A stretch of DNA of 64,000 bases from Geoalkalibacter halelectricus (GTDB lineage Bacteria > Desulfobacterota > Desulfuromonadia > Desulfuromonadales > Geoalkalibacteraceae): the NCBI RefSeq assembly GCF_025263685.1, contig NZ_CP092109.1:2357001-2421000 (forward strand). Reading direction: 5' to 3'. Below are positions 1 through 64,000 of the stretch, piece after piece. A program made the translations under genes and the position numbers. The notes under the pieces are model-generated. The model was not told the DNA's origin and made no database searches. It was given only the letters and a program-made list of their open reading frames with translations. Position 1 is the first letter of the stretch. Each line of letters opens with the position of its first letter.

Positions 1-1185
1 GCCGCCTATGCCCTGGTGGCCTACCACACCGCCTACCTCAAGGCCCACTATCCGGTGGAGTTCATGGCCGCGCTGCTCACCGAGGACATGGAGAACACCG
101 ACAAGGTGGTGAAAAACATCGCCGAGGTGCGCTCCATGGGCATCGAGGTGCTGCCTCCCGACATCAACGCCTCGGAACGCAGCTTCACCGTGCACGAAAA
201 CGCCATCCGCTTCGGCCTGGGGGCCGTCAAGGGCGTGGGCTCGGCGGCCCTGGAGATCATCACCGAGGTGCGCGGCGAGGCGCCGTTCAGCTCCCTGCAC
301 GATTTCTGCGAACGCGTCAACCTGCAGAAGGTCAACAAAAAGGTGATCGAGGCCCTGATCAAGTGCGGTGCCTTTGACTCCCTCGGTGGCCGCCGGGCGC
401 AGTATATGGAAGCGCTGGAAGATGCCATGGAGGCGGGCCAGCGGGTGCAGCGCGAACGCGCCATGGGGCAGGAATCGCTCTTCGGCATGGAAGAGATCGT
501 CAGTGCCGGGGGCAATGGCCACGGCCAACTGCCCGATCTCGAGGAATGGCCGGACAAGGTTTTGCTCAGCTTCGAGAAGGAAGCCCTGGGATTTTTCATC
601 ACCGGCCATCCCCTGGCGCGCTACCGCGACACCATCAAGCGTTTTGCCACCTGCGACGCATCCTCTCTGGGCGATCGCGCCGACAAGGAAGAGGTCAAGG
701 TGTGCGGCATCGTTTCGGCGGTCAAGGAGCTGACCACCAAGAAGGGTGACCGCATGGCCTTTGCCACCCTGGAGGATCTCAGCGGGTTGGTGGAGCTGGT
801 GCTGTTCCCCGAGGTCTATCAGGCCGGCGCGGATTTGATCAAAGGCGAGGAGCCGATTTTGGTCAGCGGCTCCCTCGACGTGGGCGAGGAAACCTGTAAG
901 CTGATGGTAAGCGAGGTCATCGCCCTGCGCGACGTGCAGGAGCGCCAGACCAAGAAGGTGCATTTTCGCCTGAGTTCACCGGGACTCGACGAAGAGCATC
1001 TGCGAGGGCTCAAAAGCATTATCAAGCAGTTTCCCGGTCGCTGCGGCTCCTTTATCCACGTGGTCGTGCCCAACGAGTGCGAGGCGGTGGTCGGGCTGCC
1101 CGACATACTCAATGTCGCCGCCAGCGATGAATTGATGGAGGCCACGGAAAAACTCTTCGGCTACCAGGTCGTCACCTTCGAGTGA
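1..1185 (+). CDS. dnaE: DNA polymerase III subunit alpha, C-terminal part (5' end outside window)
   Basis: This is the catalytic subunit of the replicative DNA polymerase. The reading frame is open from base 1, beginning AAYALVAYHTAYLKAHYPVEF, a segment typical of the end of the DnaE polymerase core. It continues through a helix-hairpin-helix region (NASERSFTVHENAIRFGLGAVKGVG) and an OB-fold region (VKVCGIVSAVKELTTKKGDR). About 394 residues are present and the polymerase active-site aspartates lie upstream of the window. accA follows after 42 bp in the same direction, a common dnaE-accA arrangement. The identity is secure; the start is simply not in the window. Confidence 0.97.
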   Translation, partial: AAYALVAYHTAYLKAHYPVEFMAALLTEDMENTDKVVKNIAEVRSMGIEVLPPDINASERSFTVHENAIRFGLGAVKGVGSAALEIITEVRGEAPFSSLHDFCERVNLQKVNKKVIEALIKCGAFDSLGGRRAQYMEALEDAMEAGQRVQRERAMGQESLFGMEEIVSAGGNGHGQLPDLEEWPDKVLLSFEKEALGFFITGHPLARYRDTIKRFATCDASSLGDRADKEEVKVCGIVSAVKELTTKKGDRMAFATLEDLSGLVELVLFPEVYQAGADLIKGEEPILVSGSLDVGEETCKLMVSEVIALRDVQERQTKKVHFRLSSPGLDEEHLRGLKSIIKQFPGRCGSFIHVVVPNECEAVVGLPDILNVAASDELMEATEKLFGYQVVTFE

Positions 1186-1227
1186 CGCCGGCGGCCGGGT
1201 GCCATTCCATTTACTGGAGACAAAAAC

Positions 1228-2181
1228 ATGCAATTTTACCTCGATTTCGAAAAGCCGATCGTTGATTTGGAGCGCAAGATCAAGGAATTGCGCGAGTTTT
1301 CCACCGAGAACGTGGACTTTTCCAGCGACATCAAGAAGTTGGAGAAAAAAGCCGCCAAGCTGCGCGACGATATTTTCTCCAATCTCAACCGTTGGCAGCG
1401 GACTCAACTGGCGCGTCACACCAACCGTCCTTACACCCTCGATTACGTGAACAACATCTTCACCGAATGGTTCGAGGTCCATGGCGACCGCAATTTCCGT
1501 GACGACCCGGCGCTGGTCTGCGGCTTCGCCCGCCTCGATGGCGAACCCTGCGCGGTGATCGGCCACCAGAAAGGCCGCGACACCAAGGAAAAAGTCTATC
1601 GCAATTTCGGCATGCCCAACCCCGAGGGCTACCGCAAGGCCCTGCGCGTGATGAAGATGGCCGAGCAGTTCGGACTGCCGATTTTTTGCTTCGTCGACAC
1701 GCCCGGCGCGTTTCCGGGCATTGGCGCCGAGGAGCGCGGCCAGGCCGAGGCCATCGCGCGCAACCTGCGCGAAATGGCGGCCCTGACCGTGCCGGTCATC
1801 GTGACGGTGACCGGTGAAGGCGGCTCGGGGGGCGCCCTGGCCGTCGCCGTGGGCAACCGCGTGCTGATGATGGAGTATTCGGTTTATGCCGTGATCTCGC
1901 CGGAAGGCTGCGCGGCCATCCTGTGGAGCGACGGCACCAAGGGGCCAATGGCCGCCGAGGCGCTGAAGCTGACCGCGGCCGACATCGCCTCCCTGGGCTG
2001 CGTCATCGATGAGGTGATCGGCGAACCCGTCGGTGGCGCCCATACCGATCCCGTCGGCGCGGCGGCCCAGGTCAAAAAAGCTCTCAAGAAGCACCTGGCC
2101 GAGCTGCGCGAGTTGTCCGGCGAGGAATTGGTGGAGCAACGCTACCAGAAATTCCGCGCCATGACCGTGGTGGGCGAATGA
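1228..2181 (+). CDS. accA: Acetyl-CoA carboxylase carboxyltransferase subunit alpha
   Basis: AccA forms, with AccD, the carboxyltransferase that moves carboxyl from biotin-BCCP to acetyl-CoA to give malonyl-CoA for fatty acid synthesis in the cytoplasm. The 317-residue protein has the usual AccA length. It has an N-terminal helical segment ([17 protein letters not shown]) followed by the crotonase-like fold with [19 protein letters not shown] and [18 protein letters not shown], which form the CoA/biotin oxyanion region. The ATG is preceded by CTGGAGA at a suitable distance. The stop codon overlaps the ATG of the next gene by 4 bp, implying cotranscription. Confidence 0.97.
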
Positions 2182-3020
2182 GCAGGATGCCGTTCCCGCT
2201 GAATGTTGCGCCACGGTTGTTTCTCGCTCTGCTGATGGTTGCGGTGTTGAGCGCCTGTGCCGCACCGCCGCCCTCGCGCACCCCGGTTTCTCCCGCGCCG
2301 GCTCCAGCTTCCCGGGCACCCGCCGCGGAGGTCCCCGTTGGGACCGAGGGCACCTCGCAGCCTCGGGAATTGCGCGGCTGGGAGCGCCCCTACGAGGTGT
2401 TCGGCGAGCGCTACTACCCGCTGCTCAGCCATGAAGGGTTTGTCGAGGAAGGGCGCGCGAGTTGGTATGGGGAGGATTTTCACGGCAAAAAAACCAGCAA
2501 CGGCGAAATCTACGATATGTACGCCATGACCGCGGCGCACAAGACCCTGCCCCTGGGTATCTACGTCAAGGTGACCAACCTCGACAACGGCCGCGAAATC
2601 ACCTTGCGCCTCAATGACCGGGGGCCCTTCGTGGCGGGGCGCATCATCGATTTATCCTACACGGCCGCGAAAGAACTCGACGTGGTCAGGCCGGGTACCG
2701 CGCCGGTTCGCGTGGAAGCCCTGGGTTACCGCAGGGTGGATGCCTCCGGCCAGGTCGTCTTTACCCAGCCGCAGAGTTGGGAAGTCGGCAGCTATTCGGT
2801 GCAGCTCGGCGCCTTCACCGTGCGGGAAAACGCCCAGCGCCTGGCCGATCAGATGCGGCGCCAGGAAGGCCATTCGAGCATTCAGCAGGGCTATGTGAGC
2901 GGGCAGTTGTTTTACCGCGTGCGGGCAGGAAACTACCCGACCCTGGCGGCCGCCGATGCAGCCAAGGAGCGCTTCGAGGCGCAAGGGTATCGCGGCAGCT
3001 TCGTCATCGCCTCCGAATAA
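2178..3020 (+). CDS. rlpA: RlpA-family septal lytic transglycosylase lipoprotein
   Basis: This is a predicted outer-membrane lipoprotein that cleaves denuded peptidoglycan glycan strands at division sites. The N-terminus is a lipoprotein signal with a lipobox (VLSAC, Cys27). A Pro/Ala-rich linker follows. A double-psi beta-barrel domain comes next ([19 protein letters not shown]...[26 protein letters not shown]) with the conserved His and Asp of RlpA. A C-terminal SPOR domain ([21 protein letters not shown]...[10 protein letters not shown]) should bind septal peptidoglycan. The 280-residue length fits the family. It overlaps accA by ATGA and is followed by a terminator hairpin. Confidence 0.93.
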
Positions 3021-3037
3021 CCGCCCGCGGTCCGACC

Positions 3038-3064
3038 AAAGCCTCCCCGCTCCGGGGAGGCTTT
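3038..3064. terminator. Bidirectional hairpin terminator between rlpA and tgt
   Basis: A perfect 11-bp stem (AAAGCCTCCCC / GGGGAGGCTTT) with a GCTCC loop lies between the convergent rlpA and tgt stop codons. The A/T ends of the stem supply a short T run for either strand, so it can serve both genes. Confidence 0.75.
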
Positions 3065-3070
3065 GTGAAC

Positions 3071-4192
3071 TTAGTCCTCGTCCTTTTCCCGGCTCAGATA
3101 GGCGGCGAGGAAATCGCGCTTAAAGGCCGCGAAATCATTCTTCTCGATGGCGGCGCGGGCCTGGGCGGTCAGATTCATGTAGAAATGGACATTGTGGATG
3201 GCGGCCAGAGTCGCCGAGAGCACCTCGTTGGCGTTGTAGAGATGGTGCAGGTAGGCGCGGGTGAAATTGCGGCAGCAATAACACTCGCAGGCGGGATCGA
3301 CGGGGAAGAAGTCGCGACGGTAGCGACGATGGGTAAGGCGCAGGCGGCCATGGCTGGTGAACAAGGTGGCACTGCGCGCGTAGCGGGTCGGAATCACGCA
3401 ATCGAACATGTCCATGCCACGCTCGATGCTCTCCAGAATATCTTCCGGAAGCCCCACACCCATCAGGTAGCGGGGCTTTTTTTCGGGCAGGTGGGGAGTG
3501 GTGTCCTCCACCACTTTCTTGAGCAGTTCCAAGCCTTCGCCGACGCTGACGCCGCCGATGGCGTACCCGGGAAAATCCATCCCCACCAAGGCCTGGGCGC
3601 AGTCACGGCGCAGATCGGCATAGGTGCTGCCCTGCACGATCGCGAATAGGGCCTGGTCGGGGCGCGTGTGGGATTTGAGGCAAATCTCGGCCCAACGCAG
3701 GGTTTTTTGGATGGATTGGGCGGCGTAGGCATGGGTCGAGGGGTAGGGGATGCACTCGTCGAAGGCCATGATGATGTCTGCACCCAGGGCGTTCTGGATG
3801 CGGGTCGCCTCCTGGGGGCCGAGAAAGATCTCCTTGCCGCTGACCTCATGGCGAAAAAAGACACCCTGGTCGGTGATTTTTTTCTTCGGCAGGGAAAAGA
3901 CCTGAAATCCGCCGCTGTCCGTCAGGATCGGCCTGGACCAGTTCATGAACCGATGCAGGCCGCCGGCCTTCTCCACCAAGCCCTCGCCGGGACGAAGGTG
4001 CAGATGGTAGGTGTTGCTGAGGATGATCTGGGCACCGGTCTCCTCGACCTGCGCGGTGGTCATGGCCTTAAGGGCGCCATGGGTACCCACGGGCATGAAT
4101 ATCGGGGTTTCGATCACTCCATGCGGCGTGGTCAGGCGCCCGCGGCGCGCACGGCTGGAGCGATCGGTGTGCAGCAATTCAAAGTGAAACAT
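3071..4192 (-). CDS. tgt: tRNA-guanine(34) transglycosylase
   Basis: Tgt exchanges guanine-34 for preQ1 in GUN-anticodon tRNAs during queuosine synthesis. The 373-residue protein has the TIM-barrel motifs. These are LSNTYHLHLRPGEGLVEKAGGLHRFMNW, the catalytic-region LTDSGGFQVFSL, and the second active-site Asp in MAFDECIPYPS and FDCVIPTRYARSATLFT. The C-terminal zinc site is CECYCC...H (PACECYCCRNFTRAYLHHL). It stands alone on the minus strand, convergent with rlpA and divergent from the Cas6-like gene; no other queuosine gene is next to it. Confidence 0.97.
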   Translation of the reverse strand: MFHFELLHTDRSSRARRGRLTTPHGVIETPIFMPVGTHGALKAMTTAQVEETGAQIILSNTYHLHLRPGEGLVEKAGGLHRFMNWSRPILTDSGGFQVFSLPKKKITDQGVFFRHEVSGKEIFLGPQEATRIQNALGADIIMAFDECIPYPSTHAYAAQSIQKTLRWAEICLKSHTRPDQALFAIVQGSTYADLRRDCAQALVGMDFPGYAIGGVSVGEGLELLKKVVEDTTPHLPEKKPRYLMGVGLPEDILESIERGMDMFDCVIPTRYARSATLFTSHGRLRLTHRRYRRDFFPVDPACECYCCRNFTRAYLHHLYNANEVLSATLAAIHNVHFYMNLTAQARAAIEKNDFAAFKRDFLAAYLSREKDED

Positions 4193-4313
4193 GGATAGAC
4201 GTGATCTCCACGGCGAAAGCTGACGGCCGCCGGTGAGGGCGGCCGCAGCCAGATGATGGGTCGTGCTGATGGCCCGGTACCATAACAGAAACAGGTACTA
4301 AAGGCAATTTGAC

Positions 4314-5252
4314 TTGACTGTGAACCCTGCGATTCCGGATATTCTCACCTCCCTGGATTTTGTCCTGATCGAATTCACCCTGGAATTTCAGGAGCCCTTC
4401 GACCTCGATGAAGCACGCATGCTGCGCCTGCGGCGTGATTTGCGCTCCGCCGCGCTGCTGACTCTGGGTGAGGACGAATCCTTCAGCGCCTTGTTCGATC
4501 CGCCCCTGGCCGAGGATCCTGTGGCGCTCAAGCGTTATCAGCGACCCGGCCCCTCCTTTGTCCTGCGGCCCGATCCGCGCCGCTGCGGCTATTACGACAG
4601 CGGCGATTGTTTGCAGATGACGGTCCTCTTTTGGGGCCGGGGAATTCAGTTCATTCGGCACTTCGCGCAAACCATGCAGACTCTAGGCAAAAGTGGCCTC
4701 AATCGCGGCGAGGGGTGTTATGACCTCTTGCAGGTGGATGCACGTGAGTTGTCCGGGAATGCGATTTGCCTGTGGTCGGGGGGAGGGTGGCCGGAGCGGT
4801 TCGCCCCGCCCGTGGCCTCGGTGGCCTGGTGGCTGGACAGTCTCGCGGTGTTGGACAGCCGGGCGGTCCTGGAATTCGTGACTCCCGCGCGGCTGCTCTC
4901 CGCGGGGCGTCCCCTGTTCCGGCCGACCTTCGCGAATCTTTTCCCTTTTATTCTGCGGCGTGTTTCCTCCATGGTCCACGCCCACTGCGGGGGGGCCGAC
5001 ATTGTGCCGGATCCGCGGGTCCTGCAAGAGATCGCTCAGGGGGTTGAGGTCCTGAGCAATGACCTGCTCTGGCGGGATTGGCGGACTCTGGAAAGTGAAA
5101 AGGGCGCCCAGGAGATCGGCGGGGTCAGTGGCCGGCTGGAGCTTTGCGGGGCGGGCCTGGCCGAGATCGGCTGGCTGTTGCGTCTCGGGTCCTTGCTGCA
5201 TTTGGGCAAAGGCGCCGCCTACGGCGCCGGTTGTTATCGCCTCGATTCTTGA
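4314..5252 (+). CDS. Stand-alone Cas6-like RAMP protein (PF10040-type)
   Basis: The 312-residue protein ends in a pattern I recognise from the CRISPR_Cas6 C-terminal domain. A segment FANLFPFILRRVSSMVHAHCGG is followed by LLWRDWRTLESEKGAQEIGGVSG. The final glycine-rich RAMP loop runs from H296 to Y308 (HLGKGAAYGAGCY). In the family this domain binds and cleaves repeat-derived RNA hairpins. No CRISPR array and no other cas gene is present in the window. The N-terminal half is not recognisable to me. The start is a TTG with AAAGG about 9 nt upstream; a GTG two codons later is the alternative. Function outside CRISPR is unknown. Confidence 0.72.
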   Translation: MTVNPAIPDILTSLDFVLIEFTLEFQEPFDLDEARMLRLRRDLRSAALLTLGEDESFSALFDPPLAEDPVALKRYQRPGPSFVLRPDPRRCGYYDSGDCLQMTVLFWGRGIQFIRHFAQTMQTLGKSGLNRGEGCYDLLQVDARELSGNAICLWSGGGWPERFAPPVASVAWWLDSLAVLDSRAVLEFVTPARLLSAGRPLFRPTFANLFPFILRRVSSMVHAHCGGADIVPDPRVLQEIAQGVEVLSNDLLWRDWRTLESEKGAQEIGGVSGRLELCGAGLAEIGWLLRLGSLLHLGKGAAYGAGCYRLDS

Positions 5253-5319
5253 GCGCTTGCCTATTGCAATCGGGGCAGTATAATGGAACAAAAGCGAATA
5301 ATTTCAAAGGGGTGAATCC

Positions 5320-5631
5320 ATGACCGATCTTTGGGAGGAAAGAAAAAAGGCCCTCGAAAACCAGTATTTTCGCAAAATGGAGGAAGAGAAAATCGCCAGT
5401 TTGCGCGAGGTTTCCAAGGAGCGCCTGGTGCGCGAATGCTGCTACAATCGCTGCCCTAAGTGCGGAGAAGCGCTCCAGAAAATGGTGTTTCGCGAGGTTC
5501 CCCTGGATAAGTGCCCGGACTGCGGCGGCGTGTGGCTCGGCCCGAAAGACTTGCAGATTCTCGCCGAGAAGGATCACCGGACCTGGTTTCAGCGCTGGTT
5601 CCAGGCCGAGGAAGACAGCAAAAAAGTTTAG
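5320..5631 (+). CDS. Zinc-ribbon (TFIIB-type, zf-TFIIB) domain protein
   Basis: This is a 103-residue protein with a charged coiled-coil-like N-terminus (WEERKKALENQYFRKMEEEKIASLREVSKERL). A two-CxxC zinc ribbon follows: CPKCGEALQKMVFREVPLDKCPDCGGVWLG, a good match to the zf-TFIIB family. The family is widespread and its exact role is unsettled. The ATG is preceded by AAAGGGGTGA, a strong ribosome binding site. A hairpin follows the gene, so it is probably transcribed separately from ftsH. Confidence 0.85.
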   Translation: MTDLWEERKKALENQYFRKMEEEKIASLREVSKERLVRECCYNRCPKCGEALQKMVFREVPLDKCPDCGGVWLGPKDLQILAEKDHRTWFQRWFQAEEDSKKV

Positions 5632-5666
5632 ACACCAGAAGAGCGCAATTTTTGCCATGCTGGCCT

Positions 5667-5710
5667 GCCCCTGTCGAATCCAGTGCGATTCGGCAGGGGC
5701 GATTTATTTC
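5667..5710 (+). terminator. Hairpin terminator after the zinc-ribbon gene
   Basis: A 14-bp stem pairs 5667-5680 with 5687-5700 (GCCCCTGTCGAATC / GATTCGGCAGGGGC, one G-T pair) around a 6-nt loop. It is followed by GATTTATTT. The T run is imperfect, so termination strength is uncertain. Confidence 0.6.
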
Positions 5711-5812
5711 TGCTCCGCGAAAAAGGCATGCTGCAGTTTGACAAGTGATTCAAAGGCTTCCATGATTTAAAGAACTTAAACTTTAACCCCGTCGTCCCCA
5801 TAGGAATCCGCA

Positions 5813-7687
5813 ATGAACAAAGGCCTCTGGAAGCAATTGCTGGTTCTTTTGCTGCTGCTGGTGGCGTTTAATATCTTCTACGTCGCCTCAATTCCTCCTC
5901 CTTCAGCGCCCCTGGAGATCAGCTACAGCCGTTTCAAGCAAGAAGTCAGGGACGGCAATGTCGTCGAAGTCACGGTGCAGGGCGACTCGGTCGTCGGGCG
6001 TTTTAGCGATCCGCAACCGGAAAAGGAGCCGCCCCCAGAGGGTCGCGAAGCGGTGGTTCATGAGGACTTTCGCACTACGCTGCCTCCTTTTCAGGATCCG
6101 CGCTTGATAGACGATTTGGAGGAGGCCGGCGTGCGCGTTCTGATCAAACCCGAGGAGCGTCCTTCGCCCTGGGCCACGGCGTGGATTTATCTGTTGCCCT
6201 GGATTCTGATTTTCGGCGTCTGGTGGTACGTATTACGCAGCATGCGTGGCAAAGGCGGTCCGAGCGGATTCATGAGCAACTTTTCCAAGTCGGGCGCCAA
6301 ACTTTATACCCAGGAAACATCCAAGATCACTTTCGAGAATGTGGCCGGGCTCGAAGAAGCCAAGCAGGAACTGCGCGAGATCGTTGACTTTCTGCGCGAG
6401 CCGGAAAAGTTCAAGCGCATCGGCGGCAAAGTGCCGCGTGGTGTGCTGCTGGTGGGGCCACCGGGCACCGGAAAAACCCTGATGGCCAGGGCGGTGGCGG
6501 GAGAAGCCGGTGTGCCGTTCTTTTCCATTTCGGCCTCGCAGTTCATCGAGATGTTTGTCGGTGTCGGCGCCAGTCGGGTGCGTGATCTGTTTACCAACGC
6601 CAAAAAGAACGCGCCGAGCATCATTTTCATCGATGAGCTCGACGCCGTCGGGCGCTCGCGAGGAACCGGTCTGGGGGGCGGCAGCGATGAACGCGAACAG
6701 ACTCTCAATCAACTGCTCTCCGAACTCGATGGCTTCGAGCCCCATTCCGAGGTGGTCGTGATGGCCGCCACCAACCGCCCTGACGTCATCGACGCGGCCT
6801 TGCTGCGACCGGGGCGCTTTGATCGACAGGTGGTCGTCGATCGGCCGGACTGGCGGGCGCGCGAGGAAATCCTCAAGGTCCACAGCCGCGATGTGCCCCT
6901 GGCCAAGGACGTAAACCTTCGCGTTATCGCCCGCGGCACTCCAGGCATGTGCGGGGCCGATCTGGAGAGCTTGATCAACGAGGCCGCGCTGATCGCCGCG
7001 CGTGAGAATGCGACCGAAGTGTCCATGCAGCACCTGGAGCGCGCTAAGGACCGTATTTTGATGGGGGCCGAGCGCAGGATCATGATCAGCGAAAGAGAAA
7101 AGCGCATCACCGCCTATCATGAGGCCGGCCACGCCCTGGTCGCCAAATTCACCCCCGGCGCCGATCCGGTGCACAAGGTTTCGGTCATTCCGCGCGGCCA
7201 GGCCCTCGGCGTCACCCAGCAACTCCCCAAGGATGACCGCTATCATTATCCCCGCTCGTACCTGGAGGCCCGCATCGCCGTGTGCCTCGGCGGGCGCGCG
7301 GCGGAACGCGCGGCCTTTGGAGAAGTTTCCACCGGCGCCCAGAATGACCTCAAACAGGCCACCGAGTTAGCCGAAAAGATGGTCTGCCAATGGGGCATGA
7401 GCGAACGCATCGGGCCCATGGCTTTCAGCCGCGGCGAGGAACATCCATTCCTGGGCCGCAAGCTGGCCACGGACAAGACCTTCAGTGAGCAGATGGCCTG
7501 GTTGATCGATCAGGAGATCGAAAATATTCTCAAGGCCGGGGAGGCTGCCGCCGAGCGTATTGTGGAGGAAAAGCGCGCCTTGCTGGACAAGCTGGCTGAG
7601 GCCTTGGTCGAGGAGGAAACCCTCGACCGCGAACGGGTCCACGAAATTTTCGGTCTCGACCCAAAAGCCGAGTCCCTGGAAGGGTGA
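5813..7687 (+). CDS. ftsH: ATP-dependent zinc metalloprotease FtsH
   Basis: FtsH is a membrane-anchored hexameric AAA+ protease that degrades misfolded membrane proteins and some regulators. The protein has TM1 at about residues 7-26, a periplasmic segment of roughly 95 residues, and TM2 at about 123-142. The AAA+ module has Walker A GPPGTGKT near 215, Walker [13 protein letters not shown] and the second region of homology [19 protein letters not shown]. The zinc protease motif HEAGH is at 436-440. At 624 residues the length is normal. The periplasmic insert is Pro/Glu-rich ([11 protein letters not shown]) and a little longer than in E. coli FtsH. Confidence 0.97.
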
Positions 7688-7767
7688 GGCAGGGTATTGT
7701 CGGAGGAAAGAGAAGAAACAGTGTTTATATTTTACTCGATGGGTGAAAAAAATAATATGCCAATCCC

Positions 7768-7807
7768 TTGACTTGGTATGCTCCTGGATGTATAACATCG
7801 TTATACA
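7768..7807 (+). promoter_or_regulatory. Sigma-70-type promoter with overlapping palindromic operator
   Basis: A -35 box TTGACT (7768-7773) is separated by exactly 17 bp from a -10 box TATAAC (7791-7796). The -10 lies inside a perfect palindrome TGTATAAC-ATC-GTTATACA (7789-7807). The strong promoter and the symmetric site over its -10 suggest repression by a dimeric regulator. The regulator is not identified in the window; I considered ModE-type sites but the half-site orientation does not match. Confidence 0.7.
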
Positions 7808-7823
7808 CTTAAGGAGGTGGCCC

Positions 7824-7925
7824 ATGGAAAATCAAAAAAGAACTAGCTACTTTGCCGTTCAGATTGTCCTGATTACAGCAAGTTGTGCCGCTTTTGGTGC
7901 CGCGATCGTTCATTTCTTCGGGTGA
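7824..7925 (+). CDS. 33-residue single-pass membrane peptide, unknown function
   Basis: The reading frame encodes MENQKRTSYFAVQIVLITAS followed by a hydrophobic stretch ending in HFFG, 33 residues in all. The N-terminus is polar (MENQKR) and residues 9-31 form one transmembrane helix. An excellent ribosome binding site (AAGGAGGTGG, beginning at 7811) precedes the ATG. The gene has its own promoter with palindrome upstream and a textbook terminator downstream, so it is a stand-alone unit and not an ftsH tail. I do not recognise a family. Small membrane peptides of this kind often modulate a larger membrane complex; that is only a possibility here. Confidence 0.7.
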   Translation: MENQKRTSYFAVQIVLITASCAAFGAAIVHFFG

Positions 7926-7975
7926 ATGTGCGGTTCCCGCAAACCAGATCAGCAATCTTTTCTCCCCTGGCGTTT

Positions 7976-8005
7976 GGCCTGCCTTTCCGGCAGGCCTTTT
8001 TTTTT
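7976..8005 (+). terminator. Strong intrinsic terminator of the small membrane peptide gene
   Basis: A perfect 8-bp stem GGCCTGCC / GGCAGGCC with loop TTTCC is followed by nine T residues (7997-8005). Confidence 0.92.
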
Positions 8006-8147
8006 GATAAAGTGTGAGGGAATTTGCTTTATTTCGAGAGGGGTTTGCCGGAAAGTTGGGTGACAGCGCAAGGAACCCTCACTGGGGCTATCTCGATGCA
8101 TGGATATCGATGGGACAGTGGTGGACGGGTGTGACGGGGGCCTTGTC

Positions 8148-8543
8148 TTAGTTGTGCATTTCCAGCAGGAAATAGTCAAGCAAAACACCGTTTTGATCAA
8201 AGAAGAGGCGCAGGGTGGTGTGCTGATGGACCATGGGGCGCGGGTCGAGGGCGCGGGCTTGGGCGATACGGCGGCCACTGTAAGTCCAGATTTCCGCATC
8301 GGGAAACATCGGATGGCGACCGGCGTCGGGAGACAAAAACGGCCGCGCGCTCTCGGACGGGCGGATGATGGTCTGGGGCGGCCCGAGGAGGTGATAGACC
8401 TCCTGACGCGTGGTCTCTCCGTGAACCAGGCTGTTGCCCAGGGAGGCGGCGCTCAGACGATGGGCGCCTGAATTGAGGGACGGGCTGCACGCGGTAGTCA
8501 GAAGCAGTGCCGCCACAGGCAACACCCAGCGCAAAAAAGCCAT
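8148..8543 (-). CDS. BamE/SmpA-like lipoprotein
   Basis: The 131-residue protein begins with a lipoprotein signal peptide ending in LLTTAC (Cys19). The mature part has LVHGETTRQEVYHLLGPPQT, the short helix-turn-strand signature of the SmpA/OmlA/BamE fold, followed by IWTYSGRR and TLRLFFDQNGVLLDYFLLE beta strands typical of the same fold. It is likely a small outer-membrane-anchored lipoprotein. BamE itself stabilises the BAM complex, but this fold is shared by many lipoproteins, so membership in BAM is not established. bamA lies about 21 kb away. Confidence 0.72.
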   Translation of the reverse strand: MAFLRWVLPVAALLLTTACSPSLNSGAHRLSAASLGNSLVHGETTRQEVYHLLGPPQTIIRPSESARPFLSPDAGRHPMFPDAEIWTYSGRRIAQARALDPRPMVHQHTTLRLFFDQNGVLLDYFLLEMHN

Positions 8544-8636
8544 AACGAGAATGCTCCGGCGGGGAAAATTAAAAGGAAGTAGTCCGTAAGTGCTCTCGGT
8601 GCTTATCGGCAGCAGGAGCCAAAAGGTTTACCCTCC

Positions 8637-9620
8637 TTAGAACCTTATCAGCCCCGCGGCCCAGCTGAAGCCGGCGCCGAAGGTGACGGCCGCCACCAGT
8701 TGGCCGGAGGTGATGTGTCCCATGCGACGCGCCTCGTCGATGGCGATGGGGATGGAGGCTGCAGATGTGTTGCCGAAGCGGTCGACGTTGACATAGACCT
8801 TTTCCTCGCCAATCCCCGCCTTTTTCCCCACCGCCTGGATGATGCGCAAATTGGCCTGGTGCGGGATAAGCAGATCGATATCCTCAAGCCGCGCGCCGGA
8901 TTTGGCGAGAACCTTATCCAACCCATCGCACATGGCGGCAACCGCATGGCGAAACACCTCGCGTCCCTCCATGCGGATGGCGTGCAAATGCAGATTGTCG
9001 GGGCTCGGCGGGTTAGCGCTGCCGCAGCCGGGGTTGATGAGTAGTTGGGAGTGGCGCCCGTCGCTGGCCAGATGCATGGCAAGAATGCCGCGTCCGTCGC
9101 TGCTAGGTCCGACCACTGCGGCCCCGGCACCGTCGCCGAACAGCGTGCAGGTGTTGCGGTCGCTCCAGTCAACCTGGGAACTCAGTACCTCGGCGCCGAT
9201 GACCAGTGCATGCCGGAAATCGCCGGTGCGAATCAGGCTCTCGGCCAGTCGCAGGCTGTAGAGAAATCCTGAACAAGCGGCCGAAACGTCAAAGGCCGCG
9301 GCCCGCTCGAGGCCGAGCTGTTGCTGAACCAGGCACGCGGTGGCGGGAAATTTGTAGTCGCCGCTGACCGTGCCGACGATGATCAGGTCGATATCCTGGG
9401 GCTCCAGGCCTGCGTCTCGCAGGGCATTGCGGGCGGCGGTGGCCGCAAGCGGGGCGACGCCCGTGCCCGGAGCCGCGATGTGGCGGGTGCGGATGCCGGT
9501 GCGCTCGATGATCCACTGGTCGGAGGTGTCGACCATTTGCTCGAGGTCGGCATTGGTGAGGATTTTTTCGGGTACTGCGTGTCCGGTGCCGAGGATTTTG
9601 ACATGGGGATGGGCTTGCAT
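8637..9620 (-). CDS. fabH: Beta-ketoacyl-ACP synthase III
   Basis: FabH condenses acetyl-CoA (or another short acyl-CoA) with malonyl-ACP to start fatty acid synthesis. The thiolase-fold protein has the catalytic triad visible: Cys in FDVSAACSGFLYS (about residue 116), His in LLIPHQANLRI and Asn in VDRFGNTSAASIP. I place the start at the ATG of MQAHPHVKILGTGH, with GGGAGG upstream. A longer in-frame extension to 9677 has no similarity to FabH. The result is 327 residues, the family norm. It is isolated from other fab genes; fabZ is in the lpx operon. Confidence 0.95.
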   Translation of the reverse strand: MQAHPHVKILGTGHAVPEKILTNADLEQMVDTSDQWIIERTGIRTRHIAAPGTGVAPLAATAARNALRDAGLEPQDIDLIIVGTVSGDYKFPATACLVQQQLGLERAAAFDVSAACSGFLYSLRLAESLIRTGDFRHALVIGAEVLSSQVDWSDRNTCTLFGDGAGAAVVGPSSDGRGILAMHLASDGRHSQLLINPGCGSANPPSPDNLHLHAIRMEGREVFRHAVAAMCDGLDKVLAKSGARLEDIDLLIPHQANLRIIQAVGKKAGIGEEKVYVNVDRFGNTSAASIPIAIDEARRMGHITSGQLVAAVTFGAGFSWAAGLIRF

Positions 9621-9704
9621 GGGCGTAACGATCCTCCCTGTGCTGAGTTGGGTCAGACGGTCCGAGGAAAATATCACAGGTTGCCACGCGGCCCCAGAGG
9701 AAAA

Positions 9705-10553
9705 TCAGCCCGAGGTGAGCGCCGGGGCCGCGGCAGGCGAGGGAAATTGCTGGACGAAGGTGCTGATCCCATAGGCCATTGCGAGCAGGTCGGCAACACC
9801 GCCCATGGTCAGGCCCAAGGCGATGTAGTCCTGGTTGGCGGCGAGCAGAAACGGCCAGGGGTCGACTTCCTGCCCCAGAAGGCTTTCGAGGCGCGCACCG
9901 TCGCGGCGCAGGCGAGCCAGCCCCGGTGGGCCGCAACGGTGCAGGGCCGTGGTGTCGTCCACGCACTGCATGAGGCGGGCGAGGGTGGCAAGGCCGGCGC
10001 GATTCTCGTCCAAGCCCCGGCTGTGGGCGGCGGCGAGGGCCGGCAGGGCCGCATTGAACAAACTCGGTAAACCGCGCCGCGCCTCGCCGAGAATGCCCGT
10101 GGCCAGTTGTTTGTCGCGCAGGCGCGCGCCGTGGGTAGCGCCGGTTTGATGCGTGGGTAGGATGTGGAGCGCCACGGCGACGACGCCTTGTTGCAGATCC
10201 AGCTCTTGCCTGCGACTTTCGGCCAGGGCACAGAGCAGCAACCCGCCAAGAAAAATCGCCCCCTTGTGGGTATTGGTTCCGAACTTTTCCAGCAGTTGTT
10301 TTTCCAGGTCGCGCCCCAAAGGCAGCAGTTGCGCCGCATCGCGCCCTTCCGCCAGGGCGCGGGCGAAACTCCGGTACCCACGGCCGACGAATTCAGCCGA
10401 CTCCAGCATCAACGGCAGCGACAGGTCGGGATGGGCTCCGGCATCGAGAAGATCCACCAGCCCCGGCTTGGGGGTGAGGAACAGTTCCCGGCGCAACCCT
10501 TCAGCCAGACAATCGGCCAGGCGCAGAATTTCCGAAGCAAGTGATGAGTGCAT
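9705..10553 (-). CDS. citG: Triphosphoribosyl-dephospho-CoA synthase
   Basis: CitG makes 2'-(5''-triphosphoribosyl)-3'-dephospho-CoA, the precursor of the citrate lyase prosthetic group. Family motifs include LFLTPKPGLVDLLDAGAHPDL near the N-terminus, then FGTNTHKGAIFLGGLLL and THGARLR in the middle. The ATG of MHSSLASEIL gives 282 residues. That start lies 53 nt inside citX, so the two frames overlap. No in-frame start exists between this ATG and the essential TPKPGLVD motif, which supports the overlap being real. It is the last gene of the citrate lyase operon. Confidence 0.9.
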   Translation of the reverse strand: MHSSLASEILRLADCLAEGLRRELFLTPKPGLVDLLDAGAHPDLSLPLMLESAEFVGRGYRSFARALAEGRDAAQLLPLGRDLEKQLLEKFGTNTHKGAIFLGGLLLCALAESRRQELDLQQGVVAVALHILPTHQTGATHGARLRDKQLATGILGEARRGLPSLFNAALPALAAAHSRGLDENRAGLATLARLMQCVDDTTALHRCGPPGLARLRRDGARLESLLGQEVDPWPFLLAANQDYIALGLTMGGVADLLAMAYGISTFVQQFPSPAAAPALTSG

Positions 10554-11028
10554 GGGCAGCTCGGATGATGTCCCCGGGTTCATGGCGTTGCAAGCGAATG
10601 CAGGTGCGCGCCGGTCGCCGGCACAGCAGGCAAGAGCGCTCCTCCAGACCCAGGGAGGCACGGCCGAGGGGTCCGCTGGAGGCTCGGTAGACATCGACAT
10701 CCAGCAGGCGCGCGGCGGGATGGAGGTTTTCCACGGCAACGCCAGCACGTTTTGCGCTCACAGGATCCTCGGAGCCGCCCAGCACCAGCCAGGGACCCAG
10801 GGCATCGTCCCAAGTGGCCAGGAGGGCGAAGTCGCGGATTCTTTCCTGCAACCGGGCGCGTCCCCAGGAAAACAGCGCGTCCGCTCCCGGAGGAGTTTTT
10901 TCTGCTCCGGGCAGCGCCAGGCTCAGGGAGGCGACCCAGGCCCGGCCCGCGGCCAGGGCTTGATCGATGCTGTCTTGGCGCGCCTCGCGGGCATCCAGCA
11001 GGCTAGTCTGCAACGCGGCGCACGACAT
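10501..11028 (-). CDS. citX: Apo-citrate lyase phosphoribosyl-dephospho-CoA transferase
   Basis: CitX attaches the triphosphoribosyl-dephospho-CoA cofactor to a serine of the acyl carrier subunit CitD. The 175-residue protein shows the family signature AARLLDVDVYRASSGPLGR followed by LGLEERSCLLCRRPARTCIR and QRHEPGD. The start MSCAALQTSLLDAREARQDS lies 26 nt inside the 3' end of citF. The citX 3' end overlaps citG by 53 nt. Both overlaps suggest translational coupling, so that the two cofactor enzymes are made with the lyase. Confidence 0.92.
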   Translation of the reverse strand: MSCAALQTSLLDAREARQDSIDQALAAGRAWVASLSLALPGAEKTPPGADALFSWGRARLQERIRDFALLATWDDALGPWLVLGGSEDPVSAKRAGVAVENLHPAARLLDVDVYRASSGPLGRASLGLEERSCLLCRRPARTCIRLQRHEPGDIIRAAHALITCFGNSAPGRLSG

Positions 11029-12541
11029 CGATGATGCTCCCGTCCCGGTATTCGATAAGTCCCACCACCTCGTCGGTGAATTCCAGGGGGCGGGGCTGAC
11101 CGGTGATTTGGGTGATCTCCTCCTGGATTTGACCGATGTCCTTGACCGGCAGGTTGCAGCGCAGCAGTTCGCGTTTGAGATCGGCATGGCGCTCGTTAAC
11201 GGCGATGCCGCGCTCGGTGACCACCACGTCCACGGTGTCGCCGGGGGTGGTGATGGTGGTCAGCTCGTCGCGGATGATGGGCAGGCGCCCGCGCATGGTG
11301 GGTGCGACGATGATCGCCAGCTTGGCACCGGCGGCGGTGTCGCTGTGGCCGCCGGTGTTGTGCAGCAGGTAGCCGTTGGATTCGGTGTTGACGTTGACGT
11401 TAAAGCGCGTGTCGATTTCCGTGGCACCGAGAATCACCGCATCGAGGCGGTTGACCACGGCACCGGCGTTGAAGGGGTTGGCGTACATGTCGGCGCTGAT
11501 TTCCACATGATTCAGATTGCGGCCGATGGATTCCACCGCCTTGAGATCGAAGCACTGCACATCGAAGAGGGTCTGGAACAGGCCTTCCTCAAGCATGTCG
11601 ACGAAATAGCCGGTGATGCCGCCGCAGCCGAAGCTGCCCTTGATCTTGTTGTGTCGCATCAGGGTGCGCACATGGTTGGCCACGGCCAGGGAGATGCCGC
11701 CCGAGCCGGTCTGAAAGGAAAAACCCGCGCGCAGCAGGCCCGAGACCTCGATGACCCGCGCGGCGTACTGGGCGATCTGCAGGCCTACGGGATCGGTGGT
11801 GATGCGGGTGGTGGTGGAAACAATTTTTTTGGGGTCGCCCAAGGTGGGCACGCACACCACATAATCCACCAGAGTCTGGGGAATTGAAACCGGGGTCACG
11901 GGGTAGGGCTGGAGATTGTCTGTAACCGCCACCACCACCCGCGCGTGCTCGGCATCCACTTGCGCGTAGCCGAGACTGCCGCAGGCCGCGGGGCCGCTGC
12001 TGCCGCTCAGGTTGCCGTATTCGTCGCAGGCCGGCGCGGCGATGAAGGCCACATCCACAGGCACCTGCCCGGCCACCAGGGCGCGGGCGCGGCCGCCGTG
12101 GGTGCGCACCACCACCGGGCACTTGAGCAGGCCGCGGGAGATCTGTTCGCCGATGGGGCCGTTGACACCGCATTCAAACCCCGCGACCACGCCTTTTTCA
12201 ATGTAGGGGATGAGTTCGGCATGCACCGGATGGATGGAGCTTGAGGCGATGGTGATGCCGCGAATGCCCAAGGCGTCAATCTCGCGCACCAACTGGCCGA
12301 GAAGCACATCGCCGTTGCGCAGGCTGTGATGGGTGCTGATGCACATGCCGTCGCGCAGGCCGCTGGCCTCGATGGCCTCGCGCAGGCTGCCGAGCACCTT
12401 GGAGGCGCCGGGATTGACGCGGGTCAGGGGCCGGCTGGCGCGCATCCCCTGGGGTTGCAGGGCAAAGGGATCGCGGTAGGGGATGAGCGCCTTGCCGTTG
12501 AACGTTTCAGGGATCCAGCGGCCGAGACTATTCCTGACCAT
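11003..12541 (-). CDS. citF: Citrate lyase subunit alpha (citrate:acetyl-ACP transferase)
   Basis: CitF exchanges acetyl on the ACP subunit for citrate, giving citryl-ACP and acetate. The 512-residue length is typical. Recognisable regions are SLREAIEASGLRDGMCISTHHSLRNGD, GVNGPIGEQISRG, FIAAPACDEYGNLSG and FQTGSGGISLAVANHVR. GYFVDMLEEGLFQTLFDVQCFD is the CoA-transferase-like region. It overlaps citE at its start (12528-12541) and citX at its end. Together with CitD and CitE it forms the cytoplasmic lyase that splits citrate to oxaloacetate and acetate. Confidence 0.96.
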   Translation of the reverse strand: MVRNSLGRWIPETFNGKALIPYRDPFALQPQGMRASRPLTRVNPGASKVLGSLREAIEASGLRDGMCISTHHSLRNGDVLLGQLVREIDALGIRGITIASSSIHPVHAELIPYIEKGVVAGFECGVNGPIGEQISRGLLKCPVVVRTHGGRARALVAGQVPVDVAFIAAPACDEYGNLSGSSGPAACGSLGYAQVDAEHARVVVAVTDNLQPYPVTPVSIPQTLVDYVVCVPTLGDPKKIVSTTTRITTDPVGLQIAQYAARVIEVSGLLRAGFSFQTGSGGISLAVANHVRTLMRHNKIKGSFGCGGITGYFVDMLEEGLFQTLFDVQCFDLKAVESIGRNLNHVEISADMYANPFNAGAVVNRLDAVILGATEIDTRFNVNVNTESNGYLLHNTGGHSDTAAGAKLAIIVAPTMRGRLPIIRDELTTITTPGDTVDVVVTERGIAVNERHADLKRELLRCNLPVKDIGQIQEEITQITGQPRPLEFTDEVVGLIEYRDGSIIDVVRRVAD

Positions 12542-13448
12542 AAATCACCTCATCGTCAATATCCATGTCGATCAGATGGTGGGCGCGCGCCGTCTTGAGC
12601 ACCCGCAGGGCGCGTTTGACCACCGGCGCATCGACCATCTTGCCGCCCAGGGAAATCACCCCGGTGCCCATGGCGCGCGCTTTCTGGATGGCCTCCACCA
12701 CCTGCAGGGCGTAGTCGATTTCCTCGCGCTTGGGGGCGAAGACTTCGTGTACAACCTCGATCTGGCGCGGATTCACCAGGGATTTACCGGTAAAGCCGAG
12801 GCGCTTGATCAACTCGGTTTCGCGGCGCAGGCCCTCCATGTCGCCGACATCGGCGAAGATGCTGTCGATGGCCTGAATGCCGGCAGCGCGCGCCGCCCAG
12901 ATGACGCGGGTGCGGGCGTGGAACAGTTCCTCGCCGGTCTTGGTGCGCTCGATCTCCAGGCTGGCCGTGTAGTCCTCGGCACCGAAGGCCAGGGCGAAGA
13001 CCCGCTGGGAGCAGCGCGCGATCTTGATGGAATTGATCACTCCGGCGGCGCTTTCGATGGAGGGCAGAATCTTGAAGCGGCCGATCTCAATGCCCAGCTC
13101 CTCCTCGAATTCGGTGAGCAGGGTATCCAGCCGTTCCACGATCTCCGGAGTGTCGGCCTTGGGCAGGCGGATGCCGTCGGGCAGAGCGGGCAGCACGGCG
13201 CGCAGATCCTCGATGCCCCACTTGCTGTCGAGGGGGTTGATACGGATCAGGATTTCCTTGTTGCGCTGCGCATAGGCGTCGAGAAAGCGGCGCACCAGAA
13301 TGCGGCCGGCGTCCTTTTCCGAAAGCGGCACGGCATCCTCGAGATCGATGATCACCCCGTCACTCTGGAAGATGGGGATGTTTTGCAGCATGGACGGCAT
13401 GTTGCCCGGCACGTAGAGCAGCGTGCGGCGCAGTTGCAGAGCGCTCAT
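12528..13448 (-). CDS. citE: Citrate lyase subunit beta (citryl-ACP lyase)
   Basis: CitE cleaves citryl-ACP into oxaloacetate and acetyl-ACP. The HpcH/HpaI TIM-barrel fold is evident: LRRTLLYVPGNMPSMLQ, the metal-binding IIDLEDAVPLSEKD, VLPALPDGIRLPKADTPE, ILPSIESAAGV and ALAFGAEDYTASLEIERT. The length of 306 residues matches CitE. Its ATG overlaps the stop of the upstream PCC-domain gene by ATGA, and citF follows with a 14-nt overlap, so translation is tightly coupled. Confidence 0.95.
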   Translation of the reverse strand: MSALQLRRTLLYVPGNMPSMLQNIPIFQSDGVIIDLEDAVPLSEKDAGRILVRRFLDAYAQRNKEILIRINPLDSKWGIEDLRAVLPALPDGIRLPKADTPEIVERLDTLLTEFEEELGIEIGRFKILPSIESAAGVINSIKIARCSQRVFALAFGAEDYTASLEIERTKTGEELFHARTRVIWAARAAGIQAIDSIFADVGDMEGLRRETELIKRLGFTGKSLVNPRQIEVVHEVFAPKREEIDYALQVVEAIQKARAMGTGVISLGGKMVDAPVVKRALRVLKTARAHHLIDMDIDDEVIYGQE

Positions 13449-13927
13449 GGTCGATCTTCCCCTTCCTGAATGAAGATGGTCGGTACCCCGCCGCTTTTCG
13501 AGGGGTGACGCTCGATGCCCGCGACCAGGGCTTCACTGAGGATGATTTCACAGCTGGCGAACACCTCGGCGTCGAACAGGTGGCCGCCGAGGACCTCGCC
13601 CGAGGACTTGGCCACCAGAATGTGCAGGTGGCAGTCGATTTGGCCGCTTTCGTCGGGCACCAGGTTGCCTTCGAGACCGACCAATTCCAGGGGGCCTTCG
13701 ATGCGGTGCTGGTTCATGCGCGCCTCGGTGATGGGCAGCCGCGCACCGGCCTTGATGCCGCGCAGGTGTACCTGGCTCACCGAGCCCACCGCCGAGGCGA
13801 TGACCGCGTATTTGATGCCGCGCTCGGCCACGAACTGGCTGAGACTTTCCTTGAGGCGCCGCCCCGGCTTGATCTTAAGGATGAAGCGCCGTCCCTGTTC
13901 CCATTCCTTATGCCAGTAGTCTTTCAT
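13445..13927 (-). CDS. PCC/DUF296-domain protein inside the citrate lyase operon
   Basis: The 160-residue protein is a single PPC/PCC (DUF296) domain: RRFILKIKPGRRLKESLSQFVAERGIKYAVIASAVGSVSQVHLRG, then the conserved histidines in CHLHILVAKSSGEVLGGHLFDAEVFASCEIIL. The fold forms trimers. In plants it accompanies AT-hooks; bacterial stand-alone versions have unknown roles. No AT-hook is present here. It sits between citD and citE with a 4-nt overlap to citE and only one intervening base before its own ATG, so it is an operon member. A role as metabolite sensor or as an accessory of citrate lyase is speculation. Confidence 0.85.
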   Translation of the reverse strand: MKDYWHKEWEQGRRFILKIKPGRRLKESLSQFVAERGIKYAVIASAVGSVSQVHLRGIKAGARLPITEARMNQHRIEGPLELVGLEGNLVPDESGQIDCHLHILVAKSSGEVLGGHLFDAEVFASCEIILSEALVAGIERHPSKSGGVPTIFIQEGEDRP

Positions 13928-14194
13928 CTAGCCCTCCAGGGCGGCCCGTCGCAGGGCCGCCTCCACGCGCGCCTCGATGGCATAATCCAGGGCGCCGCGA
14001 TCACTCAGGCGGATATGACCGCGGGTGACCTGCAAGCGCTCCAATACCGCCTCGATGCGCGTGCGAATCAGATGCTCGAACTGTTTTTTCACTGTCGATT
14101 CGATCTCGATGTTCAGGGTCTCGGCCGGCTCCACGAAGACCATGAGATCGCTCGACTGCATGGTGCCGGCCTGAACCTTTTTGCGGATCTCCAT
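13928..14194 (-). CDS. citD: Citrate lyase acyl carrier protein (gamma subunit)
   Basis: CitD carries the phosphoribosyl-dephospho-CoA arm to which acetyl or citryl groups are bound. The 88-residue length and the sequence IRKKVQAGTMQSSDLMVFVEPAE fit the family; the serine in the AGTMQSSD stretch is the expected attachment site. IEIESTVKKQFEHLIRTRI and DRGALDYAIEARVEAALRRA follow the family pattern. Its ATG shares one base with the citC stop codon (TGATG), so the two are translationally coupled. Confidence 0.93.
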   Translation of the reverse strand: MEIRKKVQAGTMQSSDLMVFVEPAETLNIEIESTVKKQFEHLIRTRIEAVLERLQVTRGHIRLSDRGALDYAIEARVEAALRRAALEG

Positions 14195-15219
14195 CAGTGT
14201 CTCCTCTGGTAGATTTTAAGCTTGTCGCGCAGGGGTTGGGCTTCATCGGACATGAGAAAACGGTAAGTGGTGTCGGGCACCAGCAGCCGCACGGTTTCAT
14301 AGGCTTCATTGCGCAGGGCCTCGCGCACCCGGTAAGCGCTGATGGCGTCTTCGGCCGCCCTGACACGGTCGATTTCTTCAACCGCGATGCCTTGGAGCGG
14401 CAGCAGGCGCTGGAGCGTATCGTTGTAGAGGCGCGTGGTGCGGCAATAGGGTTCACTGCCGACAAAGCGTTTGTGAATGGCGAAGAAGGGGGCGATCTTG
14501 CGCGCGAAGAGCAGGGCATCGACCTCCATCTGCACTTGGGAAGCTTCCTCGGCATCCTTGAGAAAATAGGCGGGAAAGGTCAGGCTGCTGACCGCGTAGT
14601 GCGAGCTGTCGAGCACGCGCACGTTGCGCAGGTGGGCCGTACCCTCTTCGACCAGGCGCTTGCGCACGGCGAAGGGGAACACCGAGCGGTCTTCGCGGAC
14701 GACGAAAATGTAGAGGGTGTCCACCTGCCGTGCGGCATGCTCGATAACGAAACGATGCCCGCGGGTAAAGGGATTGCAGTTCATCACCAGGGCGCCGTTG
14801 GTGCCGGGCGCGACCCAGGCGGCATGTCGGTTGAGGTAGCGGCGCAGACCGCCGCCGAATTCCAGCAAAGTGGTTTGCGGATGGTGGACCAGGGGTTCGA
14901 AATTGAGTGCCTGAAAGGAATAAACAGATTGCGGGCGGGTCAGGATGAAAAAGACGTCGTGCCCGGCATGGCCGCCGGCGCGCATGAGCTCGGTCACCAG
15001 GGCGCCCAGGGTCGGTCCGTCCTGAAATTCCGGTGCCACCACCAGCATCTTGAAGAGATTCCCCGCCCGCGCGCCGACCCCGGCCAGTTCGCGGCCCTCG
15101 AAAACCCCCAAGAGGTTGTCGAAGTCGTCCTCGAAGCGCAGCCCCGCCGCCTCGATAAGCCGGCGTGCCCGGATCCGGTCTGATTCGCTGAGCAGTTCCG
15201 TGACCATGGCAAAAACCAT
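14194..15219 (-). CDS. citC: [Citrate (pro-3S)-lyase] ligase
   Basis: CitC acetylates the citrate lyase prosthetic group with acetate and ATP, activating the enzyme. An N-terminal GNAT-like part (FEGRELAGVGARAGNLFKMLVVAPEFQDGPTLG) precedes a nucleotidyltransferase domain. That domain has NCNPFTRGHRFVIEHAA, the HxGH-type ATP site with Thr in place of the first His, and SSHYAVSSLTFPAYFLKD. The length of 341 residues is usual; a second in-frame ATG four codons downstream is an alternative start. It is the first gene of the operon. No citrate transporter or CitAB-type regulator lies beside it. Confidence 0.94.
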   Translation of the reverse strand: MVFAMVTELLSESDRIRARRLIEAAGLRFEDDFDNLLGVFEGRELAGVGARAGNLFKMLVVAPEFQDGPTLGALVTELMRAGGHAGHDVFFILTRPQSVYSFQALNFEPLVHHPQTTLLEFGGGLRRYLNRHAAWVAPGTNGALVMNCNPFTRGHRFVIEHAARQVDTLYIFVVREDRSVFPFAVRKRLVEEGTAHLRNVRVLDSSHYAVSSLTFPAYFLKDAEEASQVQMEVDALLFARKIAPFFAIHKRFVGSEPYCRTTRLYNDTLQRLLPLQGIAVEEIDRVRAAEDAISAYRVREALRNEAYETVRLLVPDTTYRFLMSDEAQPLRDKLKIYQRRH

Positions 15220-15272
15220 AGCACGGCAAAAATGTATACCCTAGGGGATTTCTTCGTGGAGACACCCCCGGG

Positions 15273-15319
15273 GGAAATAAAAGAAAAGGCCCGGGGAATC
15301 AAGCGATTTCCCGGGCCTT
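15273..15319 (-). terminator. Intrinsic terminator of eno
   Basis: On the minus strand a 15-bp stem with one non-canonical pair (arms 15319-15305 and 15300-15286, loop of 4) is followed by TTTTCTTTTATTT. It lies about 195 bp beyond the eno stop codon because a palindromic element (15331-15499) sits between them. Confidence 0.85.
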
Positions 15320-15330
15320 GGTGTCTGAAG

Positions 15331-15499
15331 CTAGGAGGCTGTCGGACTATCCGGGCCGAAGCGAAAATTTGGATGTTTGAGTCCGGATTTTGGCTCCTTT
15401 GAGAGTGCATAGCCGTAGCTACGTGCTGAAAAGGAGCCGGAATCCGGGCCAAACAGCCGGATTTGCAGCCGGCTCATGGATAGTCCGACAGCCTCCTAG
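15331..15499. repeat. 169-bp palindromic MITE-like element
   Basis: The element starts with CTAGGAGGCTGTCGGACTAT and two more bases (15331-15352) and ends with the exact 22-bp reverse complement (15478-15499). A second, inner inverted repeat pairs 15381-15400 with 15430-15449. Its three mismatches are all T opposite G, so they become G-U pairs in RNA. A short palindrome (CGTAGCTACG) lies near the centre. It has no coding capacity. It lies between the eno stop codon and the eno terminator, as expected for an insertion. Only one copy is in the window, so multi-copy status cannot be shown here. Confidence 0.8.
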
Positions 15500-15514
15500 G
15501 TGGATGGAAGAGCT

Positions 15515-16819
<1,305 letters not shown>

Positions 16820-16982
16820 TCAGAAATATTCAGCGTTGCTCCGCGGTGGAGCGAATCGGGTACCAAAAAAGATCGAACCGCGGGGGCCAATCCATCCCGC
16901 CCCCCTGTTTCGGGCCATATATAGCATTATCACCTGGCATTGCAAAGCCTTCTTTGCCCCGTTGTCGCCTCGGCAAAAGACA

Positions 16983-17010
16983 TTGATTTTTTTGCCGGCC
17001 AGGTGTTAAT
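16983..17010 (+). promoter_or_regulatory. Possible phoH promoter
   Basis: TTGATT (16983-16988) and GTTAAT (17005-17010) are spaced by 16 bp, about 35 bp upstream of the phoH start, in the 240-bp eno/phoH divergent region. The match is moderate only. On the other strand a TTTGCAATGCC...TATATATGG arrangement (about 16918-16949) could serve eno. Confidence 0.3.
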
Positions 17011-17044
17011 CTTCGCATTTGGACCCATAAATTTTTGACGAGGG

Positions 17045-18031
17045 ATGTGCTTGGAAGTCAGCGATACCAGCAGCCGGCTGAGGATTGACGACCGGGGCCT
17101 GGCTGCCTTGCTGCTTGGTCAGCAAAACAGAAACCTCAAGCAGCTCGAGCGGCTGCTGAGGGTGCGGGTCAGCTCCCGGGGAAGCGAGCTTTTCATCGAG
17201 GGCGACCCTCTGCGGGTAGAGCTGGCTCAGCGACTGCTGGAGCAGTTGCTGGAGCTGCTGCGGGAAGGCTACCCCCTTTATCCTCCCGATATCGATTATG
17301 CGGTGCGCATTCTCAGTGCCGATTCGCGCGCGCGCCTCAAGGATGTTTTTCTCGACACCATTTTTGTTTCCTTTCGGAAAAAAATCATCTCGCCCAAAAG
17401 CCTGGCTCAGAAATCCTACATTGATGCCATTCGCGGCAACGACGTGGTATTCGGCATCGGCCCGGCCGGTACCGGCAAAACCTATCTGGCCATGGCCATG
17501 GCGGTTTCCTTTTTGATGCAAAAGGAGGTCAGCCGCATTGTGCTGGTTCGCCCGGCGGTGGAAGCTGGGGAAAAACTCGGGTTTCTACCCGGCGATCTGG
17601 TCGAGAAGGTCAATCCCTATTTGCGTCCCTTGTACGACGCGCTCTACGATATGCTGGGGTTTGAGAAGGGCCAGGGGCTAATCGAAAAGGGCGTGGTCGA
17701 GGTGGCGCCGCTGGCGTTCATGCGCGGCAGAACCCTCAACGATGCCTTCGTGATTCTCGACGAGGCCCAGAATACCACCCCGGAACAGATGAAAATGTTC
17801 TTGACCCGCTTGGGCTTCGGTAGCCGTGCGGTGGTGACGGGCGACCTGACGCAGACCGACCTGCCCATGGGCAAGGCATCGGGTCTGATCGAGGCGGTGC
17901 AGGTGCTTAAGGGAGTCGAGCGCATCGCCTTTAACTATTTCAGCGATGCCGATGTGGTGCGTCACCCCATCGTGCAGGCCATCGTTCAGGCCTATGACCG
18001 CGCGGGCTTGAAGAAAGCCAAGGAGAATTGA
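17045..18031 (+). CDS. phoH: PhoH-family ATPase
   Basis: This is a PhoH-like P-loop protein, thought to be an RNA-associated ATPase, here in its usual position before ybeY-type genes. The 328 residues comprise an N-terminal KH-like region ([32 protein letters not shown]) and a RecA-like domain. The ATPase domain has Walker [18 protein letters not shown] and Walker [26 protein letters not shown], followed by [12 protein letters not shown]. The next gene begins 29 bp downstream; the phoH-pgpH-ybeY-dgkA-corC-lnt order is a conserved operon in related bacteria. Confidence 0.94.
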
Positions 18032-18060
18032 GCGTTTTTTTTTGCTGAAGCGCTCTGATT

Positions 18061-20472
18061 ATGACCAGAAACGGACGAAAATCGGATTCGAGTAAAAAAG
18101 GGCTCTGGGGGCGGCTGAGACCACCTGGGGTGCTCAACGAGGTTCAGCAAAACTGCATCCTGCTGCTTTTCCTGTGCCTGGCGCTGACCGTGGTCATTGT
18201 GCCCAAGGGCGGCATCGTTCCCGATCTCTACAGTGCCGGCGATATCGCGACCCGCGACGTCAAGGCGCCGCGCGACATGCTCGTCGAGGACCGCGCCCTG
18301 ACCGAGAAGCGCCGCGCGGAGGCTGAGGAGTCGGCGCGGCCGGTATTTGATTTCGACGCGCGTGTGGGCCGCGAGATCGGGGCGAATCTGGAGCGCGGAT
18401 TGCGCGTCCTGGCCACCGCGCAGGCGGAGCTCGCGGCCCTGGAGAAGGGCGAGGAAAAAGGGCCGCATCCGCCTCTGAATCCTTCCCTGAAGCAGGCTGT
18501 GGAACAGGCCTTTGATGTCGGTTTAAGCGACGAGCAGTTTGCCGCGTTGGCGCGGACGGACCTCACCCCCGCATTGGTTGAGAGCTTGCGCGCCGCGGTT
18601 GCGGAAACCCTGGCGCATAAGGTCGTCGCCAACCTGCGCCTGTTTCACGCGGAGGTGGAAAGGGGCGGCGTCCTGCGGGACCTCGCCAGGCAGCAGGAAA
18701 CCACCGATCTTAAGGCCGAAGAGGTTCTGGGGATGGGCGAGGCCCAGGAAACACTCCAGGCCAAGCTCGAAGCCATCGCTCAACTCAATGCCCCCCAGAG
18801 GGCGCTGTTTTACGATATCGGCCAGCGCATGCTGCGCCCGACCCTGAGCTTAAACAAGACGGAGACCGAGGCGCGGCGCAAGGACGCCCTGGAGGCGGTC
18901 AAGCCGGTATTCTTCCAGATCAAGAAGGGTGAGATGATCGTTCGCGAAGGCGAGCGGATTTCCGAGGAGCAGATCAAGAAGCTTCGTGCCCTGCGCGATT
19001 TGGGCGGCGATTTCAGCCTGCTGGGGATGGCGGCCGGTCTGTTCGGGTTCTCGGTCCTGCTCATTTTCACCGGCCACCGCTTCGCCTTGCGCAACATCCG
19101 CAAGTACCGCCCCGACAGCCGTGACCTGCTCTTCATGTCCCTGGTTTTTATCGGTCTGTTTGTGCTGATGAAATTGGGGATCTTCGTCTCGACCGCCCTG
19201 GAGAGCGCCTTTCCCTACATCGAGTCGACCAGCTATTATTACGCCTTTCCCTTCGCGGTCGGGGCGATGCTGATTCGCCTGGTGCTCAACTCCGAAGTGT
19301 CCCTGGTTTTTGCCGCCATTTGCGCCATTCTGGTGGGCGTGCTGTTCGGCAACAACCTGGTCATCGCCGCCTTTGCTTTTGTCAGCAGCGTGGCCGGGGC
19401 CCACTGGGTGCGGCAGTGTAAAACCCGTGCCACTCTCTATCGCGCCGGCCTCTGGGTCTCTTTCGCCAATGTCGGGCTGGTCCTGGCACTGCATTTTCTG
19501 GCCGGGCGCGGCTTGGAGATGCAGCTGCTGCACAAATTGGCCTTTGCCTTCGGCGGCGGAATTCTGTGCGCGGTCATCGTGACCGGCACCATCCCCCTGG
19601 TCGAATCCCTGTTCAAGTACACCACCGACATCAAACTGCTCGAACTGGCCAACATGAACGCGCCGGTGCTGCGTGAGCTGATGGTTCAGGCGCCGGGCAC
19701 CTACCATCATTCCATCATCGTCGGCAACCTGGTCGAAGCCGCCGCCGAGGACATCAACGCCAATCCTCTGTTGGCCCGGGTCGCGGCCTATTACCACGAC
19801 ATCGGCAAGATCAAAAAGCCACTCTACTTCATTGAAAACACAGGCAATGCCGCCAATCGCCACGACAAGCTCGCGCCTTCCATGAGCGCGCTGATCCTCA
19901 TGGCCCACGTCAAGGACGGGGTGGAATTGGCCCGCGAGAGCAAACTCGGGCAGCCCCTGGTGGACATCATTCGCCAGCATCACGGCACCTCGCTCATCAA
20001 ATTCTTCTACGACAAGGCCAAGAGCAAGGAGGATCCGGGGGTGCAACAGGTCGATGAGCGCGACTACCGTTACCCCGGTCCGCGTCCCCAGACCCGCGAG
20101 GCCGCGCTGATCATGCTGGCCGATGCGGTCGAGGCGGCCAGCCGCACCCTGACCGAGCCGACCCCGGCCCGCATTCAGGGCATGGTGCAGAAAATCATCA
20201 ACAATATTTTTATCGACGGGCAGCTCGATGAGTGCGAGCTGACCCTCAAGGACATGCACAACATCGCCAAAAGCTTCAATCGGATTTTGTCCGGCATTTT
20301 CCACCACCGGGTCGATTATCCCGAACCGGCCTACAAGGAACGCGAGCGCGACGGGGGCAAGAAGAAAAGCGGTGAGGATTCAAATCGAGAACCGGCAAGG
20401 GAAGCAAAAGATCGCGAAGCGGACGTTGCGAAAGGTAGCACAGAGGATCTTAGACGCCTTGGGATGTCCTAA
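18061..20472 (+). CDS. pgpH: 7TM-HD family phosphohydrolase (PgpH/YqfF-like)
   Basis: This is a membrane HD-domain phosphodiesterase. Members such as Listeria PgpH hydrolyse c-di-AMP; the substrate here is inferred only. The 803-residue protein has one N-terminal TM (ILLLFLCLALTVVIV) and a large extracytoplasmic 7TMR-HDED region (ATRDVKAPRDMLVEDRALTEKRR). A seven-helix membrane block spans about 320-525. The cytoplasmic HD domain has the metal ligands in TYHHSIIVGNLVEAAAED and AYYHDIGKIKKP (near residue 580). The 3' end overlaps ybeY by 101 nt, so its charged tail (GGKKKSGEDSNREPAREAKDRE) shares DNA with the YbeY N-terminus. Confidence 0.93.
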   Translation: MTRNGRKSDSSKKGLWGRLRPPGVLNEVQQNCILLLFLCLALTVVIVPKGGIVPDLYSAGDIATRDVKAPRDMLVEDRALTEKRRAEAEESARPVFDFDARVGREIGANLERGLRVLATAQAELAALEKGEEKGPHPPLNPSLKQAVEQAFDVGLSDEQFAALARTDLTPALVESLRAAVAETLAHKVVANLRLFHAEVERGGVLRDLARQQETTDLKAEEVLGMGEAQETLQAKLEAIAQLNAPQRALFYDIGQRMLRPTLSLNKTETEARRKDALEAVKPVFFQIKKGEMIVREGERISEEQIKKLRALRDLGGDFSLLGMAAGLFGFSVLLIFTGHRFALRNIRKYRPDSRDLLFMSLVFIGLFVLMKLGIFVSTALESAFPYIESTSYYYAFPFAVGAMLIRLVLNSEVSLVFAAICAILVGVLFGNNLVIAAFAFVSSVAGAHWVRQCKTRATLYRAGLWVSFANVGLVLALHFLAGRGLEMQLLHKLAFAFGGGILCAVIVTGTIPLVESLFKYTTDIKLLELANMNAPVLRELMVQAPGTYHHSIIVGNLVEAAAEDINANPLLARVAAYYHDIGKIKKPLYFIENTGNAANRHDKLAPSMSALILMAHVKDGVELARESKLGQPLVDIIRQHHGTSLIKFFYDKAKSKEDPGVQQVDERDYRYPGPRPQTREAALIMLADAVEAASRTLTEPTPARIQGMVQKIINNIFIDGQLDECELTLKDMHNIAKSFNRILSGIFHHRVDYPEPAYKERERDGGKKKSGEDSNREPAREAKDREADVAKGSTEDLRRLGMS

Positions 20473-20824
20473 GGCCGAGGTCTCGGTGCTGATCGTCGAC
20501 GACGCGCGGATTCGGGAAATCAATCGTGACTATCTCGGCAAGGATCGACCGACCAATGTCATCTCATTTGCCATGCAGGAGGGTGAGGGCGCCGGTGTTT
20601 CGCCGCAGTTGCTCGGCGATGTGGTGATCTCCGCCGAGACGGCCGCGCGTGACGCCGCCGAGGCGCAAGAGCCCTTCGAGAGCGAGCTTTACTTTCTGCT
20701 GCTGCACGGTATCCTGCATTTGCGCGGCTATGACCATGAACGCGGCAGCGCGGCCCAGGCTCGTGAAATGGAAAACCTTGAGCAGGAAATTTTTTCAGTG
20801 ATCCGTCGTGAATTCCTCGTCTGA
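20372..20824 (+). CDS. ybeY: Endoribonuclease YbeY (rRNA maturation factor)
   Basis: YbeY is a zinc metallo-endoribonuclease for 16S rRNA 3'-end maturation and ribosome quality control. The 150-residue protein has the diagnostic zinc motif HGILHLRGYDH and the upstream PTNVISFAMQEGEG. It starts at a GTG (MRIQIENRQGK) located within pgpH, a 101-nt overlap. No start nearer the pgpH stop would keep the N-terminal beta strand. The dgkA-like gene overlaps its 3' end by 17 nt, so the operon is translationally coupled. Confidence 0.94.
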   Translation: MRIQIENRQGKQKIAKRTLRKVAQRILDALGCPKAEVSVLIVDDARIREINRDYLGKDRPTNVISFAMQEGEGAGVSPQLLGDVVISAETAARDAAEAQEPFESELYFLLLHGILHLRGYDHERGSAAQAREMENLEQEIFSVIRREFLV

Positions 20825-21533
20825 ACCGCCCAAGCAGCTCAAGCCTGCCAACTGGTACCAGAGCGTCAATTGCGCCATCGAGGGCATCATCTGGGCGGCG
20901 CGCACCCAGCGGCACATGCGCATCCATCTGCTCGCGGCAATGGGGGTTCTGCTTACGGCCGTGGTGTTGAGGGTCAGTGCCCTGGAGTTCATCCTGCTGA
21001 CCCTGGCGGTCATTCTGGTGCTCTTTGCCGAATTGTTCAATACCGCCATCGAGGTTGTGGTCGACCTGGTGTCACCCGAATATCATCCCCTGGCGCGCGT
21101 CATCAAAGATTTGGCCGCCGGCGCGGTTCTGATGGCCTGCATCGGCGCGGTGGTGTTGGGCTATCTGGCGCTCTCCAGCCATTTTTTCGGAACCTTGGGG
21201 CAGGGTTTGGGGTTGCTCGAACCCCCGAAGGGCGAGGTGGCGGTCGTCTCGATCCTGATCGTCATCATCCTCGTGGTGCTGTTCAAGGCCCTGAGCGGGC
21301 GCGGGCGGCCTCTCTACGGCGGAATGCCGAGCGGGCACAGCGCGGTGGCCTTTGCCATCGCAACCGCCGTGGCGCTCAGCGGCGTGACGCCGGCGGTGAC
21401 CCTTCTCACCCTGGCTCTGGCCGTCATGGTCAGCCACAGCCGCTTGCTGATGGAAATCCATTCCCTGACCGAAGTGGTGAGCGGCGCCCTGCTCGGCGTC
21501 ATTGTCACCCTGGTGGTTTACTTCTTGCTTTAA
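20808..21533 (+). CDS. DgkA-type diacylglycerol kinase fused to PAP2 phosphatase
   Basis: The 241-residue membrane protein joins two lipid enzymes. Residues about 15-120 are a DgkA-like undecaprenol/diacylglycerol kinase (NCAIEGIIWAARTQRHMRIHLLAA, ELFNTAIEVVVDLVSPEYHPLARVIKDLAAGAVL). Residues about 140-241 are a PAP2 phosphatase. Its motifs are KALSGRGRPLYGGMPSGHSAVAF (KxxxxxxRP plus PSGH) and SRLLMEIHSLTEVVSGALLG (SR...H). The start is GTG within the last codons of ybeY. A kinase joined to a phosphatase suggests balanced phosphorylation of a lipid carrier such as undecaprenol; that is inference. Confidence 0.9.
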   Translation: MNSSSEPPKQLKPANWYQSVNCAIEGIIWAARTQRHMRIHLLAAMGVLLTAVVLRVSALEFILLTLAVILVLFAELFNTAIEVVVDLVSPEYHPLARVIKDLAAGAVLMACIGAVVLGYLALSSHFFGTLGQGLGLLEPPKGEVAVVSILIVIILVVLFKALSGRGRPLYGGMPSGHSAVAFAIATAVALSGVTPAVTLLTLALAVMVSHSRLLMEIHSLTEVVSGALLGVIVTLVVYFLL

Positions 21534-21571
21534 AAAGATTTGGTTCAAGAATTGTTTAGGAGGTCGGTCTT

Positions 21572-22465
21572 TTGGAAGACGACGGTTCTGGTGGACGACA
21601 AAACGGTCGGAGCAATGGCAGAAATTCGTGGCGCCAAGGTCTGCAGAAGTTGTTTTTTGGCAAGCGGCGTGCTCTGACCGAGGAAGAACTGCAGGAAATC
21701 ATCGAGGAATCCGAGGAAGAGGGGATCATCAACGAGGGTGAGGGCGAAATGCTCCACTCCATCTTCGAATTCGGCGATACCATCGTGCGCGAGATCATGG
21801 TGCCCCGCACGGATATGGTCTGTTGCCCGACCACCGCGAGTTTTCGCGAGGTTCTCGATGCCATCCTCGCCAGCGGCCATTCACGTATTCCCGTCTACGA
21901 GGGCTCGGCCGACCGCATCGTCGGCGTGGTTTACGCCAAGGATCTGCTGCGTTACTGGGGGCGACCGGAAAAGGACATCGCCATCGCGCGGGTCATGCGC
22001 ACCCCGTTTTTCGTCCCGGAATCCAAGAACGTCCAGGAGTTGTTGCAGGATTTTCGCTCCAAGCGCGTGCACTTGGCGATTGCCGTCGATGAATACGGCG
22101 GCACTTCGGGGCTGATCACCATCGAGGATCTGATCGAGGAGATCGTCGGCGACATCCAGGACGAGTACGATCTGGAGGAAGAGTGGTTGCAACCTCAGGA
22201 CGACGGATCGGTTCTGATCGATTCGCGCCTCAATATCGAGGAATTCGAAGAGTATTTCGCCACCGAGGTGGAACGGGAGAAATTTGATACTGTCGGCGGT
22301 TACCTCTTCAACCTGCTCGGCCGGGTGCCCAAGGAGGGCGAGGAGATCCGCGACGGCGATCTGTTGCTCACCGTCGTTGAATGCGACCATCAGAAAATCC
22401 GCAAAATAAGGGCGCGGCGCGCACCCCTGGACCAGGAAAGTTCCCTTTTGCCCGAGACTTCATGA
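21572..22465 (+). CDS. corC: CorC/HlyC-type protein with CBS pair and transporter-associated domain
   Basis: This is a cytoplasmic member of the CorC/TlyC family linked to Mg2+/Co2+ handling. A short acidic N-terminus (LTEEELQEIIEESEEEGIINEGEGEML) precedes two CBS domains (VREIMVPRTDMVCCPTTASF...RIPVYEGSADRIVGVVYAKDLL and VMRTPFFVPESKNVQELL...LAIAVDEYGGTSGLITIEDLIEEIVGDI). The C-terminal CorC_HlyC domain follows (FATEVEREKFDTVGGYLFNLLGRVPKEGEEI). There are no TM segments. The start is TTG with AGGAGG 8 nt upstream. Its stop overlaps the lnt ATG. Confidence 0.92.
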   Translation: MEDDGSGGRQNGRSNGRNSWRQGLQKLFFGKRRALTEEELQEIIEESEEEGIINEGEGEMLHSIFEFGDTIVREIMVPRTDMVCCPTTASFREVLDAILASGHSRIPVYEGSADRIVGVVYAKDLLRYWGRPEKDIAIARVMRTPFFVPESKNVQELLQDFRSKRVHLAIAVDEYGGTSGLITIEDLIEEIVGDIQDEYDLEEEWLQPQDDGSVLIDSRLNIEEFEEYFATEVEREKFDTVGGYLFNLLGRVPKEGEEIRDGDLLLTVVECDHQKIRKIRARRAPLDQESSLLPETS

Positions 22466-23994
22466 TTTCTCTTCCCATCGACAGAACCGCCGCCCTCGCG
22501 GCGGTTTCCGGGCTGTTGCTGGCCCTGGCCTTCCCCCGGCCCGATTGGGCCGAACTGGCCTGGGTGGCCCTGGTGCCGCTGCTGCTGGTGATGGACAAGC
22601 GTCCCTTCCACAGCGGGTTTACCGCCGGGGTGGCCTTCTTTGCCCTGGTGCTCTACTGGCTCAACATCGTCATGACCACCTACGGCGGGCTGCATCCGGT
22701 CTTGTCGGTGGTCGCCTATCTGCTGCTGGTACTCTACCTGGCGCTGTTTTTTGGCGCGGCGACCTGGGCGGCCGCGCGCCTGCGCGAAAAACTCGGGTAT
22801 TCGCCGGTTTTGACCTTGCCGGTCTTGTGGGTGGCTCTGGAATTTTTACGCTCTTTTCTGTTCACGGGGTTTCCCTGGGCCTCCCTGGGTTATGCCTTGC
22901 AAAGCCGTTTGGTGCTCATTCAATCGGCGGATCTGTTCGGCGTCTACGGTTTGAGTTTTCTGCTGGTCCTGAGCAATGCGGCCCTTGCCGAGGGGGTGCG
23001 CTGGTTGCGCCGTTCCAGGAATTTTCCCGGGATGGCGCTTGGGGTGCTGGCGGTCCTGTTCAGTGCCAATATCGCCTACGGCCTGTGGCGAATGGATGCG
23101 GGCGGGGACGCGCGCGAGCAGCGCCTGCGGGTGGCTTTGATCCAGGGCAACATCGATCAGGGAATCAAGTGGGATCCTGCCTATCAAGAGGAAACCATCC
23201 GGATTTATCGTGATTTATCCCGGCAGGTGAGCGGGCGCGAAGACCTTGATCTTCTCATCTGGCCCGAAGCGGCCACGCCCTTTTATTTTCAGGATCCCAG
23301 TGCCCTGTCCCAGCAGGTCGCGCAAGTCCCGGTGGAGACAGGCGCCTTTCTGCTCTTCGGCAGTCCCGCCTACGAGGTGGTCAACCGTCAATACGAGTAT
23401 CTGAACAGCGCTTTTTTGCTCTCGCCCGCGGGCGAGATTCTCGGCCGCAGTGACAAGGTCCACCTGGTTCCCTTCGGCGAATACGTGCCTCTGAAGAGAT
23501 TTCTGCCCTTTGTCGACAAGCTGGTGGTGGGCATCGGGGATTTTTCGCCCGGCACGGTGCGGCCCCTGCCCATGGATGGCGCCCGGCTCGGCATTCTGGT
23601 GTGCTATGAGGCGATTTTCCCGGAGTTGGCGCGTGATTTCGTGCGCCAGGGCAGCGACCTGTTGATCAACATCACCAACGATGCCTGGTTCGGCCGCTCA
23701 TCGGCGCCCTACCAGCATCTGGCCATGAGCCGTTTTCGCGCCGTGGAGAACCGCGTCTGGCTGGCACGCGCCGCCAACACAGGCATATCCGCCTTCGTCA
23801 CTCCCAGCGGCCGCGTCCTTGAAGCCACACCGATTTTTGAAACCGCGGCCGTTGCCGCCGAGGTCGGCGTGGGCGCCGGTCCCAGCCTCTATCGCCGCAT
23901 CGGCGACAGCGTCCCGATGGCTTTCATGGGGCTTTCCGTGCTGTGGCTGGTCTTGACGCGCCGCCGCATGGAATCTGCTGCGAACGGCTCATGA
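22462..23994 (+). CDS. lnt: Apolipoprotein N-acyltransferase
   Basis: Lnt adds the third acyl chain to the N-terminal cysteine of lipoproteins in the inner membrane; several lipoproteins are encoded in this window. An N-terminal block of about six TM helices precedes the nitrilase-fold periplasmic domain. Catalytic residues are visible: Glu in LLIWPEAATPF, Lys in RSDKVHLVPFGEYVP and Cys in LGILVCYEAIFPEL. Then come NITNDAWFG and a final TM helix. I take the ATG overlapping the corC stop (ATGA) as the start, giving 510 residues; a longer in-frame reading into corC is unlikely. Confidence 0.95.
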   Translation: MISLPIDRTAALAAVSGLLLALAFPRPDWAELAWVALVPLLLVMDKRPFHSGFTAGVAFFALVLYWLNIVMTTYGGLHPVLSVVAYLLLVLYLALFFGAATWAAARLREKLGYSPVLTLPVLWVALEFLRSFLFTGFPWASLGYALQSRLVLIQSADLFGVYGLSFLLVLSNAALAEGVRWLRRSRNFPGMALGVLAVLFSANIAYGLWRMDAGGDAREQRLRVALIQGNIDQGIKWDPAYQEETIRIYRDLSRQVSGREDLDLLIWPEAATPFYFQDPSALSQQVAQVPVETGAFLLFGSPAYEVVNRQYEYLNSAFLLSPAGEILGRSDKVHLVPFGEYVPLKRFLPFVDKLVVGIGDFSPGTVRPLPMDGARLGILVCYEAIFPELARDFVRQGSDLLINITNDAWFGRSSAPYQHLAMSRFRAVENRVWLARAANTGISAFVTPSGRVLEATPIFETAAVAAEVGVGAGPSLYRRIGDSVPMAFMGLSVLWLVLTRRRMESAANGS

Positions 23995-24009
23995 GTCGTC
24001 GGGGCGCCC

Positions 24010-24516
24010 TCAGGGTGACGGGAGGTGAAGGCGGTGCAAAATTTCTCTCTGCGGATCGAGAAATTCGACCTTTTCGAGTCGCTCGGGGCGTTCGACCAGG
24101 ATGACGGCATAGGGCTGGGTCATAACCGTTAGACGCAGGCTGTCGGCGGGGGGCTCATGGACCTCGATATGGACCTGCAGAGTGGCGCCTAGGTGTTCGA
24201 TGCGGGAAATATGCACCTGGTAGCCGGCGCTGGGTTTCCACCCCGCGGCGACCATAAGGATCAGGTTTTTTTCGAAATCCACTCCTGGTGCCCGCGGCGG
24301 CGGCAGGCGATGCGCGTGAATCTGCCCATAGAGCTCTTCCCATTCGGACTGCTCCATGGCCAGGGCAAAGGTAAAGTCCTCGGTGGTCATGGCGGCGCTG
24401 CCCTCCTCGAGAATGCTGAAGGGTTGCGGACCCGCTTTGGCACAGCCGGTAAAAAGAGCCATAAGAATCATTCCCAAAAGTAAAAAGGTGATTGAAATCT
24501 TGGGTCGAGTCGGCAT
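24010..24516 (-). CDS. PrcB-C-terminal-domain-like lipoprotein
   Basis: The 168-residue protein has a lipoprotein signal peptide ending in LFTGC (Cys25). The mature part contains VDFEKNLILMVAAGWKPSAGYQVHISRIEHLGATLQVHIEV, which resembles the PrcB C-terminal domain (protease complex-associated) with its 'aG-kpt-GY' motif. The function is not known. It is convergent with lnt and divergent from prfB. A protease-stability role is known only for the distant treponemal PrcB. Confidence 0.65.
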   Translation of the reverse strand: MPTRPKISITFLLLGMILMALFTGCAKAGPQPFSILEEGSAAMTTEDFTFALAMEQSEWEELYGQIHAHRLPPPRAPGVDFEKNLILMVAAGWKPSAGYQVHISRIEHLGATLQVHIEVHEPPADSLRLTVMTQPYAVILVERPERLEKVEFLDPQREILHRLHLPSP

Positions 24517-24571
24517 GGCAACCTTTTCCTTCGTGAGAAAGTCTCAGCGTATCTAATTCACCCAGCTTGTG

Positions 24572-24668
24572 GCCGCAGCCCCCTTGTCAAGGGTGTCTGG
24601 CGCCTTGGATGGTGCCGGTCAAGCGGCCAGGGACGGCGAAAAGCGTCCCTTGTCATGGGGGCTGCGAC
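24572..24668. repeat. 97-bp structured inverted repeat in the 379-bp intergenic region before prfB
   Basis: Arms of 22 nt (24572-24593 and 24647-24668, three mismatches; both contain GCAGCCCCC or its complement and CCCTTGTCA/TGTCAAGGG) enclose smaller complementary pairs. These are GGCGCC / GGTGCC and GGACG-GCGAAAAG-CGTCC. It would fold into a multi-stem RNA or cruciform. I do not recognise it as a known riboswitch or tRNA. The rest of the gap holds the prfB promoter and no gene. Confidence 0.55.
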
Positions 24669-24757
24669 CCCATGCTGGATACATACGTCTCAGCAAAAGA
24701 TATCATGGATGCGGCATAAAGAAATAGGCCGCAAGCAGTTTGGCGAGAAGGGCGCTC

Positions 24758-24786
24758 TTGCAGGCTCTTTGCGAAAAAGATATAAT
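24758..24786 (+). promoter_or_regulatory. Probable prfB promoter
   Basis: A perfect -10 box TATAAT (24781-24786) has TTGCAG 17 bp upstream (24758-24763), leaving a leader of about 105 nt before the prfB ATG. Confidence 0.55.
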
Positions 24787-24895
24787 CGCCCCTCTTCGTG
24801 CCGGCATTAGCCGGCGTCTCGCTGTTTGTCCTGATTTTTCAAAACCTTAGTCGGTGTTTCCGGTCGAAACTCCGATTGCCGAAAGGACCTGTCCC

Positions 24896-25991
24896 ATGTT
24901 TCGTGAAGAACACGACGCCCTGGTGGATCTGGAAAAAAAAGCCCGCGAACTTTGGAGGTATCTTTGACGTTCCCGGCAAAAAGGAGCGCATAGCCGAACT
25001 CGAGGCCGAAATCGCGCGCCCCGAGTTCTGGGATGAAAGCGAAAAAGCCCAGGAACGCCTGCGTGAGCGGACCAACTTGCAGAAAACCGTCGATGCCCTC
25101 GAGGATATCATGCAGCGTATCGAGGATTCCAAGGTTTTGGTCGAACTCGGCGAGGAGTCGCAGGACGAGGAGGCACTGCAGGAGGTTCGACAGGCGTTGC
25201 CTACCCTGGACGCGGATTTGCGCAAGCTTGAGATGGCCCGCATGCTCTCGGGCCGGCACGACGCCAATAATGCCATTTTCAGCATCAATGCCGGCGCCGG
25301 CGGCACCGAGGCTCAGGATTGGGCCGAAATGCTGCTGCGCATGTATTTACGTTTTTGCGAGCGCAAAGGCTGGCGCACCGAGATCACCGATTATCAGCCC
25401 GGCGAGGAGGCCGGCGTGAAAAGCGTCACCCTGAGCGTCGAGGGGGAATACGCCTATGGGTTTCTGCGCGCCGAAATGGGCATCCATCGACTGGTGCGGA
25501 TCTCGCCCTTCGATTCCAGCGCGCGGCGCCATACTTCCTTTTGCTCGGTGTTCGTGTTTCCGGAACTCGATGATTCCATCGAAATCGAAATCGACGACAA
25601 GGACCTCAAGGTCGACACCTACCGCTCCAGCGGTGCCGGTGGACAGCACGTCAACAAAACCGACTCGGCGATCCGCATCACCCACATGCCCAGCGGCATC
25701 GTCGTGGCCTGCCAGAATGAGCGCTCCCAGCACAAAAACCGCGATATGGCTCTCAAGCAGCTTAAGGCGCGGCTCTACGAAATGGAAGTGCGCAAGAAGG
25801 AGGAAGAGGCGGCCGCCATTTCCGGTGAAAAAAAGGAGATCGGCTGGGGCAGCCAGATTCGCTCCTATGTGCTGCACCCCTATCGCATGGTCAAGGATCA
25901 CCGCACCGGCTTCGAGGTGGGCAACACCGAAGCGGTACTCGGCGGCGAAATCGACGGTTTCATCGAGGCCTATCTTCTCAGTCGCAGCTAG
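24896..25991 (+). CDS. prfB: Peptide chain release factor 2, programmed +1 frameshift
   Basis: RF2 releases peptides at UGA and UAA. The gene is read in two frames. The ATG at 24896 (AAGGA upstream) opens MFREEHDALVDLEKKARELW and ends at an in-frame TGA (24965-24967). A +1 slip on CTT joins the frame starting with GAC at 24966. The coding join is 24896-24964 plus 24966-25991, about 364 residues. RF2 motifs are present: NAGAGGTEAQDWAEMLLRMY, the SPF tripeptide in VRISPFDSS, and the catalytic GGQ in SSGAGGQHVNKTDS. Reading only the second frame upstream gives a false N-terminus. Confidence 0.96.
24956..24968 (+). promoter_or_regulatory. prfB autoregulatory +1 frameshift site
   Basis: AGG-TAT-CTT-TGA-C matches the classical prfB site. 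The internal Shine-Dalgarno-like AGG lies upstream of the CTT slippery codon, and the UGA stop is followed by C, the weak context that lets low RF2 favour shifting. Confidence 0.95.
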
Positions 25992-26091
25992 TGTGCCGCG
26001 CTGTTTTCCCACCCCCTTTTACCCTTGACTTGCCCTGGGGCGGGGGGTAAGGTACCTGCCTTGGAGAAGCGGCCGAAAGGTATTGAAATTC

Positions 26092-27573
<1,482 letters not shown>

Positions 27574-27611
27574 CGCTGTCCGCACAACTCGGCGCTGCGA
27601 GCTAATCATCT

Positions 27612-28862
27612 ATGAATTATGAACTTTTCGTCAGCCTGCGCTACCTGCGGGCCAAGCGCAAGCAGACGTTCATTTCCGTTATCTCCTTCATCTCCATCGG
27701 CGGTGTGACCCTCGGGGTCGCGGCCTTGATCGTCGTGCTGGCGGTCATGACCGGGTTTCACGACGGTGTGCGTCAGCAGATTCTCGGCAATCTACCCAAC
27801 ATTCTCATTCAGAAGTACGGCGAGGTCATCCACGAGTATGACGAAGTTGTCGCCGCGGCCCGCGAGGTGCCGAGGACCGGCGATGTCACCCCGTTCATTT
27901 CCCGCGAGGCCATGCTCCTGGCCCAGGGCAATGTGGCGGCCGTGCAGGTGCGCGGCGTGGAGAGAGACCACAAGGCGTTTCAGCAGGAGATGATTACCCT
28001 GGGGGGCGATGGCATCGAAGAGTTGCTGTTTGATGGTCGCGGCCCGCGCCCCGGCATCTTGATCAGCATCGATTCGGCCACGACCCTGGGCGTGGCCGTG
28101 GGCGACACCATCAATGTCATCCCGCCCATGTTCACCATAACGCCCTTCGGCATGATTCCCAAGATGAAGCCTTTTCAGGTCGTTGGGATCATGCGCGAGA
28201 AGGGCAGTTTGCTCGATACGTTCAATGCCTATATTCAGCTTCCCGTGGCCCAGGAATTTTTCGATCTGGCCGGCGCGGTAACCGGCATCGAAGTCGATGT
28301 TTTGAATTTCGATGACACCGCGCGCGTGGTGGCGGATTTACGCACCCAATTCGAATTCCCATATCTGGTGCGGTCCTGGGAGGATATGTTCGGATCCTTT
28401 CTCTCCGCGCTAAGGTTGGAAAAACTCGGGCTGTTCATCGTTCTGGGGATTATCGTGGTGGTGGCCGCGTTCAACATCGCCACCACCCTGATCATGGTGG
28501 TCATGGAAAAACACAAGGATATCGCCATCCTGCGATCCATGGGCGCCACTTCGCGCAGCATCATGAAGATTTTTGTCTTGGAGGGCGCCATCATCGGCAC
28601 CCTGGGCACCAGCCTGGGAACCGCCCTGGGGTTGCTGATTGCAAAGAACGCCGATCCCATCATCAAGTATTTCGAGGGTCTGCTGCAAATGCAGATTTTC
28701 GACCAAAGCGTTTACGGCATGGACCATTTCCCCTCCGTGGTCAACACCGGCGACGTCATCGCCGTTGTCGTGGTGGCCATGACCATCTCCCTGCTCGCGA
28801 CCGTCTATCCGGCCTGGCATGCCTCGCGCATGGACCCGGCCGAGGCCCTGCGTTATGAGTAG
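27612..28862 (+). CDS. lolC: Lipoprotein-releasing ABC transporter permease (LolC/E)
   Basis: This is the membrane subunit of the Lol system, which extracts lipoproteins from the inner membrane for delivery to the outer membrane. The 416-residue protein starts FVSLRYLRAKRKQTFISVISFISIGGVTLGVAALIVVLAVMTGF, the LolC/E hallmark. It has a large periplasmic MacB-like domain and three C-terminal TM helices in an FtsX domain (LFIVLGIIVVVAAFNIATTLIMVV...HKDIAILRSMGATSRSIMKIF). A single LolC/E gene with LolD implies a homodimeric permease. LolD follows 24 bp downstream. Confidence 0.94.
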   Translation: MNYELFVSLRYLRAKRKQTFISVISFISIGGVTLGVAALIVVLAVMTGFHDGVRQQILGNLPNILIQKYGEVIHEYDEVVAAAREVPRTGDVTPFISREAMLLAQGNVAAVQVRGVERDHKAFQQEMITLGGDGIEELLFDGRGPRPGILISIDSATTLGVAVGDTINVIPPMFTITPFGMIPKMKPFQVVGIMREKGSLLDTFNAYIQLPVAQEFFDLAGAVTGIEVDVLNFDDTARVVADLRTQFEFPYLVRSWEDMFGSFLSALRLEKLGLFIVLGIIVVVAAFNIATTLIMVVMEKHKDIAILRSMGATSRSIMKIFVLEGAIIGTLGTSLGTALGLLIAKNADPIIKYFEGLLQMQIFDQSVYGMDHFPSVVNTGDVIAVVVVAMTISLLATVYPAWHASRMDPAEALRYE

Positions 28863-28886
28863 AAAGGGTAGAAAGGTGCAGCGGCG

Positions 28887-29555
28887 ATGATTGAAGTTCA
28901 GGGGGTCAAAAAACGCTTTTCCACTCCGCACGGCGTGGTGGATGTGCTCAAGGGCATCGACCTGAACATCCTAAAGGGTGAGCGGGTCGCCATTCTCGGC
29001 TCCTCCGGTGCCGGTAAGACCACTTTGATGCACATCCTGGGGGCCCTGGATCGCCCCAACGAGGGTCTGGTCAGGTTCGAGGGCGAAGATATTTTTGCCC
29101 TGCGCGGCGCGGCCCTGGACGAATTTCGCAATCGCCGCGTGGGTTTTGTTTTTCAGTTTCACCAGCTGCTGCCTGAATTCAATGCCCTGGAAAACGTCAT
29201 GATGCCCGCTCTGGTGGCGCGTTGTCCGCGCCGGCAAGCCTCCGCAAGGGCGCAGGAGCTGTTGGAAGATGTCGGGCTCGGTCATCGCCTGCTGCACAAA
29301 CCCGGAGAACTCTCCGGCGGTGAGCAGCAGCGCGTGGCCATCGCCCGTGCTCTGGTGCAGATGCCGCGCCTGCTTCTGGCTGATGAGCCGACCGGCAACC
29401 TCGACAGCGGCACCACCGAGGAAATCTACGCTTTGCTGGAGCGGCTGCATCGCGAGCACGGTTTGACCATGGTCGTTGTGACCCACAGTTTGTCCCTGGC
29501 GCAGCGCATGGACCGCATGATTCACATGGAAGACGGGCTACTGCGTCTTTCCTGA
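28887..29555 (+). CDS. lolD: Lipoprotein-releasing system ATP-binding protein
   Basis: This is the ATPase of the Lol transporter. The 222-residue ABC domain has Walker [14 protein letters not shown]-loop [19 protein letters not shown], signature [15 protein letters not shown], Walker [14 protein letters not shown] and the H-loop VVTHS. It pairs with the permease immediately upstream. The following 89-131 bp contain a possible promoter for bamA and no obvious terminator. Confidence 0.95.
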
Positions 29556-29617
29556 ATGCTTTCGGGGCAGATCGCTTCCCATGAGACACCCGACCGCGTG
29601 ATTGTCCCAAATAGCTG

Positions 29618-29646
29618 TTTACTCCCCAAGGTGATTTCCCTATAAT
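29618..29646 (+). promoter_or_regulatory. Possible bamA promoter
   Basis: TTTACT (29618-29623), a 17-bp spacer and a perfect TATAAT (29641-29646) lie just upstream of the preferred bamA ATG (29687). They overlap a second in-frame ATG at 29645, which argues for the downstream start. Confidence 0.45.
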
Positions 29647-29686
29647 GAAACGCTTTAACTATGATTTGAGTCGATTTTGGAGGCAC

Positions 29687-31927
29687 ATGGTCAAGCGGGC
29701 CATTTTGTTTCAGCTCTTCCTGTTGTTTCTTTGGGCCGGCATGGCCGTTGCTCAGCCGCTAACCTTTCAGCAGGTCTTGATCGAGGGCAACCAGCGGGTT
29801 GAGCGCAGCGCCATCGAGGCGGTGATCCAGGTACGCGCCGGTCGCCCGGTAAGCATGGAAGAAATCGATCAGGATATCCGCAATATCTATCAGCTCGGTC
29901 GTTTTCAGGACGTTGAGGCAGCGGAGGATCGCATCGATGGAACCCGCATCCTGATTTACCGGGTGCATGAGCGTCCGCTGCTGCGCGAAGTGCGTTTCGA
30001 GGGTCAGCGCAAGCTGAAAAAAGACAAGCTGAGCGAGTTGGCCGCAATCCGTGTGCCGGAACTCTATGACCCCAAGAATGTCGACCGTGCCGTCACCGCC
30101 ATGCGCCGTGCCTATCGTGACGAGGGCTATCACGGTGCTCGGATCGAACCCGAGATCGACATCAACGAACACAACGAGGCGACCCTGACTTTTGTGATCG
30201 AGGAGGGGCGCAAGGTCCGCGTCGATCAAATCAGTTTCTCCGGCAATTCCGCCCTGAGCGACCGGGAACTGCGCAAGGCCATTGAAACCCGCGAGCGGTG
30301 GTTTCTGTCCTGGTTGACCGGCCGCGGCACCTTCAATGAAGAGTTGCTGAACCACGACCTCGAATTGATCGCCGAGGAATATTTCAATCGCGGTTATGTG
30401 CAGGTGCGGATCAAGGATCCGGTCATCACTTTCAGCGACGACATGCGCACCCTGAGCATTCTGTTCGAAATCGAGGAGGGTGAGCAGTATTTCATCGGTG
30501 ATATCGACATCCAGGGCGACCTGCTCAAGGACAAGGAAGAGCTTCTTGCCCTGGTTCAGCTGCAAACCGGGGATGTGTTCAGCCGTGCCCGGTTGCGCGA
30601 GGACGTATTTCGCCTGAACGATCTCTATGCCGACAGCGGTTACGCATACGTCAACGTTTCGCCCCTGACGCGCCTCGACAACCAGGAGCGCCTGGTTCAC
30701 CTGATGTTCGACGTCGAGCAAGGGATTCAGGTCTATATCGACCGTATTCACATCACCGGCAACACCAAGACGCGTGATAAGGTCATTCGCCGGGAAATGC
30801 GTCTGAACGAGGGCGAACTCTTCAACGCCACGCGGCTCAAGGAAAGCCGTCGGCGCATCAACAACCTGGGCTTTTTCGACGAAGTCAACGTCGCCACTGC
30901 ACGAGGTGACGAGCCGGAACTCATGGTCGTTGAGGTCGACGTCACCGAGCGGCCCACGGGCAGCTTCAGCATTGGGGCCGGCTATTCCTCCGTGGATGGC
31001 ATGTTGTTCCAGGGCGCCCTGCAGCAGGACAACTTCCTCGGGCGCGGCTTGCGCATGGATCTCTCCGCGGCCCTGGGGGGGCGTTCCACCACCTACCGCT
31101 TTGGGATGACCGATCCTTACTTCCTCGACAAGGATCTCACCCTGGGGTTCGATCTCTACCGTACCGATCGCGAGTGGCCGAGCTTCAGCGAGAAACGCAC
31201 CGGCGGCAATCTCAAGCTGGGCGTGCCCCTGAGCGACGATGTGCGCGCGTTTTTCCTCTATCGCTTAGAGGAGAAGGATATTTATGATGTGGCGCCCACC
31301 GCTTCGCGTTTCGTGCGCGAGCAGATGGGCACCTCGACCCTTTCCTCACTCACCTCGTTGGTGCGTCGCGACACCACCGACTATCGCCTCGATCCGACCC
31401 GCGGAGCGGTGTCCGAAGCTTCGGTCGAGTTCGCCGGTCTCGGCGGCGACCAGCAGTTCCTCAAATACATTGCCAGCCACCGCCATTATTTCCCGTTCAA
31501 GTGGGATACCTACTTTTCCGCGCATGGCCAGGTTGGCTACGTGCATGGCTGGGGCGGCAAGGACGTGCCTATCGAGGAGCGGTTTTTCCTCGGTGGCATC
31601 AACAGTCTGCGCGGTTTTAAATCCCGCCGGGTCGGACCTCGCGACGGTGACGATTTCATCGGTGGCGAGAAGTCGGCTTATGGAAACCTTGAATACATCT
31701 TTCCCCTGGTCCGGGATGTCGGCCTCAAGGGTGTAGTGTTTTTCGATGCCGGCAATACCTGGCGCGAAAACGAGGACTATTTTTCCGACATCCGGTATAA
31801 TACCGGCGCCGGGATTCGCTGGTTCAGCCCCTTGGGGCCCTTGCGCCTTGAATGGGGTTACAATCTCAATCCCCGTGACGACGAAGAGCGCACGGAGTGG
31901 CAGTTTTCCATCGGCCGCTTCTTTTAG
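29687..31927 (+). CDS. bamA: Outer membrane protein assembly factor BamA
   Basis: BamA is the central Omp85 component that folds and inserts beta-barrel proteins in the outer membrane. The start MVKRAILFQLFLLFLWAGMA gives a normal signal peptide (cleavage after AVA) and has GGAGG upstream, though at only 3 nt. An in-frame ATG at 29645 would add 14 residues. About five POTRA domains follow (QVLIEGNQRVERSAIEAVIQVR..., ISFSGNSALSDRELRKAI, IHITGNTKTRDKVIRREMRLNEGE). The C-terminal 16-strand barrel has the VRGF-equivalent RGFKSRRVGPRD and ends in phenylalanine (WQFSIGRFF), the outer-membrane signature. Confidence 0.95.
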   Translation: MVKRAILFQLFLLFLWAGMAVAQPLTFQQVLIEGNQRVERSAIEAVIQVRAGRPVSMEEIDQDIRNIYQLGRFQDVEAAEDRIDGTRILIYRVHERPLLREVRFEGQRKLKKDKLSELAAIRVPELYDPKNVDRAVTAMRRAYRDEGYHGARIEPEIDINEHNEATLTFVIEEGRKVRVDQISFSGNSALSDRELRKAIETRERWFLSWLTGRGTFNEELLNHDLELIAEEYFNRGYVQVRIKDPVITFSDDMRTLSILFEIEEGEQYFIGDIDIQGDLLKDKEELLALVQLQTGDVFSRARLREDVFRLNDLYADSGYAYVNVSPLTRLDNQERLVHLMFDVEQGIQVYIDRIHITGNTKTRDKVIRREMRLNEGELFNATRLKESRRRINNLGFFDEVNVATARGDEPELMVVEVDVTERPTGSFSIGAGYSSVDGMLFQGALQQDNFLGRGLRMDLSAALGGRSTTYRFGMTDPYFLDKDLTLGFDLYRTDREWPSFSEKRTGGNLKLGVPLSDDVRAFFLYRLEEKDIYDVAPTASRFVREQMGTSTLSSLTSLVRRDTTDYRLDPTRGAVSEASVEFAGLGGDQQFLKYIASHRHYFPFKWDTYFSAHGQVGYVHGWGGKDVPIEERFFLGGINSLRGFKSRRVGPRDGDDFIGGEKSAYGNLEYIFPLVRDVGLKGVVFFDAGNTWRENEDYFSDIRYNTGAGIRWFSPLGPLRLEWGYNLNPRDDEERTEWQFSIGRFF

Positions 31928-31972
31928 CTAACGCTTCAACCACCGCAAACAGAAGTATAAGGAGTCAATCAC

Positions 31973-32494
31973 ATGCTGAAACGCCTCACCCTATTCATGA
32001 CCGTATGTATTCTCGCCCTGGCGACCCCCGCCCTGGCGCAAAACGTTAAAATCGGCTACGTGGATCTGCAACGCGCCCTGAATCTGTCGGCCGCCGGAGT
32101 CAACGCCAAGGAGGAGATCGCCAAGTTGGTGCGCTCCTACGAGGGGCAGGTCAGCAAGCGGCAGGACGAGCTGCGCAAACTCAAGGAAGAGCTTGAGCGC
32201 CAGGCGGTGCTTTTGTCCGATGACGCTCGGTCGCGCAAGGAGCGCGAGTATCAGCAGAAGCTAAGGGATTTCCAGCGGTTCACCAAGGACATTCAGGACG
32301 AATTGCAGCAAAAGGATGCCGAGCTGACCAGGCGCATTCTGGAGGATCTTTTCCAGGTTATCGGTGAATTCGGCGCGCGCGAGGGCTTTACCGTCATCCT
32401 GGAAAAAACCGAAAGTTCCTTGCTGTACGCGGCGGACAACATCGATCTGACCGACCGGATCATCGAGGCCTACAACGCACGCACGCGCCGGTAG
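31973..32494 (+). CDS. skp: Skp/OmpH-type periplasmic chaperone
   Basis: Skp holds unfolded outer membrane proteins in the periplasm for BamA. The 173-residue protein has a cleavable signal peptide ([17 protein letters not shown]). It then shows [23 protein letters not shown] and a long charged coiled coil ([38 protein letters not shown]), giving the trimeric tentacle structure. It ends with [26 protein letters not shown]. It follows bamA by 45 bp and has AAGGAG before the ATG. Confidence 0.93.
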
Positions 32495-32534
32495 CTCGTC
32501 GAAGCCGAGCATCCAAACGACCGGAGGGAATTCC

Positions 32535-33566
32535 ATGGCCAAGCTCAAGGAACTGGCGGAATGGGTCGGTGCGCAACTCGTAGGCGATGAAAACATCGAG
32601 ATCGCGCGGGTCGCTCCCATAGAGGAGGCTGGCCCCGGCGACCTGACCTTTCTGGCCAACCCGCGCTATGCGGCCAAGCTCAACGATTGTCGGGCCGCGG
32701 CCGTGATCGTCGCTCCCGGGGTGGAGAGCGAGCGCCACAGCCTGCTGATCTGCTCCAATCCCTACCTGGCGTTCGCACGCATCCTCGCCCGGCTCTGTCC
32801 TCCGGCGTCCGTCGAGCGGCGGGTCATGGACGGGGCCTGGGTCGACCCCTCGGCGCAACTGGGCAAGGAGGTTGCGATTCATCCGGGCTGCCATGTCGGA
32901 CCCAACGTGCGCATCGGGCGCGGCACCATCCTCTACCCCGGCGTGGTTCTCTATGAGGGCGCCCAAATCGGGGAGGATTGCGTGCTGCATGCCCATGTCA
33001 TTGTGCGCGAAGCCTGTCGCATCGGCAACAGGGTCATCATCCAGCCGGGTGCGGTCATCGGCTCGGACGGATTCGGCTACGCACCCGATGGTCGCCGCTA
33101 TGTCAAAATTCCCCAGATCGGTATCGTGGAGATCGGCGATGACGTGGAAATCGGCGCCGCGACCTGCATTGACCGGGCGGCGCTGACGGTCACGCGCATC
33201 GGGCGCGGCACCAAGATCGATAATCTGGTTCAGATCGCCCACAACGTTGAGATCGGCGAAGATACCATTATCGTCTCCCAGGTGGGGATCTCCGGCAGCA
33301 CCCGGATCGGAGACCACTGCACCTTCGGCGGGCAAGCGGGCATTGCCGGTCATGTCCGCATCGGCGACGATGTCATGATTGCCGCGCGCGGCGGCGTGCC
33401 GAGCGATGTTCCGCCGGGTCAGGTCATGTCGGGAACCCCGGTCATGCCCCACAAGGATTGGCTCAAGGCATCGATGACCTTCCCCAAGCTTCCCGAGATG
33501 CGCCGCGACGTGCAGGCGCTGAAGAAGCGACTCGTGGAACTTGAAAATCTCATCAAGGAGAAGTAA
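32535..33566 (+). CDS. lpxD: UDP-3-O-acylglucosamine N-acyltransferase
   Basis: LpxD adds the second primary acyl chain in lipid A synthesis from acyl-ACP. The 343-residue protein has an N-terminal uridine-binding domain ([26 protein letters not shown]) and a left-handed beta-helix of hexapeptide repeats. The catalytic His lies in [14 protein letters not shown]. The C-terminal helix ([19 protein letters not shown]) is the ACP recognition extension. If the acceptor is a 3-amino sugar, as the neighbours suggest, LpxD still acts at the 2-amino position. Confidence 0.96.
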
Positions 33567-33572
33567 CTCGTC

Positions 33573-34016
33573 ATGGTTCTCGATATCAATGAAATCATGA
33601 AGCTTCTTCCCCATCGCTACCCCTTTCTGCTGGTGGATCGCATCGATCTGCTCGAGCCCGGGGTGCGCATCGTGGGCACGAAAAACGTCACGGTCAACGA
33701 ACCGTTTTTTCAAGGGCACTTTCCCGGCCATCCCATCATGCCGGGGGTACTGATTATCGAGGCCATGGCCCAGGTGGGCGGGGTTTTTGCCATCATCAGC
33801 GACAAAATCGGCCCGGACAAAGTAACCTATTTCGTCGGCATCGACAATGCGCGTTTCCGTAAGCCCGTGTTGCCGGGCGATGTGCTGCGGATGGAGCTGG
33901 AAATCATTAATTGCCGGCGCGGATTGTACTGCTTCAAGGGCCGTTCCTTTGTCGGCGAAACCCTGGTCGCCGAGGCGGACCTCAAGGCGACCTTCGCCGA
34001 TCGCAATGGTGGCTGA
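33573..34016 (+). CDS. fabZ: 3-hydroxyacyl-[ACP] dehydratase
   Basis: FabZ dehydrates beta-hydroxyacyl-ACP and competes with LpxA and LpxD for 3-hydroxyacyl-ACP. The 147-residue hot-dog protein shows ILMKLLPHRYPFLLVDRI-type sequence (MKLLPHRYPFLLVDRIDLL, catalytic His) and GHFPGHPIMPGVLIIEAMAQ with the catalytic Glu. lpxD-fabZ-lpxA is a conserved order; spacings here are 6 and 4 bp. Confidence 0.97.
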   Translation: MVLDINEIMKLLPHRYPFLLVDRIDLLEPGVRIVGTKNVTVNEPFFQGHFPGHPIMPGVLIIEAMAQVGGVFAIISDKIGPDKVTYFVGIDNARFRKPVLPGDVLRMELEIINCRRGLYCFKGRSFVGETLVAEADLKATFADRNGG

Positions 34017-34020
34017 TTCA

Positions 34021-34791
34021 ATGGTTCATCCAACGGCCATCATCCATCCCGGCGCGCGTCTGGGCGAGCAGGTGCGAATCGGCCCTTTCGCGGTAATCGG
34101 CGAGCACGTCAGTCTCGGCGACCGGACCATTGTCGGCCCACACGCGGTGATCGAAGGGCGCACCCAAATCGGCTGCGACAATCATATTTTTCAATTCGCT
34201 TCCGTGGGCGCCATTCCGCAGGATCTTAAGTTTCGCGGCGAAGAAACCTATTTGCGCATCGGCGACGGCAACATCATTCGCGAATTCGTTACCATCCATC
34301 TCGGCACCGAAAGCGGGGGTGGGTACACGCTCATCGGTGACGGCAACCTGTTCATGGCCTATTGCCATGTCGCCCATGACTGTCAGGTCGGCAATCGGGT
34401 CATCATGGCCAACGGATCGACCCTGGCCGGCCATGTGGAAGTACAGGATCACGCCATTCTCGGCGGCCTCTCGGCCATTCATCAGTTTGCTCGGGTAGGC
34501 GCCCATGTCATGGTGTCCGGCGGGGCCATGGTCAATCAGGATATCCCGCCCTATACCATCGCCCAGGGTGATCGCGCCCGGACGGTTGGGTTGAATCTGG
34601 TCGGCTTGAAACGGCGCGGCTTCACCGAGGAGACGATTTCCGCCATCAAGCTGGCCTATCGCCTGGTGTTTCGCTCGGGCCTGCGCCTGGAAGAGGCCCT
34701 GGCGCGCGTGGTGACCGAGGTCGGCGAGATTCCCGAGGTCGTTTCCTTTGTTGAATTTATTCGCAAAAGTCAGCGCGGTATCGCGCGCTGA
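34021..34791 (+). CDS. lpxA: Acyl-ACP--UDP-N-acetylglucosamine (or GlcNAc3N) acyltransferase
   Basis: LpxA catalyses the first acylation of lipid A at sugar position 3. The 256-residue hexapeptide-repeat protein starts MVHPTAIIHPGARLGEQVRI. It has GAIPQDLKFRGEETYLRIGD, the catalytic His in MAYCHVAHDCQVGN and a C-terminal helical domain (GLKRRGFTEETISAIKLAYRLVFRSGL). Because gnnA- and gnnB-like genes follow directly, the acceptor is plausibly UDP-GlcNAc3N, giving an amide-linked chain. This is inference from context; sequence alone does not settle acceptor choice. Confidence 0.96.
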   Translation: MVHPTAIIHPGARLGEQVRIGPFAVIGEHVSLGDRTIVGPHAVIEGRTQIGCDNHIFQFASVGAIPQDLKFRGEETYLRIGDGNIIREFVTIHLGTESGGGYTLIGDGNLFMAYCHVAHDCQVGNRVIMANGSTLAGHVEVQDHAILGGLSAIHQFARVGAHVMVSGGAMVNQDIPPYTIAQGDRARTVGLNLVGLKRRGFTEETISAIKLAYRLVFRSGLRLEEALARVVTEVGEIPEVVSFVEFIRKSQRGIAR

Positions 34792-34808
34792 GGATGAAAG
34801 GACCAGCC

Positions 34809-35759
34809 ATGAGTAATCTGCGTGCCGCGGTGATTGGGGTTGGCTATCTCGGCAGGTTTCATGCCCAGAAATACGCCTCCCTGGAGGGCGTTGATCTGGT
34901 AGGGGTGGTGGACGTCGATCCCGCCAGAGCCCAGGAAGTGGCCCAGGAGGTCGGCAGCACGGCTTATGCGGATTACCGGCAGCTTCTCGACAAGGTCGAT
35001 TTGGTCTCCATAGTTGTGCCGACCCAGTTCCATCATCAGGTGGCGCGCGCCTTTCTCGAAGCCGGCGTGCATATTCTGCTGGAGAAGCCCGTTACGCAAA
35101 CCGTCGCCGAGGCCGAGGATCTGATCCGCTTGTCGGCCGAGCGTAAACGGGTTTTTCAAGTCGGCCATCTCGAGCGTTTCAACCCGGCGGTGGTGGCCCT
35201 GGCCGGGGTCCTCAAGAATCCCATGTTCATCGAATCTCATCGCATGGCGCCCTACAAGCCGCGCGGCACCGACGTCAACGTGGTGCTTGATCTAATGATT
35301 CATGACATCGACATCATCCTGACCTTGGCCAAGTCCGATCTCAAGCTGGTCAATTCCGTCGGGGTGCCGGTTATTTCCGAAGAGGTGGACATCGCCAACG
35401 CGCGTCTGCAATTTGAAAACGGCTGCGTGGCCAATGTCACCGCCAGCCGCGTGAGTGTCGATGCCATGCGCAAGATCCGCATTTTTCAGCCCGACGCATA
35501 CATCACCATCGATTACCAGGCGCGCAAGATCGGCATCTTTCGCAAGGGCGGCGAGGGAATGGCGTTGCCGATGATTCCCAACGTCACCCTGGAAGAACGT
35601 CGCTTTGAACAGGGAGATTCCCTGATGGATGAAATTCAAGCCTTTGTGCGCTCCATTCGCGAGGGGTTGCCGCCGGTGGTTTCAGGCGAAGACGGCAAGC
35701 GCGCTCTGGCGGTCGCTTTGGAGATCAGTTCCAAGCTGGTTCCCAAAGGTTCCTTGTAG
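34809..35759 (+). CDS. gnnA: Gfo/Idh/MocA oxidoreductase, GnnA-like
   Basis: This is a predicted NAD-dependent dehydrogenase that would oxidise the 3-hydroxyl of UDP-GlcNAc so GnnB can aminate it. The 316-residue protein has an N-terminal Rossmann fold (RAAVIGVGYLGRFHAQKYASL), the EKP motif (HILLEKPVTQTVAEAEDLI) and the C-terminal Gfo/Idh domain (VGHLERFNPAVVAL, DLMIHDIDIILTL). The ATG of MSNLRAAV has AAAGGA upstream. Its place between lpxA and lpxB is the same as gnnA in Acidithiobacillus ferrooxidans, which drives the assignment; the family alone is broad. Confidence 0.78.
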   Translation: MSNLRAAVIGVGYLGRFHAQKYASLEGVDLVGVVDVDPARAQEVAQEVGSTAYADYRQLLDKVDLVSIVVPTQFHHQVARAFLEAGVHILLEKPVTQTVAEAEDLIRLSAERKRVFQVGHLERFNPAVVALAGVLKNPMFIESHRMAPYKPRGTDVNVVLDLMIHDIDIILTLAKSDLKLVNSVGVPVISEEVDIANARLQFENGCVANVTASRVSVDAMRKIRIFQPDAYITIDYQARKIGIFRKGGEGMALPMIPNVTLEERRFEQGDSLMDEIQAFVRSIREGLPPVVSGEDGKRALAVALEISSKLVPKGSL

Positions 35760-35846
35760 CAAACAGTTCTTTGGTGGCCCCAAAGGCGTGAAGGCGAGGG
35801 TCTGCAAGGACGACCTCGCCTTTCGCGTTCAGGTGCCGGAATACTT

Positions 35847-35915
35847 ATGGAATCCAAACAGGAGCGTATCGCTTCCGGTACACAACACATCGAGAGAAGG
35901 ACGATTCGGCAATGA
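35847..35915 (+). other. Possible 22-codon leader ORF before the gnnB-like gene
   Basis: ATG at 35847 opens MESKQERIASGTQHIERRTI and two more residues; its TGA overlaps the next ATG (ATGA). No convincing ribosome binding site precedes it. The 152-bp gap also holds a stem (AAGGCGAGG / CCTCGCCTT, about 35790-35823). Confidence 0.2.
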
Positions 35916-37006
35916 ACATTCCCATGGTCGATCTGAAACAACAATATCAGGCCCTCAAGCAGAACATCGAGCAAGCCCTTGAGGATGTTCTGGAGTCAAC
36001 TCATTTCATTCTCGGACCCAATGTCCAGGCTTTTGAAAAAGAAGCTGCGGCCTATTTGGGCGTCAAACACGCCGTGGGCTGCGCGTCAGGCACCGACGCC
36101 CTGCATCTGGCCCTGCGCGCCGCAGGCGTTCGCGAAGGAGATGAGGTCATAACGCCGGCCTTTACCTTTATCGCGACCGCCGAAGCCATCTCCTATGTCG
36201 GGGCCAAGCCGGTTTTCGTCGACATCGATCCGCGCACCTTCAATCTTGATCCTGCTTTGGTCGAGGCGGCGATTACCCCGAGCACCCGCGCCGTTTTACC
36301 CGTGCATCTTTTCGGCCAACCGGCCGACATCTTCGCTTTGCAGCAACTCTGCGCGCGGCATGATCTGTTGTTGATTGAAGACTGCGCTCAGTCCTTCGGA
36401 GCAGGCGTTGAAGGTCGGATGACGGGAAGTTTCGGACTTGCCGGATGTTTTTCGTTTTTCCCCAGCAAGAATCTCGGCTGCTACGGCGACGGAGGGTTGG
36501 TGACCACCAACGACGACGTATTGGCTCAGGAACTGCTGGTTCTGCGCAACCACGGCAGCAGGCAGCGTTATCACCATTCCGTCATCGGCTACAACAGCCG
36601 CCTCGATGAAATGCAGGCCGCGATCCTGCGTATCAAACTCAAGCACATCGATGAATATAACCGGTTGCGTCGCCGCAACGCCCATCTCTACAACGAGGGC
36701 CTTAAGGGTTTGCCGGTCGCCACGCCTTTCGAGGACGGCAAGGGCGTGCATGTCTTTCACCAATACACCTTGCTTGTCGAGGGTCGCGAGCGAGTGCAAC
36801 AAGCCCTGAGCGATGCCGGCATTGCCTCGGCCGTCTATTATCCCATCCCTCTGCACCGCCAGGAAGTTTATCAGGAGCTTTTGGCCGCAACCTCCCTGCC
36901 GGTAACCGAGCAGGCCGCCGGGCGGGTGCTCTCCTTGCCCATGTTTCCGGAGTTGACGCCCGAGCAGATCAATCATATCTGTCAGGTGATTGCTGGAGCC
37001 CTCTAA
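35912..37006 (+). CDS. gnnB: DegT/DnrJ/EryC1/StrS aminotransferase, GnnB-like
   Basis: This is a PLP-dependent sugar aminotransferase expected to convert 3-keto-UDP-GlcNAc to UDP-GlcNAc3N using glutamate. The 364-residue protein has the fold type I markers CASGTDALHLALRAAGVREGDEVITPAFTF, LIEDCAQSFGA (Asp for the PLP pyridine) and the Schiff-base lysine in SFFPSKNLGCYGDGG, with YNSRLDEMQAAIL. It resembles the WlbC aminotransferase encoded 9 kb downstream. The GnnB role is assigned by position between lpxA and lpxB. AAGGA lies 10 nt before the ATG. Confidence 0.78.
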   Translation: MNIPMVDLKQQYQALKQNIEQALEDVLESTHFILGPNVQAFEKEAAAYLGVKHAVGCASGTDALHLALRAAGVREGDEVITPAFTFIATAEAISYVGAKPVFVDIDPRTFNLDPALVEAAITPSTRAVLPVHLFGQPADIFALQQLCARHDLLLIEDCAQSFGAGVEGRMTGSFGLAGCFSFFPSKNLGCYGDGGLVTTNDDVLAQELLVLRNHGSRQRYHHSVIGYNSRLDEMQAAILRIKLKHIDEYNRLRRRNAHLYNEGLKGLPVATPFEDGKGVHVFHQYTLLVEGRERVQQALSDAGIASAVYYPIPLHRQEVYQELLAATSLPVTEQAAGRVLSLPMFPELTPEQINHICQVIAGAL

Positions 37007-37010
37007 GTCC

Positions 37011-38195
37011 ATGGCGAATCAGGAACAGCCACAGGGGCGCCGTGCCCTGATCGTCACCGGCGAGGCCAGTGGCGATCTGCACGGCGCCAATCTCATTCAG
37101 GCCGCGCGCGAGATTGATCCCGGCTTGAGTTTTTTCGGTGTCGGTGGGCGGCGCATGGAACAGCAGGGTTGCGAGATTTTGTTTCGCGGCGAGGAATTGG
37201 CCGTGGTCGGTCTGGTCGAGGTGGCGGCCCATTTTCCCGCCATTTATCACGCCTTCAAGCAGCTTGAGCGGATTTTGCGAAGCGATCGGCGACCCGATGT
37301 CCTGATCCTCATCGATTTTCCCGAGTTCAACCTGCGACTTGCAGCCAAGGCCAAGGCGGCCGGAATCCCGGTCTTGTATTACGTCAGTCCTCAAGTTTGG
37401 GCCTGGCGACGGGGGCGCGTAAGGACCATTGCGCAGCGCGTGGATCGCCTGGCCGCCATTTTCCCCTTCGAGCCGCAATTGTACGAGGGCCTCGACATCG
37501 ATGTGGAATACGTCGGCCACCCGCTGGTCGCGGATTTGAAACTGACCGCCGAGCGCGACGTCTACCTACTTCGCCACGGCCTCGATCCCCAGCGGCCGGT
37601 GGTCGGTCTGTTTCCCGGCAGCCGGCGCAGCGAATTAAAGTACATCTTCGACACCATTGCCGACACCGCGCGCCTGCTGCGGCAGAAGCGCCCGCAGGTT
37701 CAATTTCTGCTGCCGGTGGCCTCCTCCCTCAAGCTTTCAAATTTTCACGAGCGGCTGTTGGGCACGGGTCTGGAAATCAAGATGGTGCGGGACAACATCT
37801 ACGACACCGCCCGCGCCTGCGATGCCGTAGTCAGCGTGTCGGGCACCGTCACCCTGCAGATCGCCTTGGTGGAGACGCCTCTGGCCATTCTTTATCAGAT
37901 GAACCCTCTGACATATGCCGTCGGCAAGCGTCTGGTCAAGGTGCCGCACATCGGTCTGGTCAACATCGTGGCGGGCAAGTCCGTGGTGCGCGAATTTATT
38001 CAGGAGGACGCCAAGCCCGAGGCGATCGGCGCGGAGGTTTTGCGGATGCTTGAGGAGCGCTCCTATCGCGACCGCATCGTCGCGGATCTGCGCGAAGTGC
38101 GTCGCCTGTTGGGCGAAGGGGGCTGTTCGGAGAAGGTGGCGCGCATGGCTTCGGAGATGAGTCGCGGCCAGACGCGGCGAGGCGCGACGGCATGA
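37011..38195 (+). CDS. lpxB: Lipid-A-disaccharide synthase
   Basis: LpxB (GT19) joins UDP-2,3-diacyl sugar and lipid X to form the lipid A disaccharide at the inner membrane. The 394-residue protein starts MANQEQPQGRRALIVTGEAS with the family motif GEASGDLHGANLI. It continues FFGVGGRRMEQQGCEILF, PDVLILIDFPEFNLRLA, YYVSPQVWAWRRGRV, PGSRRSELKYI and the C-terminal sugar-nucleotide site SVSGTVTLQIALVETPLAI. The ATG at 37011 is used rather than an in-frame TTG inside gnnB. The 3' end overlaps msbA by ATGA. Confidence 0.96.
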   Translation: MANQEQPQGRRALIVTGEASGDLHGANLIQAAREIDPGLSFFGVGGRRMEQQGCEILFRGEELAVVGLVEVAAHFPAIYHAFKQLERILRSDRRPDVLILIDFPEFNLRLAAKAKAAGIPVLYYVSPQVWAWRRGRVRTIAQRVDRLAAIFPFEPQLYEGLDIDVEYVGHPLVADLKLTAERDVYLLRHGLDPQRPVVGLFPGSRRSELKYIFDTIADTARLLRQKRPQVQFLLPVASSLKLSNFHERLLGTGLEIKMVRDNIYDTARACDAVVSVSGTVTLQIALVETPLAILYQMNPLTYAVGKRLVKVPHIGLVNIVAGKSVVREFIQEDAKPEAIGAEVLRMLEERSYRDRIVADLREVRRLLGEGGCSEKVARMASEMSRGQTRRGATA

Positions 38196-39931
38196 GAAAT
38201 CGCGGAGTTGAAATTTACCGCCGACTCTTTGCCTACGCCTGGCCTTATCGTCGGCGGATCGCTTTGGCCATGGCGGCCTCCTTGGGCATTGCCGCCTCCG
38301 ACGCGCTTCTCGCCAAGCAGGTACAGCCCTTCATGGATCGGGTGATCGTCGCCGGGGACTGGGAGATGGCGCGGCTGGTGCCTTTGTTCATCATCGGTAT
38401 TTTTACCTTCAAGGGGGCGTCGCGATATATTCAGGAATTTTTTATCCAAACGTCCGGCCAGTTGGTGATGCAGGATCTGCGCAACGATCTCTACGGTCAT
38501 TCGGTGTCGCTTTCCATGGGCTATTTTTCCCGCACCCAGGCCGGCACCCTGATGTCGCGCGTGCTCAACGACGTAGGCGTCATGCAGGGTGCGGTGGCCG
38601 ACGTTCTGGTCATCATTCTGCGCGAAAGCGTGACCTTGGTGGCTTTGACCGGCGTGGCTTTTTACATGGATTGGAAATTGGCGGCCCTGGCTTTCGTGGT
38701 CATTCCCACATCCATTCTGCCGGTGGTCGCCATCGGGCGAAAGATCAAGGCTTACTCGCGGCGCGGACAGGGGGCCATCGGGATGGTGACCACCCGGCTG
38801 GAACAGACCTTTTCCGGAATCAAGGTTATCAAGGGCTTCGGCACCGAAGCCCGCGAAAAGGAAAAGTTCCGTCAGGAAAATTTCAACTATTACCGATTTG
38901 TCCGCAAAATTTTTAAATACGGCGCGCTTGCCTCGCCGCTGCTCGAAATCATCACTTCGATCGGCCTGGCGGCCGTTTTGTGGTTCGGCCTGACCCGCAT
39001 CGAAGCCGGAACCATGACGCAGGGCGAGTTGTTTTCCGTGATCGCGGCCATCATGCTCATGTACACACCCGTCAAGAGGCTCACGCGCGTGCATCACCAG
39101 ATGCAGCAAGCCTTGGGTGCCGCCGAGCGGGTGTTCGAAGTTCTGGAAACGCCGCGCGACGTTCAGGATCGCTCCGGCGCGCTGTCTCTGCCGCGGGTGC
39201 GGGGCGAAGTCGCATTTGAGCGGGTCGGTTTTGCTTACGATGAGAATCCGGTGGTGCGTGACTTGAGTTTTACCGCCGATCCCGGTGATGTGGTTGCCCT
39301 GGTCGGCCCCAGCGGCGCTGGAAAGACGACGGTTGTGGGCTTGGTGGCGCGCTTTTACGATGTGACCGCGGGGGCGGTGCGCATCGACGGCCACGACGTA
39401 CGCGACGTCACCCTCGACAGCCTGCGCGCCAACCTGGCCCTGGTCGATCAGGAAACCTTCCTTTTTCATGAAACCATCGCCGACAACATCCGCTACGGCC
39501 GACCCGAGGCCACGGACGCCGAAGTGGAGGAGGCCGCCCGGCAGGCCTTTGCCGATGAGTTCATCAACCAGCTTCCCGAGGGTTACCAGACGGTCATCGG
39601 CGATCGCGGTGTGCGTCTCTCCGGAGGGCAGCGGCAGCGGCTTTGCATCGCTCGCGCCATCCTTCGCAATGCGCCCATTCTGATTCTCGACGAGGCGACC
39701 AGCGCGCTGGATACGGAAAGCGAGGCCATGGTGCAAAAGGCCCTGACCAATCTCATGCAGGGACGTACCACCCTGGTGATCGCCCACCGCCTGAGCACCA
39801 TCATGCACGCCGACAAAATACTGGTTCTGGACGAGGGACGCCTGGTCGCCATGGGCACCCATCAGCAGTTGCTCGAAGAGGGCGGGCTGTATCGCAAGCT
39901 CTACGACATGCAGTTTCAGGAGAAGGGATGA
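38192..39931 (+). CDS. msbA: Lipid A export ABC transporter MsbA
   Basis: MsbA flips core-lipid A across the inner membrane. The 579-residue half transporter has six TM helices (about 1-310). The nucleotide-binding domain has Walker A GPSGAGKTTVVGLVARFY, signature RLSGGQRQRLCIARAI, Walker B ILILDEATSALDTESE and the H-loop VIAHRLSTI. The MsbA-like context between lpxB and waaA supports lipid A as cargo. It is coupled to both neighbours by ATGA overlaps. Confidence 0.95.
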   Translation: MRNRGVEIYRRLFAYAWPYRRRIALAMAASLGIAASDALLAKQVQPFMDRVIVAGDWEMARLVPLFIIGIFTFKGASRYIQEFFIQTSGQLVMQDLRNDLYGHSVSLSMGYFSRTQAGTLMSRVLNDVGVMQGAVADVLVIILRESVTLVALTGVAFYMDWKLAALAFVVIPTSILPVVAIGRKIKAYSRRGQGAIGMVTTRLEQTFSGIKVIKGFGTEAREKEKFRQENFNYYRFVRKIFKYGALASPLLEIITSIGLAAVLWFGLTRIEAGTMTQGELFSVIAAIMLMYTPVKRLTRVHHQMQQALGAAERVFEVLETPRDVQDRSGALSLPRVRGEVAFERVGFAYDENPVVRDLSFTADPGDVVALVGPSGAGKTTVVGLVARFYDVTAGAVRIDGHDVRDVTLDSLRANLALVDQETFLFHETIADNIRYGRPEATDAEVEEAARQAFADEFINQLPEGYQTVIGDRGVRLSGGQRQRLCIARAILRNAPILILDEATSALDTESEAMVQKALTNLMQGRTTLVIAHRLSTIMHADKILVLDEGRLVAMGTHQQLLEEGGLYRKLYDMQFQEKG

Positions 39932-40608
39932 GTCGGGAGTCTTTGCCTTTGTCCGATCGTTTGTTGATCGCGATGGTGCCCTGGGTCGCCTCGATCATCA
40001 TCCGGGTTCTGTATCGCCTGATGCGCATTGAAATTCTCGGTGAAGAGCGCGTAAAGGCGATTTGGCAAAAGGGTGAGCACTTCATCTTTCCCTTTTGGCA
40101 TGAACAATTGCTGCTCATGATCAAGTGCTACCGCGGCCCTGGGGCGAAGATTCTCATCAGCTCTTCCAAGGACGGCGAACTGATCGCCCGCACCATGGAA
40201 CTGTTCGGCCAGGGCACGGTGCGCGGTTCTTCCAGTCGCGGGGGGGCGGCGGCGTTGCGCTCCCTGGTGCAGGCAGGCAAGGAGCCCTTTGATCTCGGCA
40301 TTACGCCGGATGGGCCGCGCGGGCCGCGGCGCGAAATCAAGGAAGGCATCGTGCATCTCGCCCGACTGACCGGCCGCGGTGTAGTGCCGCTGGCCTTTGT
40401 CTGTAGCCGCGGCTATCGATTTTCCTCTTGGGATCGCTTTCTGTTGCCCTATCCGTTTTCCCGCGGAGTTTATTCTTTCGGTGAGCCTGTGCTATACCAG
40501 AAGGGCGAAGATCCGGAAGCTTTTCGTGCGCGGCTGCAACAGGCCATGGACGATAATGAAAAGCGGGCCATCGCCCGTCTGGAGGAACTGGGTGTTTCTG
40601 CTGTATGA
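39928..40608 (+). CDS. DUF374 acyltransferase, LpxJ-like candidate
   Basis: The 226-residue protein belongs to the DUF374 lysophospholipid acyltransferase-like family. It has an N-terminal membrane helix (LIAMVPWVASIIIRVLYRLM), the HX-type motif in FPFWHEQLLLMIK, LISSSKDGELIARTMELFG and DLGITPDGPRGPRREIKEGIVHLA, the counterpart of the PEGTRS block. DUF374 members in epsilonproteobacteria (LpxJ) add a secondary acyl chain to lipid A. Here it sits between msbA and waaA, with an ATGA overlap to msbA and a 17-nt overlap to waaA, so the same role is likely but unproven. No LpxL/LpxM homologue is in the window. Confidence 0.82.
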   Translation: MSRESLPLSDRLLIAMVPWVASIIIRVLYRLMRIEILGEERVKAIWQKGEHFIFPFWHEQLLLMIKCYRGPGAKILISSSKDGELIARTMELFGQGTVRGSSSRGGAAALRSLVQAGKEPFDLGITPDGPRGPRREIKEGIVHLARLTGRGVVPLAFVCSRGYRFSSWDRFLLPYPFSRGVYSFGEPVLYQKGEDPEAFRARLQQAMDDNEKRAIARLEELGVSAV

Positions 40609-41902
40609 TCTGGTGCTGCTGGCCTCGTCGCTGGTGCTGATCCCCTGGTATTTGTTACGCAAGGCCCGCTACGGCACCGCGCGGCGCGGCCTGCGCGAGC
40701 GGCTCGGTTTTTTTGCGCCCGGCCGCCTGGCGCCGACCGAAAAGCGGCCGGTGATCTGGGTGCATGCCGTGTCCGTCGGCGAGACGCGCGCCGCCATCCC
40801 CTTGCTCAAGGCGCTGCGCCAGGCCTATCCCGAGGCCTGCCTGCTGGTCAGCAACACCACCGAAACCGGACATTCCGTGGCGCGTTCCCTGCCCGAGATC
40901 GATCTGTGCCTGTTTTTTCCCTTCGACCTGTCCTTCGTCGTGCGGCGCGTGCTGAATCAGGTGCGGCCCTCGCTGGTGGTGTTCGTCGATACCGAGATCT
41001 GGCCCAATTTTTCCCGGATCGCCGGGAAACAAGGCATTCCCCTGGTGTTGGCCAACGGGCGCATCTCCGATCGTTCCTTCCCACGCTACCACATGATCCG
41101 TTTTGCCCTGCGACCGGTGTTGAAAAATTTCAGCGCCTTCTGTATGCAAAGCGAGCAGGACGCCGAGCGCATTCAGGCCATTGGCGCTCTGCCCGAACGG
41201 GTCCGCGTCACCGGCAACCTCAAATTCGATTTGCAAGCCCAGATGCCCAGTGCCGAGGATGTCGCGGCGCTTAAGTCACGGTTTCGCATCTCCCCAGGGG
41301 CGCTGGTGTGGGTGGCGGGCAGCACCCATGCCGGAGAGGAAGAGCAGGTGCTCGACGCTTATCTCCAGTTGGTTGCCCAGGGGCGGCCTGTGGTGCTGAT
41401 TCTGGTGCCGCGCCATCCCGAGCGTTGCCGACAGGTAAGTGATGTACTCGCTCAGCGCCACATCTCATTTGCTTTGCGCAGTCGGGTGGATGAGCGCGAG
41501 GAGGTGTTGGCGCCCGGCGAGGTTCTGTTGGTCGACAGTATCGGTGAGATGCTTAAGTTCTACGCCATGGCCGACCTGGTTTTCGTCGGCGGCAGCCTGG
41601 TGCCGGTGGGGGGGCATAATGTCCTGGAGGGTGTGCTGCTCAAAAAAGCCGTTTTGTACGGGCCGCACATGCACAATTTTCGGGATATCGCCAAGCTGTT
41701 GCGGGAGGCGGGTGCAGCCATGGAAGTTGCCGACGGCCAGGGTTTGCAGCAGGCGGTCGCCCACCTGATCGATCATCCCCTCGGTCGACGTGCGCTTGGG
41801 GAAGCGGGCTATCAGCTTATCGCGCGCAACGTGGGCGCTACGGCACAAACCCTGAGCGTGATCGAATCCTTGCTGGAGAAAGCCGCTGAGGAACGCAAGT
41901 GA
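40592..41902 (+). CDS. waaA: 3-deoxy-D-manno-octulosonic acid transferase
   Basis: WaaA/KdtA (GT30) transfers Kdo from CMP-Kdo to the lipid A precursor. The GTG at 40592 has GGAGG six bases upstream and gives a 436-residue protein that opens with the membrane anchor VFLLYDLVLLASSLVLIPWYLL. Family motifs are WVHAVSVGETRAAIPLLKAL, VFVDTEIWPNFSRIAG, NGRISDRSFPRY, AGSTHAGEEEQVLDAY and GGSLVPVGGHNVLEG. How many Kdo residues it adds cannot be told from the sequence. Confidence 0.95.
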   Translation: MFLLYDLVLLASSLVLIPWYLLRKARYGTARRGLRERLGFFAPGRLAPTEKRPVIWVHAVSVGETRAAIPLLKALRQAYPEACLLVSNTTETGHSVARSLPEIDLCLFFPFDLSFVVRRVLNQVRPSLVVFVDTEIWPNFSRIAGKQGIPLVLANGRISDRSFPRYHMIRFALRPVLKNFSAFCMQSEQDAERIQAIGALPERVRVTGNLKFDLQAQMPSAEDVAALKSRFRISPGALVWVAGSTHAGEEEQVLDAYLQLVAQGRPVVLILVPRHPERCRQVSDVLAQRHISFALRSRVDEREEVLAPGEVLLVDSIGEMLKFYAMADLVFVGGSLVPVGGHNVLEGVLLKKAVLYGPHMHNFRDIAKLLREAGAAMEVADGQGLQQAVAHLIDHPLGRRALGEAGYQLIARNVGATAQTLSVIESLLEKAAEERK

Positions 41903-42975
41903 GCGAGCTTGCGGCCTTTCACCGGCGCCTGTGTCTGGAGGGGCCGCGTAGCTGGTATGAGTCGGCCCTGCTGGCGGCCTTGCTCCCCCTGGGGTGGCTC
42001 TATGGCGTGATCGGCCGGATTCGTGCTAAATTATACGATTGGAAGCTGCTGCCTTCCTATCGCGCACCGGTGCCGGTGATCTCCGTCGGCAACCTCAGCG
42101 CGGGGGGAACCGGCAAGACCCCCGTGGTGGATTATCTGGTGCGGCGTCTGCTCCGACAGGGTCTGCGCGTGGCCGTGGTCAGTCGCGGCTACGGTGGGCG
42201 CGGCGTTTCGGGCGCGCTGGTCGTCAGTTCCGGGGCGGGACCCGCAGTCGAAGCGGCCCGCTGCGGCGATGAGCCGTTTTTACTGGCGCGGCGCAATCCC
42301 GAAGCGCTGGTGGTGGTGGCAGCCAAACGCAAACTCGGGGTGCGGCTGGCCGTCGAGGAATTGGGCGCCCAGGTGGTGGTGCTGGACGATGGCTTTCAGC
42401 ACCACGCGGTGCGCCGCGATCTCAATATCGTGCTGGTCGATGCCGCAAAACCGTTCGGTAACGGCCATCCCCTGCCGGCCGGCTTGCTGCGAGAATTTCC
42501 CTCGGCGCTCAAGCGGGGGCAGCTTTTCATACTGACCCGCTGGCAAGAGGGATGTGCGCTTCCGAACCTGCCTGGCCCGGTGCTGCGCAGTCGTCATGTT
42601 CTGGCTAGCCAAGCATTCGACCTGGAAGGCCGAGTGGTTGCCCTGGAAACCCTATGCGCATGCAAGGTTGTGGCTTTTGCCGGCATTGCCGCGCCCGAAG
42701 GGTTTTTCCGGGATCTGCGCCGGTACGGGCTCAATCTGGTGCGCACCCTGGCCTTGCCCGACCATGTCGACTATGATGAGGGCGTGTTGCAGCGTCTTCG
42801 CGACGCCTCCGCGGAGGCCGAAATTTTCATCACCACCGAAAAAGATGCCGTCAAGCTCAAGTCCGATGGCCTTCCGCTTCCCTGCCGGCAGGTTCCTCTG
42901 GTGCTGGAGTTTATGGAGACCGCCGCGCTGGATGAGGCGCTGGAGCGATTGACGGCGGACCTTTCTTCCCACTGA
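41899..42975 (+). CDS. lpxK: Tetraacyldisaccharide 4'-kinase
   Basis: LpxK phosphorylates the 4' position of the lipid A disaccharide. The 358-residue membrane-associated P-loop kinase has an N-terminal hydrophobic helix (ALLAALLPLGWLYGVIGRIRA), Walker A NLSAGGTGKTPVVDYLVRRL, RGYGGR, GDEPFLLARRNP and VVLDDGFQHHAVRRDLNIVLVDA. The start is GTG, overlapping the waaA stop by 4 nt. ATP-using kinase activity precedes Kdo addition in the pathway although the gene lies after waaA. Confidence 0.96.
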   Translation: MSELAAFHRRLCLEGPRSWYESALLAALLPLGWLYGVIGRIRAKLYDWKLLPSYRAPVPVISVGNLSAGGTGKTPVVDYLVRRLLRQGLRVAVVSRGYGGRGVSGALVVSSGAGPAVEAARCGDEPFLLARRNPEALVVVAAKRKLGVRLAVEELGAQVVVLDDGFQHHAVRRDLNIVLVDAAKPFGNGHPLPAGLLREFPSALKRGQLFILTRWQEGCALPNLPGPVLRSRHVLASQAFDLEGRVVALETLCACKVVAFAGIAAPEGFFRDLRRYGLNLVRTLALPDHVDYDEGVLQRLRDASAEAEIFITTEKDAVKLKSDGLPLPCRQVPLVLEFMETAALDEALERLTADLSSH

Positions 42976-42999
42976 TTCTGTTTCTGGAGGCCTTTTTTT

Positions 43000-43167
43000 A
43001 TGCCGATACGCCCCGAACTTCTCGAAATCCTCGCCTGCCCCCAATGCAAGGAAGCCATCCATCCGCACCCCGAGGATGATACCTTGCGCTGCGACCGATG
43101 CCGGCTGGCCTATCCCATCCGTGACGACATTCCGGTGATGCTTGTCGATGAGGCGCAGGGTTATTGA
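43000..43167 (+). CDS. Trm112-family small zinc-binding protein
   Basis: This is a 55-residue protein, MPIRPELLEILACPQCKEAI then HPHPEDDTLRCDRCRLAYPI and RDDIPVMLVDEA. It has the CPxC...CxxC zinc ribbon and the 'IP-ML-eA' end of the Trm112/YcaR family. Members activate methyltransferases in eukaryotes. In bacteria this gene (ycaR) typically follows lpxK. CTGGAGG lies upstream of the ATG. Confidence 0.88.
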   Translation: MPIRPELLEILACPQCKEAIHPHPEDDTLRCDRCRLAYPIRDDIPVMLVDEAQGY

Positions 43168-43196
43168 CCCGGATTATTCATAAAAGGGGATAGTCT

Positions 43197-44138
43197 TTGC
43201 GAGAAGGGGCGCGGAATCCGTCAGGCGAGCGGGTGTTGATTCTCAGTGACGGCAAGCCAGGGCACGTCAATCAGGCGCTCGCCTATGCCCGGCTGCTCGG
43301 ACTTGCCTATGAAGTCCGCCGCATTTCTTTTTCCGGGCGTCTCGGCAAAGCCCTGAGTTATCCACTGGACCGCCTGGGAATTTGGACGGACAGACTGTTT
43401 TCCCTGGACGGCCGGGCGCCATCCTGCGCGCAGGTTGTTTCCGCGGGCTCGGGTACTTATTATGCCAATCGCGTGATTGCGCGCGAACTCGGAGCCCTGT
43501 CCGTCGCCATTATGTTGCCGCGGGGGTATCGCCTTGATTTTGATCTGATCATCGCTCAAGAGCATGACCGTCCCCCCGCCGCACCAAACATCCTGTCGCT
43601 TCCCGTCAACCTTTCCTGTCCCCAGCCCCAGGGTCTGGTGGAGCCTGTCGGCGAAAACCCGTGCGTGGCCTTTGTGATCGGCGGACCCAGCCGGCATTTT
43701 CGCATGGATGTCGAGCGACTTCGAAACCAGATAGAGCAGGCGATCAAACTGTTTCCGCACGGCGACTTTATTGTGACCACTTCGCCGCGCACCCCAGCCG
43801 CCATCGACAGAATGATTGAGTCCCTGCCGTTTCGCTATCGTCTTCTTTATTCCCGGGATCCGAAAAACCCCATCGCTGATTTCCTGCACATCGGCGATTA
43901 TGTTTTTGTCACTCAGGACTCCACCTCCATGATCAGTGAAGCCGTCACTTTCGGCCAGGCTTGCGTGGAAGTGCTTCCGCTGGAGGGGACGGGAGAGAAA
44001 AACAAGGTTGGCCGCATGGTCGACTCTCTGGCGGGACTGGGTTGCCTGCATCTGTTCGATGGAACTTTAGGTGGAAAAAATCGCAAAATCGCGCTAAAAG
44101 GTGTTCTCGAGCAGGCTTTGAGCCGTTTGAAGGGGTGA
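43197..44138 (+). CDS. ELM1/DUF1022-family protein (GT-B-like)
   Basis: The 313-residue protein matches the 'mitochondrial fission ELM1' (DUF1022) family, whose bacterial members look like nucleotide-sugar-binding GT-B proteins. Recognisable parts are LILSDGKPGHVNQALAYARLLG, VSAGSGTYYANRVIARELGA, FVIGGPSRHFRMD, DFIVTTSPRTPAAIDRMIE and DYVFVTQDSTSMISEAVTFG. Bacterial members occur beside lipid A and LPS genes, as here, 29 bp after the Trm112 gene. The start is TTG with AAGGGG upstream. The molecular function is not established. Confidence 0.75.
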   Translation: MREGARNPSGERVLILSDGKPGHVNQALAYARLLGLAYEVRRISFSGRLGKALSYPLDRLGIWTDRLFSLDGRAPSCAQVVSAGSGTYYANRVIARELGALSVAIMLPRGYRLDFDLIIAQEHDRPPAAPNILSLPVNLSCPQPQGLVEPVGENPCVAFVIGGPSRHFRMDVERLRNQIEQAIKLFPHGDFIVTTSPRTPAAIDRMIESLPFRYRLLYSRDPKNPIADFLHIGDYVFVTQDSTSMISEAVTFGQACVEVLPLEGTGEKNKVGRMVDSLAGLGCLHLFDGTLGGKNRKIALKGVLEQALSRLKG

Positions 44139-44178
44139 GGCCCGCGCTTTTTTCCAACGATCCTCCATAGGAAAGTCC

Positions 44179-45177
44179 ATGTCCCAGGCAAGTCATAAAA
44201 AAGATCCGTCCGTCCAAAAAAATTTCGCCCTGATCGGGGCCGCCGGCTATATCGCCCCGCGCCACATGCGCGCCATCGTCGACACCGGCAACCGTCTGGT
44301 CGCCGCCCTCGATAAAAGCGACTCCGTCGGCATTCTCGACAGTTTTTCCTACGACATCGCTTTTTTCACCGAATTCGAGCGCTTTGACCGCCATGCCGAG
44401 AAGCTGCGCCGCCAGGGTGAGGATAAGCGCTTCCACTATGTGAGCATCTGCTCGCCCAACTACCTGCACGATGCCCATATCCGTTTTGCCCTGCGCATCG
44501 GCGCCGACGCCATCTGTGAAAAACCCCTGGTGCTCAATCCCTGGAACCTCGATGCCCTGGCGGAATTGGAAGCCGAAAGCGGGCGCCGCATCTTCAACAT
44601 ACTGCAGCTGCGGGTGCATCCCGCATTGTTGAGTCTCAAGAAGAAAATTGAAGACGACCAGAGCGGCAAGCGACATCAGGTCGACCTCAGCTACATAACC
44701 TCCCGCGGCAACTGGTATTTCCATTCCTGGAAGGGCGATGTGCATAAATCCGGCGGCGTGGTTACCAACATCGGCATTCACTTTTTCGACATGCTCATGT
44801 GGATCTTCGGCGGCGTGGAATCCTTCGAGGTGCATTTACACGACGAGCGGCGCATGGCCGGTTTTCTCTCCTTGAAAAATGCCGACGTGCGCTGGTTTCT
44901 TTCCGTCGATCATCAGGATCTTCCCGATGCTGCCCGTGCCGCCGGCAAGTCGACCTTCCGCTCGGTGCGTGTCGATGGCCAGGAGGTGGAATTTTCCGAA
45001 GGTTTCGTCGATCTGCACACGGTGGTCTACCAGGAAATCCTCGCCGGGCGCGGTTTCGGCATCGAGGAGGCGCGACCCTCCATAGAATTGGTGCACAATC
45101 TGCGCAACGCCGAGGTCAGGGGCGTGCAGGCGGACACCAGCCACCCGCTGGCGGTGGTCGCCGCCAAAAAGTTTTGA
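44179..45177 (+). CDS. wlbA: UDP-N-acetyl-glucosaminuronate 3-dehydrogenase
   Basis: WlbA/WbpB oxidises C3 of UDP-GlcNAcA in the route to UDP-2,3-diacetamido-2,3-dideoxy-glucuronate. The 332-residue Gfo/Idh/MocA protein shows [64 protein letters not shown] and the active-site region [20 protein letters not shown]. The immediate wlbB and wlbC neighbours make the pathway assignment strong. The preceding 6-dehydrogenase (wbpA-type) is not in the window. Confidence 0.9.
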
Positions 45178-45193
45178 GCAATCGGAGGCCTTC

Positions 45194-45838
45194 ATGGATT
45201 ACTTTGTTCATCCCTCCTCCTTTGTCGATGAAGGAGCGCAGATCGGCGCCGGGACCAAGATCTGGCATTTCTGTCATGTGTTGCCCGGCGCGAAAATCGG
45301 CGAGCGCTGCAGCTTTGGACAGAACTGCTGCGTTTCCGGTGGTACCCTGATCGGCAACAACGTCAAGGTGCAGAATAATGTTTCCATCTATGAAGGAACG
45401 GTCATCGAGGACGATGTCTTTCTCGGCCCCTCCTGCGTGCTGACCAACGTGACCAACCCGCGCTCCCAGGTGGTGCGGCGCGCACTCTATGAAAAGACCC
45501 TGCTGCGGCGCGGCTGTTCCATCGGCGCCAATGCCACCCTGGTCTGCGGCATCACCATCGGCCGCTACGCTTTTGTCGCGGCCGGTGCCGTGGTGGCCAA
45601 GGATGTACCGGATTACGCTCTCATGGTCGGGGTCCCCGCCAGGCAGGCTGGCTGGATGAGTCGCCACGGCCATGTCCTCAAGAATCCCGATGCCCAGGGG
45701 ATTCTGACCTGTCCGGAAAGCCGGCTGCGCTATCAGATCAATGCAGAAGGATTGCTTCGCTGCCTGGATTTGGACGAAGAGGCGCCCCTGCCTGCCGAAC
45801 TGGCCGTGGGGAAAACTTTTTATGACGAATTGAAGTAA
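45194..45838 (+). CDS. wlbB: UDP-2-acetamido-3-amino-2,3-dideoxy-glucuronate N-acetyltransferase
   Basis: WlbB/WbpD acetylates the 3-amino group made by WlbC. The protein is a left-handed beta-helix acetyltransferase ([73 protein letters not shown]) with the trimer/CoA region [28 protein letters not shown]. At 214 residues it carries a C-terminal extension ([23 protein letters not shown]). It lies 16 bp after wlbA. Confidence 0.9.
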
Positions 45839-45850
45839 GAACCGAAGGCT

Positions 45851-45881
45851 CCTCCTCCCCCTTTGCCAAAGGGGGAGGAGG
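45851..45881 (+). repeat. Perfect hairpin covering the wlbC ribosome-binding region
   Basis: A 14-bp perfect stem (CCTCCTCCCCCTTT, loop GCC, AAAGGGGGAGGAGG) lies between wlbB and wlbC. The right arm contains AGGAGG, so the purine-rich stretch upstream of wlbC would be paired in RNA. It has the look of a dispersed small palindromic repeat; other copies were not seen here. Confidence 0.6.
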
Positions 45882-45903
45882 GGGATTTCTCATGGGAGCA
45901 TCC

Positions 45904-46998
45904 ATGCAATTCATCGATCTTAAGACCCAACAGCAACCGATTCGCGAAGACATCGAGCGGCGCATCAAGGCCGTTCTCGATCACGGCCAGTACATCATGG
46001 GCCCCGAGGTCACCGAGCTGGAAAAACGCCTGGCTGACTTCGTCGGTGCCCGTCATTGCGTCAGTGTTTCCAGCGGCACCGACGCGCTGCTCATCGCCAT
46101 GATGGCCCTGGGCGTCGGACCAGGCGACGAGGTGGTGACAACGCCCTTTACCTTTATTTCCACCGTCGAAACCATTGCCCTGCTCGGCGCGCGGCCGGTG
46201 TTCGTCGATATCGATCCGCGCACCTACAACCTGGATCCCAATCTTCTGCAAGCCGCACTCACCGACAAGACCAAGGCGATCATGCCGGTGAGCCTGTACG
46301 GCCAATGCGCCGACTTTCAAGCCATCAACGCCATTGCGGCGAAGAGGGGCATCCCGGTCATTGAGGATGGGGCGCAAAGCTTCGGCGCCACCCACCGGGG
46401 AGAAAAATCCTGCCACCTCTCCACTATCGGCTGCACCAGTTTCTTTCCCTCCAAGCCGCTGGGTGGCTATGGCGACGGCGGCGCCTGTTTCACCGACGAC
46501 GACGAACTTGCCAAGCGCATGCAGCAAATCCGTGTCCACGGCCAGGACCGGCGCTACAATCATCCCCTCATCGGCGTCAATGGTCGCCTCGATACTCTGC
46601 AGGCCGCCATCCTGCTTTCCAAACTCGACGTTTTCCCTGAGGAAGTCGCGCGGCGCGCGGCGGTTGCCGAGCAGTATCGAAAACTTCTGGATGGCAAAGT
46701 TGTCATTCCCTTTGTCGAGGAGTTCAACACCAGCGTCTATGCTCAGTACACCATTCGCGTCGATGCTCGTGACGAGGTCGCTGCTGCTTTGGCGTCCCAG
46801 GGTGTTCCGACGGCGGTACATTATCCTGTTCCTTTGCACCGCCAGCCGGCCTTCGCCTCCCTCGGCTATCCGGACGAGTGTTTTCCCCATGCCGAAGAGG
46901 CGGCCCGCCAGGTCATGAGCCTGCCCATGCATCCCTATCTCGCAGTAGCAGATCAGGTGCGGATTGCCGAGGCGCTCAAGGCAGCCGTCGCCCGTTGA
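45904..46998 (+). CDS. wlbC: UDP-2-acetamido-2-deoxy-ribo-hexuluronate aminotransferase
   Basis: WlbC/WbpE aminates the 3-keto sugar made by WlbA, with PLP and glutamate. The 364-residue protein begins MQFIDLKTQQQPIREDIE and has VSSGTDALLIAMMALGVGPGDEVVTTPFTF, VIEDGAQSFGA and the PLP lysine in SFFPSKPLGGYGDGG. I prefer this ATG because GGGAG lies 5 nt upstream. An in-frame ATG at 45892 is the alternative and would rely on the GGAGG held in the hairpin. It is similar throughout to the GnnB-like protein at 35912. Confidence 0.9.
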   Translation: MQFIDLKTQQQPIREDIERRIKAVLDHGQYIMGPEVTELEKRLADFVGARHCVSVSSGTDALLIAMMALGVGPGDEVVTTPFTFISTVETIALLGARPVFVDIDPRTYNLDPNLLQAALTDKTKAIMPVSLYGQCADFQAINAIAAKRGIPVIEDGAQSFGATHRGEKSCHLSTIGCTSFFPSKPLGGYGDGGACFTDDDELAKRMQQIRVHGQDRRYNHPLIGVNGRLDTLQAAILLSKLDVFPEEVARRAAVAEQYRKLLDGKVVIPFVEEFNTSVYAQYTIRVDARDEVAAALASQGVPTAVHYPVPLHRQPAFASLGYPDECFPHAEEAARQVMSLPMHPYLAVADQVRIAEALKAAVAR

Positions 46999-47015
46999 AA
47001 CTTCGGGATGAGAAC

Positions 47016-47043
47016 AAAGGACCAAGGGCAAGGAACTAAGGAC
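47016..47043 (+). repeat. Four degenerate 7-bp repeats upstream of the GT4 gene
   Basis: AAAGGAC, CAAGGGC, AAGGAAC and TAAGGAC follow one another exactly. The last unit is the apparent ribosome binding site of the next gene. Confidence 0.5.
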
Positions 47044-47052
47044 GACTCATCG

Positions 47053-48147
47053 ATGATAGTTGTACAGTTGCTGCCGGAACTCAACGAGGGCGGCGTCGAG
47101 CGCGGCACCGTCGAACTTAACCGCGAGTTCGTCAAACGGGGCCTGGAAAGCGTCGTCATCAGTCGTGGCGGCAAACTGGTGACCCAGATCGAGCGTGACG
47201 GCGGCACTCATATCGCCTTTGATGTGTGCAGTAAAAATCCCCTGACCGCTCCCGGGCGCGTCATGCGGTTGCGAGCGCTTTTTCGGCAGCTTGAGCCGGA
47301 TATTTTGCATGCACGCAGCCGCGTTCCGGCCTGGTTGACCTGGTTGGCCAACCGTTCTCTGCAATACCCTTTCGTCACCACCGTTCACGGTCTCAACCGG
47401 CCCAATAAATACAGCGAAATCATGACCAAGGGCGATCGGGTGATCACCGTGGGCGAGCCGGTGCGCGACCACATTCTCAAGCACTACCGCGTCGATCCGG
47501 AGAAGGTGCGGGTCATTCAGCGCGGCGTGGACCTGGATCAGTTCGACCCAACCAGGGTCGATTGCGCCTTTATTGACGAATTTCGCCAAAAACACCATCT
47601 CGAAAATAAGTTCGTCGTTACCAGCGTGGGGCGCATCACCTGGCTGAAAGACTACGAAACTTTCATCAAAGCCATATCCCTGGCCCAGGGCGAGATCCCC
47701 GGAATCGTCGGCCTCATCGTCGGCGGTGCGCGCGAAGACAAGCAGGACTATCTGGGCGAATTGCAGAATCTGGCCGGCAAACTCGGGGTTTCGGACCGTA
47801 TTGTCTTTGCCGGCAGCCAGTCCAAGATTGCCGAGATCTACGCTCTGAGCGATGTTCTGGTCAACGCCTCGCTGAAAATGGGCAACATCGGCCGCACCAT
47901 CGTCGAGGCTTTTGCCCTCGACACCCCGGTGATCGCGACCACTTACGAGGGCTTGGATAATCTGGTCGAGGACGGCGTCAACGGTTACCTCATCAAAACC
48001 CGCGATCCGCAGGATCTGGCCGAGAAGATCCGCCTGGTACATCAGGGGGAGTTTAAGAACATCCGGGAGCACCTTAATCCGGAGTATACCCTGGCGACCA
48101 TGGTAGAGAGAACGCTGGGTGTTTATGAAGAGGTGCGCAGAGCATGA
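47053..48147 (+). CDS. Glycosyltransferase family 4
   Basis: This is a cytoplasmic GT-B glycosyltransferase. The 364-residue protein starts MIVVQLLPELNEGGVERGTVELN with the G-rich acceptor loop. It has VTTVHGLNRPNKYSEIMTKGD, VIQRGVDLDQFDP and SVGRITWLKDYETFI. The donor site is KMGNIGRTIVEAFALDTPVIATTYEGLDNLVEDGVNGYLI, an EX7E-like motif with one Glu. The ATG at 47053 has AAGGA 10 nt upstream. It overlaps the next gene by ATGA. Donor and acceptor sugars are unknown; it probably extends the wlb-dependent glycan. Confidence 0.88.
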   Translation: MIVVQLLPELNEGGVERGTVELNREFVKRGLESVVISRGGKLVTQIERDGGTHIAFDVCSKNPLTAPGRVMRLRALFRQLEPDILHARSRVPAWLTWLANRSLQYPFVTTVHGLNRPNKYSEIMTKGDRVITVGEPVRDHILKHYRVDPEKVRVIQRGVDLDQFDPTRVDCAFIDEFRQKHHLENKFVVTSVGRITWLKDYETFIKAISLAQGEIPGIVGLIVGGAREDKQDYLGELQNLAGKLGVSDRIVFAGSQSKIAEIYALSDVLVNASLKMGNIGRTIVEAFALDTPVIATTYEGLDNLVEDGVNGYLIKTRDPQDLAEKIRLVHQGEFKNIREHLNPEYTLATMVERTLGVYEEVRRA

Positions 48148-49151
48148 GAGTCTTTATCGATGGACCCCAATGGGCCGGTATGTGGACTGAAATCTCCGCG
48201 GATGAATTTCAAAATCTTGGGTATGAAGCCCAGATTTTCTATAACAACAAGAAAAAACCCAAGGCCCGGTTATTTTCCAAACTCAACAAGTTCTTTCCGG
48301 CAACAAAGGCATTTCTGGATTGGGAGAAATTCCAGCAGCAGGATTTGCTGGCTGAATTCGGGAAAAGTCGGTTCGACCTTTATTTCAGTATTCAGGGAAA
48401 GATTGATTCGGCTTTTCTGAAGAAAATTAAAGAGAGCAACCCTCAAATCAAAACTGTTTACTGGCTGGGAGATGTACTGGTTGATGCTGCCAAAAAACGC
48501 TTCGACAGCCTGAAAGAAGCCAACTTGTCGGGTGCCCTGGACATCCTTCTTGTCTCTTATCAGGGCACCTACCAAAACCTGGTTGCTCAGGGTTTCAAGA
48601 ATGTCCACTATTTTCCCTTTGGCTATTCAAAAACCTATCACCAGGTCGGTGACATTACCCCCGAGGAGAGGAAGAAGTTTACCTGCCAGGTGTCTTTTGT
48701 GGGTACCCACTATCCGGAAAGAGCTGAGATCATTCACTTCCTCAATCAGCATCTTGATGAACCGGTACAGGTCTGGGGGCGCGGTTGGCAAGGGTCGGGC
48801 ATCAAATCCAATGGGCGACTCAGCCTGCAGGAAAGTTTGAAGGTTTACGCCTGCTCGAAAATATCGCTCAACATCCATCACCATTTAACGGATAACGGTT
48901 TCAATATGAAGTTTTATGAAATTCCCGCGGCGGGGGGATTTCAGATTTGTGATTGGCAAGAGGAGTTGGCGAGGACGCCTCTTGCGCAGACGCCTTGCTA
49001 TGCCTCTTCAGAGGAACTCTTGTCAACGGTCAAGAGATATCTTGCCAATGAAAAAGAACGGCAGGGCCTTAAGGAGCATTTGAACAGCATAACAACCAAG
49101 GACTGTAGCTATACAAAAATGTTTAAAAAACTATCAGACATGGTTTGTTAA
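48144..49151 (+). CDS. CgeB-like glycosyltransferase
   Basis: The 335-residue protein resembles the CgeB/DUF3880 type of GT-B transferase. The N-terminal part (FDLYFSIQGKIDSAFLKKIKESNPQIKTVYWLGD) is followed by QVSFVGTHYPERAEIIHFLNQH, VQVWGRGWQ and the C-terminal NIHHHLTDNGFNMKFYEIPAAGGFQICDW. This marks where base composition starts to fall toward AT. It abuts the next gene (TAA directly followed by ATG), which encodes a second member of the same family. The substrate is unknown. Confidence 0.8.
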   Translation: MRVFIDGPQWAGMWTEISADEFQNLGYEAQIFYNNKKKPKARLFSKLNKFFPATKAFLDWEKFQQQDLLAEFGKSRFDLYFSIQGKIDSAFLKKIKESNPQIKTVYWLGDVLVDAAKKRFDSLKEANLSGALDILLVSYQGTYQNLVAQGFKNVHYFPFGYSKTYHQVGDITPEERKKFTCQVSFVGTHYPERAEIIHFLNQHLDEPVQVWGRGWQGSGIKSNGRLSLQESLKVYACSKISLNIHHHLTDNGFNMKFYEIPAAGGFQICDWQEELARTPLAQTPCYASSEELLSTVKRYLANEKERQGLKEHLNSITTKDCSYTKMFKKLSDMVC

Positions 49152-50099
49152 ATGAGAAACAGTAAAAAGATTTTATTCTTGGCAAAGCTTGATTATTCTG
49201 GTTTGACAGAGGGGATCTGTCGAGCTTTCCAACGGATTAATTTTACAACAAAAATTTTTGACACAAAGAAATATAGAAAAATAGATAAATATCTAAAGAT
49301 GAATTTATCTTTTAAAAGATTTGAAGATTGTTTACAAGAATTTAGTCCTGATATAGTTTTTGTTGTTGCTCCTCTTTTTTTAAAGCCAGAATATTTTGAT
49401 ATTTTAGATAAATATAAATCAAAAAATAAATTTTTAGCGATTGGTTGGATAGGTGATTCTTTTATATTTACGGACGAAAATGAGAAAAAAATTGAAATAT
49501 TAGACAAGGTTTATTATACAGATACCGGGTTTTTTGACGTTTTCAATGGAGAAAAAACTGAATATCTACCTCTGGCAACAGATCCTCTAGTCTTCACAAA
49601 AAGATCTTTTGCTCAAGTTCACGACTGCTCATTTGTTGCCTCAATGACACAAGGAAGAAGGCAGTTTTTGTGTATGAGCCGTCAACCTATCAACATATTT
49701 GGCCCAGGGTGGGAGAGAAAAGATTTTAAATCAAGTTGTCATAAGGTGAAGAGATGTAAGTTGAAATTAGCACAGGTAGCATCTATATATACAAGATCAA
49801 AAATGGTTCTTAATTTAAAAAACGAAAATAATGTAATAAATGGTTTAAATCAGAGAAGTTTTGACCCATTTTCTTCAGGTTCAATGCTTCTTCACGATTA
49901 TGTCTCAGATTTGGAGTTAAACTTTGATGTCGGTAAAGAGATAGTTGCCTTTAAGGACGGCGATGAATTCTTCTACCTTTACGAAAAATATATTAAAGAT
50001 AGAAGGCTTAGGGAAGAAATTGCTGATGCTGGGAGAAAGAGAGTTGTTTCTAGCCACACCTATGATAATCGGGTTTTTAAAATAATTTCAGAAATTTGA
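49152..50099 (+). CDS. CgeB-like glycosyltransferase, strongly AT-rich
   Basis: The 315-residue protein shares the CgeB-like layout: FSPDIVFVVAPLFLKPEYFDIL, IGWIGDSFIFT, DCSFVASMTQGRRQFL, INIFGPGWE, and NQRSFDPFSSGSMLLHDY with a C-terminal REEIADAGRKRVVSSHTY. Codons are strongly A/T at third positions (many AAA, ATA, TTA), unlike the rest of the window, which points to horizontal transfer. It sits directly after the first CgeB-like gene. The sugar specificity cannot be told. Confidence 0.75.
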   Translation: MRNSKKILFLAKLDYSGLTEGICRAFQRINFTTKIFDTKKYRKIDKYLKMNLSFKRFEDCLQEFSPDIVFVVAPLFLKPEYFDILDKYKSKNKFLAIGWIGDSFIFTDENEKKIEILDKVYYTDTGFFDVFNGEKTEYLPLATDPLVFTKRSFAQVHDCSFVASMTQGRRQFLCMSRQPINIFGPGWERKDFKSSCHKVKRCKLKLAQVASIYTRSKMVLNLKNENNVINGLNQRSFDPFSSGSMLLHDYVSDLELNFDVGKEIVAFKDGDEFFYLYEKYIKDRRLREEIADAGRKRVVSSHTYDNRVFKIISEI

Positions 50100-50107
50100 A
50101 GGAAATT

Positions 50108-51334
50108 ATGATTAAATTAATAAAAAAATTTTTTGTGAAAATTAAAGCAGTTTGTTCCTTTCTAAACCCTCTTAGGTTTTCAAGGTTTTATTCTCAGATT
50201 TTTGGGCAGGCATCTAGCAGTTCAAAATACATATCTAGATATGTTGAGAAGAAGGATAACTTTTCGTTAGAGCGTGATTTTCCTGTTCGCTTGATTTCTT
50301 TTTATTTGCCACAATTCCACCCTATTCCCGAAAATGATCAGTGGTGGGGTAAAGGTTTTACCGAATGGACTAACGTATCCAAGGCCGTCCCTCAATTTCT
50401 TGGCCATTATCAACCTCGCCTCCCTGGAGAGTTTGGTTTTTACGATTTAAGAATTCCTGAAATATTACCTCGGCAGGCCGCGTTGGCTAAAAGCTATGGT
50501 TTGAGTGGGTTTTGCTTTTACTTTTACTGGTTTGGTGGGAAGACTTTGCTTGAGCATCCTATTGAACTGTTTCTTGAAAATAAAGACATCGATTTTGAAT
50601 TCTGTTTATGTTGGGCGAACGAAAATTGGACAAAAACATGGGATGGGCTTGAGAGGGATATTCTTATTGCACAAAATCATTCCCCTGAGGATGATATAGA
50701 TTTCATTGCGCATATAAAAAAATATCTCTCCGATCCGCGTTATGTGCGAATCGAAGGGAAGCCTGTACTCCTTGTTTATCGACCCAAATTGCTTCCTGAT
50801 GCTGCACAGACTGCCAATCGCTGGCGTGATTGGTGCCGCAAAAATGGGGTCGGTGAAATATATCTTGTTTCTGTACAGTCATTTGAAAAAGATAATCCCC
50901 TATTTTTGGGATTCGACGCAGCAACTGAATTTCCTCCCGGGCAAGCAAGGATTTCTAATATAGTTCGTTCGGTTGATGTATTGAACCCTAAGTTTAGTGG
51001 AAAGGTGTTTGATTATAGAGACTTGGCTCGCAGATTTAAAAACCGAACCGAAAGCGATTATCCACTTTTCAAGGCAGTTTGCCCAGGTTGGGACAATGAA
51101 GCTCGCCGACCCGGCAGAGGCCGAGTGTTTCATTTTTCATCGCCGGAAATATATGCAGAATGGCTTGAGGATTCTTGTAAGTTGACTATGAAAAAGGACT
51201 CGGAAGAAAGAATGTTGTTTGTCAACGCTTGGAATGAGTGGGCTGAGGGCGCTTACTTGGAGCCTGATAGGAAGTTCGGCTATGCCTATTTGCAGGCTAC
51301 ATTGGACGTTGTAAATAGTCTTAATGATGAGTGA
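50108..51334 (+). CDS. WbsX-family glycan-processing protein (GH99-like)
   Basis: The 408-residue protein carries the WbsX signature: VRLISFYLPQFHPIPENDQWWGKGFTEWTNVSKAVPQFLGHYQPRLPGEFGFYDLR, given here in overlapping parts of one region near residues 60-115. Then come GFCFYFYWFGGKTLLEHPIE, FCLCWANENWTKTWDG and MLFVNAWNEWAEGAYLEPD. WbsX proteins are common in O-antigen clusters and are related to glycoside hydrolase family 99; their reaction is not well defined. The ATG at 50108 with AAGGA is preferred over a TTG four codons earlier. Confidence 0.88.
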   Translation: MIKLIKKFFVKIKAVCSFLNPLRFSRFYSQIFGQASSSSKYISRYVEKKDNFSLERDFPVRLISFYLPQFHPIPENDQWWGKGFTEWTNVSKAVPQFLGHYQPRLPGEFGFYDLRIPEILPRQAALAKSYGLSGFCFYFYWFGGKTLLEHPIELFLENKDIDFEFCLCWANENWTKTWDGLERDILIAQNHSPEDDIDFIAHIKKYLSDPRYVRIEGKPVLLVYRPKLLPDAAQTANRWRDWCRKNGVGEIYLVSVQSFEKDNPLFLGFDAATEFPPGQARISNIVRSVDVLNPKFSGKVFDYRDLARRFKNRTESDYPLFKAVCPGWDNEARRPGRGRVFHFSSPEIYAEWLEDSCKLTMKKDSEERMLFVNAWNEWAEGAYLEPDRKFGYAYLQATLDVVNSLNDE

Positions 51335-51419
51335 TTCTTGCCTTCCAAGCCTTGATGATATTTGGGATTTGGATCGACTTTTGAATAATTGTCATCAATT
51401 TAAACAGTTTTTAGGATAA
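51324..51419 (+). other. Possible 31-codon ORF between WbsX-like and GT4 genes
   Basis: ATG at 51324, overlapping the WbsX stop, encodes MMSDSCLPSLDDIWDLDRLL and 11 more residues, ending 5 bp before the next start. It has no recognisable domain and no clear ribosome binding site. It may be chance or a remnant. Confidence 0.2.
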
Positions 51420-51424
51420 GTTGT

Positions 51425-52579
51425 ATGATTACATTTTTTACATCTTTCCTGGGCGGGCCACATGGCACAGCTATGTCCGCGCGTGATTTTTTGCGTGCAC
51501 TTTTAGCAAACCATGACAGTGTCCGGGTGGTATCACCATCTCAAGAGGAATTTCCTGAAAACATTCTCGGGAAAATAATAAGCACCCCTGAATGGTACGG
51601 CATGCCGGAAAACCGCGAAATCTCTCTTTCACCCAAAAAATTTAAACGCTGGTTGAGGAGTAGGAGAGACTATCGGAGACTGAAAGAATCCAGCCCTGAG
51701 GATGCAGTTATTGTAAATGGGTGGGCAAGTCTGAAGGATTGGAAGAGGCTACGTAGTAATTTTAATGGTCAAAAAATTATTATTGTGCGTGAGTCTCCAA
51801 GGCACTTTTCTGGAGTGGATAGAGATTATTCGACAACCCATCTTGTAAGAGATTTTTCTGAATTTGATAAATTGATTTTTGTTTCTAAAATTGTTTGTAA
51901 CGAGTGGAGAAAATATCAGGAGATTGCGCATAAGCCTTACTATATTCTTCCAAATTGTTGTGAAGAGGAACTGGCTCTTTCGATTATTTCGCAAGGCAGA
52001 AATTCAATTAGGAAAAAATTTGATTTCAAGTCTGAGGAATTCGTTATTCTCTGCCCCGGAACTATCGAACATCGTAAGGGGCAGGATTTTCTTATTGGAC
52101 TTTCTCAAGATTTGCACCAAGAAATTCCTAATTTGCGCATGCTTTTTTTAGGCAATGCCGCCACTGATTGGGGACACAACCTTTTGAAATCCATTCCCTC
52201 AAATCTGAAAGACAAAGTTGTTTTGCATTGGCCGGCAAGGCCGGGGATAATGGATTTGCTGTTTGCTTCAGATATGCTGGCGTTTCCCTCCCGTGCAGAA
52301 GCCCTTCCGCGTACAATTCTTGAAGCTATGGTCCTGAAAACACCAGTAGTTGCGACATCTGTTGACGGTATCCCAGAATTAATTGAAGATGGAAAGACAG
52401 GACTTCTATTTCCTGTAGACGATAGGGATGCCTTTCTAAGAGGAATTTTAAATATTTATAAACAAAAAGATGATGCTTGTGTAATGGCAAAGTTAGGGTC
52501 TGAAAAGTATTGGAATTTTTTTTCACGCAAGCATCAGTTTGATAGGATGTCAAGGATAGTTAATGATTTAACTGTTTAG
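51425..52579 (+). CDS. Glycosyltransferase family 4
   Basis: This is a 384-residue GT-B transferase. The N-terminus is FFTSFLGGPHGTAMSARDFLRALL. IVRESPRHFSGVDRDYSTTH and LCPGTIEHRKGQDFLIGLSQDL follow. The EX7E-type donor motif is FPSRAEALPRTILEAMVLKTPVVATSVDGIPELIEDGKTGLLFPVDD. Composition is AT-rich like its neighbours. Donor and acceptor are unknown; it most likely adds a sugar in the surface polysaccharide. Confidence 0.88.
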   Translation: MITFFTSFLGGPHGTAMSARDFLRALLANHDSVRVVSPSQEEFPENILGKIISTPEWYGMPENREISLSPKKFKRWLRSRRDYRRLKESSPEDAVIVNGWASLKDWKRLRSNFNGQKIIIVRESPRHFSGVDRDYSTTHLVRDFSEFDKLIFVSKIVCNEWRKYQEIAHKPYYILPNCCEEELALSIISQGRNSIRKKFDFKSEEFVILCPGTIEHRKGQDFLIGLSQDLHQEIPNLRMLFLGNAATDWGHNLLKSIPSNLKDKVVLHWPARPGIMDLLFASDMLAFPSRAEALPRTILEAMVLKTPVVATSVDGIPELIEDGKTGLLFPVDDRDAFLRGILNIYKQKDDACVMAKLGSEKYWNFFSRKHQFDRMSRIVNDLTV

Positions 52580-52704
52580 GATAAATGTTTGTCGAATTAT
52601 GTGTTTTGTTTTTCAAGGTTTTAAAAATTAGATTTTTTCAGGCTTATTTAATGCTTTGTTTGTTATTTTGAAGACATTTTTTAAGGATAATAAGGGTATT
52701 TCTT

Positions 52705-53295
52705 ATGATTTTAGGAACTATAAATCCAAAAAGGAAAAATGTTTTTATTGACGGTGGTGGTAATGATGGGTCTTCTGTAAGAAAGTTTAGAAAAAAGTAC
52801 GATATTTTTTGCAGATTTGAAATTTATACGTTTGAACCTAATGAAATTTATAAACCTAATTATCAAGGAATCAGTAGGCATAATTTAATCCAGTGCGCTC
52901 TATCTGATAAAGACGGTGAACAGCTTTTCTATCTTGACAGAGATGATGGTGATGGGAGTACTTTATTTAAAGATAAATTGACTGAAAAAAATGGAGGTTA
53001 TGGAACACTCGATTTGTTGGAACCAGTAAAGGTTAAGGTTTTAAATCTTTCAAACTGGTTGTTAAGTAATTTTTCTATTAAAGATTATATTGTATTAAAG
53101 CTTGATGTTGAGGGAGCTGAATATGATATCTTGGAAAAAATGATCTCTGATGGCACTATAAATTACATTCGAAGAATTTTTATTGAATGGCATTGGGAAA
53201 AAATAGGAGTGCCTTTTGATAGACATGAAAAGATTTTAAATTCATTGTCTGCCTTAGGTATTCAAGTAGATGAATGGGATGCGAGAGGATATTGA
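52705..53295 (+). CDS. FkbM-family methyltransferase
   Basis: The 196-residue SAM-dependent methyltransferase has an N-terminal FIDGGGNDGSSVRKF (SAM loop) and FCRFEIYTFEPNEIY, ALSDKDGEQLFYLDRDDGDGSTL and the FkbM hallmark YIVLKLDVEGAEYDILEKM. Members O-methylate sugars in glycans, so it may cap or decorate the polysaccharide. It is very AT-rich. The preceding 125 bp contain no gene, only T-rich DNA. Confidence 0.85.
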   Translation: MILGTINPKRKNVFIDGGGNDGSSVRKFRKKYDIFCRFEIYTFEPNEIYKPNYQGISRHNLIQCALSDKDGEQLFYLDRDDGDGSTLFKDKLTEKNGGYGTLDLLEPVKVKVLNLSNWLLSNFSIKDYIVLKLDVEGAEYDILEKMISDGTINYIRRIFIEWHWEKIGVPFDRHEKILNSLSALGIQVDEWDARGY

Positions 53296-53343
53296 ATAAA
53301 CTTTTTATTAGGAAGTACTATTTTTCAGAAACGGCTGAAAAAA

Positions 53344-54363
53344 GTGGGTAAAATAAATATTAAATTCATTGGTACCTACGGGGACCAACGCTGGCTTCGT
53401 CAATTTCCTGGAAATATATCTAGTTGGAATAAGTGTGAATTCATTCTTGACTCCGCGGGACAGAAATATGATTGGCTGGTTGTCTACAATGATCTTCCTG
53501 TGGATATAGCTAAGGAAGTCCTTACCTGCCCACAAGATCAAACTCTTCTCGTTACCACCGAACCATCAACTATTAAAGCTTATGGTTACGCCTTCACTCG
53601 TCAATTTGGTCACGTTTTGACCAGTCAGCCTGAATGGGCGCTTCCGCACTGCAACCGCATCTATTCACAACCCGCATTGCAGTGGTTTTACGGCATGGGC
53701 TCAGAGCGGCTGATTACCTACGATGAAATGGTTGCAAATCCTCCGCTACAGAAATCCAAAGCAATCGCCACGGTCTGCTCCACCAAGCAGCAAACCCACA
53801 CGCTGCATAAAAAGCGCTACCACTTCACCCAAGAACTCAAAAAACGCATCCCCGAACTCGATATTTTCGGGCACGGCGTGCGTCCCATGGCCGACAAGGC
53901 GGAAAGTCTCGACCCTTACCGCTACCATGTCGCCATCGAAAACTTTATCGGTCTGCATCACTGGACGGAAAAGCTCTCCGATCCGTTTCTTGGGGTGACG
54001 CTGCCCTTTTACTGCGGCTGCCCGAACGCGGCTGATTATTTTCCCGAAGAGAGCTTCATTCCCATCGACATCAATGATGTGGACTCGGCGAGCGAAATCA
54101 TCCGGAAGGCGATGCGCGACGGCGAATACGAAAAAAGGCTTCCGCATATTCTGGAAGCCCGGCGCCGGGTTATGGAGGAATATAATATTTTCGCGGTTCT
54201 TTCGAAGTTGATTGAAGAGCGCTCGAAGGATGTGCAAGTCTCATCCTCGGGTGGGGTCATTCTCTCGCGGCGCGAACTGCGCAAGCGCCATCCGCTGGTG
54301 TCCGTGCAGCATTTTTATGAAAAATGCCGGTTGCGGATTCTGCATGCTTTGAAGTCTGCATAA
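53344..54363 (+). CDS. GT10-family fucosyltransferase-like protein
   Basis: The 339-residue protein carries the conserved C-terminal block of alpha-1,3/4-fucosyltransferases (GT10). This comprises YRYHVAIENFIGLHHWTEKLSDPFLGVTLPFYCGCPNAADYFPEESFIPIDIND, spread over about residues 196-250, preceded by the acceptor-side segment IATVCSTKQQTHTLHKKRYHF. The likely donor GDP-L-fucose is made by gmd and fcl 1-4 kb downstream, which fits. The start is GTG with only a weak ribosome site. Composition rises back from AT-rich to GC-rich within this gene. Confidence 0.82.
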   Translation: MGKINIKFIGTYGDQRWLRQFPGNISSWNKCEFILDSAGQKYDWLVVYNDLPVDIAKEVLTCPQDQTLLVTTEPSTIKAYGYAFTRQFGHVLTSQPEWALPHCNRIYSQPALQWFYGMGSERLITYDEMVANPPLQKSKAIATVCSTKQQTHTLHKKRYHFTQELKKRIPELDIFGHGVRPMADKAESLDPYRYHVAIENFIGLHHWTEKLSDPFLGVTLPFYCGCPNAADYFPEESFIPIDINDVDSASEIIRKAMRDGEYEKRLPHILEARRRVMEEYNIFAVLSKLIEERSKDVQVSSSGGVILSRRELRKRHPLVSVQHFYEKCRLRILHALKSA

Positions 54364-54384
54364 GCGAGTCAGGTTAAAGGCGCT

Positions 54385-54466
54385 TGAACAGGGATGGACA
54401 GGATGGCCAGGATAAGGCATCTTCAATCCCAGATTTTATCCTGTTTATCCTGCCTATCCCTGTTAA
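54385..54466. repeat. Solo pair of inverted 3x9-bp repeat blocks
   Basis: Block one (54385-54417) reads ACAGGGATG-GACAGGATG-GCCAGGATA. Block two (54432-54466), on the opposite strand, reads ACAGGGATA-GGCAGGATA-AACAGGATA. They are separated by 14 bp between the convergent GT10 and GT9 genes. The blocks match those flanking the GxxExxY gene at 56833-57343. The hairpin could also terminate transcription from both sides. Confidence 0.85.
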
Positions 54467-54481
54467 TTTTCCTGCTTTTTG

Positions 54482-55561
54482 TTAAAGATCTCGACTTTCC
54501 CCGCGATTGTTCTCCAACTCGGGCTTAACCATCTCAAACACCATCTCCGGCGTGATGGCCTTCATGCAGGAGTGGTGGTCGCATTCCTTCTGATAGCAGT
54601 TGATGCAGGGCAAATCGGCCTGAATGGCGCGTACGTTGTCGCCGGCGGGTTTGACGCGGCGTGGGTCGGTGGGGCCGCAAATAACGACGATGGGCCGCTC
54701 GGTGCAGGAAGCAAGATGGGTGGGGCCGGTGTCGTTGCCGATAATCACCTTGGCCTGTTCGAAAATCGGCACTAAATCGAAAATTTCCGTCTTCCCGCAA
54801 AGGTTAACGACCCAATCGCCGCAGGCGGCTTCAATCTCCGCGCAGTCCTTGATCTCATCCTTGCCCCCGACCAGAACGATCTTTTCCAGGGTCGCCTCAT
54901 GCAGTTTTCGGGCGAGGGCCACGTAGTTCTCGGTACCCCAGCGTTTAAGGTGGCCGGCGGCCTGGCAGCCGGGAATGAGGGCGGCGAAGCCCTGCGGGCT
55001 TAATCCATGCTGTTTGAGCATTTGCGCGGCGCGTTCCAGGTTTTCCTGTGGAATCTGGAGGACGGGCCGGGGAGTGCTGGTTTGAATGCCGCCGGCGGCC
55101 AGGGTCTGGCGAAACTGATCCAGGGCGGCGACCTCGATGGGTTTGCTTTTCCAGGGCGGGGAGAGATGGTAGGGGAAGCTTCGCCGGTTGCCCATGAGAA
55201 TCGGGCGCACGGGGCTAAGAATACGCAGGGCGCTGATCAGAAAGCGACTGCGGTCGTTGCTCTGGAGATCGATGACCAGATCGTACTTGTTGCGCCGCAC
55301 GTTCTTAAGCCAGCGCCAAACACCCTTCCAGCCCTTGTCCTGGCCGCGCAGATCAATCACCAGCAGGTTGTTGACGCGCGTGTCCTGGCGAAAGAGGCGG
55401 TCCCAGGGGGGCAGGATGTTGAGGTCGATGGTTGCGTTGGGGAAGGCCTGGCGCAGATCTTCGAGGATTGCGGTGGAGATGATCACATCGCCCAGGGCGC
55501 TCCACTTGACGAGCAGGATGCGACGGATGTCGGCGCGGCCGTGCAGTTGAATATTATGCAT
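54482..55561 (-). CDS. Glycosyltransferase family 9 (heptosyltransferase-like)
   Basis: The 359-residue GT9 protein is likely an LPS core heptosyltransferase using ADP-heptose. It has the N-terminal ILLVKWSALGDVIISTAILEDLRQAFPNA, DLVIDLQSNDRSRFL, ALIPGCQAAGHLKRWGTENYVALARKL and the donor site IIGNDTGPTHLASCTERPIVVICGPTDP. The C-terminal Cys cluster CINCYQKECDHHSCM resembles that of other delta-proteobacterial GT9 proteins. The heptose genes gmhA, hldE and gmhB are encoded nearby on the opposite strand. Which heptose position it fills is unknown. Confidence 0.88.
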   Translation of the reverse strand: MHNIQLHGRADIRRILLVKWSALGDVIISTAILEDLRQAFPNATIDLNILPPWDRLFRQDTRVNNLLVIDLRGQDKGWKGVWRWLKNVRRNKYDLVIDLQSNDRSRFLISALRILSPVRPILMGNRRSFPYHLSPPWKSKPIEVAALDQFRQTLAAGGIQTSTPRPVLQIPQENLERAAQMLKQHGLSPQGFAALIPGCQAAGHLKRWGTENYVALARKLHEATLEKIVLVGGKDEIKDCAEIEAACGDWVVNLCGKTEIFDLVPIFEQAKVIIGNDTGPTHLASCTERPIVVICGPTDPRRVKPAGDNVRAIQADLPCINCYQKECDHHSCMKAITPEMVFEMVKPELENNRGESRDL

Positions 55562-55583
55562 GGGTTGCTTTTCCTGTGGTAAT

Positions 55584-55599
55584 CGGCTAGAAATAGCCG
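55584..55599. promoter_or_regulatory. Small GNRA-loop hairpin in the GT9/gmd divergent region
   Basis: CGGCTA-GAAA-TAGCCG is a perfect 6-bp stem with a GAAA tetraloop, 23 bp upstream of the GT9 start. The 142-bp divergent region also has TTGAAA (55623-55628) with GTTAAT 18 bp later as a weak candidate gmd promoter. Confidence 0.3.
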
Positions 55600-55703
55600 T
55601 TCGGCTTTCTGATTGAATTCCCTTGAAAAATCGAGCGGTATCATAAGTTAATGGGCTTTTCCGGTCAACTTTTCCCGCACCCTGTCTTTACCAGGAGCGT
55701 CTC

Positions 55704-56825
55704 ATGTCGCAAAAAATCGCCCTGATCACCGGCGTCACCGGCCAGGACGGCGCCTATCTCGCCGAATTTCTGCTGAAAAAGGGCTACATCGTGCATGGCG
55801 TCAAGCGTCGTGCGTCGCTGTTTAATACTGACCGCATCGACCATCTCTATCAAGATCCCCATGTGGAGAATCGCAACTTCATCCTCCACTATGGCGATCT
55901 CACCGATTCGACCAACCTTATCCGCATCATTCAGCAGGTGCAGCCGGACGAAATCTACAATCTCGCCGCCCAGTCCCACGTGGCCGTGTCTTTTGAAACA
56001 CCGGAATACACCGCCAATGCCGATGCCGTGGGAACCCTGCGCATTCTCGAGGCAATCCGCATCCTCGGATTGGAGAAAAAGACCCGCTTCTACCAGGCGT
56101 CGACCAGCGAGCTTTATGGCTTGGTTCAGGAAGTGCCGCAGAAGGAGACCACGCCTTTTTATCCGCGCTCGCCCTATGCCGTGGCCAAGCTCTATGCCTA
56201 CTGGATTACGGTCAACTACCGCGAGGCCTACGGCATGTTCGCCTGCAACGGCATTCTCTTCAACCACGAATCGCCCATTCGCGGCGAGACCTTCGTCACG
56301 CGCAAGATCACCCGCGCCATGGCGCGGATTGCCCTTGGATTGCAAGACTGTCTTTTTCTCGGCAATATGAATGCCCTGCGCGATTGGGGCCATGCCCGCG
56401 ATTACGTCGAGGCGCAGTGGCTCATGTTGCAGCAGGAGGAGCCGGAGGATTTCGTCATCGCGACGGGGGTGCAGGTGTCGGTGCGTGATTTCGTCGATGC
56501 CGCCGCGGCGGAGTTGGGCATCAAGCTGCGTTGGGAAGGAGAGGGCGTCGAGGAGGTCGGCGTGGTCGCGTCCGTGAAGGATGGCGATAGCGTGAATGTT
56601 TCCCCCGGGCAGACCATTGTTCGGGTTGATCCGCGCTATTTCCGGCCCACGGAGGTCGAAACCCTGCTCGGCGATCCGAGCAAGGCCAGGGAAAAGCTGG
56701 GCTGGACGGCCACCACGTCCTTGCAGGAACTGGTGAGCGAGATGGTACGCTGCGACCTGGAAGATGCCCAGCGCGATGAGCTGTGCCGTACTCATGGGTA
56801 CAGCACCTTTGATTTTCACGAGTAA
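55704..56825 (+). CDS. gmd: GDP-mannose 4,6-dehydratase
   Basis: Gmd converts GDP-D-mannose to GDP-4-keto-6-deoxymannose, the first step to GDP-L-fucose. The 373-residue SDR enzyme has the NAD(P) site [39 protein letters not shown], the catalytic YxxxK region [16 protein letters not shown] and [29 protein letters not shown]-type sequence appears as [14 protein letters not shown]. It is followed 8 bp later by the repeat element that separates it from fcl. Confidence 0.97.
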
Positions 56826-56832
56826 AAAAATC

Positions 56833-56867
56833 TTAACAGGGATAGGCAGGATATACAGGATAAAATC
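56833..56867 (+). repeat. Left terminal block (3x9 bp) of the GxxExxY element
   Basis: Beginning with TTAA, the block reads ACAGGGATA-GGCAGGATA-TACAGGATA followed by AAATC. It is nearly the inverse complement of the block at 57308-57343. Confidence 0.88.
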
Positions 56868-56898
56868 TTATATTGGTTTTTATGAAAATGGGGGGAAG

Positions 56899-57282
56899 AT
56901 GGAAAATGAGCAGATTACGGAAAAGGTTCTTGGTGCGTGCTTTGAGGTGATGAACGAGCTTGGGGCTGGGTTTCTAGAATCGGTATACGAAAAATCCTTA
57001 CTGATTGCACTTCGCGACAGAGGGTTGTGTGCGAAATCTCAATGGCCCATCCCCGTGTGTTTTCGTAAGGAGCCGGTTGGGGAATTTTTTGCCGATATTT
57101 TGGTCGAGAACAAGATTATTGTGGAGTTGAAAGCTGTAAAAAATCTAGCACCTGAACATCTCGCACAGGTGATCAATTACCTGAAGGCCACCGGTTTACA
57201 AACCGCCCTGCTGGTCAACTTCGGCAATGCAAAGCTGGAGTACCGGCGATTAAACAACAGGGTCGAAAGAATTTTCTGCTGA
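56899..57282 (+). CDS. GxxExxY protein, PD-(D/E)XK nuclease-like
   Basis: The 127-residue protein contains the family-defining GFLESVY (residues 24-30). A nuclease-like core follows, with Asp66 in FFADILVENK and Glu76-x-Lys78 in IIVELKAVKNL, the PD-(D/E)XK pattern. EHLAQVINYLKATGLQTALLVNFG comes next. The start ATG is preceded by GGGGGGAAG. The family is widespread and its function unknown. Lying between inverted repeat blocks, it may act on those DNA ends; this is a hypothesis. Confidence 0.85.
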   Translation: MENEQITEKVLGACFEVMNELGAGFLESVYEKSLLIALRDRGLCAKSQWPIPVCFRKEPVGEFFADILVENKIIVELKAVKNLAPEHLAQVINYLKATGLQTALLVNFGNAKLEYRRLNNRVERIFC

Positions 57283-57307
57283 TTTTCCATGAATCTCAGG
57301 TTTGTTC

Positions 57308-57343
57308 GATTTTTATCCTGTAAATCCTGCATATCCCTGTTAA
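57308..57343 (-). repeat. Right terminal block (3x9 bp) of the GxxExxY element
   Basis: On the minus strand it reads TTAACAGGGATA-TGCAGGATT-TACAGGATA-AAAATC, the inverse of the left block with two substitutions and one extra A. Confidence 0.88.
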
Positions 57344-57353
57344 AAGGGTTTTT

Positions 57354-58301
57354 ATGAACAAACACGCCAAAATATTTGTCGCCGGACACCGCGGCCTGGT
57401 CGGTTCGGCCATCGTGCGCCGCCTTCAGGCAGCCGGCTATGACAACCTGGTGCTGCGCACCCGCGCCGAACTCGATCTGTGCGAACAGGCGGCGGTGCGT
57501 GACTTTTTCGCCGAGGAAAAGCCAGAATATGTCTTTCTCGCCGCCGCCAAGGTGGGCGGCATCGTCGCCAACAACACCTGGCCAGCCGAATTCATCTACG
57601 AAAATCTGGCCATTCAGACCAACGTCATTCACGCCGCCTGGCAGCAGGGCGTCAAGCGCCTGCTGTTTCTCGGTTCCTCCTGCATTTACCCCAAATTCGC
57701 GCCCCAGCCCATGCGCGAGGAACATCTACTCACCGGAGAACTGGAACCGACCAACGAGCCCTACGCCGTGGCCAAGATCGCCGGCATCAAGATGTGCCAG
57801 TCTTACAATCGGCAGTACGGCACGCATTTTCTCTCGGTCATGCCGACCAATCTTTACGGCCCTAACGATAATTTTGACCTGACCAGTTCCCATGTGATTC
57901 CGGCGCTGCTGCGCAAGGTGCACGAGGCGAAAATTACGAATGCGTCGACCGTGGAAATCTGGGGCACCGGAATGCCGCGCCGGGAATTTCTCCATGTTGA
58001 CGACATGGCCGATGCCTGCCTGTTCGTCATGGAAGCACCCGAGGAGCGCCTCGCCGCCCAGGCCGCGCCGTTCTGGAATGTCGGCACGGGCACTGATGTG
58101 ACCATCGCCGAACTCGCGCGCACCATCTGCGAGGTGGTGGAGTTTTCAGGGGAGTTGGTTTTCAACACGGAAAAACCCGACGGCGCGCCGCGCAAACTGC
58201 TGGATGTCAGCCGCTTGAATGCCTTGGGTTGGACGGCGAAGATCGCTTTACGCAAGGGCCTCGCCGATACCTATGCCTGGTTCCTGCAACAGACTAAGTG
58301 A
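57354..58301 (+). CDS. fcl: GDP-L-fucose synthase
   Basis: Fcl epimerises and reduces GDP-4-keto-6-deoxymannose to GDP-L-fucose. The 315-residue SDR enzyme has the NADP site [34 protein letters not shown], the catalytic serine/cysteine region [18 protein letters not shown], and the YxxxK motif [43 protein letters not shown] follows. With gmd it supplies the donor for the GT10-like transferase at 53344. Confidence 0.97.
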
Positions 58302-58311
58302 GGTTGCGCCT

Positions 58312-58893
58312 ATGAAAGACCAGATCGACGCGCACTTTGAGGAGCACGCCCGCGCCCTGGACAAGACGCGCCGGGAATTGGCGCCGGTCATCGCCCAGGC
58401 CGCCGAAATGCTGGCGGCCGCTTTGCTCGCCGACCACAAGGTGCTGATCCTGGGCAACGGCGGTTCAGCAGCCGATGCCCAGCATTTCGCCGCCGAACTG
58501 GTGGGGCGCTTTCTGCGTGAGCGCCGTGCGCTTCCCGCCATCGCCCTGACCACGGATACTTCCCTGTTGACCGCGGTCGCCAATGATTTCGGCTTCGATC
58601 AGGTGTTCAAGCGTCAGGTAGAGGCCCTCGCCCGGCCGGGAGATGTGGTCATCGGGATTTCCACCAGCGGCAACTCGCCCAATGTGTTTCTGGCCCTGCA
58701 AGCAGCCCGACAACAGGGCTGTAAAACCCTCGGCCTGCTCGGTCGCGACGGCGGCAGCATTGCGCCTCTGGTCGATGTCAACCTGACCGTGCCCGCGCAG
58801 GCGACGCCGCACATCCAGGAAGCGCACATCACCATCATTCATCTGCTCTGCGACCTAGTGGAGCAGCGCATTCTCGCCGAGAGCCAAAAATGA
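58312..58893 (+). CDS. gmhA: Sedoheptulose-7-phosphate isomerase
   Basis: GmhA converts sedoheptulose 7-phosphate to D-glycero-D-manno-heptose 7-phosphate, the first step to ADP-heptose. The 193-residue SIS-domain protein shows KVLILGNGGSAADAQHFAAELVGRF, PAIALTTDTSLLTAVANDFGFDQVFKRQVEA, GDVVIGISTSGNSPNVFLAL and the active-site His region ATPHIQEAHITIIHLLCDLVE. I take the ATG at 58312, since upstream codons run into fcl. The stop overlaps the next gene by 4 nt. Confidence 0.95.
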   Translation: MKDQIDAHFEEHARALDKTRRELAPVIAQAAEMLAAALLADHKVLILGNGGSAADAQHFAAELVGRFLRERRALPAIALTTDTSLLTAVANDFGFDQVFKRQVEALARPGDVVIGISTSGNSPNVFLALQAARQQGCKTLGLLGRDGGSIAPLVDVNLTVPAQATPHIQEAHITIIHLLCDLVEQRILAESQK

Positions 58894-59849
58894 GCCACAA
58901 ATACCGCCCCATCGACCTGGCGGCCGTCAAGACCTACTCCATCAAGACCCGCGACAACAAGGTCAATGTCCAGGATCACTTTGCCGCCGCTCCCCGGGCG
59001 GGCCTGTCCCTGGCGGAATTCTTCGCCGGTCTGCCGCGGCTGCTGGGTGCCGACAACTTGCGTGGGGTGGTGGACGCGGTCGTGGCCGCGCGCCGCAATG
59101 GGCGACCCGTGGTGCTGGCCCTGGGCGGGCATGTGATCAAATGCGGCCTGCAGCCGGTCCTGAAAAAGCTCATTGAGGCCGAGGTCATCACGGCCGTGGT
59201 GATGAACGGCTCGGCCGCCATTCACGACTTCGAGGTATCCCTGGTCGGCGCGACCTCCGAGGACGTTGGTGCGGTTCTGCATTCCGGCGATTTTGGTTTT
59301 TCCGAGGAAACCGGCGGCGGCATGAACAGCGCCCTGCAAGAGGGACTGGCCGCGAACCTTGGCTACGGCGAGGCCATCGGTCGCCGCATTCTCGAGCAGC
59401 GGCATCCGTTTGCCGACTTCAGCCTGCTGGCCGCCTGCGTTGAGAAAGGGATTCCCGCGACGGTGCATGTCGCCCTGGGCACCGACATCATCCATCAGCA
59501 CCCCAGCGCCGACGGCGCCGTGGCCGGTGAGATGACCTTTCGCGATTTTCGCCTGCTCACCGCCATCGTCGCGGATCTGAGCGGCGGAGTGTGGCTCAAT
59601 GTGGGATCGGCGGTGCTACTGCCCGAGGTCTTTCTTAAGGCGCTGTCCATCGCCCAGAACCTGGGCCATCATGTCGATGGATTTACCACCGCCAATTTCG
59701 ACATGATCCAGCATTACCGGCCTTTGACCAACGTGGTGAAACGTCCGACCTCGGGCCATGGCCGTGGCTATACGCTAACCGGTCATCACGAGATCAACAT
59801 ACCCCTGCTGGCGGCGGCCGTTCTGGACCAACTGCAGGATCGGGGGTGA
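58890..59849 (+). CDS. Deoxyhypusine-synthase-like protein of unknown function
   Basis: The 319-residue protein has a Rossmann-like core. [56 protein letters not shown] recalls the deoxyhypusine synthase fold in a bacterial side branch (about residues 70-125). [39 protein letters not shown] and [21 protein letters not shown] follow. Bacteria lack hypusine, so the substrate must differ. It is translationally coupled to gmhA (ATGA) and lies 7 bp before hldE, which suggests a link to heptose or LPS metabolism. I do not recognise an assigned function. Confidence 0.7.
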
Positions 59850-59856
59850 GGGATCC

Positions 59857-61329
59857 ATGGATCGCATTGCAATAGAATCCTTTCTCGCGCGTCTGCGTGG
59901 CCTTAAAGCCCTGGTGGTCGGCGATCTGATGCTCGACGAGTATGTGTGGGGCCGCACGGAGCGCATCTCCCCCGAGGCGCCCGTGCAGGTGGTGGATGTG
60001 GTGCGTCAGGATTTGCGCCTGGGCGGGGCCGGCAACGTGGTCAACAACCTGGTGGCCCTGGGTTGCAGCATCGAGGTCGCCGGCGCCCTGGGCGATGACG
60101 CCGATGGGCGCAGCCTACGTGCCATGCTGGAGGCGGCGGGCATCGGCATTGACGGGCTGGTGTTCGCGCCGGGGCGCACCACCAGCCGCAAGACCCGCAT
60201 CCTCGCCAGCAACCAGCAGATGCTGCGCATCGACCGGGAGAGCAAGGATTTCATCGGTGCGGATTTGGAAACGCAGTTGGCCGAGCGCATCCGCGCCCTG
60301 GCCGACGGCTGCCAGGTCATTCTGGTGTCCGATTACCTAAAGGGCGTGTTGACCGAGGGTTTGTTGCGGGAGGTTTTCGCCATCGGACGGGCAGCCGGCA
60401 TCCCCGTCGTCGTCGATCCCAAGGGCAGCGATTATCGCAAGTATCTCGGCGCGACCCTGCTCACGCCCAATCGCAAGGAGGCGCAGACCGCCTCCGGCAT
60501 CGCCATCACCGACGAGGCCAGCCTGTGCCGGGCGGGCCGGGCTCTGCGCGATACCCTGCGCCTTGAGGCGCTGGTGCTGACCCGCAGCGAGGAAGGCATG
60601 AGCCTGTTTCTTGCCGATGGTCGCGAGGTGCATCTGCCCACCGAGGCGCGCGAGGTCTTCGATGTCTCCGGTGCGGGCGATACAGTTCTGGCTTTGCTAG
60701 GCATCGGCCTGGGCGCCGGGCTTTCGGTGGAGCTGGCCGCAAAGGTGGCTAACCTCGCGGCGGGCATCGTGGTTGCTAAGGTGGGCACCTCCACCGTTTC
60801 GCCGGACGAGATTCTGGACGTGGCGGGTCGCCGGCACGCCGACACCGACCTGAAAATCAAGGGCCGCGACCTCCTTGGCCGAGTGCTGGAGCGCGAGCGC
60901 GAACGCGGCAAGCGCATCGTCTTCACCAACGGCTGTTTCGACCTGCTTCACGTGGGGCACGTCAAGTACCTGCAAAAAGCGCGCAATCTTGGCGATCTCT
61001 TGGTGTTGGGGCTTAACTCGGACGCCTCCATCCGCCGCCTCAAGGGCCCCAAGCGGCCGCTCATCGGCGAGGAGGAGCGTGCCCATCTCATGGCGGCCCT
61101 CAAGTGTATCGATTACGTGGTCATTTTCGATGAAGACACACCCCTGGAACTGATCAGTGCGCTGCGCCCGCACATCCTGGTCAAGGGCGGGGATTATGCA
61201 CCCGAGGGCGTGGTCGGCAAGGAACTGGTGGAAAGCCACGGCGGACGGGTCGAAATCATCCCCTTCGTGGACGGCAAGTCCACCACCAACGTTATCGAGC
61301 GGATTCTTGAGCGCTATCGGGATGAGTGA
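59857..61329 (+). CDS. hldE: Bifunctional heptose-7-phosphate kinase / heptose-1-phosphate adenylyltransferase
   Basis: HldE phosphorylates heptose 7-phosphate at C1 and later adds AMP to give ADP-heptose. Residues about 1-330 are a ribokinase-fold kinase ([43 protein letters not shown]-type sequence, [20 protein letters not shown]). Residues about 345-490 are a cytidylyltransferase-like domain with [21 protein letters not shown]. At 490 residues both domains are complete, so this is the fused enterobacterial type. It lies between the DHS-like gene and gmhB. Confidence 0.96.
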
Positions 61330-61348
61330 GGGCGAAAAGGAACCAAAA

Positions 61349-61918
61349 ATGCGTCGGGCGGTGTTCCTCGATCGCGACGGGACGATTAATGTGGAGAAGG
61401 ATTACCTTTTTCGTTCCGAGGACTTTGAGTTCATCCCCGGCGCGCCCGCGGCCATCGCGCGGCTCAACCGGGCCGGCTTTCTGGTCGTGGTCGTGACCAA
61501 TCAGTCGGGGGTGGCGCGCGGCTTTTTCGACAGCGAGGACGTTCGGCGCCTCCATGAGCATCTGCAGTCTGAACTTGCCGCCCAGGGCGCCGCCGTCGAC
61601 GCTTTCTACCTCTGTCCGCACCATCCCGAACAGGGACTTGGCCCCTACAAGATCGACTGCGATTGCCGCAAGGGGCATCCCGGCATGCTGTTGCAGGCGG
61701 CGGCGGAACACGGCATCGACCTGGAACAGTCCTTCATGGTCGGCGACAAGATGGCGGATGTGCAGGCCGGTCGCCGCGCCGGTTGCAGGCCCTTGCTGGT
61801 TCTGACCGGCTACGGAACCGAGGACGCGAAAAAGTTGCAGCCCGGGGAGGCCGTGGTCGTCGCGGATCTTGCCGCGGCAGTGGACTACATTTTACAAGCT
61901 GAGGTAGACAAGGCATGA
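61349..61918 (+). CDS. gmhB: D-glycero-beta-D-manno-heptose 1,7-bisphosphate 7-phosphatase
   Basis: GmhB removes the 7-phosphate between the two HldE reactions. The 189-residue HAD phosphatase has [29 protein letters not shown] (nucleophile DxD), [15 protein letters not shown], the structural zinc cluster [26 protein letters not shown] and [18 protein letters not shown]. The ATG at 61349 has AAGGA 7 nt upstream; an in-frame ATG at 61322 overlapping hldE is possible. An hldD epimerase is not seen in the window. Confidence 0.94.
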
Positions 61919-62943
61919 AAGCAACAACAGATAAAATTCTCGTCACCGGCGCCGCCGGTTTCATCGGCTATCACCTGTGCGAACGGCTCCTCGGTGAAGG
62001 GCATGAGGTGGTCGGTCTGGACAACCTCAATGATTATTACGATATCTCGCTCAAGCAGGCACGTTTGGCGCGGCTCGAAGGGCGGGGCGGCTTTCGCTTC
62101 GTGCGTCTTGATCTGGCCGATCGCGCTGGGATGGCGGAACTGTTCGGTCGCGAGGGTTTCACCCGCGTGGTCAATCTCGCGGCCCAGGCCGGGGTGCGCT
62201 ATTCCCTGACCAACCCCCACGCCTACATCGACAGCAACCTGGTGGGCTTTATCAACATTCTCGAGGGCTGCCGCCACAGCGGTGTGGAGCATCTGGTCTA
62301 CGCCTCGTCGAGTTCGGTTTACGGCGCCAACACGCGCATGCCCTTTTCCATCCACGACAACGTCGATCATCCCGTGTCGCTCTACGCTGCGAGCAAGAAA
62401 GCCAACGAACTCATGGCCCACACCTACAGCCATCTCTACGGCCTGCCGACCACGGGGCTGCGCTTCTTCACCGTTTACGGCCCCTGGGGACGGCCGGATA
62501 TGGCGTTGTTTCTGTTTACCCGCGCAATTCTCGCCGGGCGGCCCATCGACGTCTACAACCATGGGCGCATGCAGCGCGACTTCACCTACATCGACGACAT
62601 CATCGAAGGGGTGACCCGGGTGACGTTTCGCACCGCGACGGCCAATGTTGACTGGCGTGGTGATGCACCCGATCCCGGCACCAGCGCGGCGCCCTACCGG
62701 CTCTACAACATCGGCAACAATAATCCGGTTGAGCTGCTGGACATGATCGGTATCCTCGAAAAAGAGCTGGGCCAAGAGGCACAGAAGAACCTCATGCCCC
62801 TGCAACCGGGCGATGTGCCCGCAACCTATGCCGATGTCGATGACTTAATGCGCGATACCGGATTTCGTCCGGCAACGCCGCTTGAGGAGGGAATTCGGAA
62901 ATTCGTCGCCTGGTATCGGGAGTATTATCAGATCACCCAATGA
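61915..62943 (+). CDS. UDP-glucuronate 4-epimerase-type NAD-dependent epimerase
   Basis: This extended SDR epimerase would convert UDP-glucuronate to UDP-galacturonate. The 342-residue protein shows [73 protein letters not shown], the catalytic [20 protein letters not shown] and [23 protein letters not shown]. The DYYD and PWGRPDMA stretches are characteristic of this subfamily. The ATG overlaps the gmhB stop. It may supply galacturonate for LPS core or polysaccharide. A terminator follows. Confidence 0.9.
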
Positions 62944-62976
62944 ATTTAATTCGGGCAAAAACCGCCTCAAAAGATC

Positions 62977-63013
62977 AAGGGCCGGCATCCATCAGGATGA
63001 CCGGCCCTTTTTT
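62977..63013 (+). terminator. Intrinsic terminator ending the LPS cluster
   Basis: Stem arms AAGGGCCGGCATCC (62977-62990) and GGATGACCGGCCCTT (62995-63009; one bulged A) enclose ATCA and run into six T residues. It lies between convergent genes and may also act on thrC transcripts. Confidence 0.9.
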
Positions 63014-64000
63014 CAACAGGCGTTTTTGACGAGAAAATCGCGCACCGCGTTTACCTCGGCGGGAATGATTTCACTGCGTTTGGGCCTATCCTCAATACCT
63101 TCGAGAGAGGCCGGACGTTTTGGATCCTTGCTAATGGCCTGCCGGACCGCATCGCCGAATTTGGCCGGATGCGCGGTCGCCAGGCACACGACCGGACACT
63201 CTCCGCCGCTGAGTTCTCGAGCGGCGCGCACTCCGACGGCGGTGTGCGGGTCGAGAACATAGCCGGTCTGTTCGTGGAAGGATCGGATGGTGTCCAGGGT
63301 CTGCTCATTGCTGACGGACAAGGCCGCAAAATCCTCACGGACGCGCTCCTGCTGCGTGACGGTGAACTCCAGTCGACCTTGCTGACGAAAATCCGCCATG
63401 GCCTGGATGACGGCGTTGCCATCCTCCCCGTGGAGATAGAACAGGTAGCGCTCGAAGTTGCTGGCGATCTGAATGTCCATGGAAGGAGAGAGCGTTGCAA
63501 CCACCTCGCCCAGGGAGTAATCACCGTCGCGGACGAAGCGCGCGAGGATGTTGTTTTCATTGGTGGCGAGAATCAGTTGGTGGATGGGCAGGCCCATGCG
63601 CCGCGCGATATAGCCGGCGAAAATATCGCCGAAGTTGCCCGTCGGCACGGAGAAGCTCACCTCGCGGCAACCGGTGAGGCGCTGGACGCGGCCAAAGGCG
63701 TAGAAGTAATAGACCACCTGCGCCAGCACCCGCGCCCAGTTGATGGAGTTGACGGCACCCAAGGCGTATTGGTTCTTGAAGGCGACATCACCGAAGATCT
63801 CCTTGACGATGGCCTGGGCGTCGTCGAAGGTGCCTTCCACCGCCAGGTTGAAGACATTGGCGTCGGTGACGGTGGTCATCTGCAGTTCCTGAATGGGCGA
63901 AACCTTACCGTGGGGGTGAAGGATGAAGATGTTGATGTTTTGCTTGCCACGCACCCCGGCAATGGCGGCGCTGCCCGTATCGCCCGAGGTGGCGCCGAGG
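63013..64000 (-). CDS. thrC: Threonine synthase, C-terminal part (5' end outside window)
   Basis: ThrC converts O-phosphohomoserine to threonine with PLP. The frame is open to the window edge and begins LGATSGDTGSAAIAGVRGKQN, the PLP phosphate-binding region. It continues IFILHPHGKVSPIQELQMTTV, YALGAVNSINWARVLAQVVYYF and SFSVPTGNFGDIFAGYIARRMGLP. It ends in the long C-terminal domain seen in the E. coli/yeast-type enzyme (PVVCLATAHPAKFGDAV). About 328 residues are present; the N-terminus with the PLP lysine lies beyond base 64000. Confidence 0.96.
   Translation of the reverse strand, partial: LGATSGDTGSAAIAGVRGKQNINIFILHPHGKVSPIQELQMTTVTDANVFNLAVEGTFDDAQAIVKEIFGDVAFKNQYALGAVNSINWARVLAQVVYYFYAFGRVQRLTGCREVSFSVPTGNFGDIFAGYIARRMGLPIHQLILATNENNILARFVRDGDYSLGEVVATLSPSMDIQIASNFERYLFYLHGEDGNAVIQAMADFRQQGRLEFTVTQQERVREDFAALSVSNEQTLDTIRSFHEQTGYVLDPHTAVGVRAARELSGGECPVVCLATAHPAKFGDAVRQAISKDPKRPASLEGIEDRPKRSEIIPAEVNAVRDFLVKNAC

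Follow-up and report, generated by a model that had tools for sequence, protein, structure and literature searches.

Between gmd and fcl of Geoalkalibacter halelectricus, two inverted arrays of short repeats enclose a single gene of the GxxExxY family, and arrays of the same layout bound GxxExxY genes in many other genomes. Anatomy, generality across homologues, an empty site in relatives, a duplicated gene overlap, turnover at junctions, a bias in orientation and a partly matching grammar of gene-bearing and gene-less copies are established here from a 64-kb window (the whole stretch of DNA analysed) and from related and more distant genomes. The best reading is a two-component element, consisting of an endonuclease and its array ends and working without a transposase. 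Judged from sequence comparison, we consider it probable, with appreciable room for doubt, that this is a selfish mobile element of a widespread class, nuclease-bearing and REPIN/IVS-like (IVS, intervening sequence), in which the nuclease would bring about movement. The recurrence of the array layout across many phyla suggests that such selfish DNA is widespread and has barely been noticed.

A one-gene element between gmd and fcl

From the letters of the window alone, the original prediction had described inverted three-unit arrays bounded by TTAA around one gene, placed exactly at the gmd/fcl junction (Table 1). Closer analysis bears out this anatomy: the two arms are alike at 31 of 34 positions, the inverted score of the locus (L042) was reached by 0 of 100 shuffles, and the neighbours match TIGR01472 on the left and NF047922 on the right. 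Each arm carries TTAA at its outer edge and reads, towards the gene, CAGGGAT and then CAGGAT twice, with 3-nt spacers (left units at 56837-56843, 56847-56852 and 56856-56861; mirrored right units ATCCTG at 57315-57320, ATCCTG at 57324-57329 and ATCCCTG at 57333-57339). GxxExxY is the sole gene inside, and no known transposase gene is present there.

Table 1. Positions, in window coordinates, of the element, its neighbours and the nearby gene-less pair
Feature	Position	Strand	Remark
Whole element, outer TTAA to TTAA	56833..57343	+	inverted arms; absent from the G001/G003 junction
Left arm: TTAA, CAGGGAT, CAGGAT, CAGGAT, AAAA	56833..56866	+	
Right arm, mirroring the left in units and spacers (3 and 3 nt)	57310..57343	-	
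GxxExxY gene, 127 aa, predicted PD-(D/E)XK nuclease fold	56899..57282	+	ATG to TGA
Duplicated gmd/fcl overlap, left copy (ACGAGTAA) at the end of gmd	56818..56825	+	CATGAATAA in the sisters
Duplicated gmd/fcl overlap, right copy (ATGAACAA) at the start of fcl	57354..57361	+	CATGAATAA in the sisters
gmd, GDP-mannose 4,6-dehydratase, left neighbour	55704..56825	+	TIGR01472
fcl, GDP-L-fucose synthase, right neighbour	57354..58301	+	NF047922
"Solo", an inverted pair from the element's array family without a gene, flanked by two convergent ORFs	54388..54462	n/a	hairpin fold

The predicted nuclease pattern D66...E76-x-K78 is indeed carried by the encoded protein, which scores far above the cut-offs of both family models (computed from residue 2 onward, 137.4 bits vs. 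35 for TIGR04256, GxxExxY, and 137.8 bits vs. 22 for Pfam PDDEXK_3, PF13366), and the catalytic D, E and K are invariant in 33 of 33 aligned GxxExxY proteins. We know of no established function for the family. A structure model of the window protein (pLDDT 93.6) resembles nuclease folds, its best match among solved structures being SSO0001 (4IC1; Foldseek E 4.5e-4, Z 9.6), which we take to be a Cas4 nuclease, with restriction-endonuclease and Hjc folds ranking below; since VIA-align returns many nuclease folds at Z 6-9.6, the model names no closer relative. A sequence search of solved structures likewise yielded no relative (best E 0.48). Assignment to an anti-phage defence system was considered and rejected, the only PADLOC match being PDC-M36A at E 0.012 over 29 residues and no PHROG match being useful.

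The proposed comparison of gmd/fcl junctions among relatives for an empty site found one in two sister species, G003 and G001, whose gmd genes are 87% and 84% alike to that of the window, respectively, at the DNA level. In both, the two genes share CATGAATAA as an overlap, and the junction has neither intervening DNA nor an array. The overlap stretch of the sisters, ATGAATAA, is present on both sides of the window element, where ACGAGTAA ends gmd and ATGAACAA begins fcl, and these copies show three departures from ATGAATAA, each of them synonymous in the gene to which that copy belongs. The duplicated overlap is what a target-site duplication of 8 bp, or of 9 with the following A included, would leave, as deduced for this one site from its relatives, and the same comparison shows the window element to be an insertion between gmd and fcl.

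Arrays, solos and turnover across genomes

GxxExxY genes are matched in 47 of the 58 genomes of the window's class, in which we read the flanks of 96 loci (two fragments, L045 and L046, left out). A named set was added from a scan seeded with the LGPGLLES clade; it comprises the best 80 of at least 593 matched stretches (at least 589 confirmed) and so represents a single clade by its best matches. Record titles place these 80 in Bacteroidota, Planctomycetes, Chloroflexi, Cyanobacteria, Acidobacteria, Proteobacteria, Verrucomicrobia and other bacteria, together with one archaeon (Methanophagales) whose matched frame contains a stop and whose flanks hold no strict array. A simple lag score detected arrays at just 14 of 74 flanks because the arrays hold only three units, and we therefore used a triple-array detector and a calibrated inverted-repeat test. 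The strict detector, which demands three 7-mers of the same core per side in inverted orientation, is positive at 47 of 96 class loci and 42 of the 80 best-matching named ones, and, in the pooled count, at 89 of 171 loci vs. 0 of 299 control ORFs and 2 of 800 random positions. The window's own locus escapes it, which we attribute to its longer first unit. After removal of short-flank loci (5 of 171 for GxxExxY; 3 of 30 truncated ones for the four-helix family discussed below), an inverted-repeat score of at least 16 is reached by 146 of 166 GxxExxY loci, compared with 8 of 301 control genes and 2 of 82 small control genes; the other 20 of the 166 have no clear inverted flanks. Inverted arrays thus flank GxxExxY homologues generally, as had been anticipated, but the expectation that the CAGGAT unit would recur everywhere did not survive: it is present at 3 of the first 39 loci, and sub-families have a 7-bp core and spacing of their own.

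The typical array consists of three 7-bp cores (CRCRRAN) 1-4 nt apart, and 67 of the 89 strict hits fit C....A. when read inwards, CACAGAG, CGCAGAG, CACGAAG and CACGGAG being the commonest cores. In the best array pair of these 89 hits the core-to-core distance is 8-12 and never (7,7), though 7 was allowed. Once L041 and L064 (removed by hand) and three loci with in-frame stops (L051, L149 and L216) had been excluded, protein distance correlated with core distance (r 0.263 in a Mantel test, a value attained by none of 2000 permutations) and not with spacing (r 0.01), and we dropped repeat period as a covarying trait. Covariation of core and protein is what recognition of the core by the protein would give; it could also arise from joint inheritance of a gene and its ends. 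Beyond cellular chromosomes, a search with the L047 protein matched 8 plasmid records and no phage record, and two GxxExxY loci lie on viral contigs, one of which (L126) passes the strict detector; the other (L125) fails it, with flanks that look array-like by eye.

Genes of the four-helix S23 family (TIGR02436), matched in 42 of the 58 class genomes, are enclosed in the same manner. Inverted arrays occur at 24 of 27 S23 loci by the looser score and at 14 of 27 by the strict detector, with core distances of (7,7) in 12 of the 14 and (8,7) in the other 2, and 21 of the 27 genes lie in sense with both neighbours. Across loci L075-L104 the inverted period-7 arrays are built of GGTGATT, GGGGACT, CGTAAAA and other units. 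Two unrelated proteins therefore share one layout with a different repeat period. The IVS of Coxiella, as described in the literature, carries tandem heptamers beside an S23 ORF inside terminal inverted repeats and is excised by RNase III (PMC4990558).

The CAGGAT arrays are also dispersed on their own. CAGGATNNNCAGGAT occurs, at up to one mismatch, 5 times in the 64-kb window vs. 0.23 expected, and the whole genome holds 35 exact places and 122 at up to one mismatch vs. 7 for the reversed pattern. We read 17 other array places. Eight form inverted pairs, separated by 40-250 bp, that enclose no GxxExxY gene (L001, L005, L009, L014, L018, L022, L026 and L027, where L014 is the solo of Table 1), 5 are short matches lacking a mirrored partner, and in the remainder the arrays are unpaired or on the same strand. 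A stop-to-stop frame of at least 150 codons contains 9 of the 17, including all 5 unpaired short matches, and the other 8 fall outside any such frame. Four solos fold as DNA hairpins (z -3.5 to -9.5), among them that of the window (z about -5), 2.4 kb upstream of the element. The arrays proposed as parts of the element are thus present, yet the CAGG(G)AT array is not peculiar to the GxxExxY gene. Likewise, the possibility that arrays stand equally often beside unrelated genes, which would have undone the element model, has to be split: gene-less inverted pairs are common, but strict triple arrays enclose none of the 299 control genes. As close-set hairpins of the GxxExxY array grammar, the gene-less pairs are what would be expected of non-autonomous derivatives or of target sites. 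At four places in this genome (L012, L030, L033 and L034, near 2.17, 4.03-4.04 and 4.11 Mb), CAGGAT arrays and CGAACGCAGAT-type sequences form longer repeated blocks that look like several repeat families stacked.

Some solos are old. One (L009) stays in place in G000, G001 and G002, and in an old solo common to these three genomes neither same-site comparison shows a change in any of the 30 core bases, while spacers changed at 4 of 9 positions in G002 and 1 of 9 in G001; another (L018) appears lost, not gained, in G001. Inspection by eye of the gaps listed for a 68.7-kb alignment of G013 and G015 turned up no solo polymorphism of the GxxExxY array type. The same two species carry unrelated palindromic repeats of about 150 bp (L336-L346, e.g. 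CTGAATCAGTGAG...CACTGATTCAG) that are polymorphic between them.

By pattern counts, solos are found in 12 (CAGGAT), 14 (CACGAA) and 21 (CACRGAG) of the 58 genomes, and the reversed-pattern controls of the three types gave one signal in total. With a genome taken as positive at five or more matches (overlapping matches at one site counting repeatedly), gene types assigned from the 115 loci read and kinship ignored, solos coincide with same-type GxxExxY genes for CAGGAT (3 of 5 genomes with the gene vs. 2 of 53 others, p 0.003) and CACRGAG (3 of 6 vs. 6 of 52, p 0.042) and, short of significance, for CACGAA (2 of 8 vs. 2 of 50, p 0.088); the combined p, on the same terms, is 0.0009. G001 and G008 have CAGGAT solos and no detected gene of that type, and G012, G016 and G036 have CACGAA genes and no solos. 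In the cases read, core and spacer pattern are common to solos and genes of the same genome. The genes of G031, for instance, follow two grammars, CACGAAG with spacers of 1 and 2 and CACGAAT with spacers of 2 and 3 in one arm and 2 and 2 in the other, and among nine solo strings parsed there two contain a complete triple, one being CACGAAG 1,2 and the other CACGAAT 2,3.

Elements also turn over at fixed junctions. An fcl-like gene adjoins gmd at 17 of 20 gmd loci (at L133 only 40% alike), and these 17 junctions hold five GxxExxY elements in five genomes, which by hand reading belong to four array families (CAGGAT, CACGAAT, CGCAAAG twice, and CATGATG, the last a strict hit as L246), and one four-helix element with a disrupted frame, its family checked on the first 62 residues. 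Elsewhere the two genes overlap with nothing between (L128, L129, L143), are separated by short gaps (L131, L133, L140, L142, L145) or flank what by eye are gene-less arrays or remnants (L130, L132, L141). Across the order, gmd/fcl is a hotspot for array-flanked elements (L135, L136, L138, L139, L144 and window 56826-57353), and tandem gene-less copies of the resident array family lie alongside at L136 and L138.

Similar exchanges are seen at other places. At one junction with flanks 94.7 and 95.1% identical, G013 and G015 carry different elements (CACCAAG and CGCAGAG) and G011 holds a third, and at another with flanks of 81-89% a CGCAAAG element in G047 corresponds to CAGGGAT ones in G049 and G043; the swapped elements differ in their arrays too, not in the gene alone. 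G012 holds three element copies, 95-97% identical, within 3 kb, which share at least about 470 bp beginning some 8-13 bp outside the left array and differ in their left flanks. Lying among repeated flanking DNA, they could be segmental duplications, because repeated DNA follows two of them. Hand reading of this region (L335, G012:C3:165001-177000) shows the three near-identical elements among repeated fragments of an apparent PIN-domain gene. The second GxxExxY gene of the window's genome occupies the same place in G001. In G003, contigs C65 and C33 end inside what is apparently one gene (L045/L046), an orthologue of that second copy, so that the assembly breaks in the element.

Finally, orientation is biased. 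At the 139 of 171 loci with a called neighbour on both sides (32 left out; one simple ORF finder for both sets), 103 GxxExxY genes lie in sense to both neighbours vs. 141 of 287 control genes, and 4 lie antisense to both vs. 40 of 287 (p 1.3e-5). A symmetric element would insert either way, and the bias therefore likely reflects selection or a dependence on read-through.

Candidate mechanism and competing explanations

In the mechanism that we favour, inverted arrays of about three 7-bp cores each, at short fixed spacing, would form the ends of a unit around one RecB/Cas4-like PD-(D/E)XK nuclease gene, whose product would recognise its own core and cut or nick at the arrays; the original prediction had supposed that the protein may cut or pair the repeat ends. 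In this way new intergenic sites would receive a copy of the element together with a short duplication of the target (8-9 bp at gmd/fcl), and gene-less pairs of the same grammar may be mobilised in trans by the same nuclease. In the transcript, pairing of the arms would place the gene within a stem-loop like that of the 23S rRNA IVSs, an arrangement that may aid tolerance by the host, and because the element sits mostly in sense, operon-like contexts, its gene is probably expressed by read-through.

The strongest rival is homing, according to which an array pair is a natural repeat spread by other means, while GxxExxY would be a homing-type nuclease that cuts such pairs, its gene entering them when the break is repaired on a template that already carries it. 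It owes this rank to the fact that it also explains the grammar shared by gene-less and gene-bearing pairs and the swaps at one junction, where related species carry different elements; solos without a detected gene are in keeping with it, as is the gene's position splitting the array pair, in the way that an intron protects its own site. The sisters' gmd/fcl junctions, however, are without any array, the duplicated 8-bp overlap fits insertion of a whole unit, and replaced elements differ in arrays as well as in gene. We judge homing an unlikely, though serious, account of these units; solos elsewhere could nonetheless serve as homing sites.

Another possibility places the activity in RNA, where RNase III, or a GxxExxY protein with RNase activity, would cleave the stem of paired arms and the element would behave as a removable operon spacer much like an IVS. 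Such a role would suit the predicted fold of the element RNA with its arms paired (z -8), the strong sense orientation, the inclusion of the RNase III-excised Coxiella IVS among the S23 sister elements (PMC4990558) and the splicing endonucleases among the weak Foldseek matches of the GxxExxY model. But inverted arms pair regardless, a solo built of the same arms has convergent ORFs on either side (54388-54462), and processing leaves the spread, the empty sites and the turnover unexplained, and we regard this reading as improbable. That the arrays are host regulatory sites for IHF/HU, with GxxExxY a resident protein among them by chance, draws on a report of paired opposite-strand sites made of 3 or 4 tandem short repeats (PMC2700814); it seems to us very improbable, as arrays flank GxxExxY genes far oftener than control genes, sister junctions are empty or hold other array families, and the core tracks the protein. 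Chance, or an artefact of repeat-rich intergenic DNA such as the other dispersed repeats of G013 and G015 might suggest, is rejected by the control counts of both detectors given above and has a next to negligible share in our assessment.

Relation to known repeat systems

REPIN/RAYT systems are a functional analogue of the element as we interpret it. In the published descriptions, REPINs are dispersed intergenic inverted pairs able to form hairpins, of several flavours per genome, with copies of a flavour beside the cognate gene and with repeat and protein varying together (PMC3116915, PMC3733652). They differ in that RAYTs are HUH tyrosine transposases and GxxExxY a PD-(D/E)XK nuclease, in that a REP is one palindrome of 20-40 bp and a GxxExxY end about three 7-bp cores, and in that whole gene-bearing GxxExxY units turn over at junctions. 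The described 23S rRNA IVSs in turn place one small ORF within terminal inverted repeats that contain short tandem repeats, over about 0.4-0.5 kb and inside a transcript (PMC4990558), and the window element shares with them an ORF inside terminal inverted repeats that are predicted to pair in RNA. GxxExxY, however, is not S23, its core distance is 8-12 rather than 7, and its elements stand between protein genes, here gmd and fcl, and not within 23S rRNA. Membership in the RAYTs thus fails on the protein and membership in the rRNA IVSs on both protein and site. With MITEs and insertion sequences the elements have in common inverted ends, target duplication (8 bp, inferred at one site) and gene-less derivatives, but they lack an internal DDE, HUH or serine/tyrosine recombinase gene and their ends are iterated cores. 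The Rpn (recombination-promoting nuclease) family, a different one, also consists of stand-alone PD-(D/E)XK nucleases suspected in DNA movement.

There is a real chance that GxxExxY elements form a class of their own. That this would be a new class of mobile element, with a stand-alone RecB/Cas4-like nuclease in place of a transposase, iterated 7-bp cores, non-autonomous solos and the S23/IVS elements as sister class, strikes us as a tentative proposition, somewhat short of an even chance. If true, the S23 elements (period 7), including the 23S rRNA IVSs, would be the sister class with a non-nuclease protein, and both classes would explain many of the families of tandem 7-11-bp repeats in environmental bacterial genomes. 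Linking GxxExxY to mirrored repeats gives each a testable role, the repeats as ends or sites and the protein as enzyme; the covariation of core and protein would offer a ready-made range of natural specificities in a nuclease some 125 residues long, and the elements offer a frame for how 23S rRNA intervening sequences spread.

The arrays themselves have already been published, and their link with GxxExxY is apparently new: in the open-access PMC literature we found no paper that connects GxxExxY with flanking arrays. The account of Geobacter metallireducens describes multicopy 'global regulator binding sites', read as putative IHF/HU sites, and among them paired sites of three or four tandem 8-9-mers. 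Class 1 has four tandem copies of GTTGCTYN in paired sites, class 2 pairs three tandem copies of TCTCCGTS[Y] across opposite strands, and class 3 has five heptamers (PMC2700814). Classes 1 and 2 look like GxxExxY-type arrays, although the passages that describe these sites draw no link to GxxExxY, S23 genes or mobility (PMC2700814). Intergenic direct-repeat families have also been described in G. bemidjiensis. At one locus of our set (L053, G021), a GxxExxY gene is flanked by GTTGCTC(T/G)-type octamers, which fit the class 1 'IHF/HU' sites GTTGCTYN described for Geobacter metallireducens (PMC2700814).
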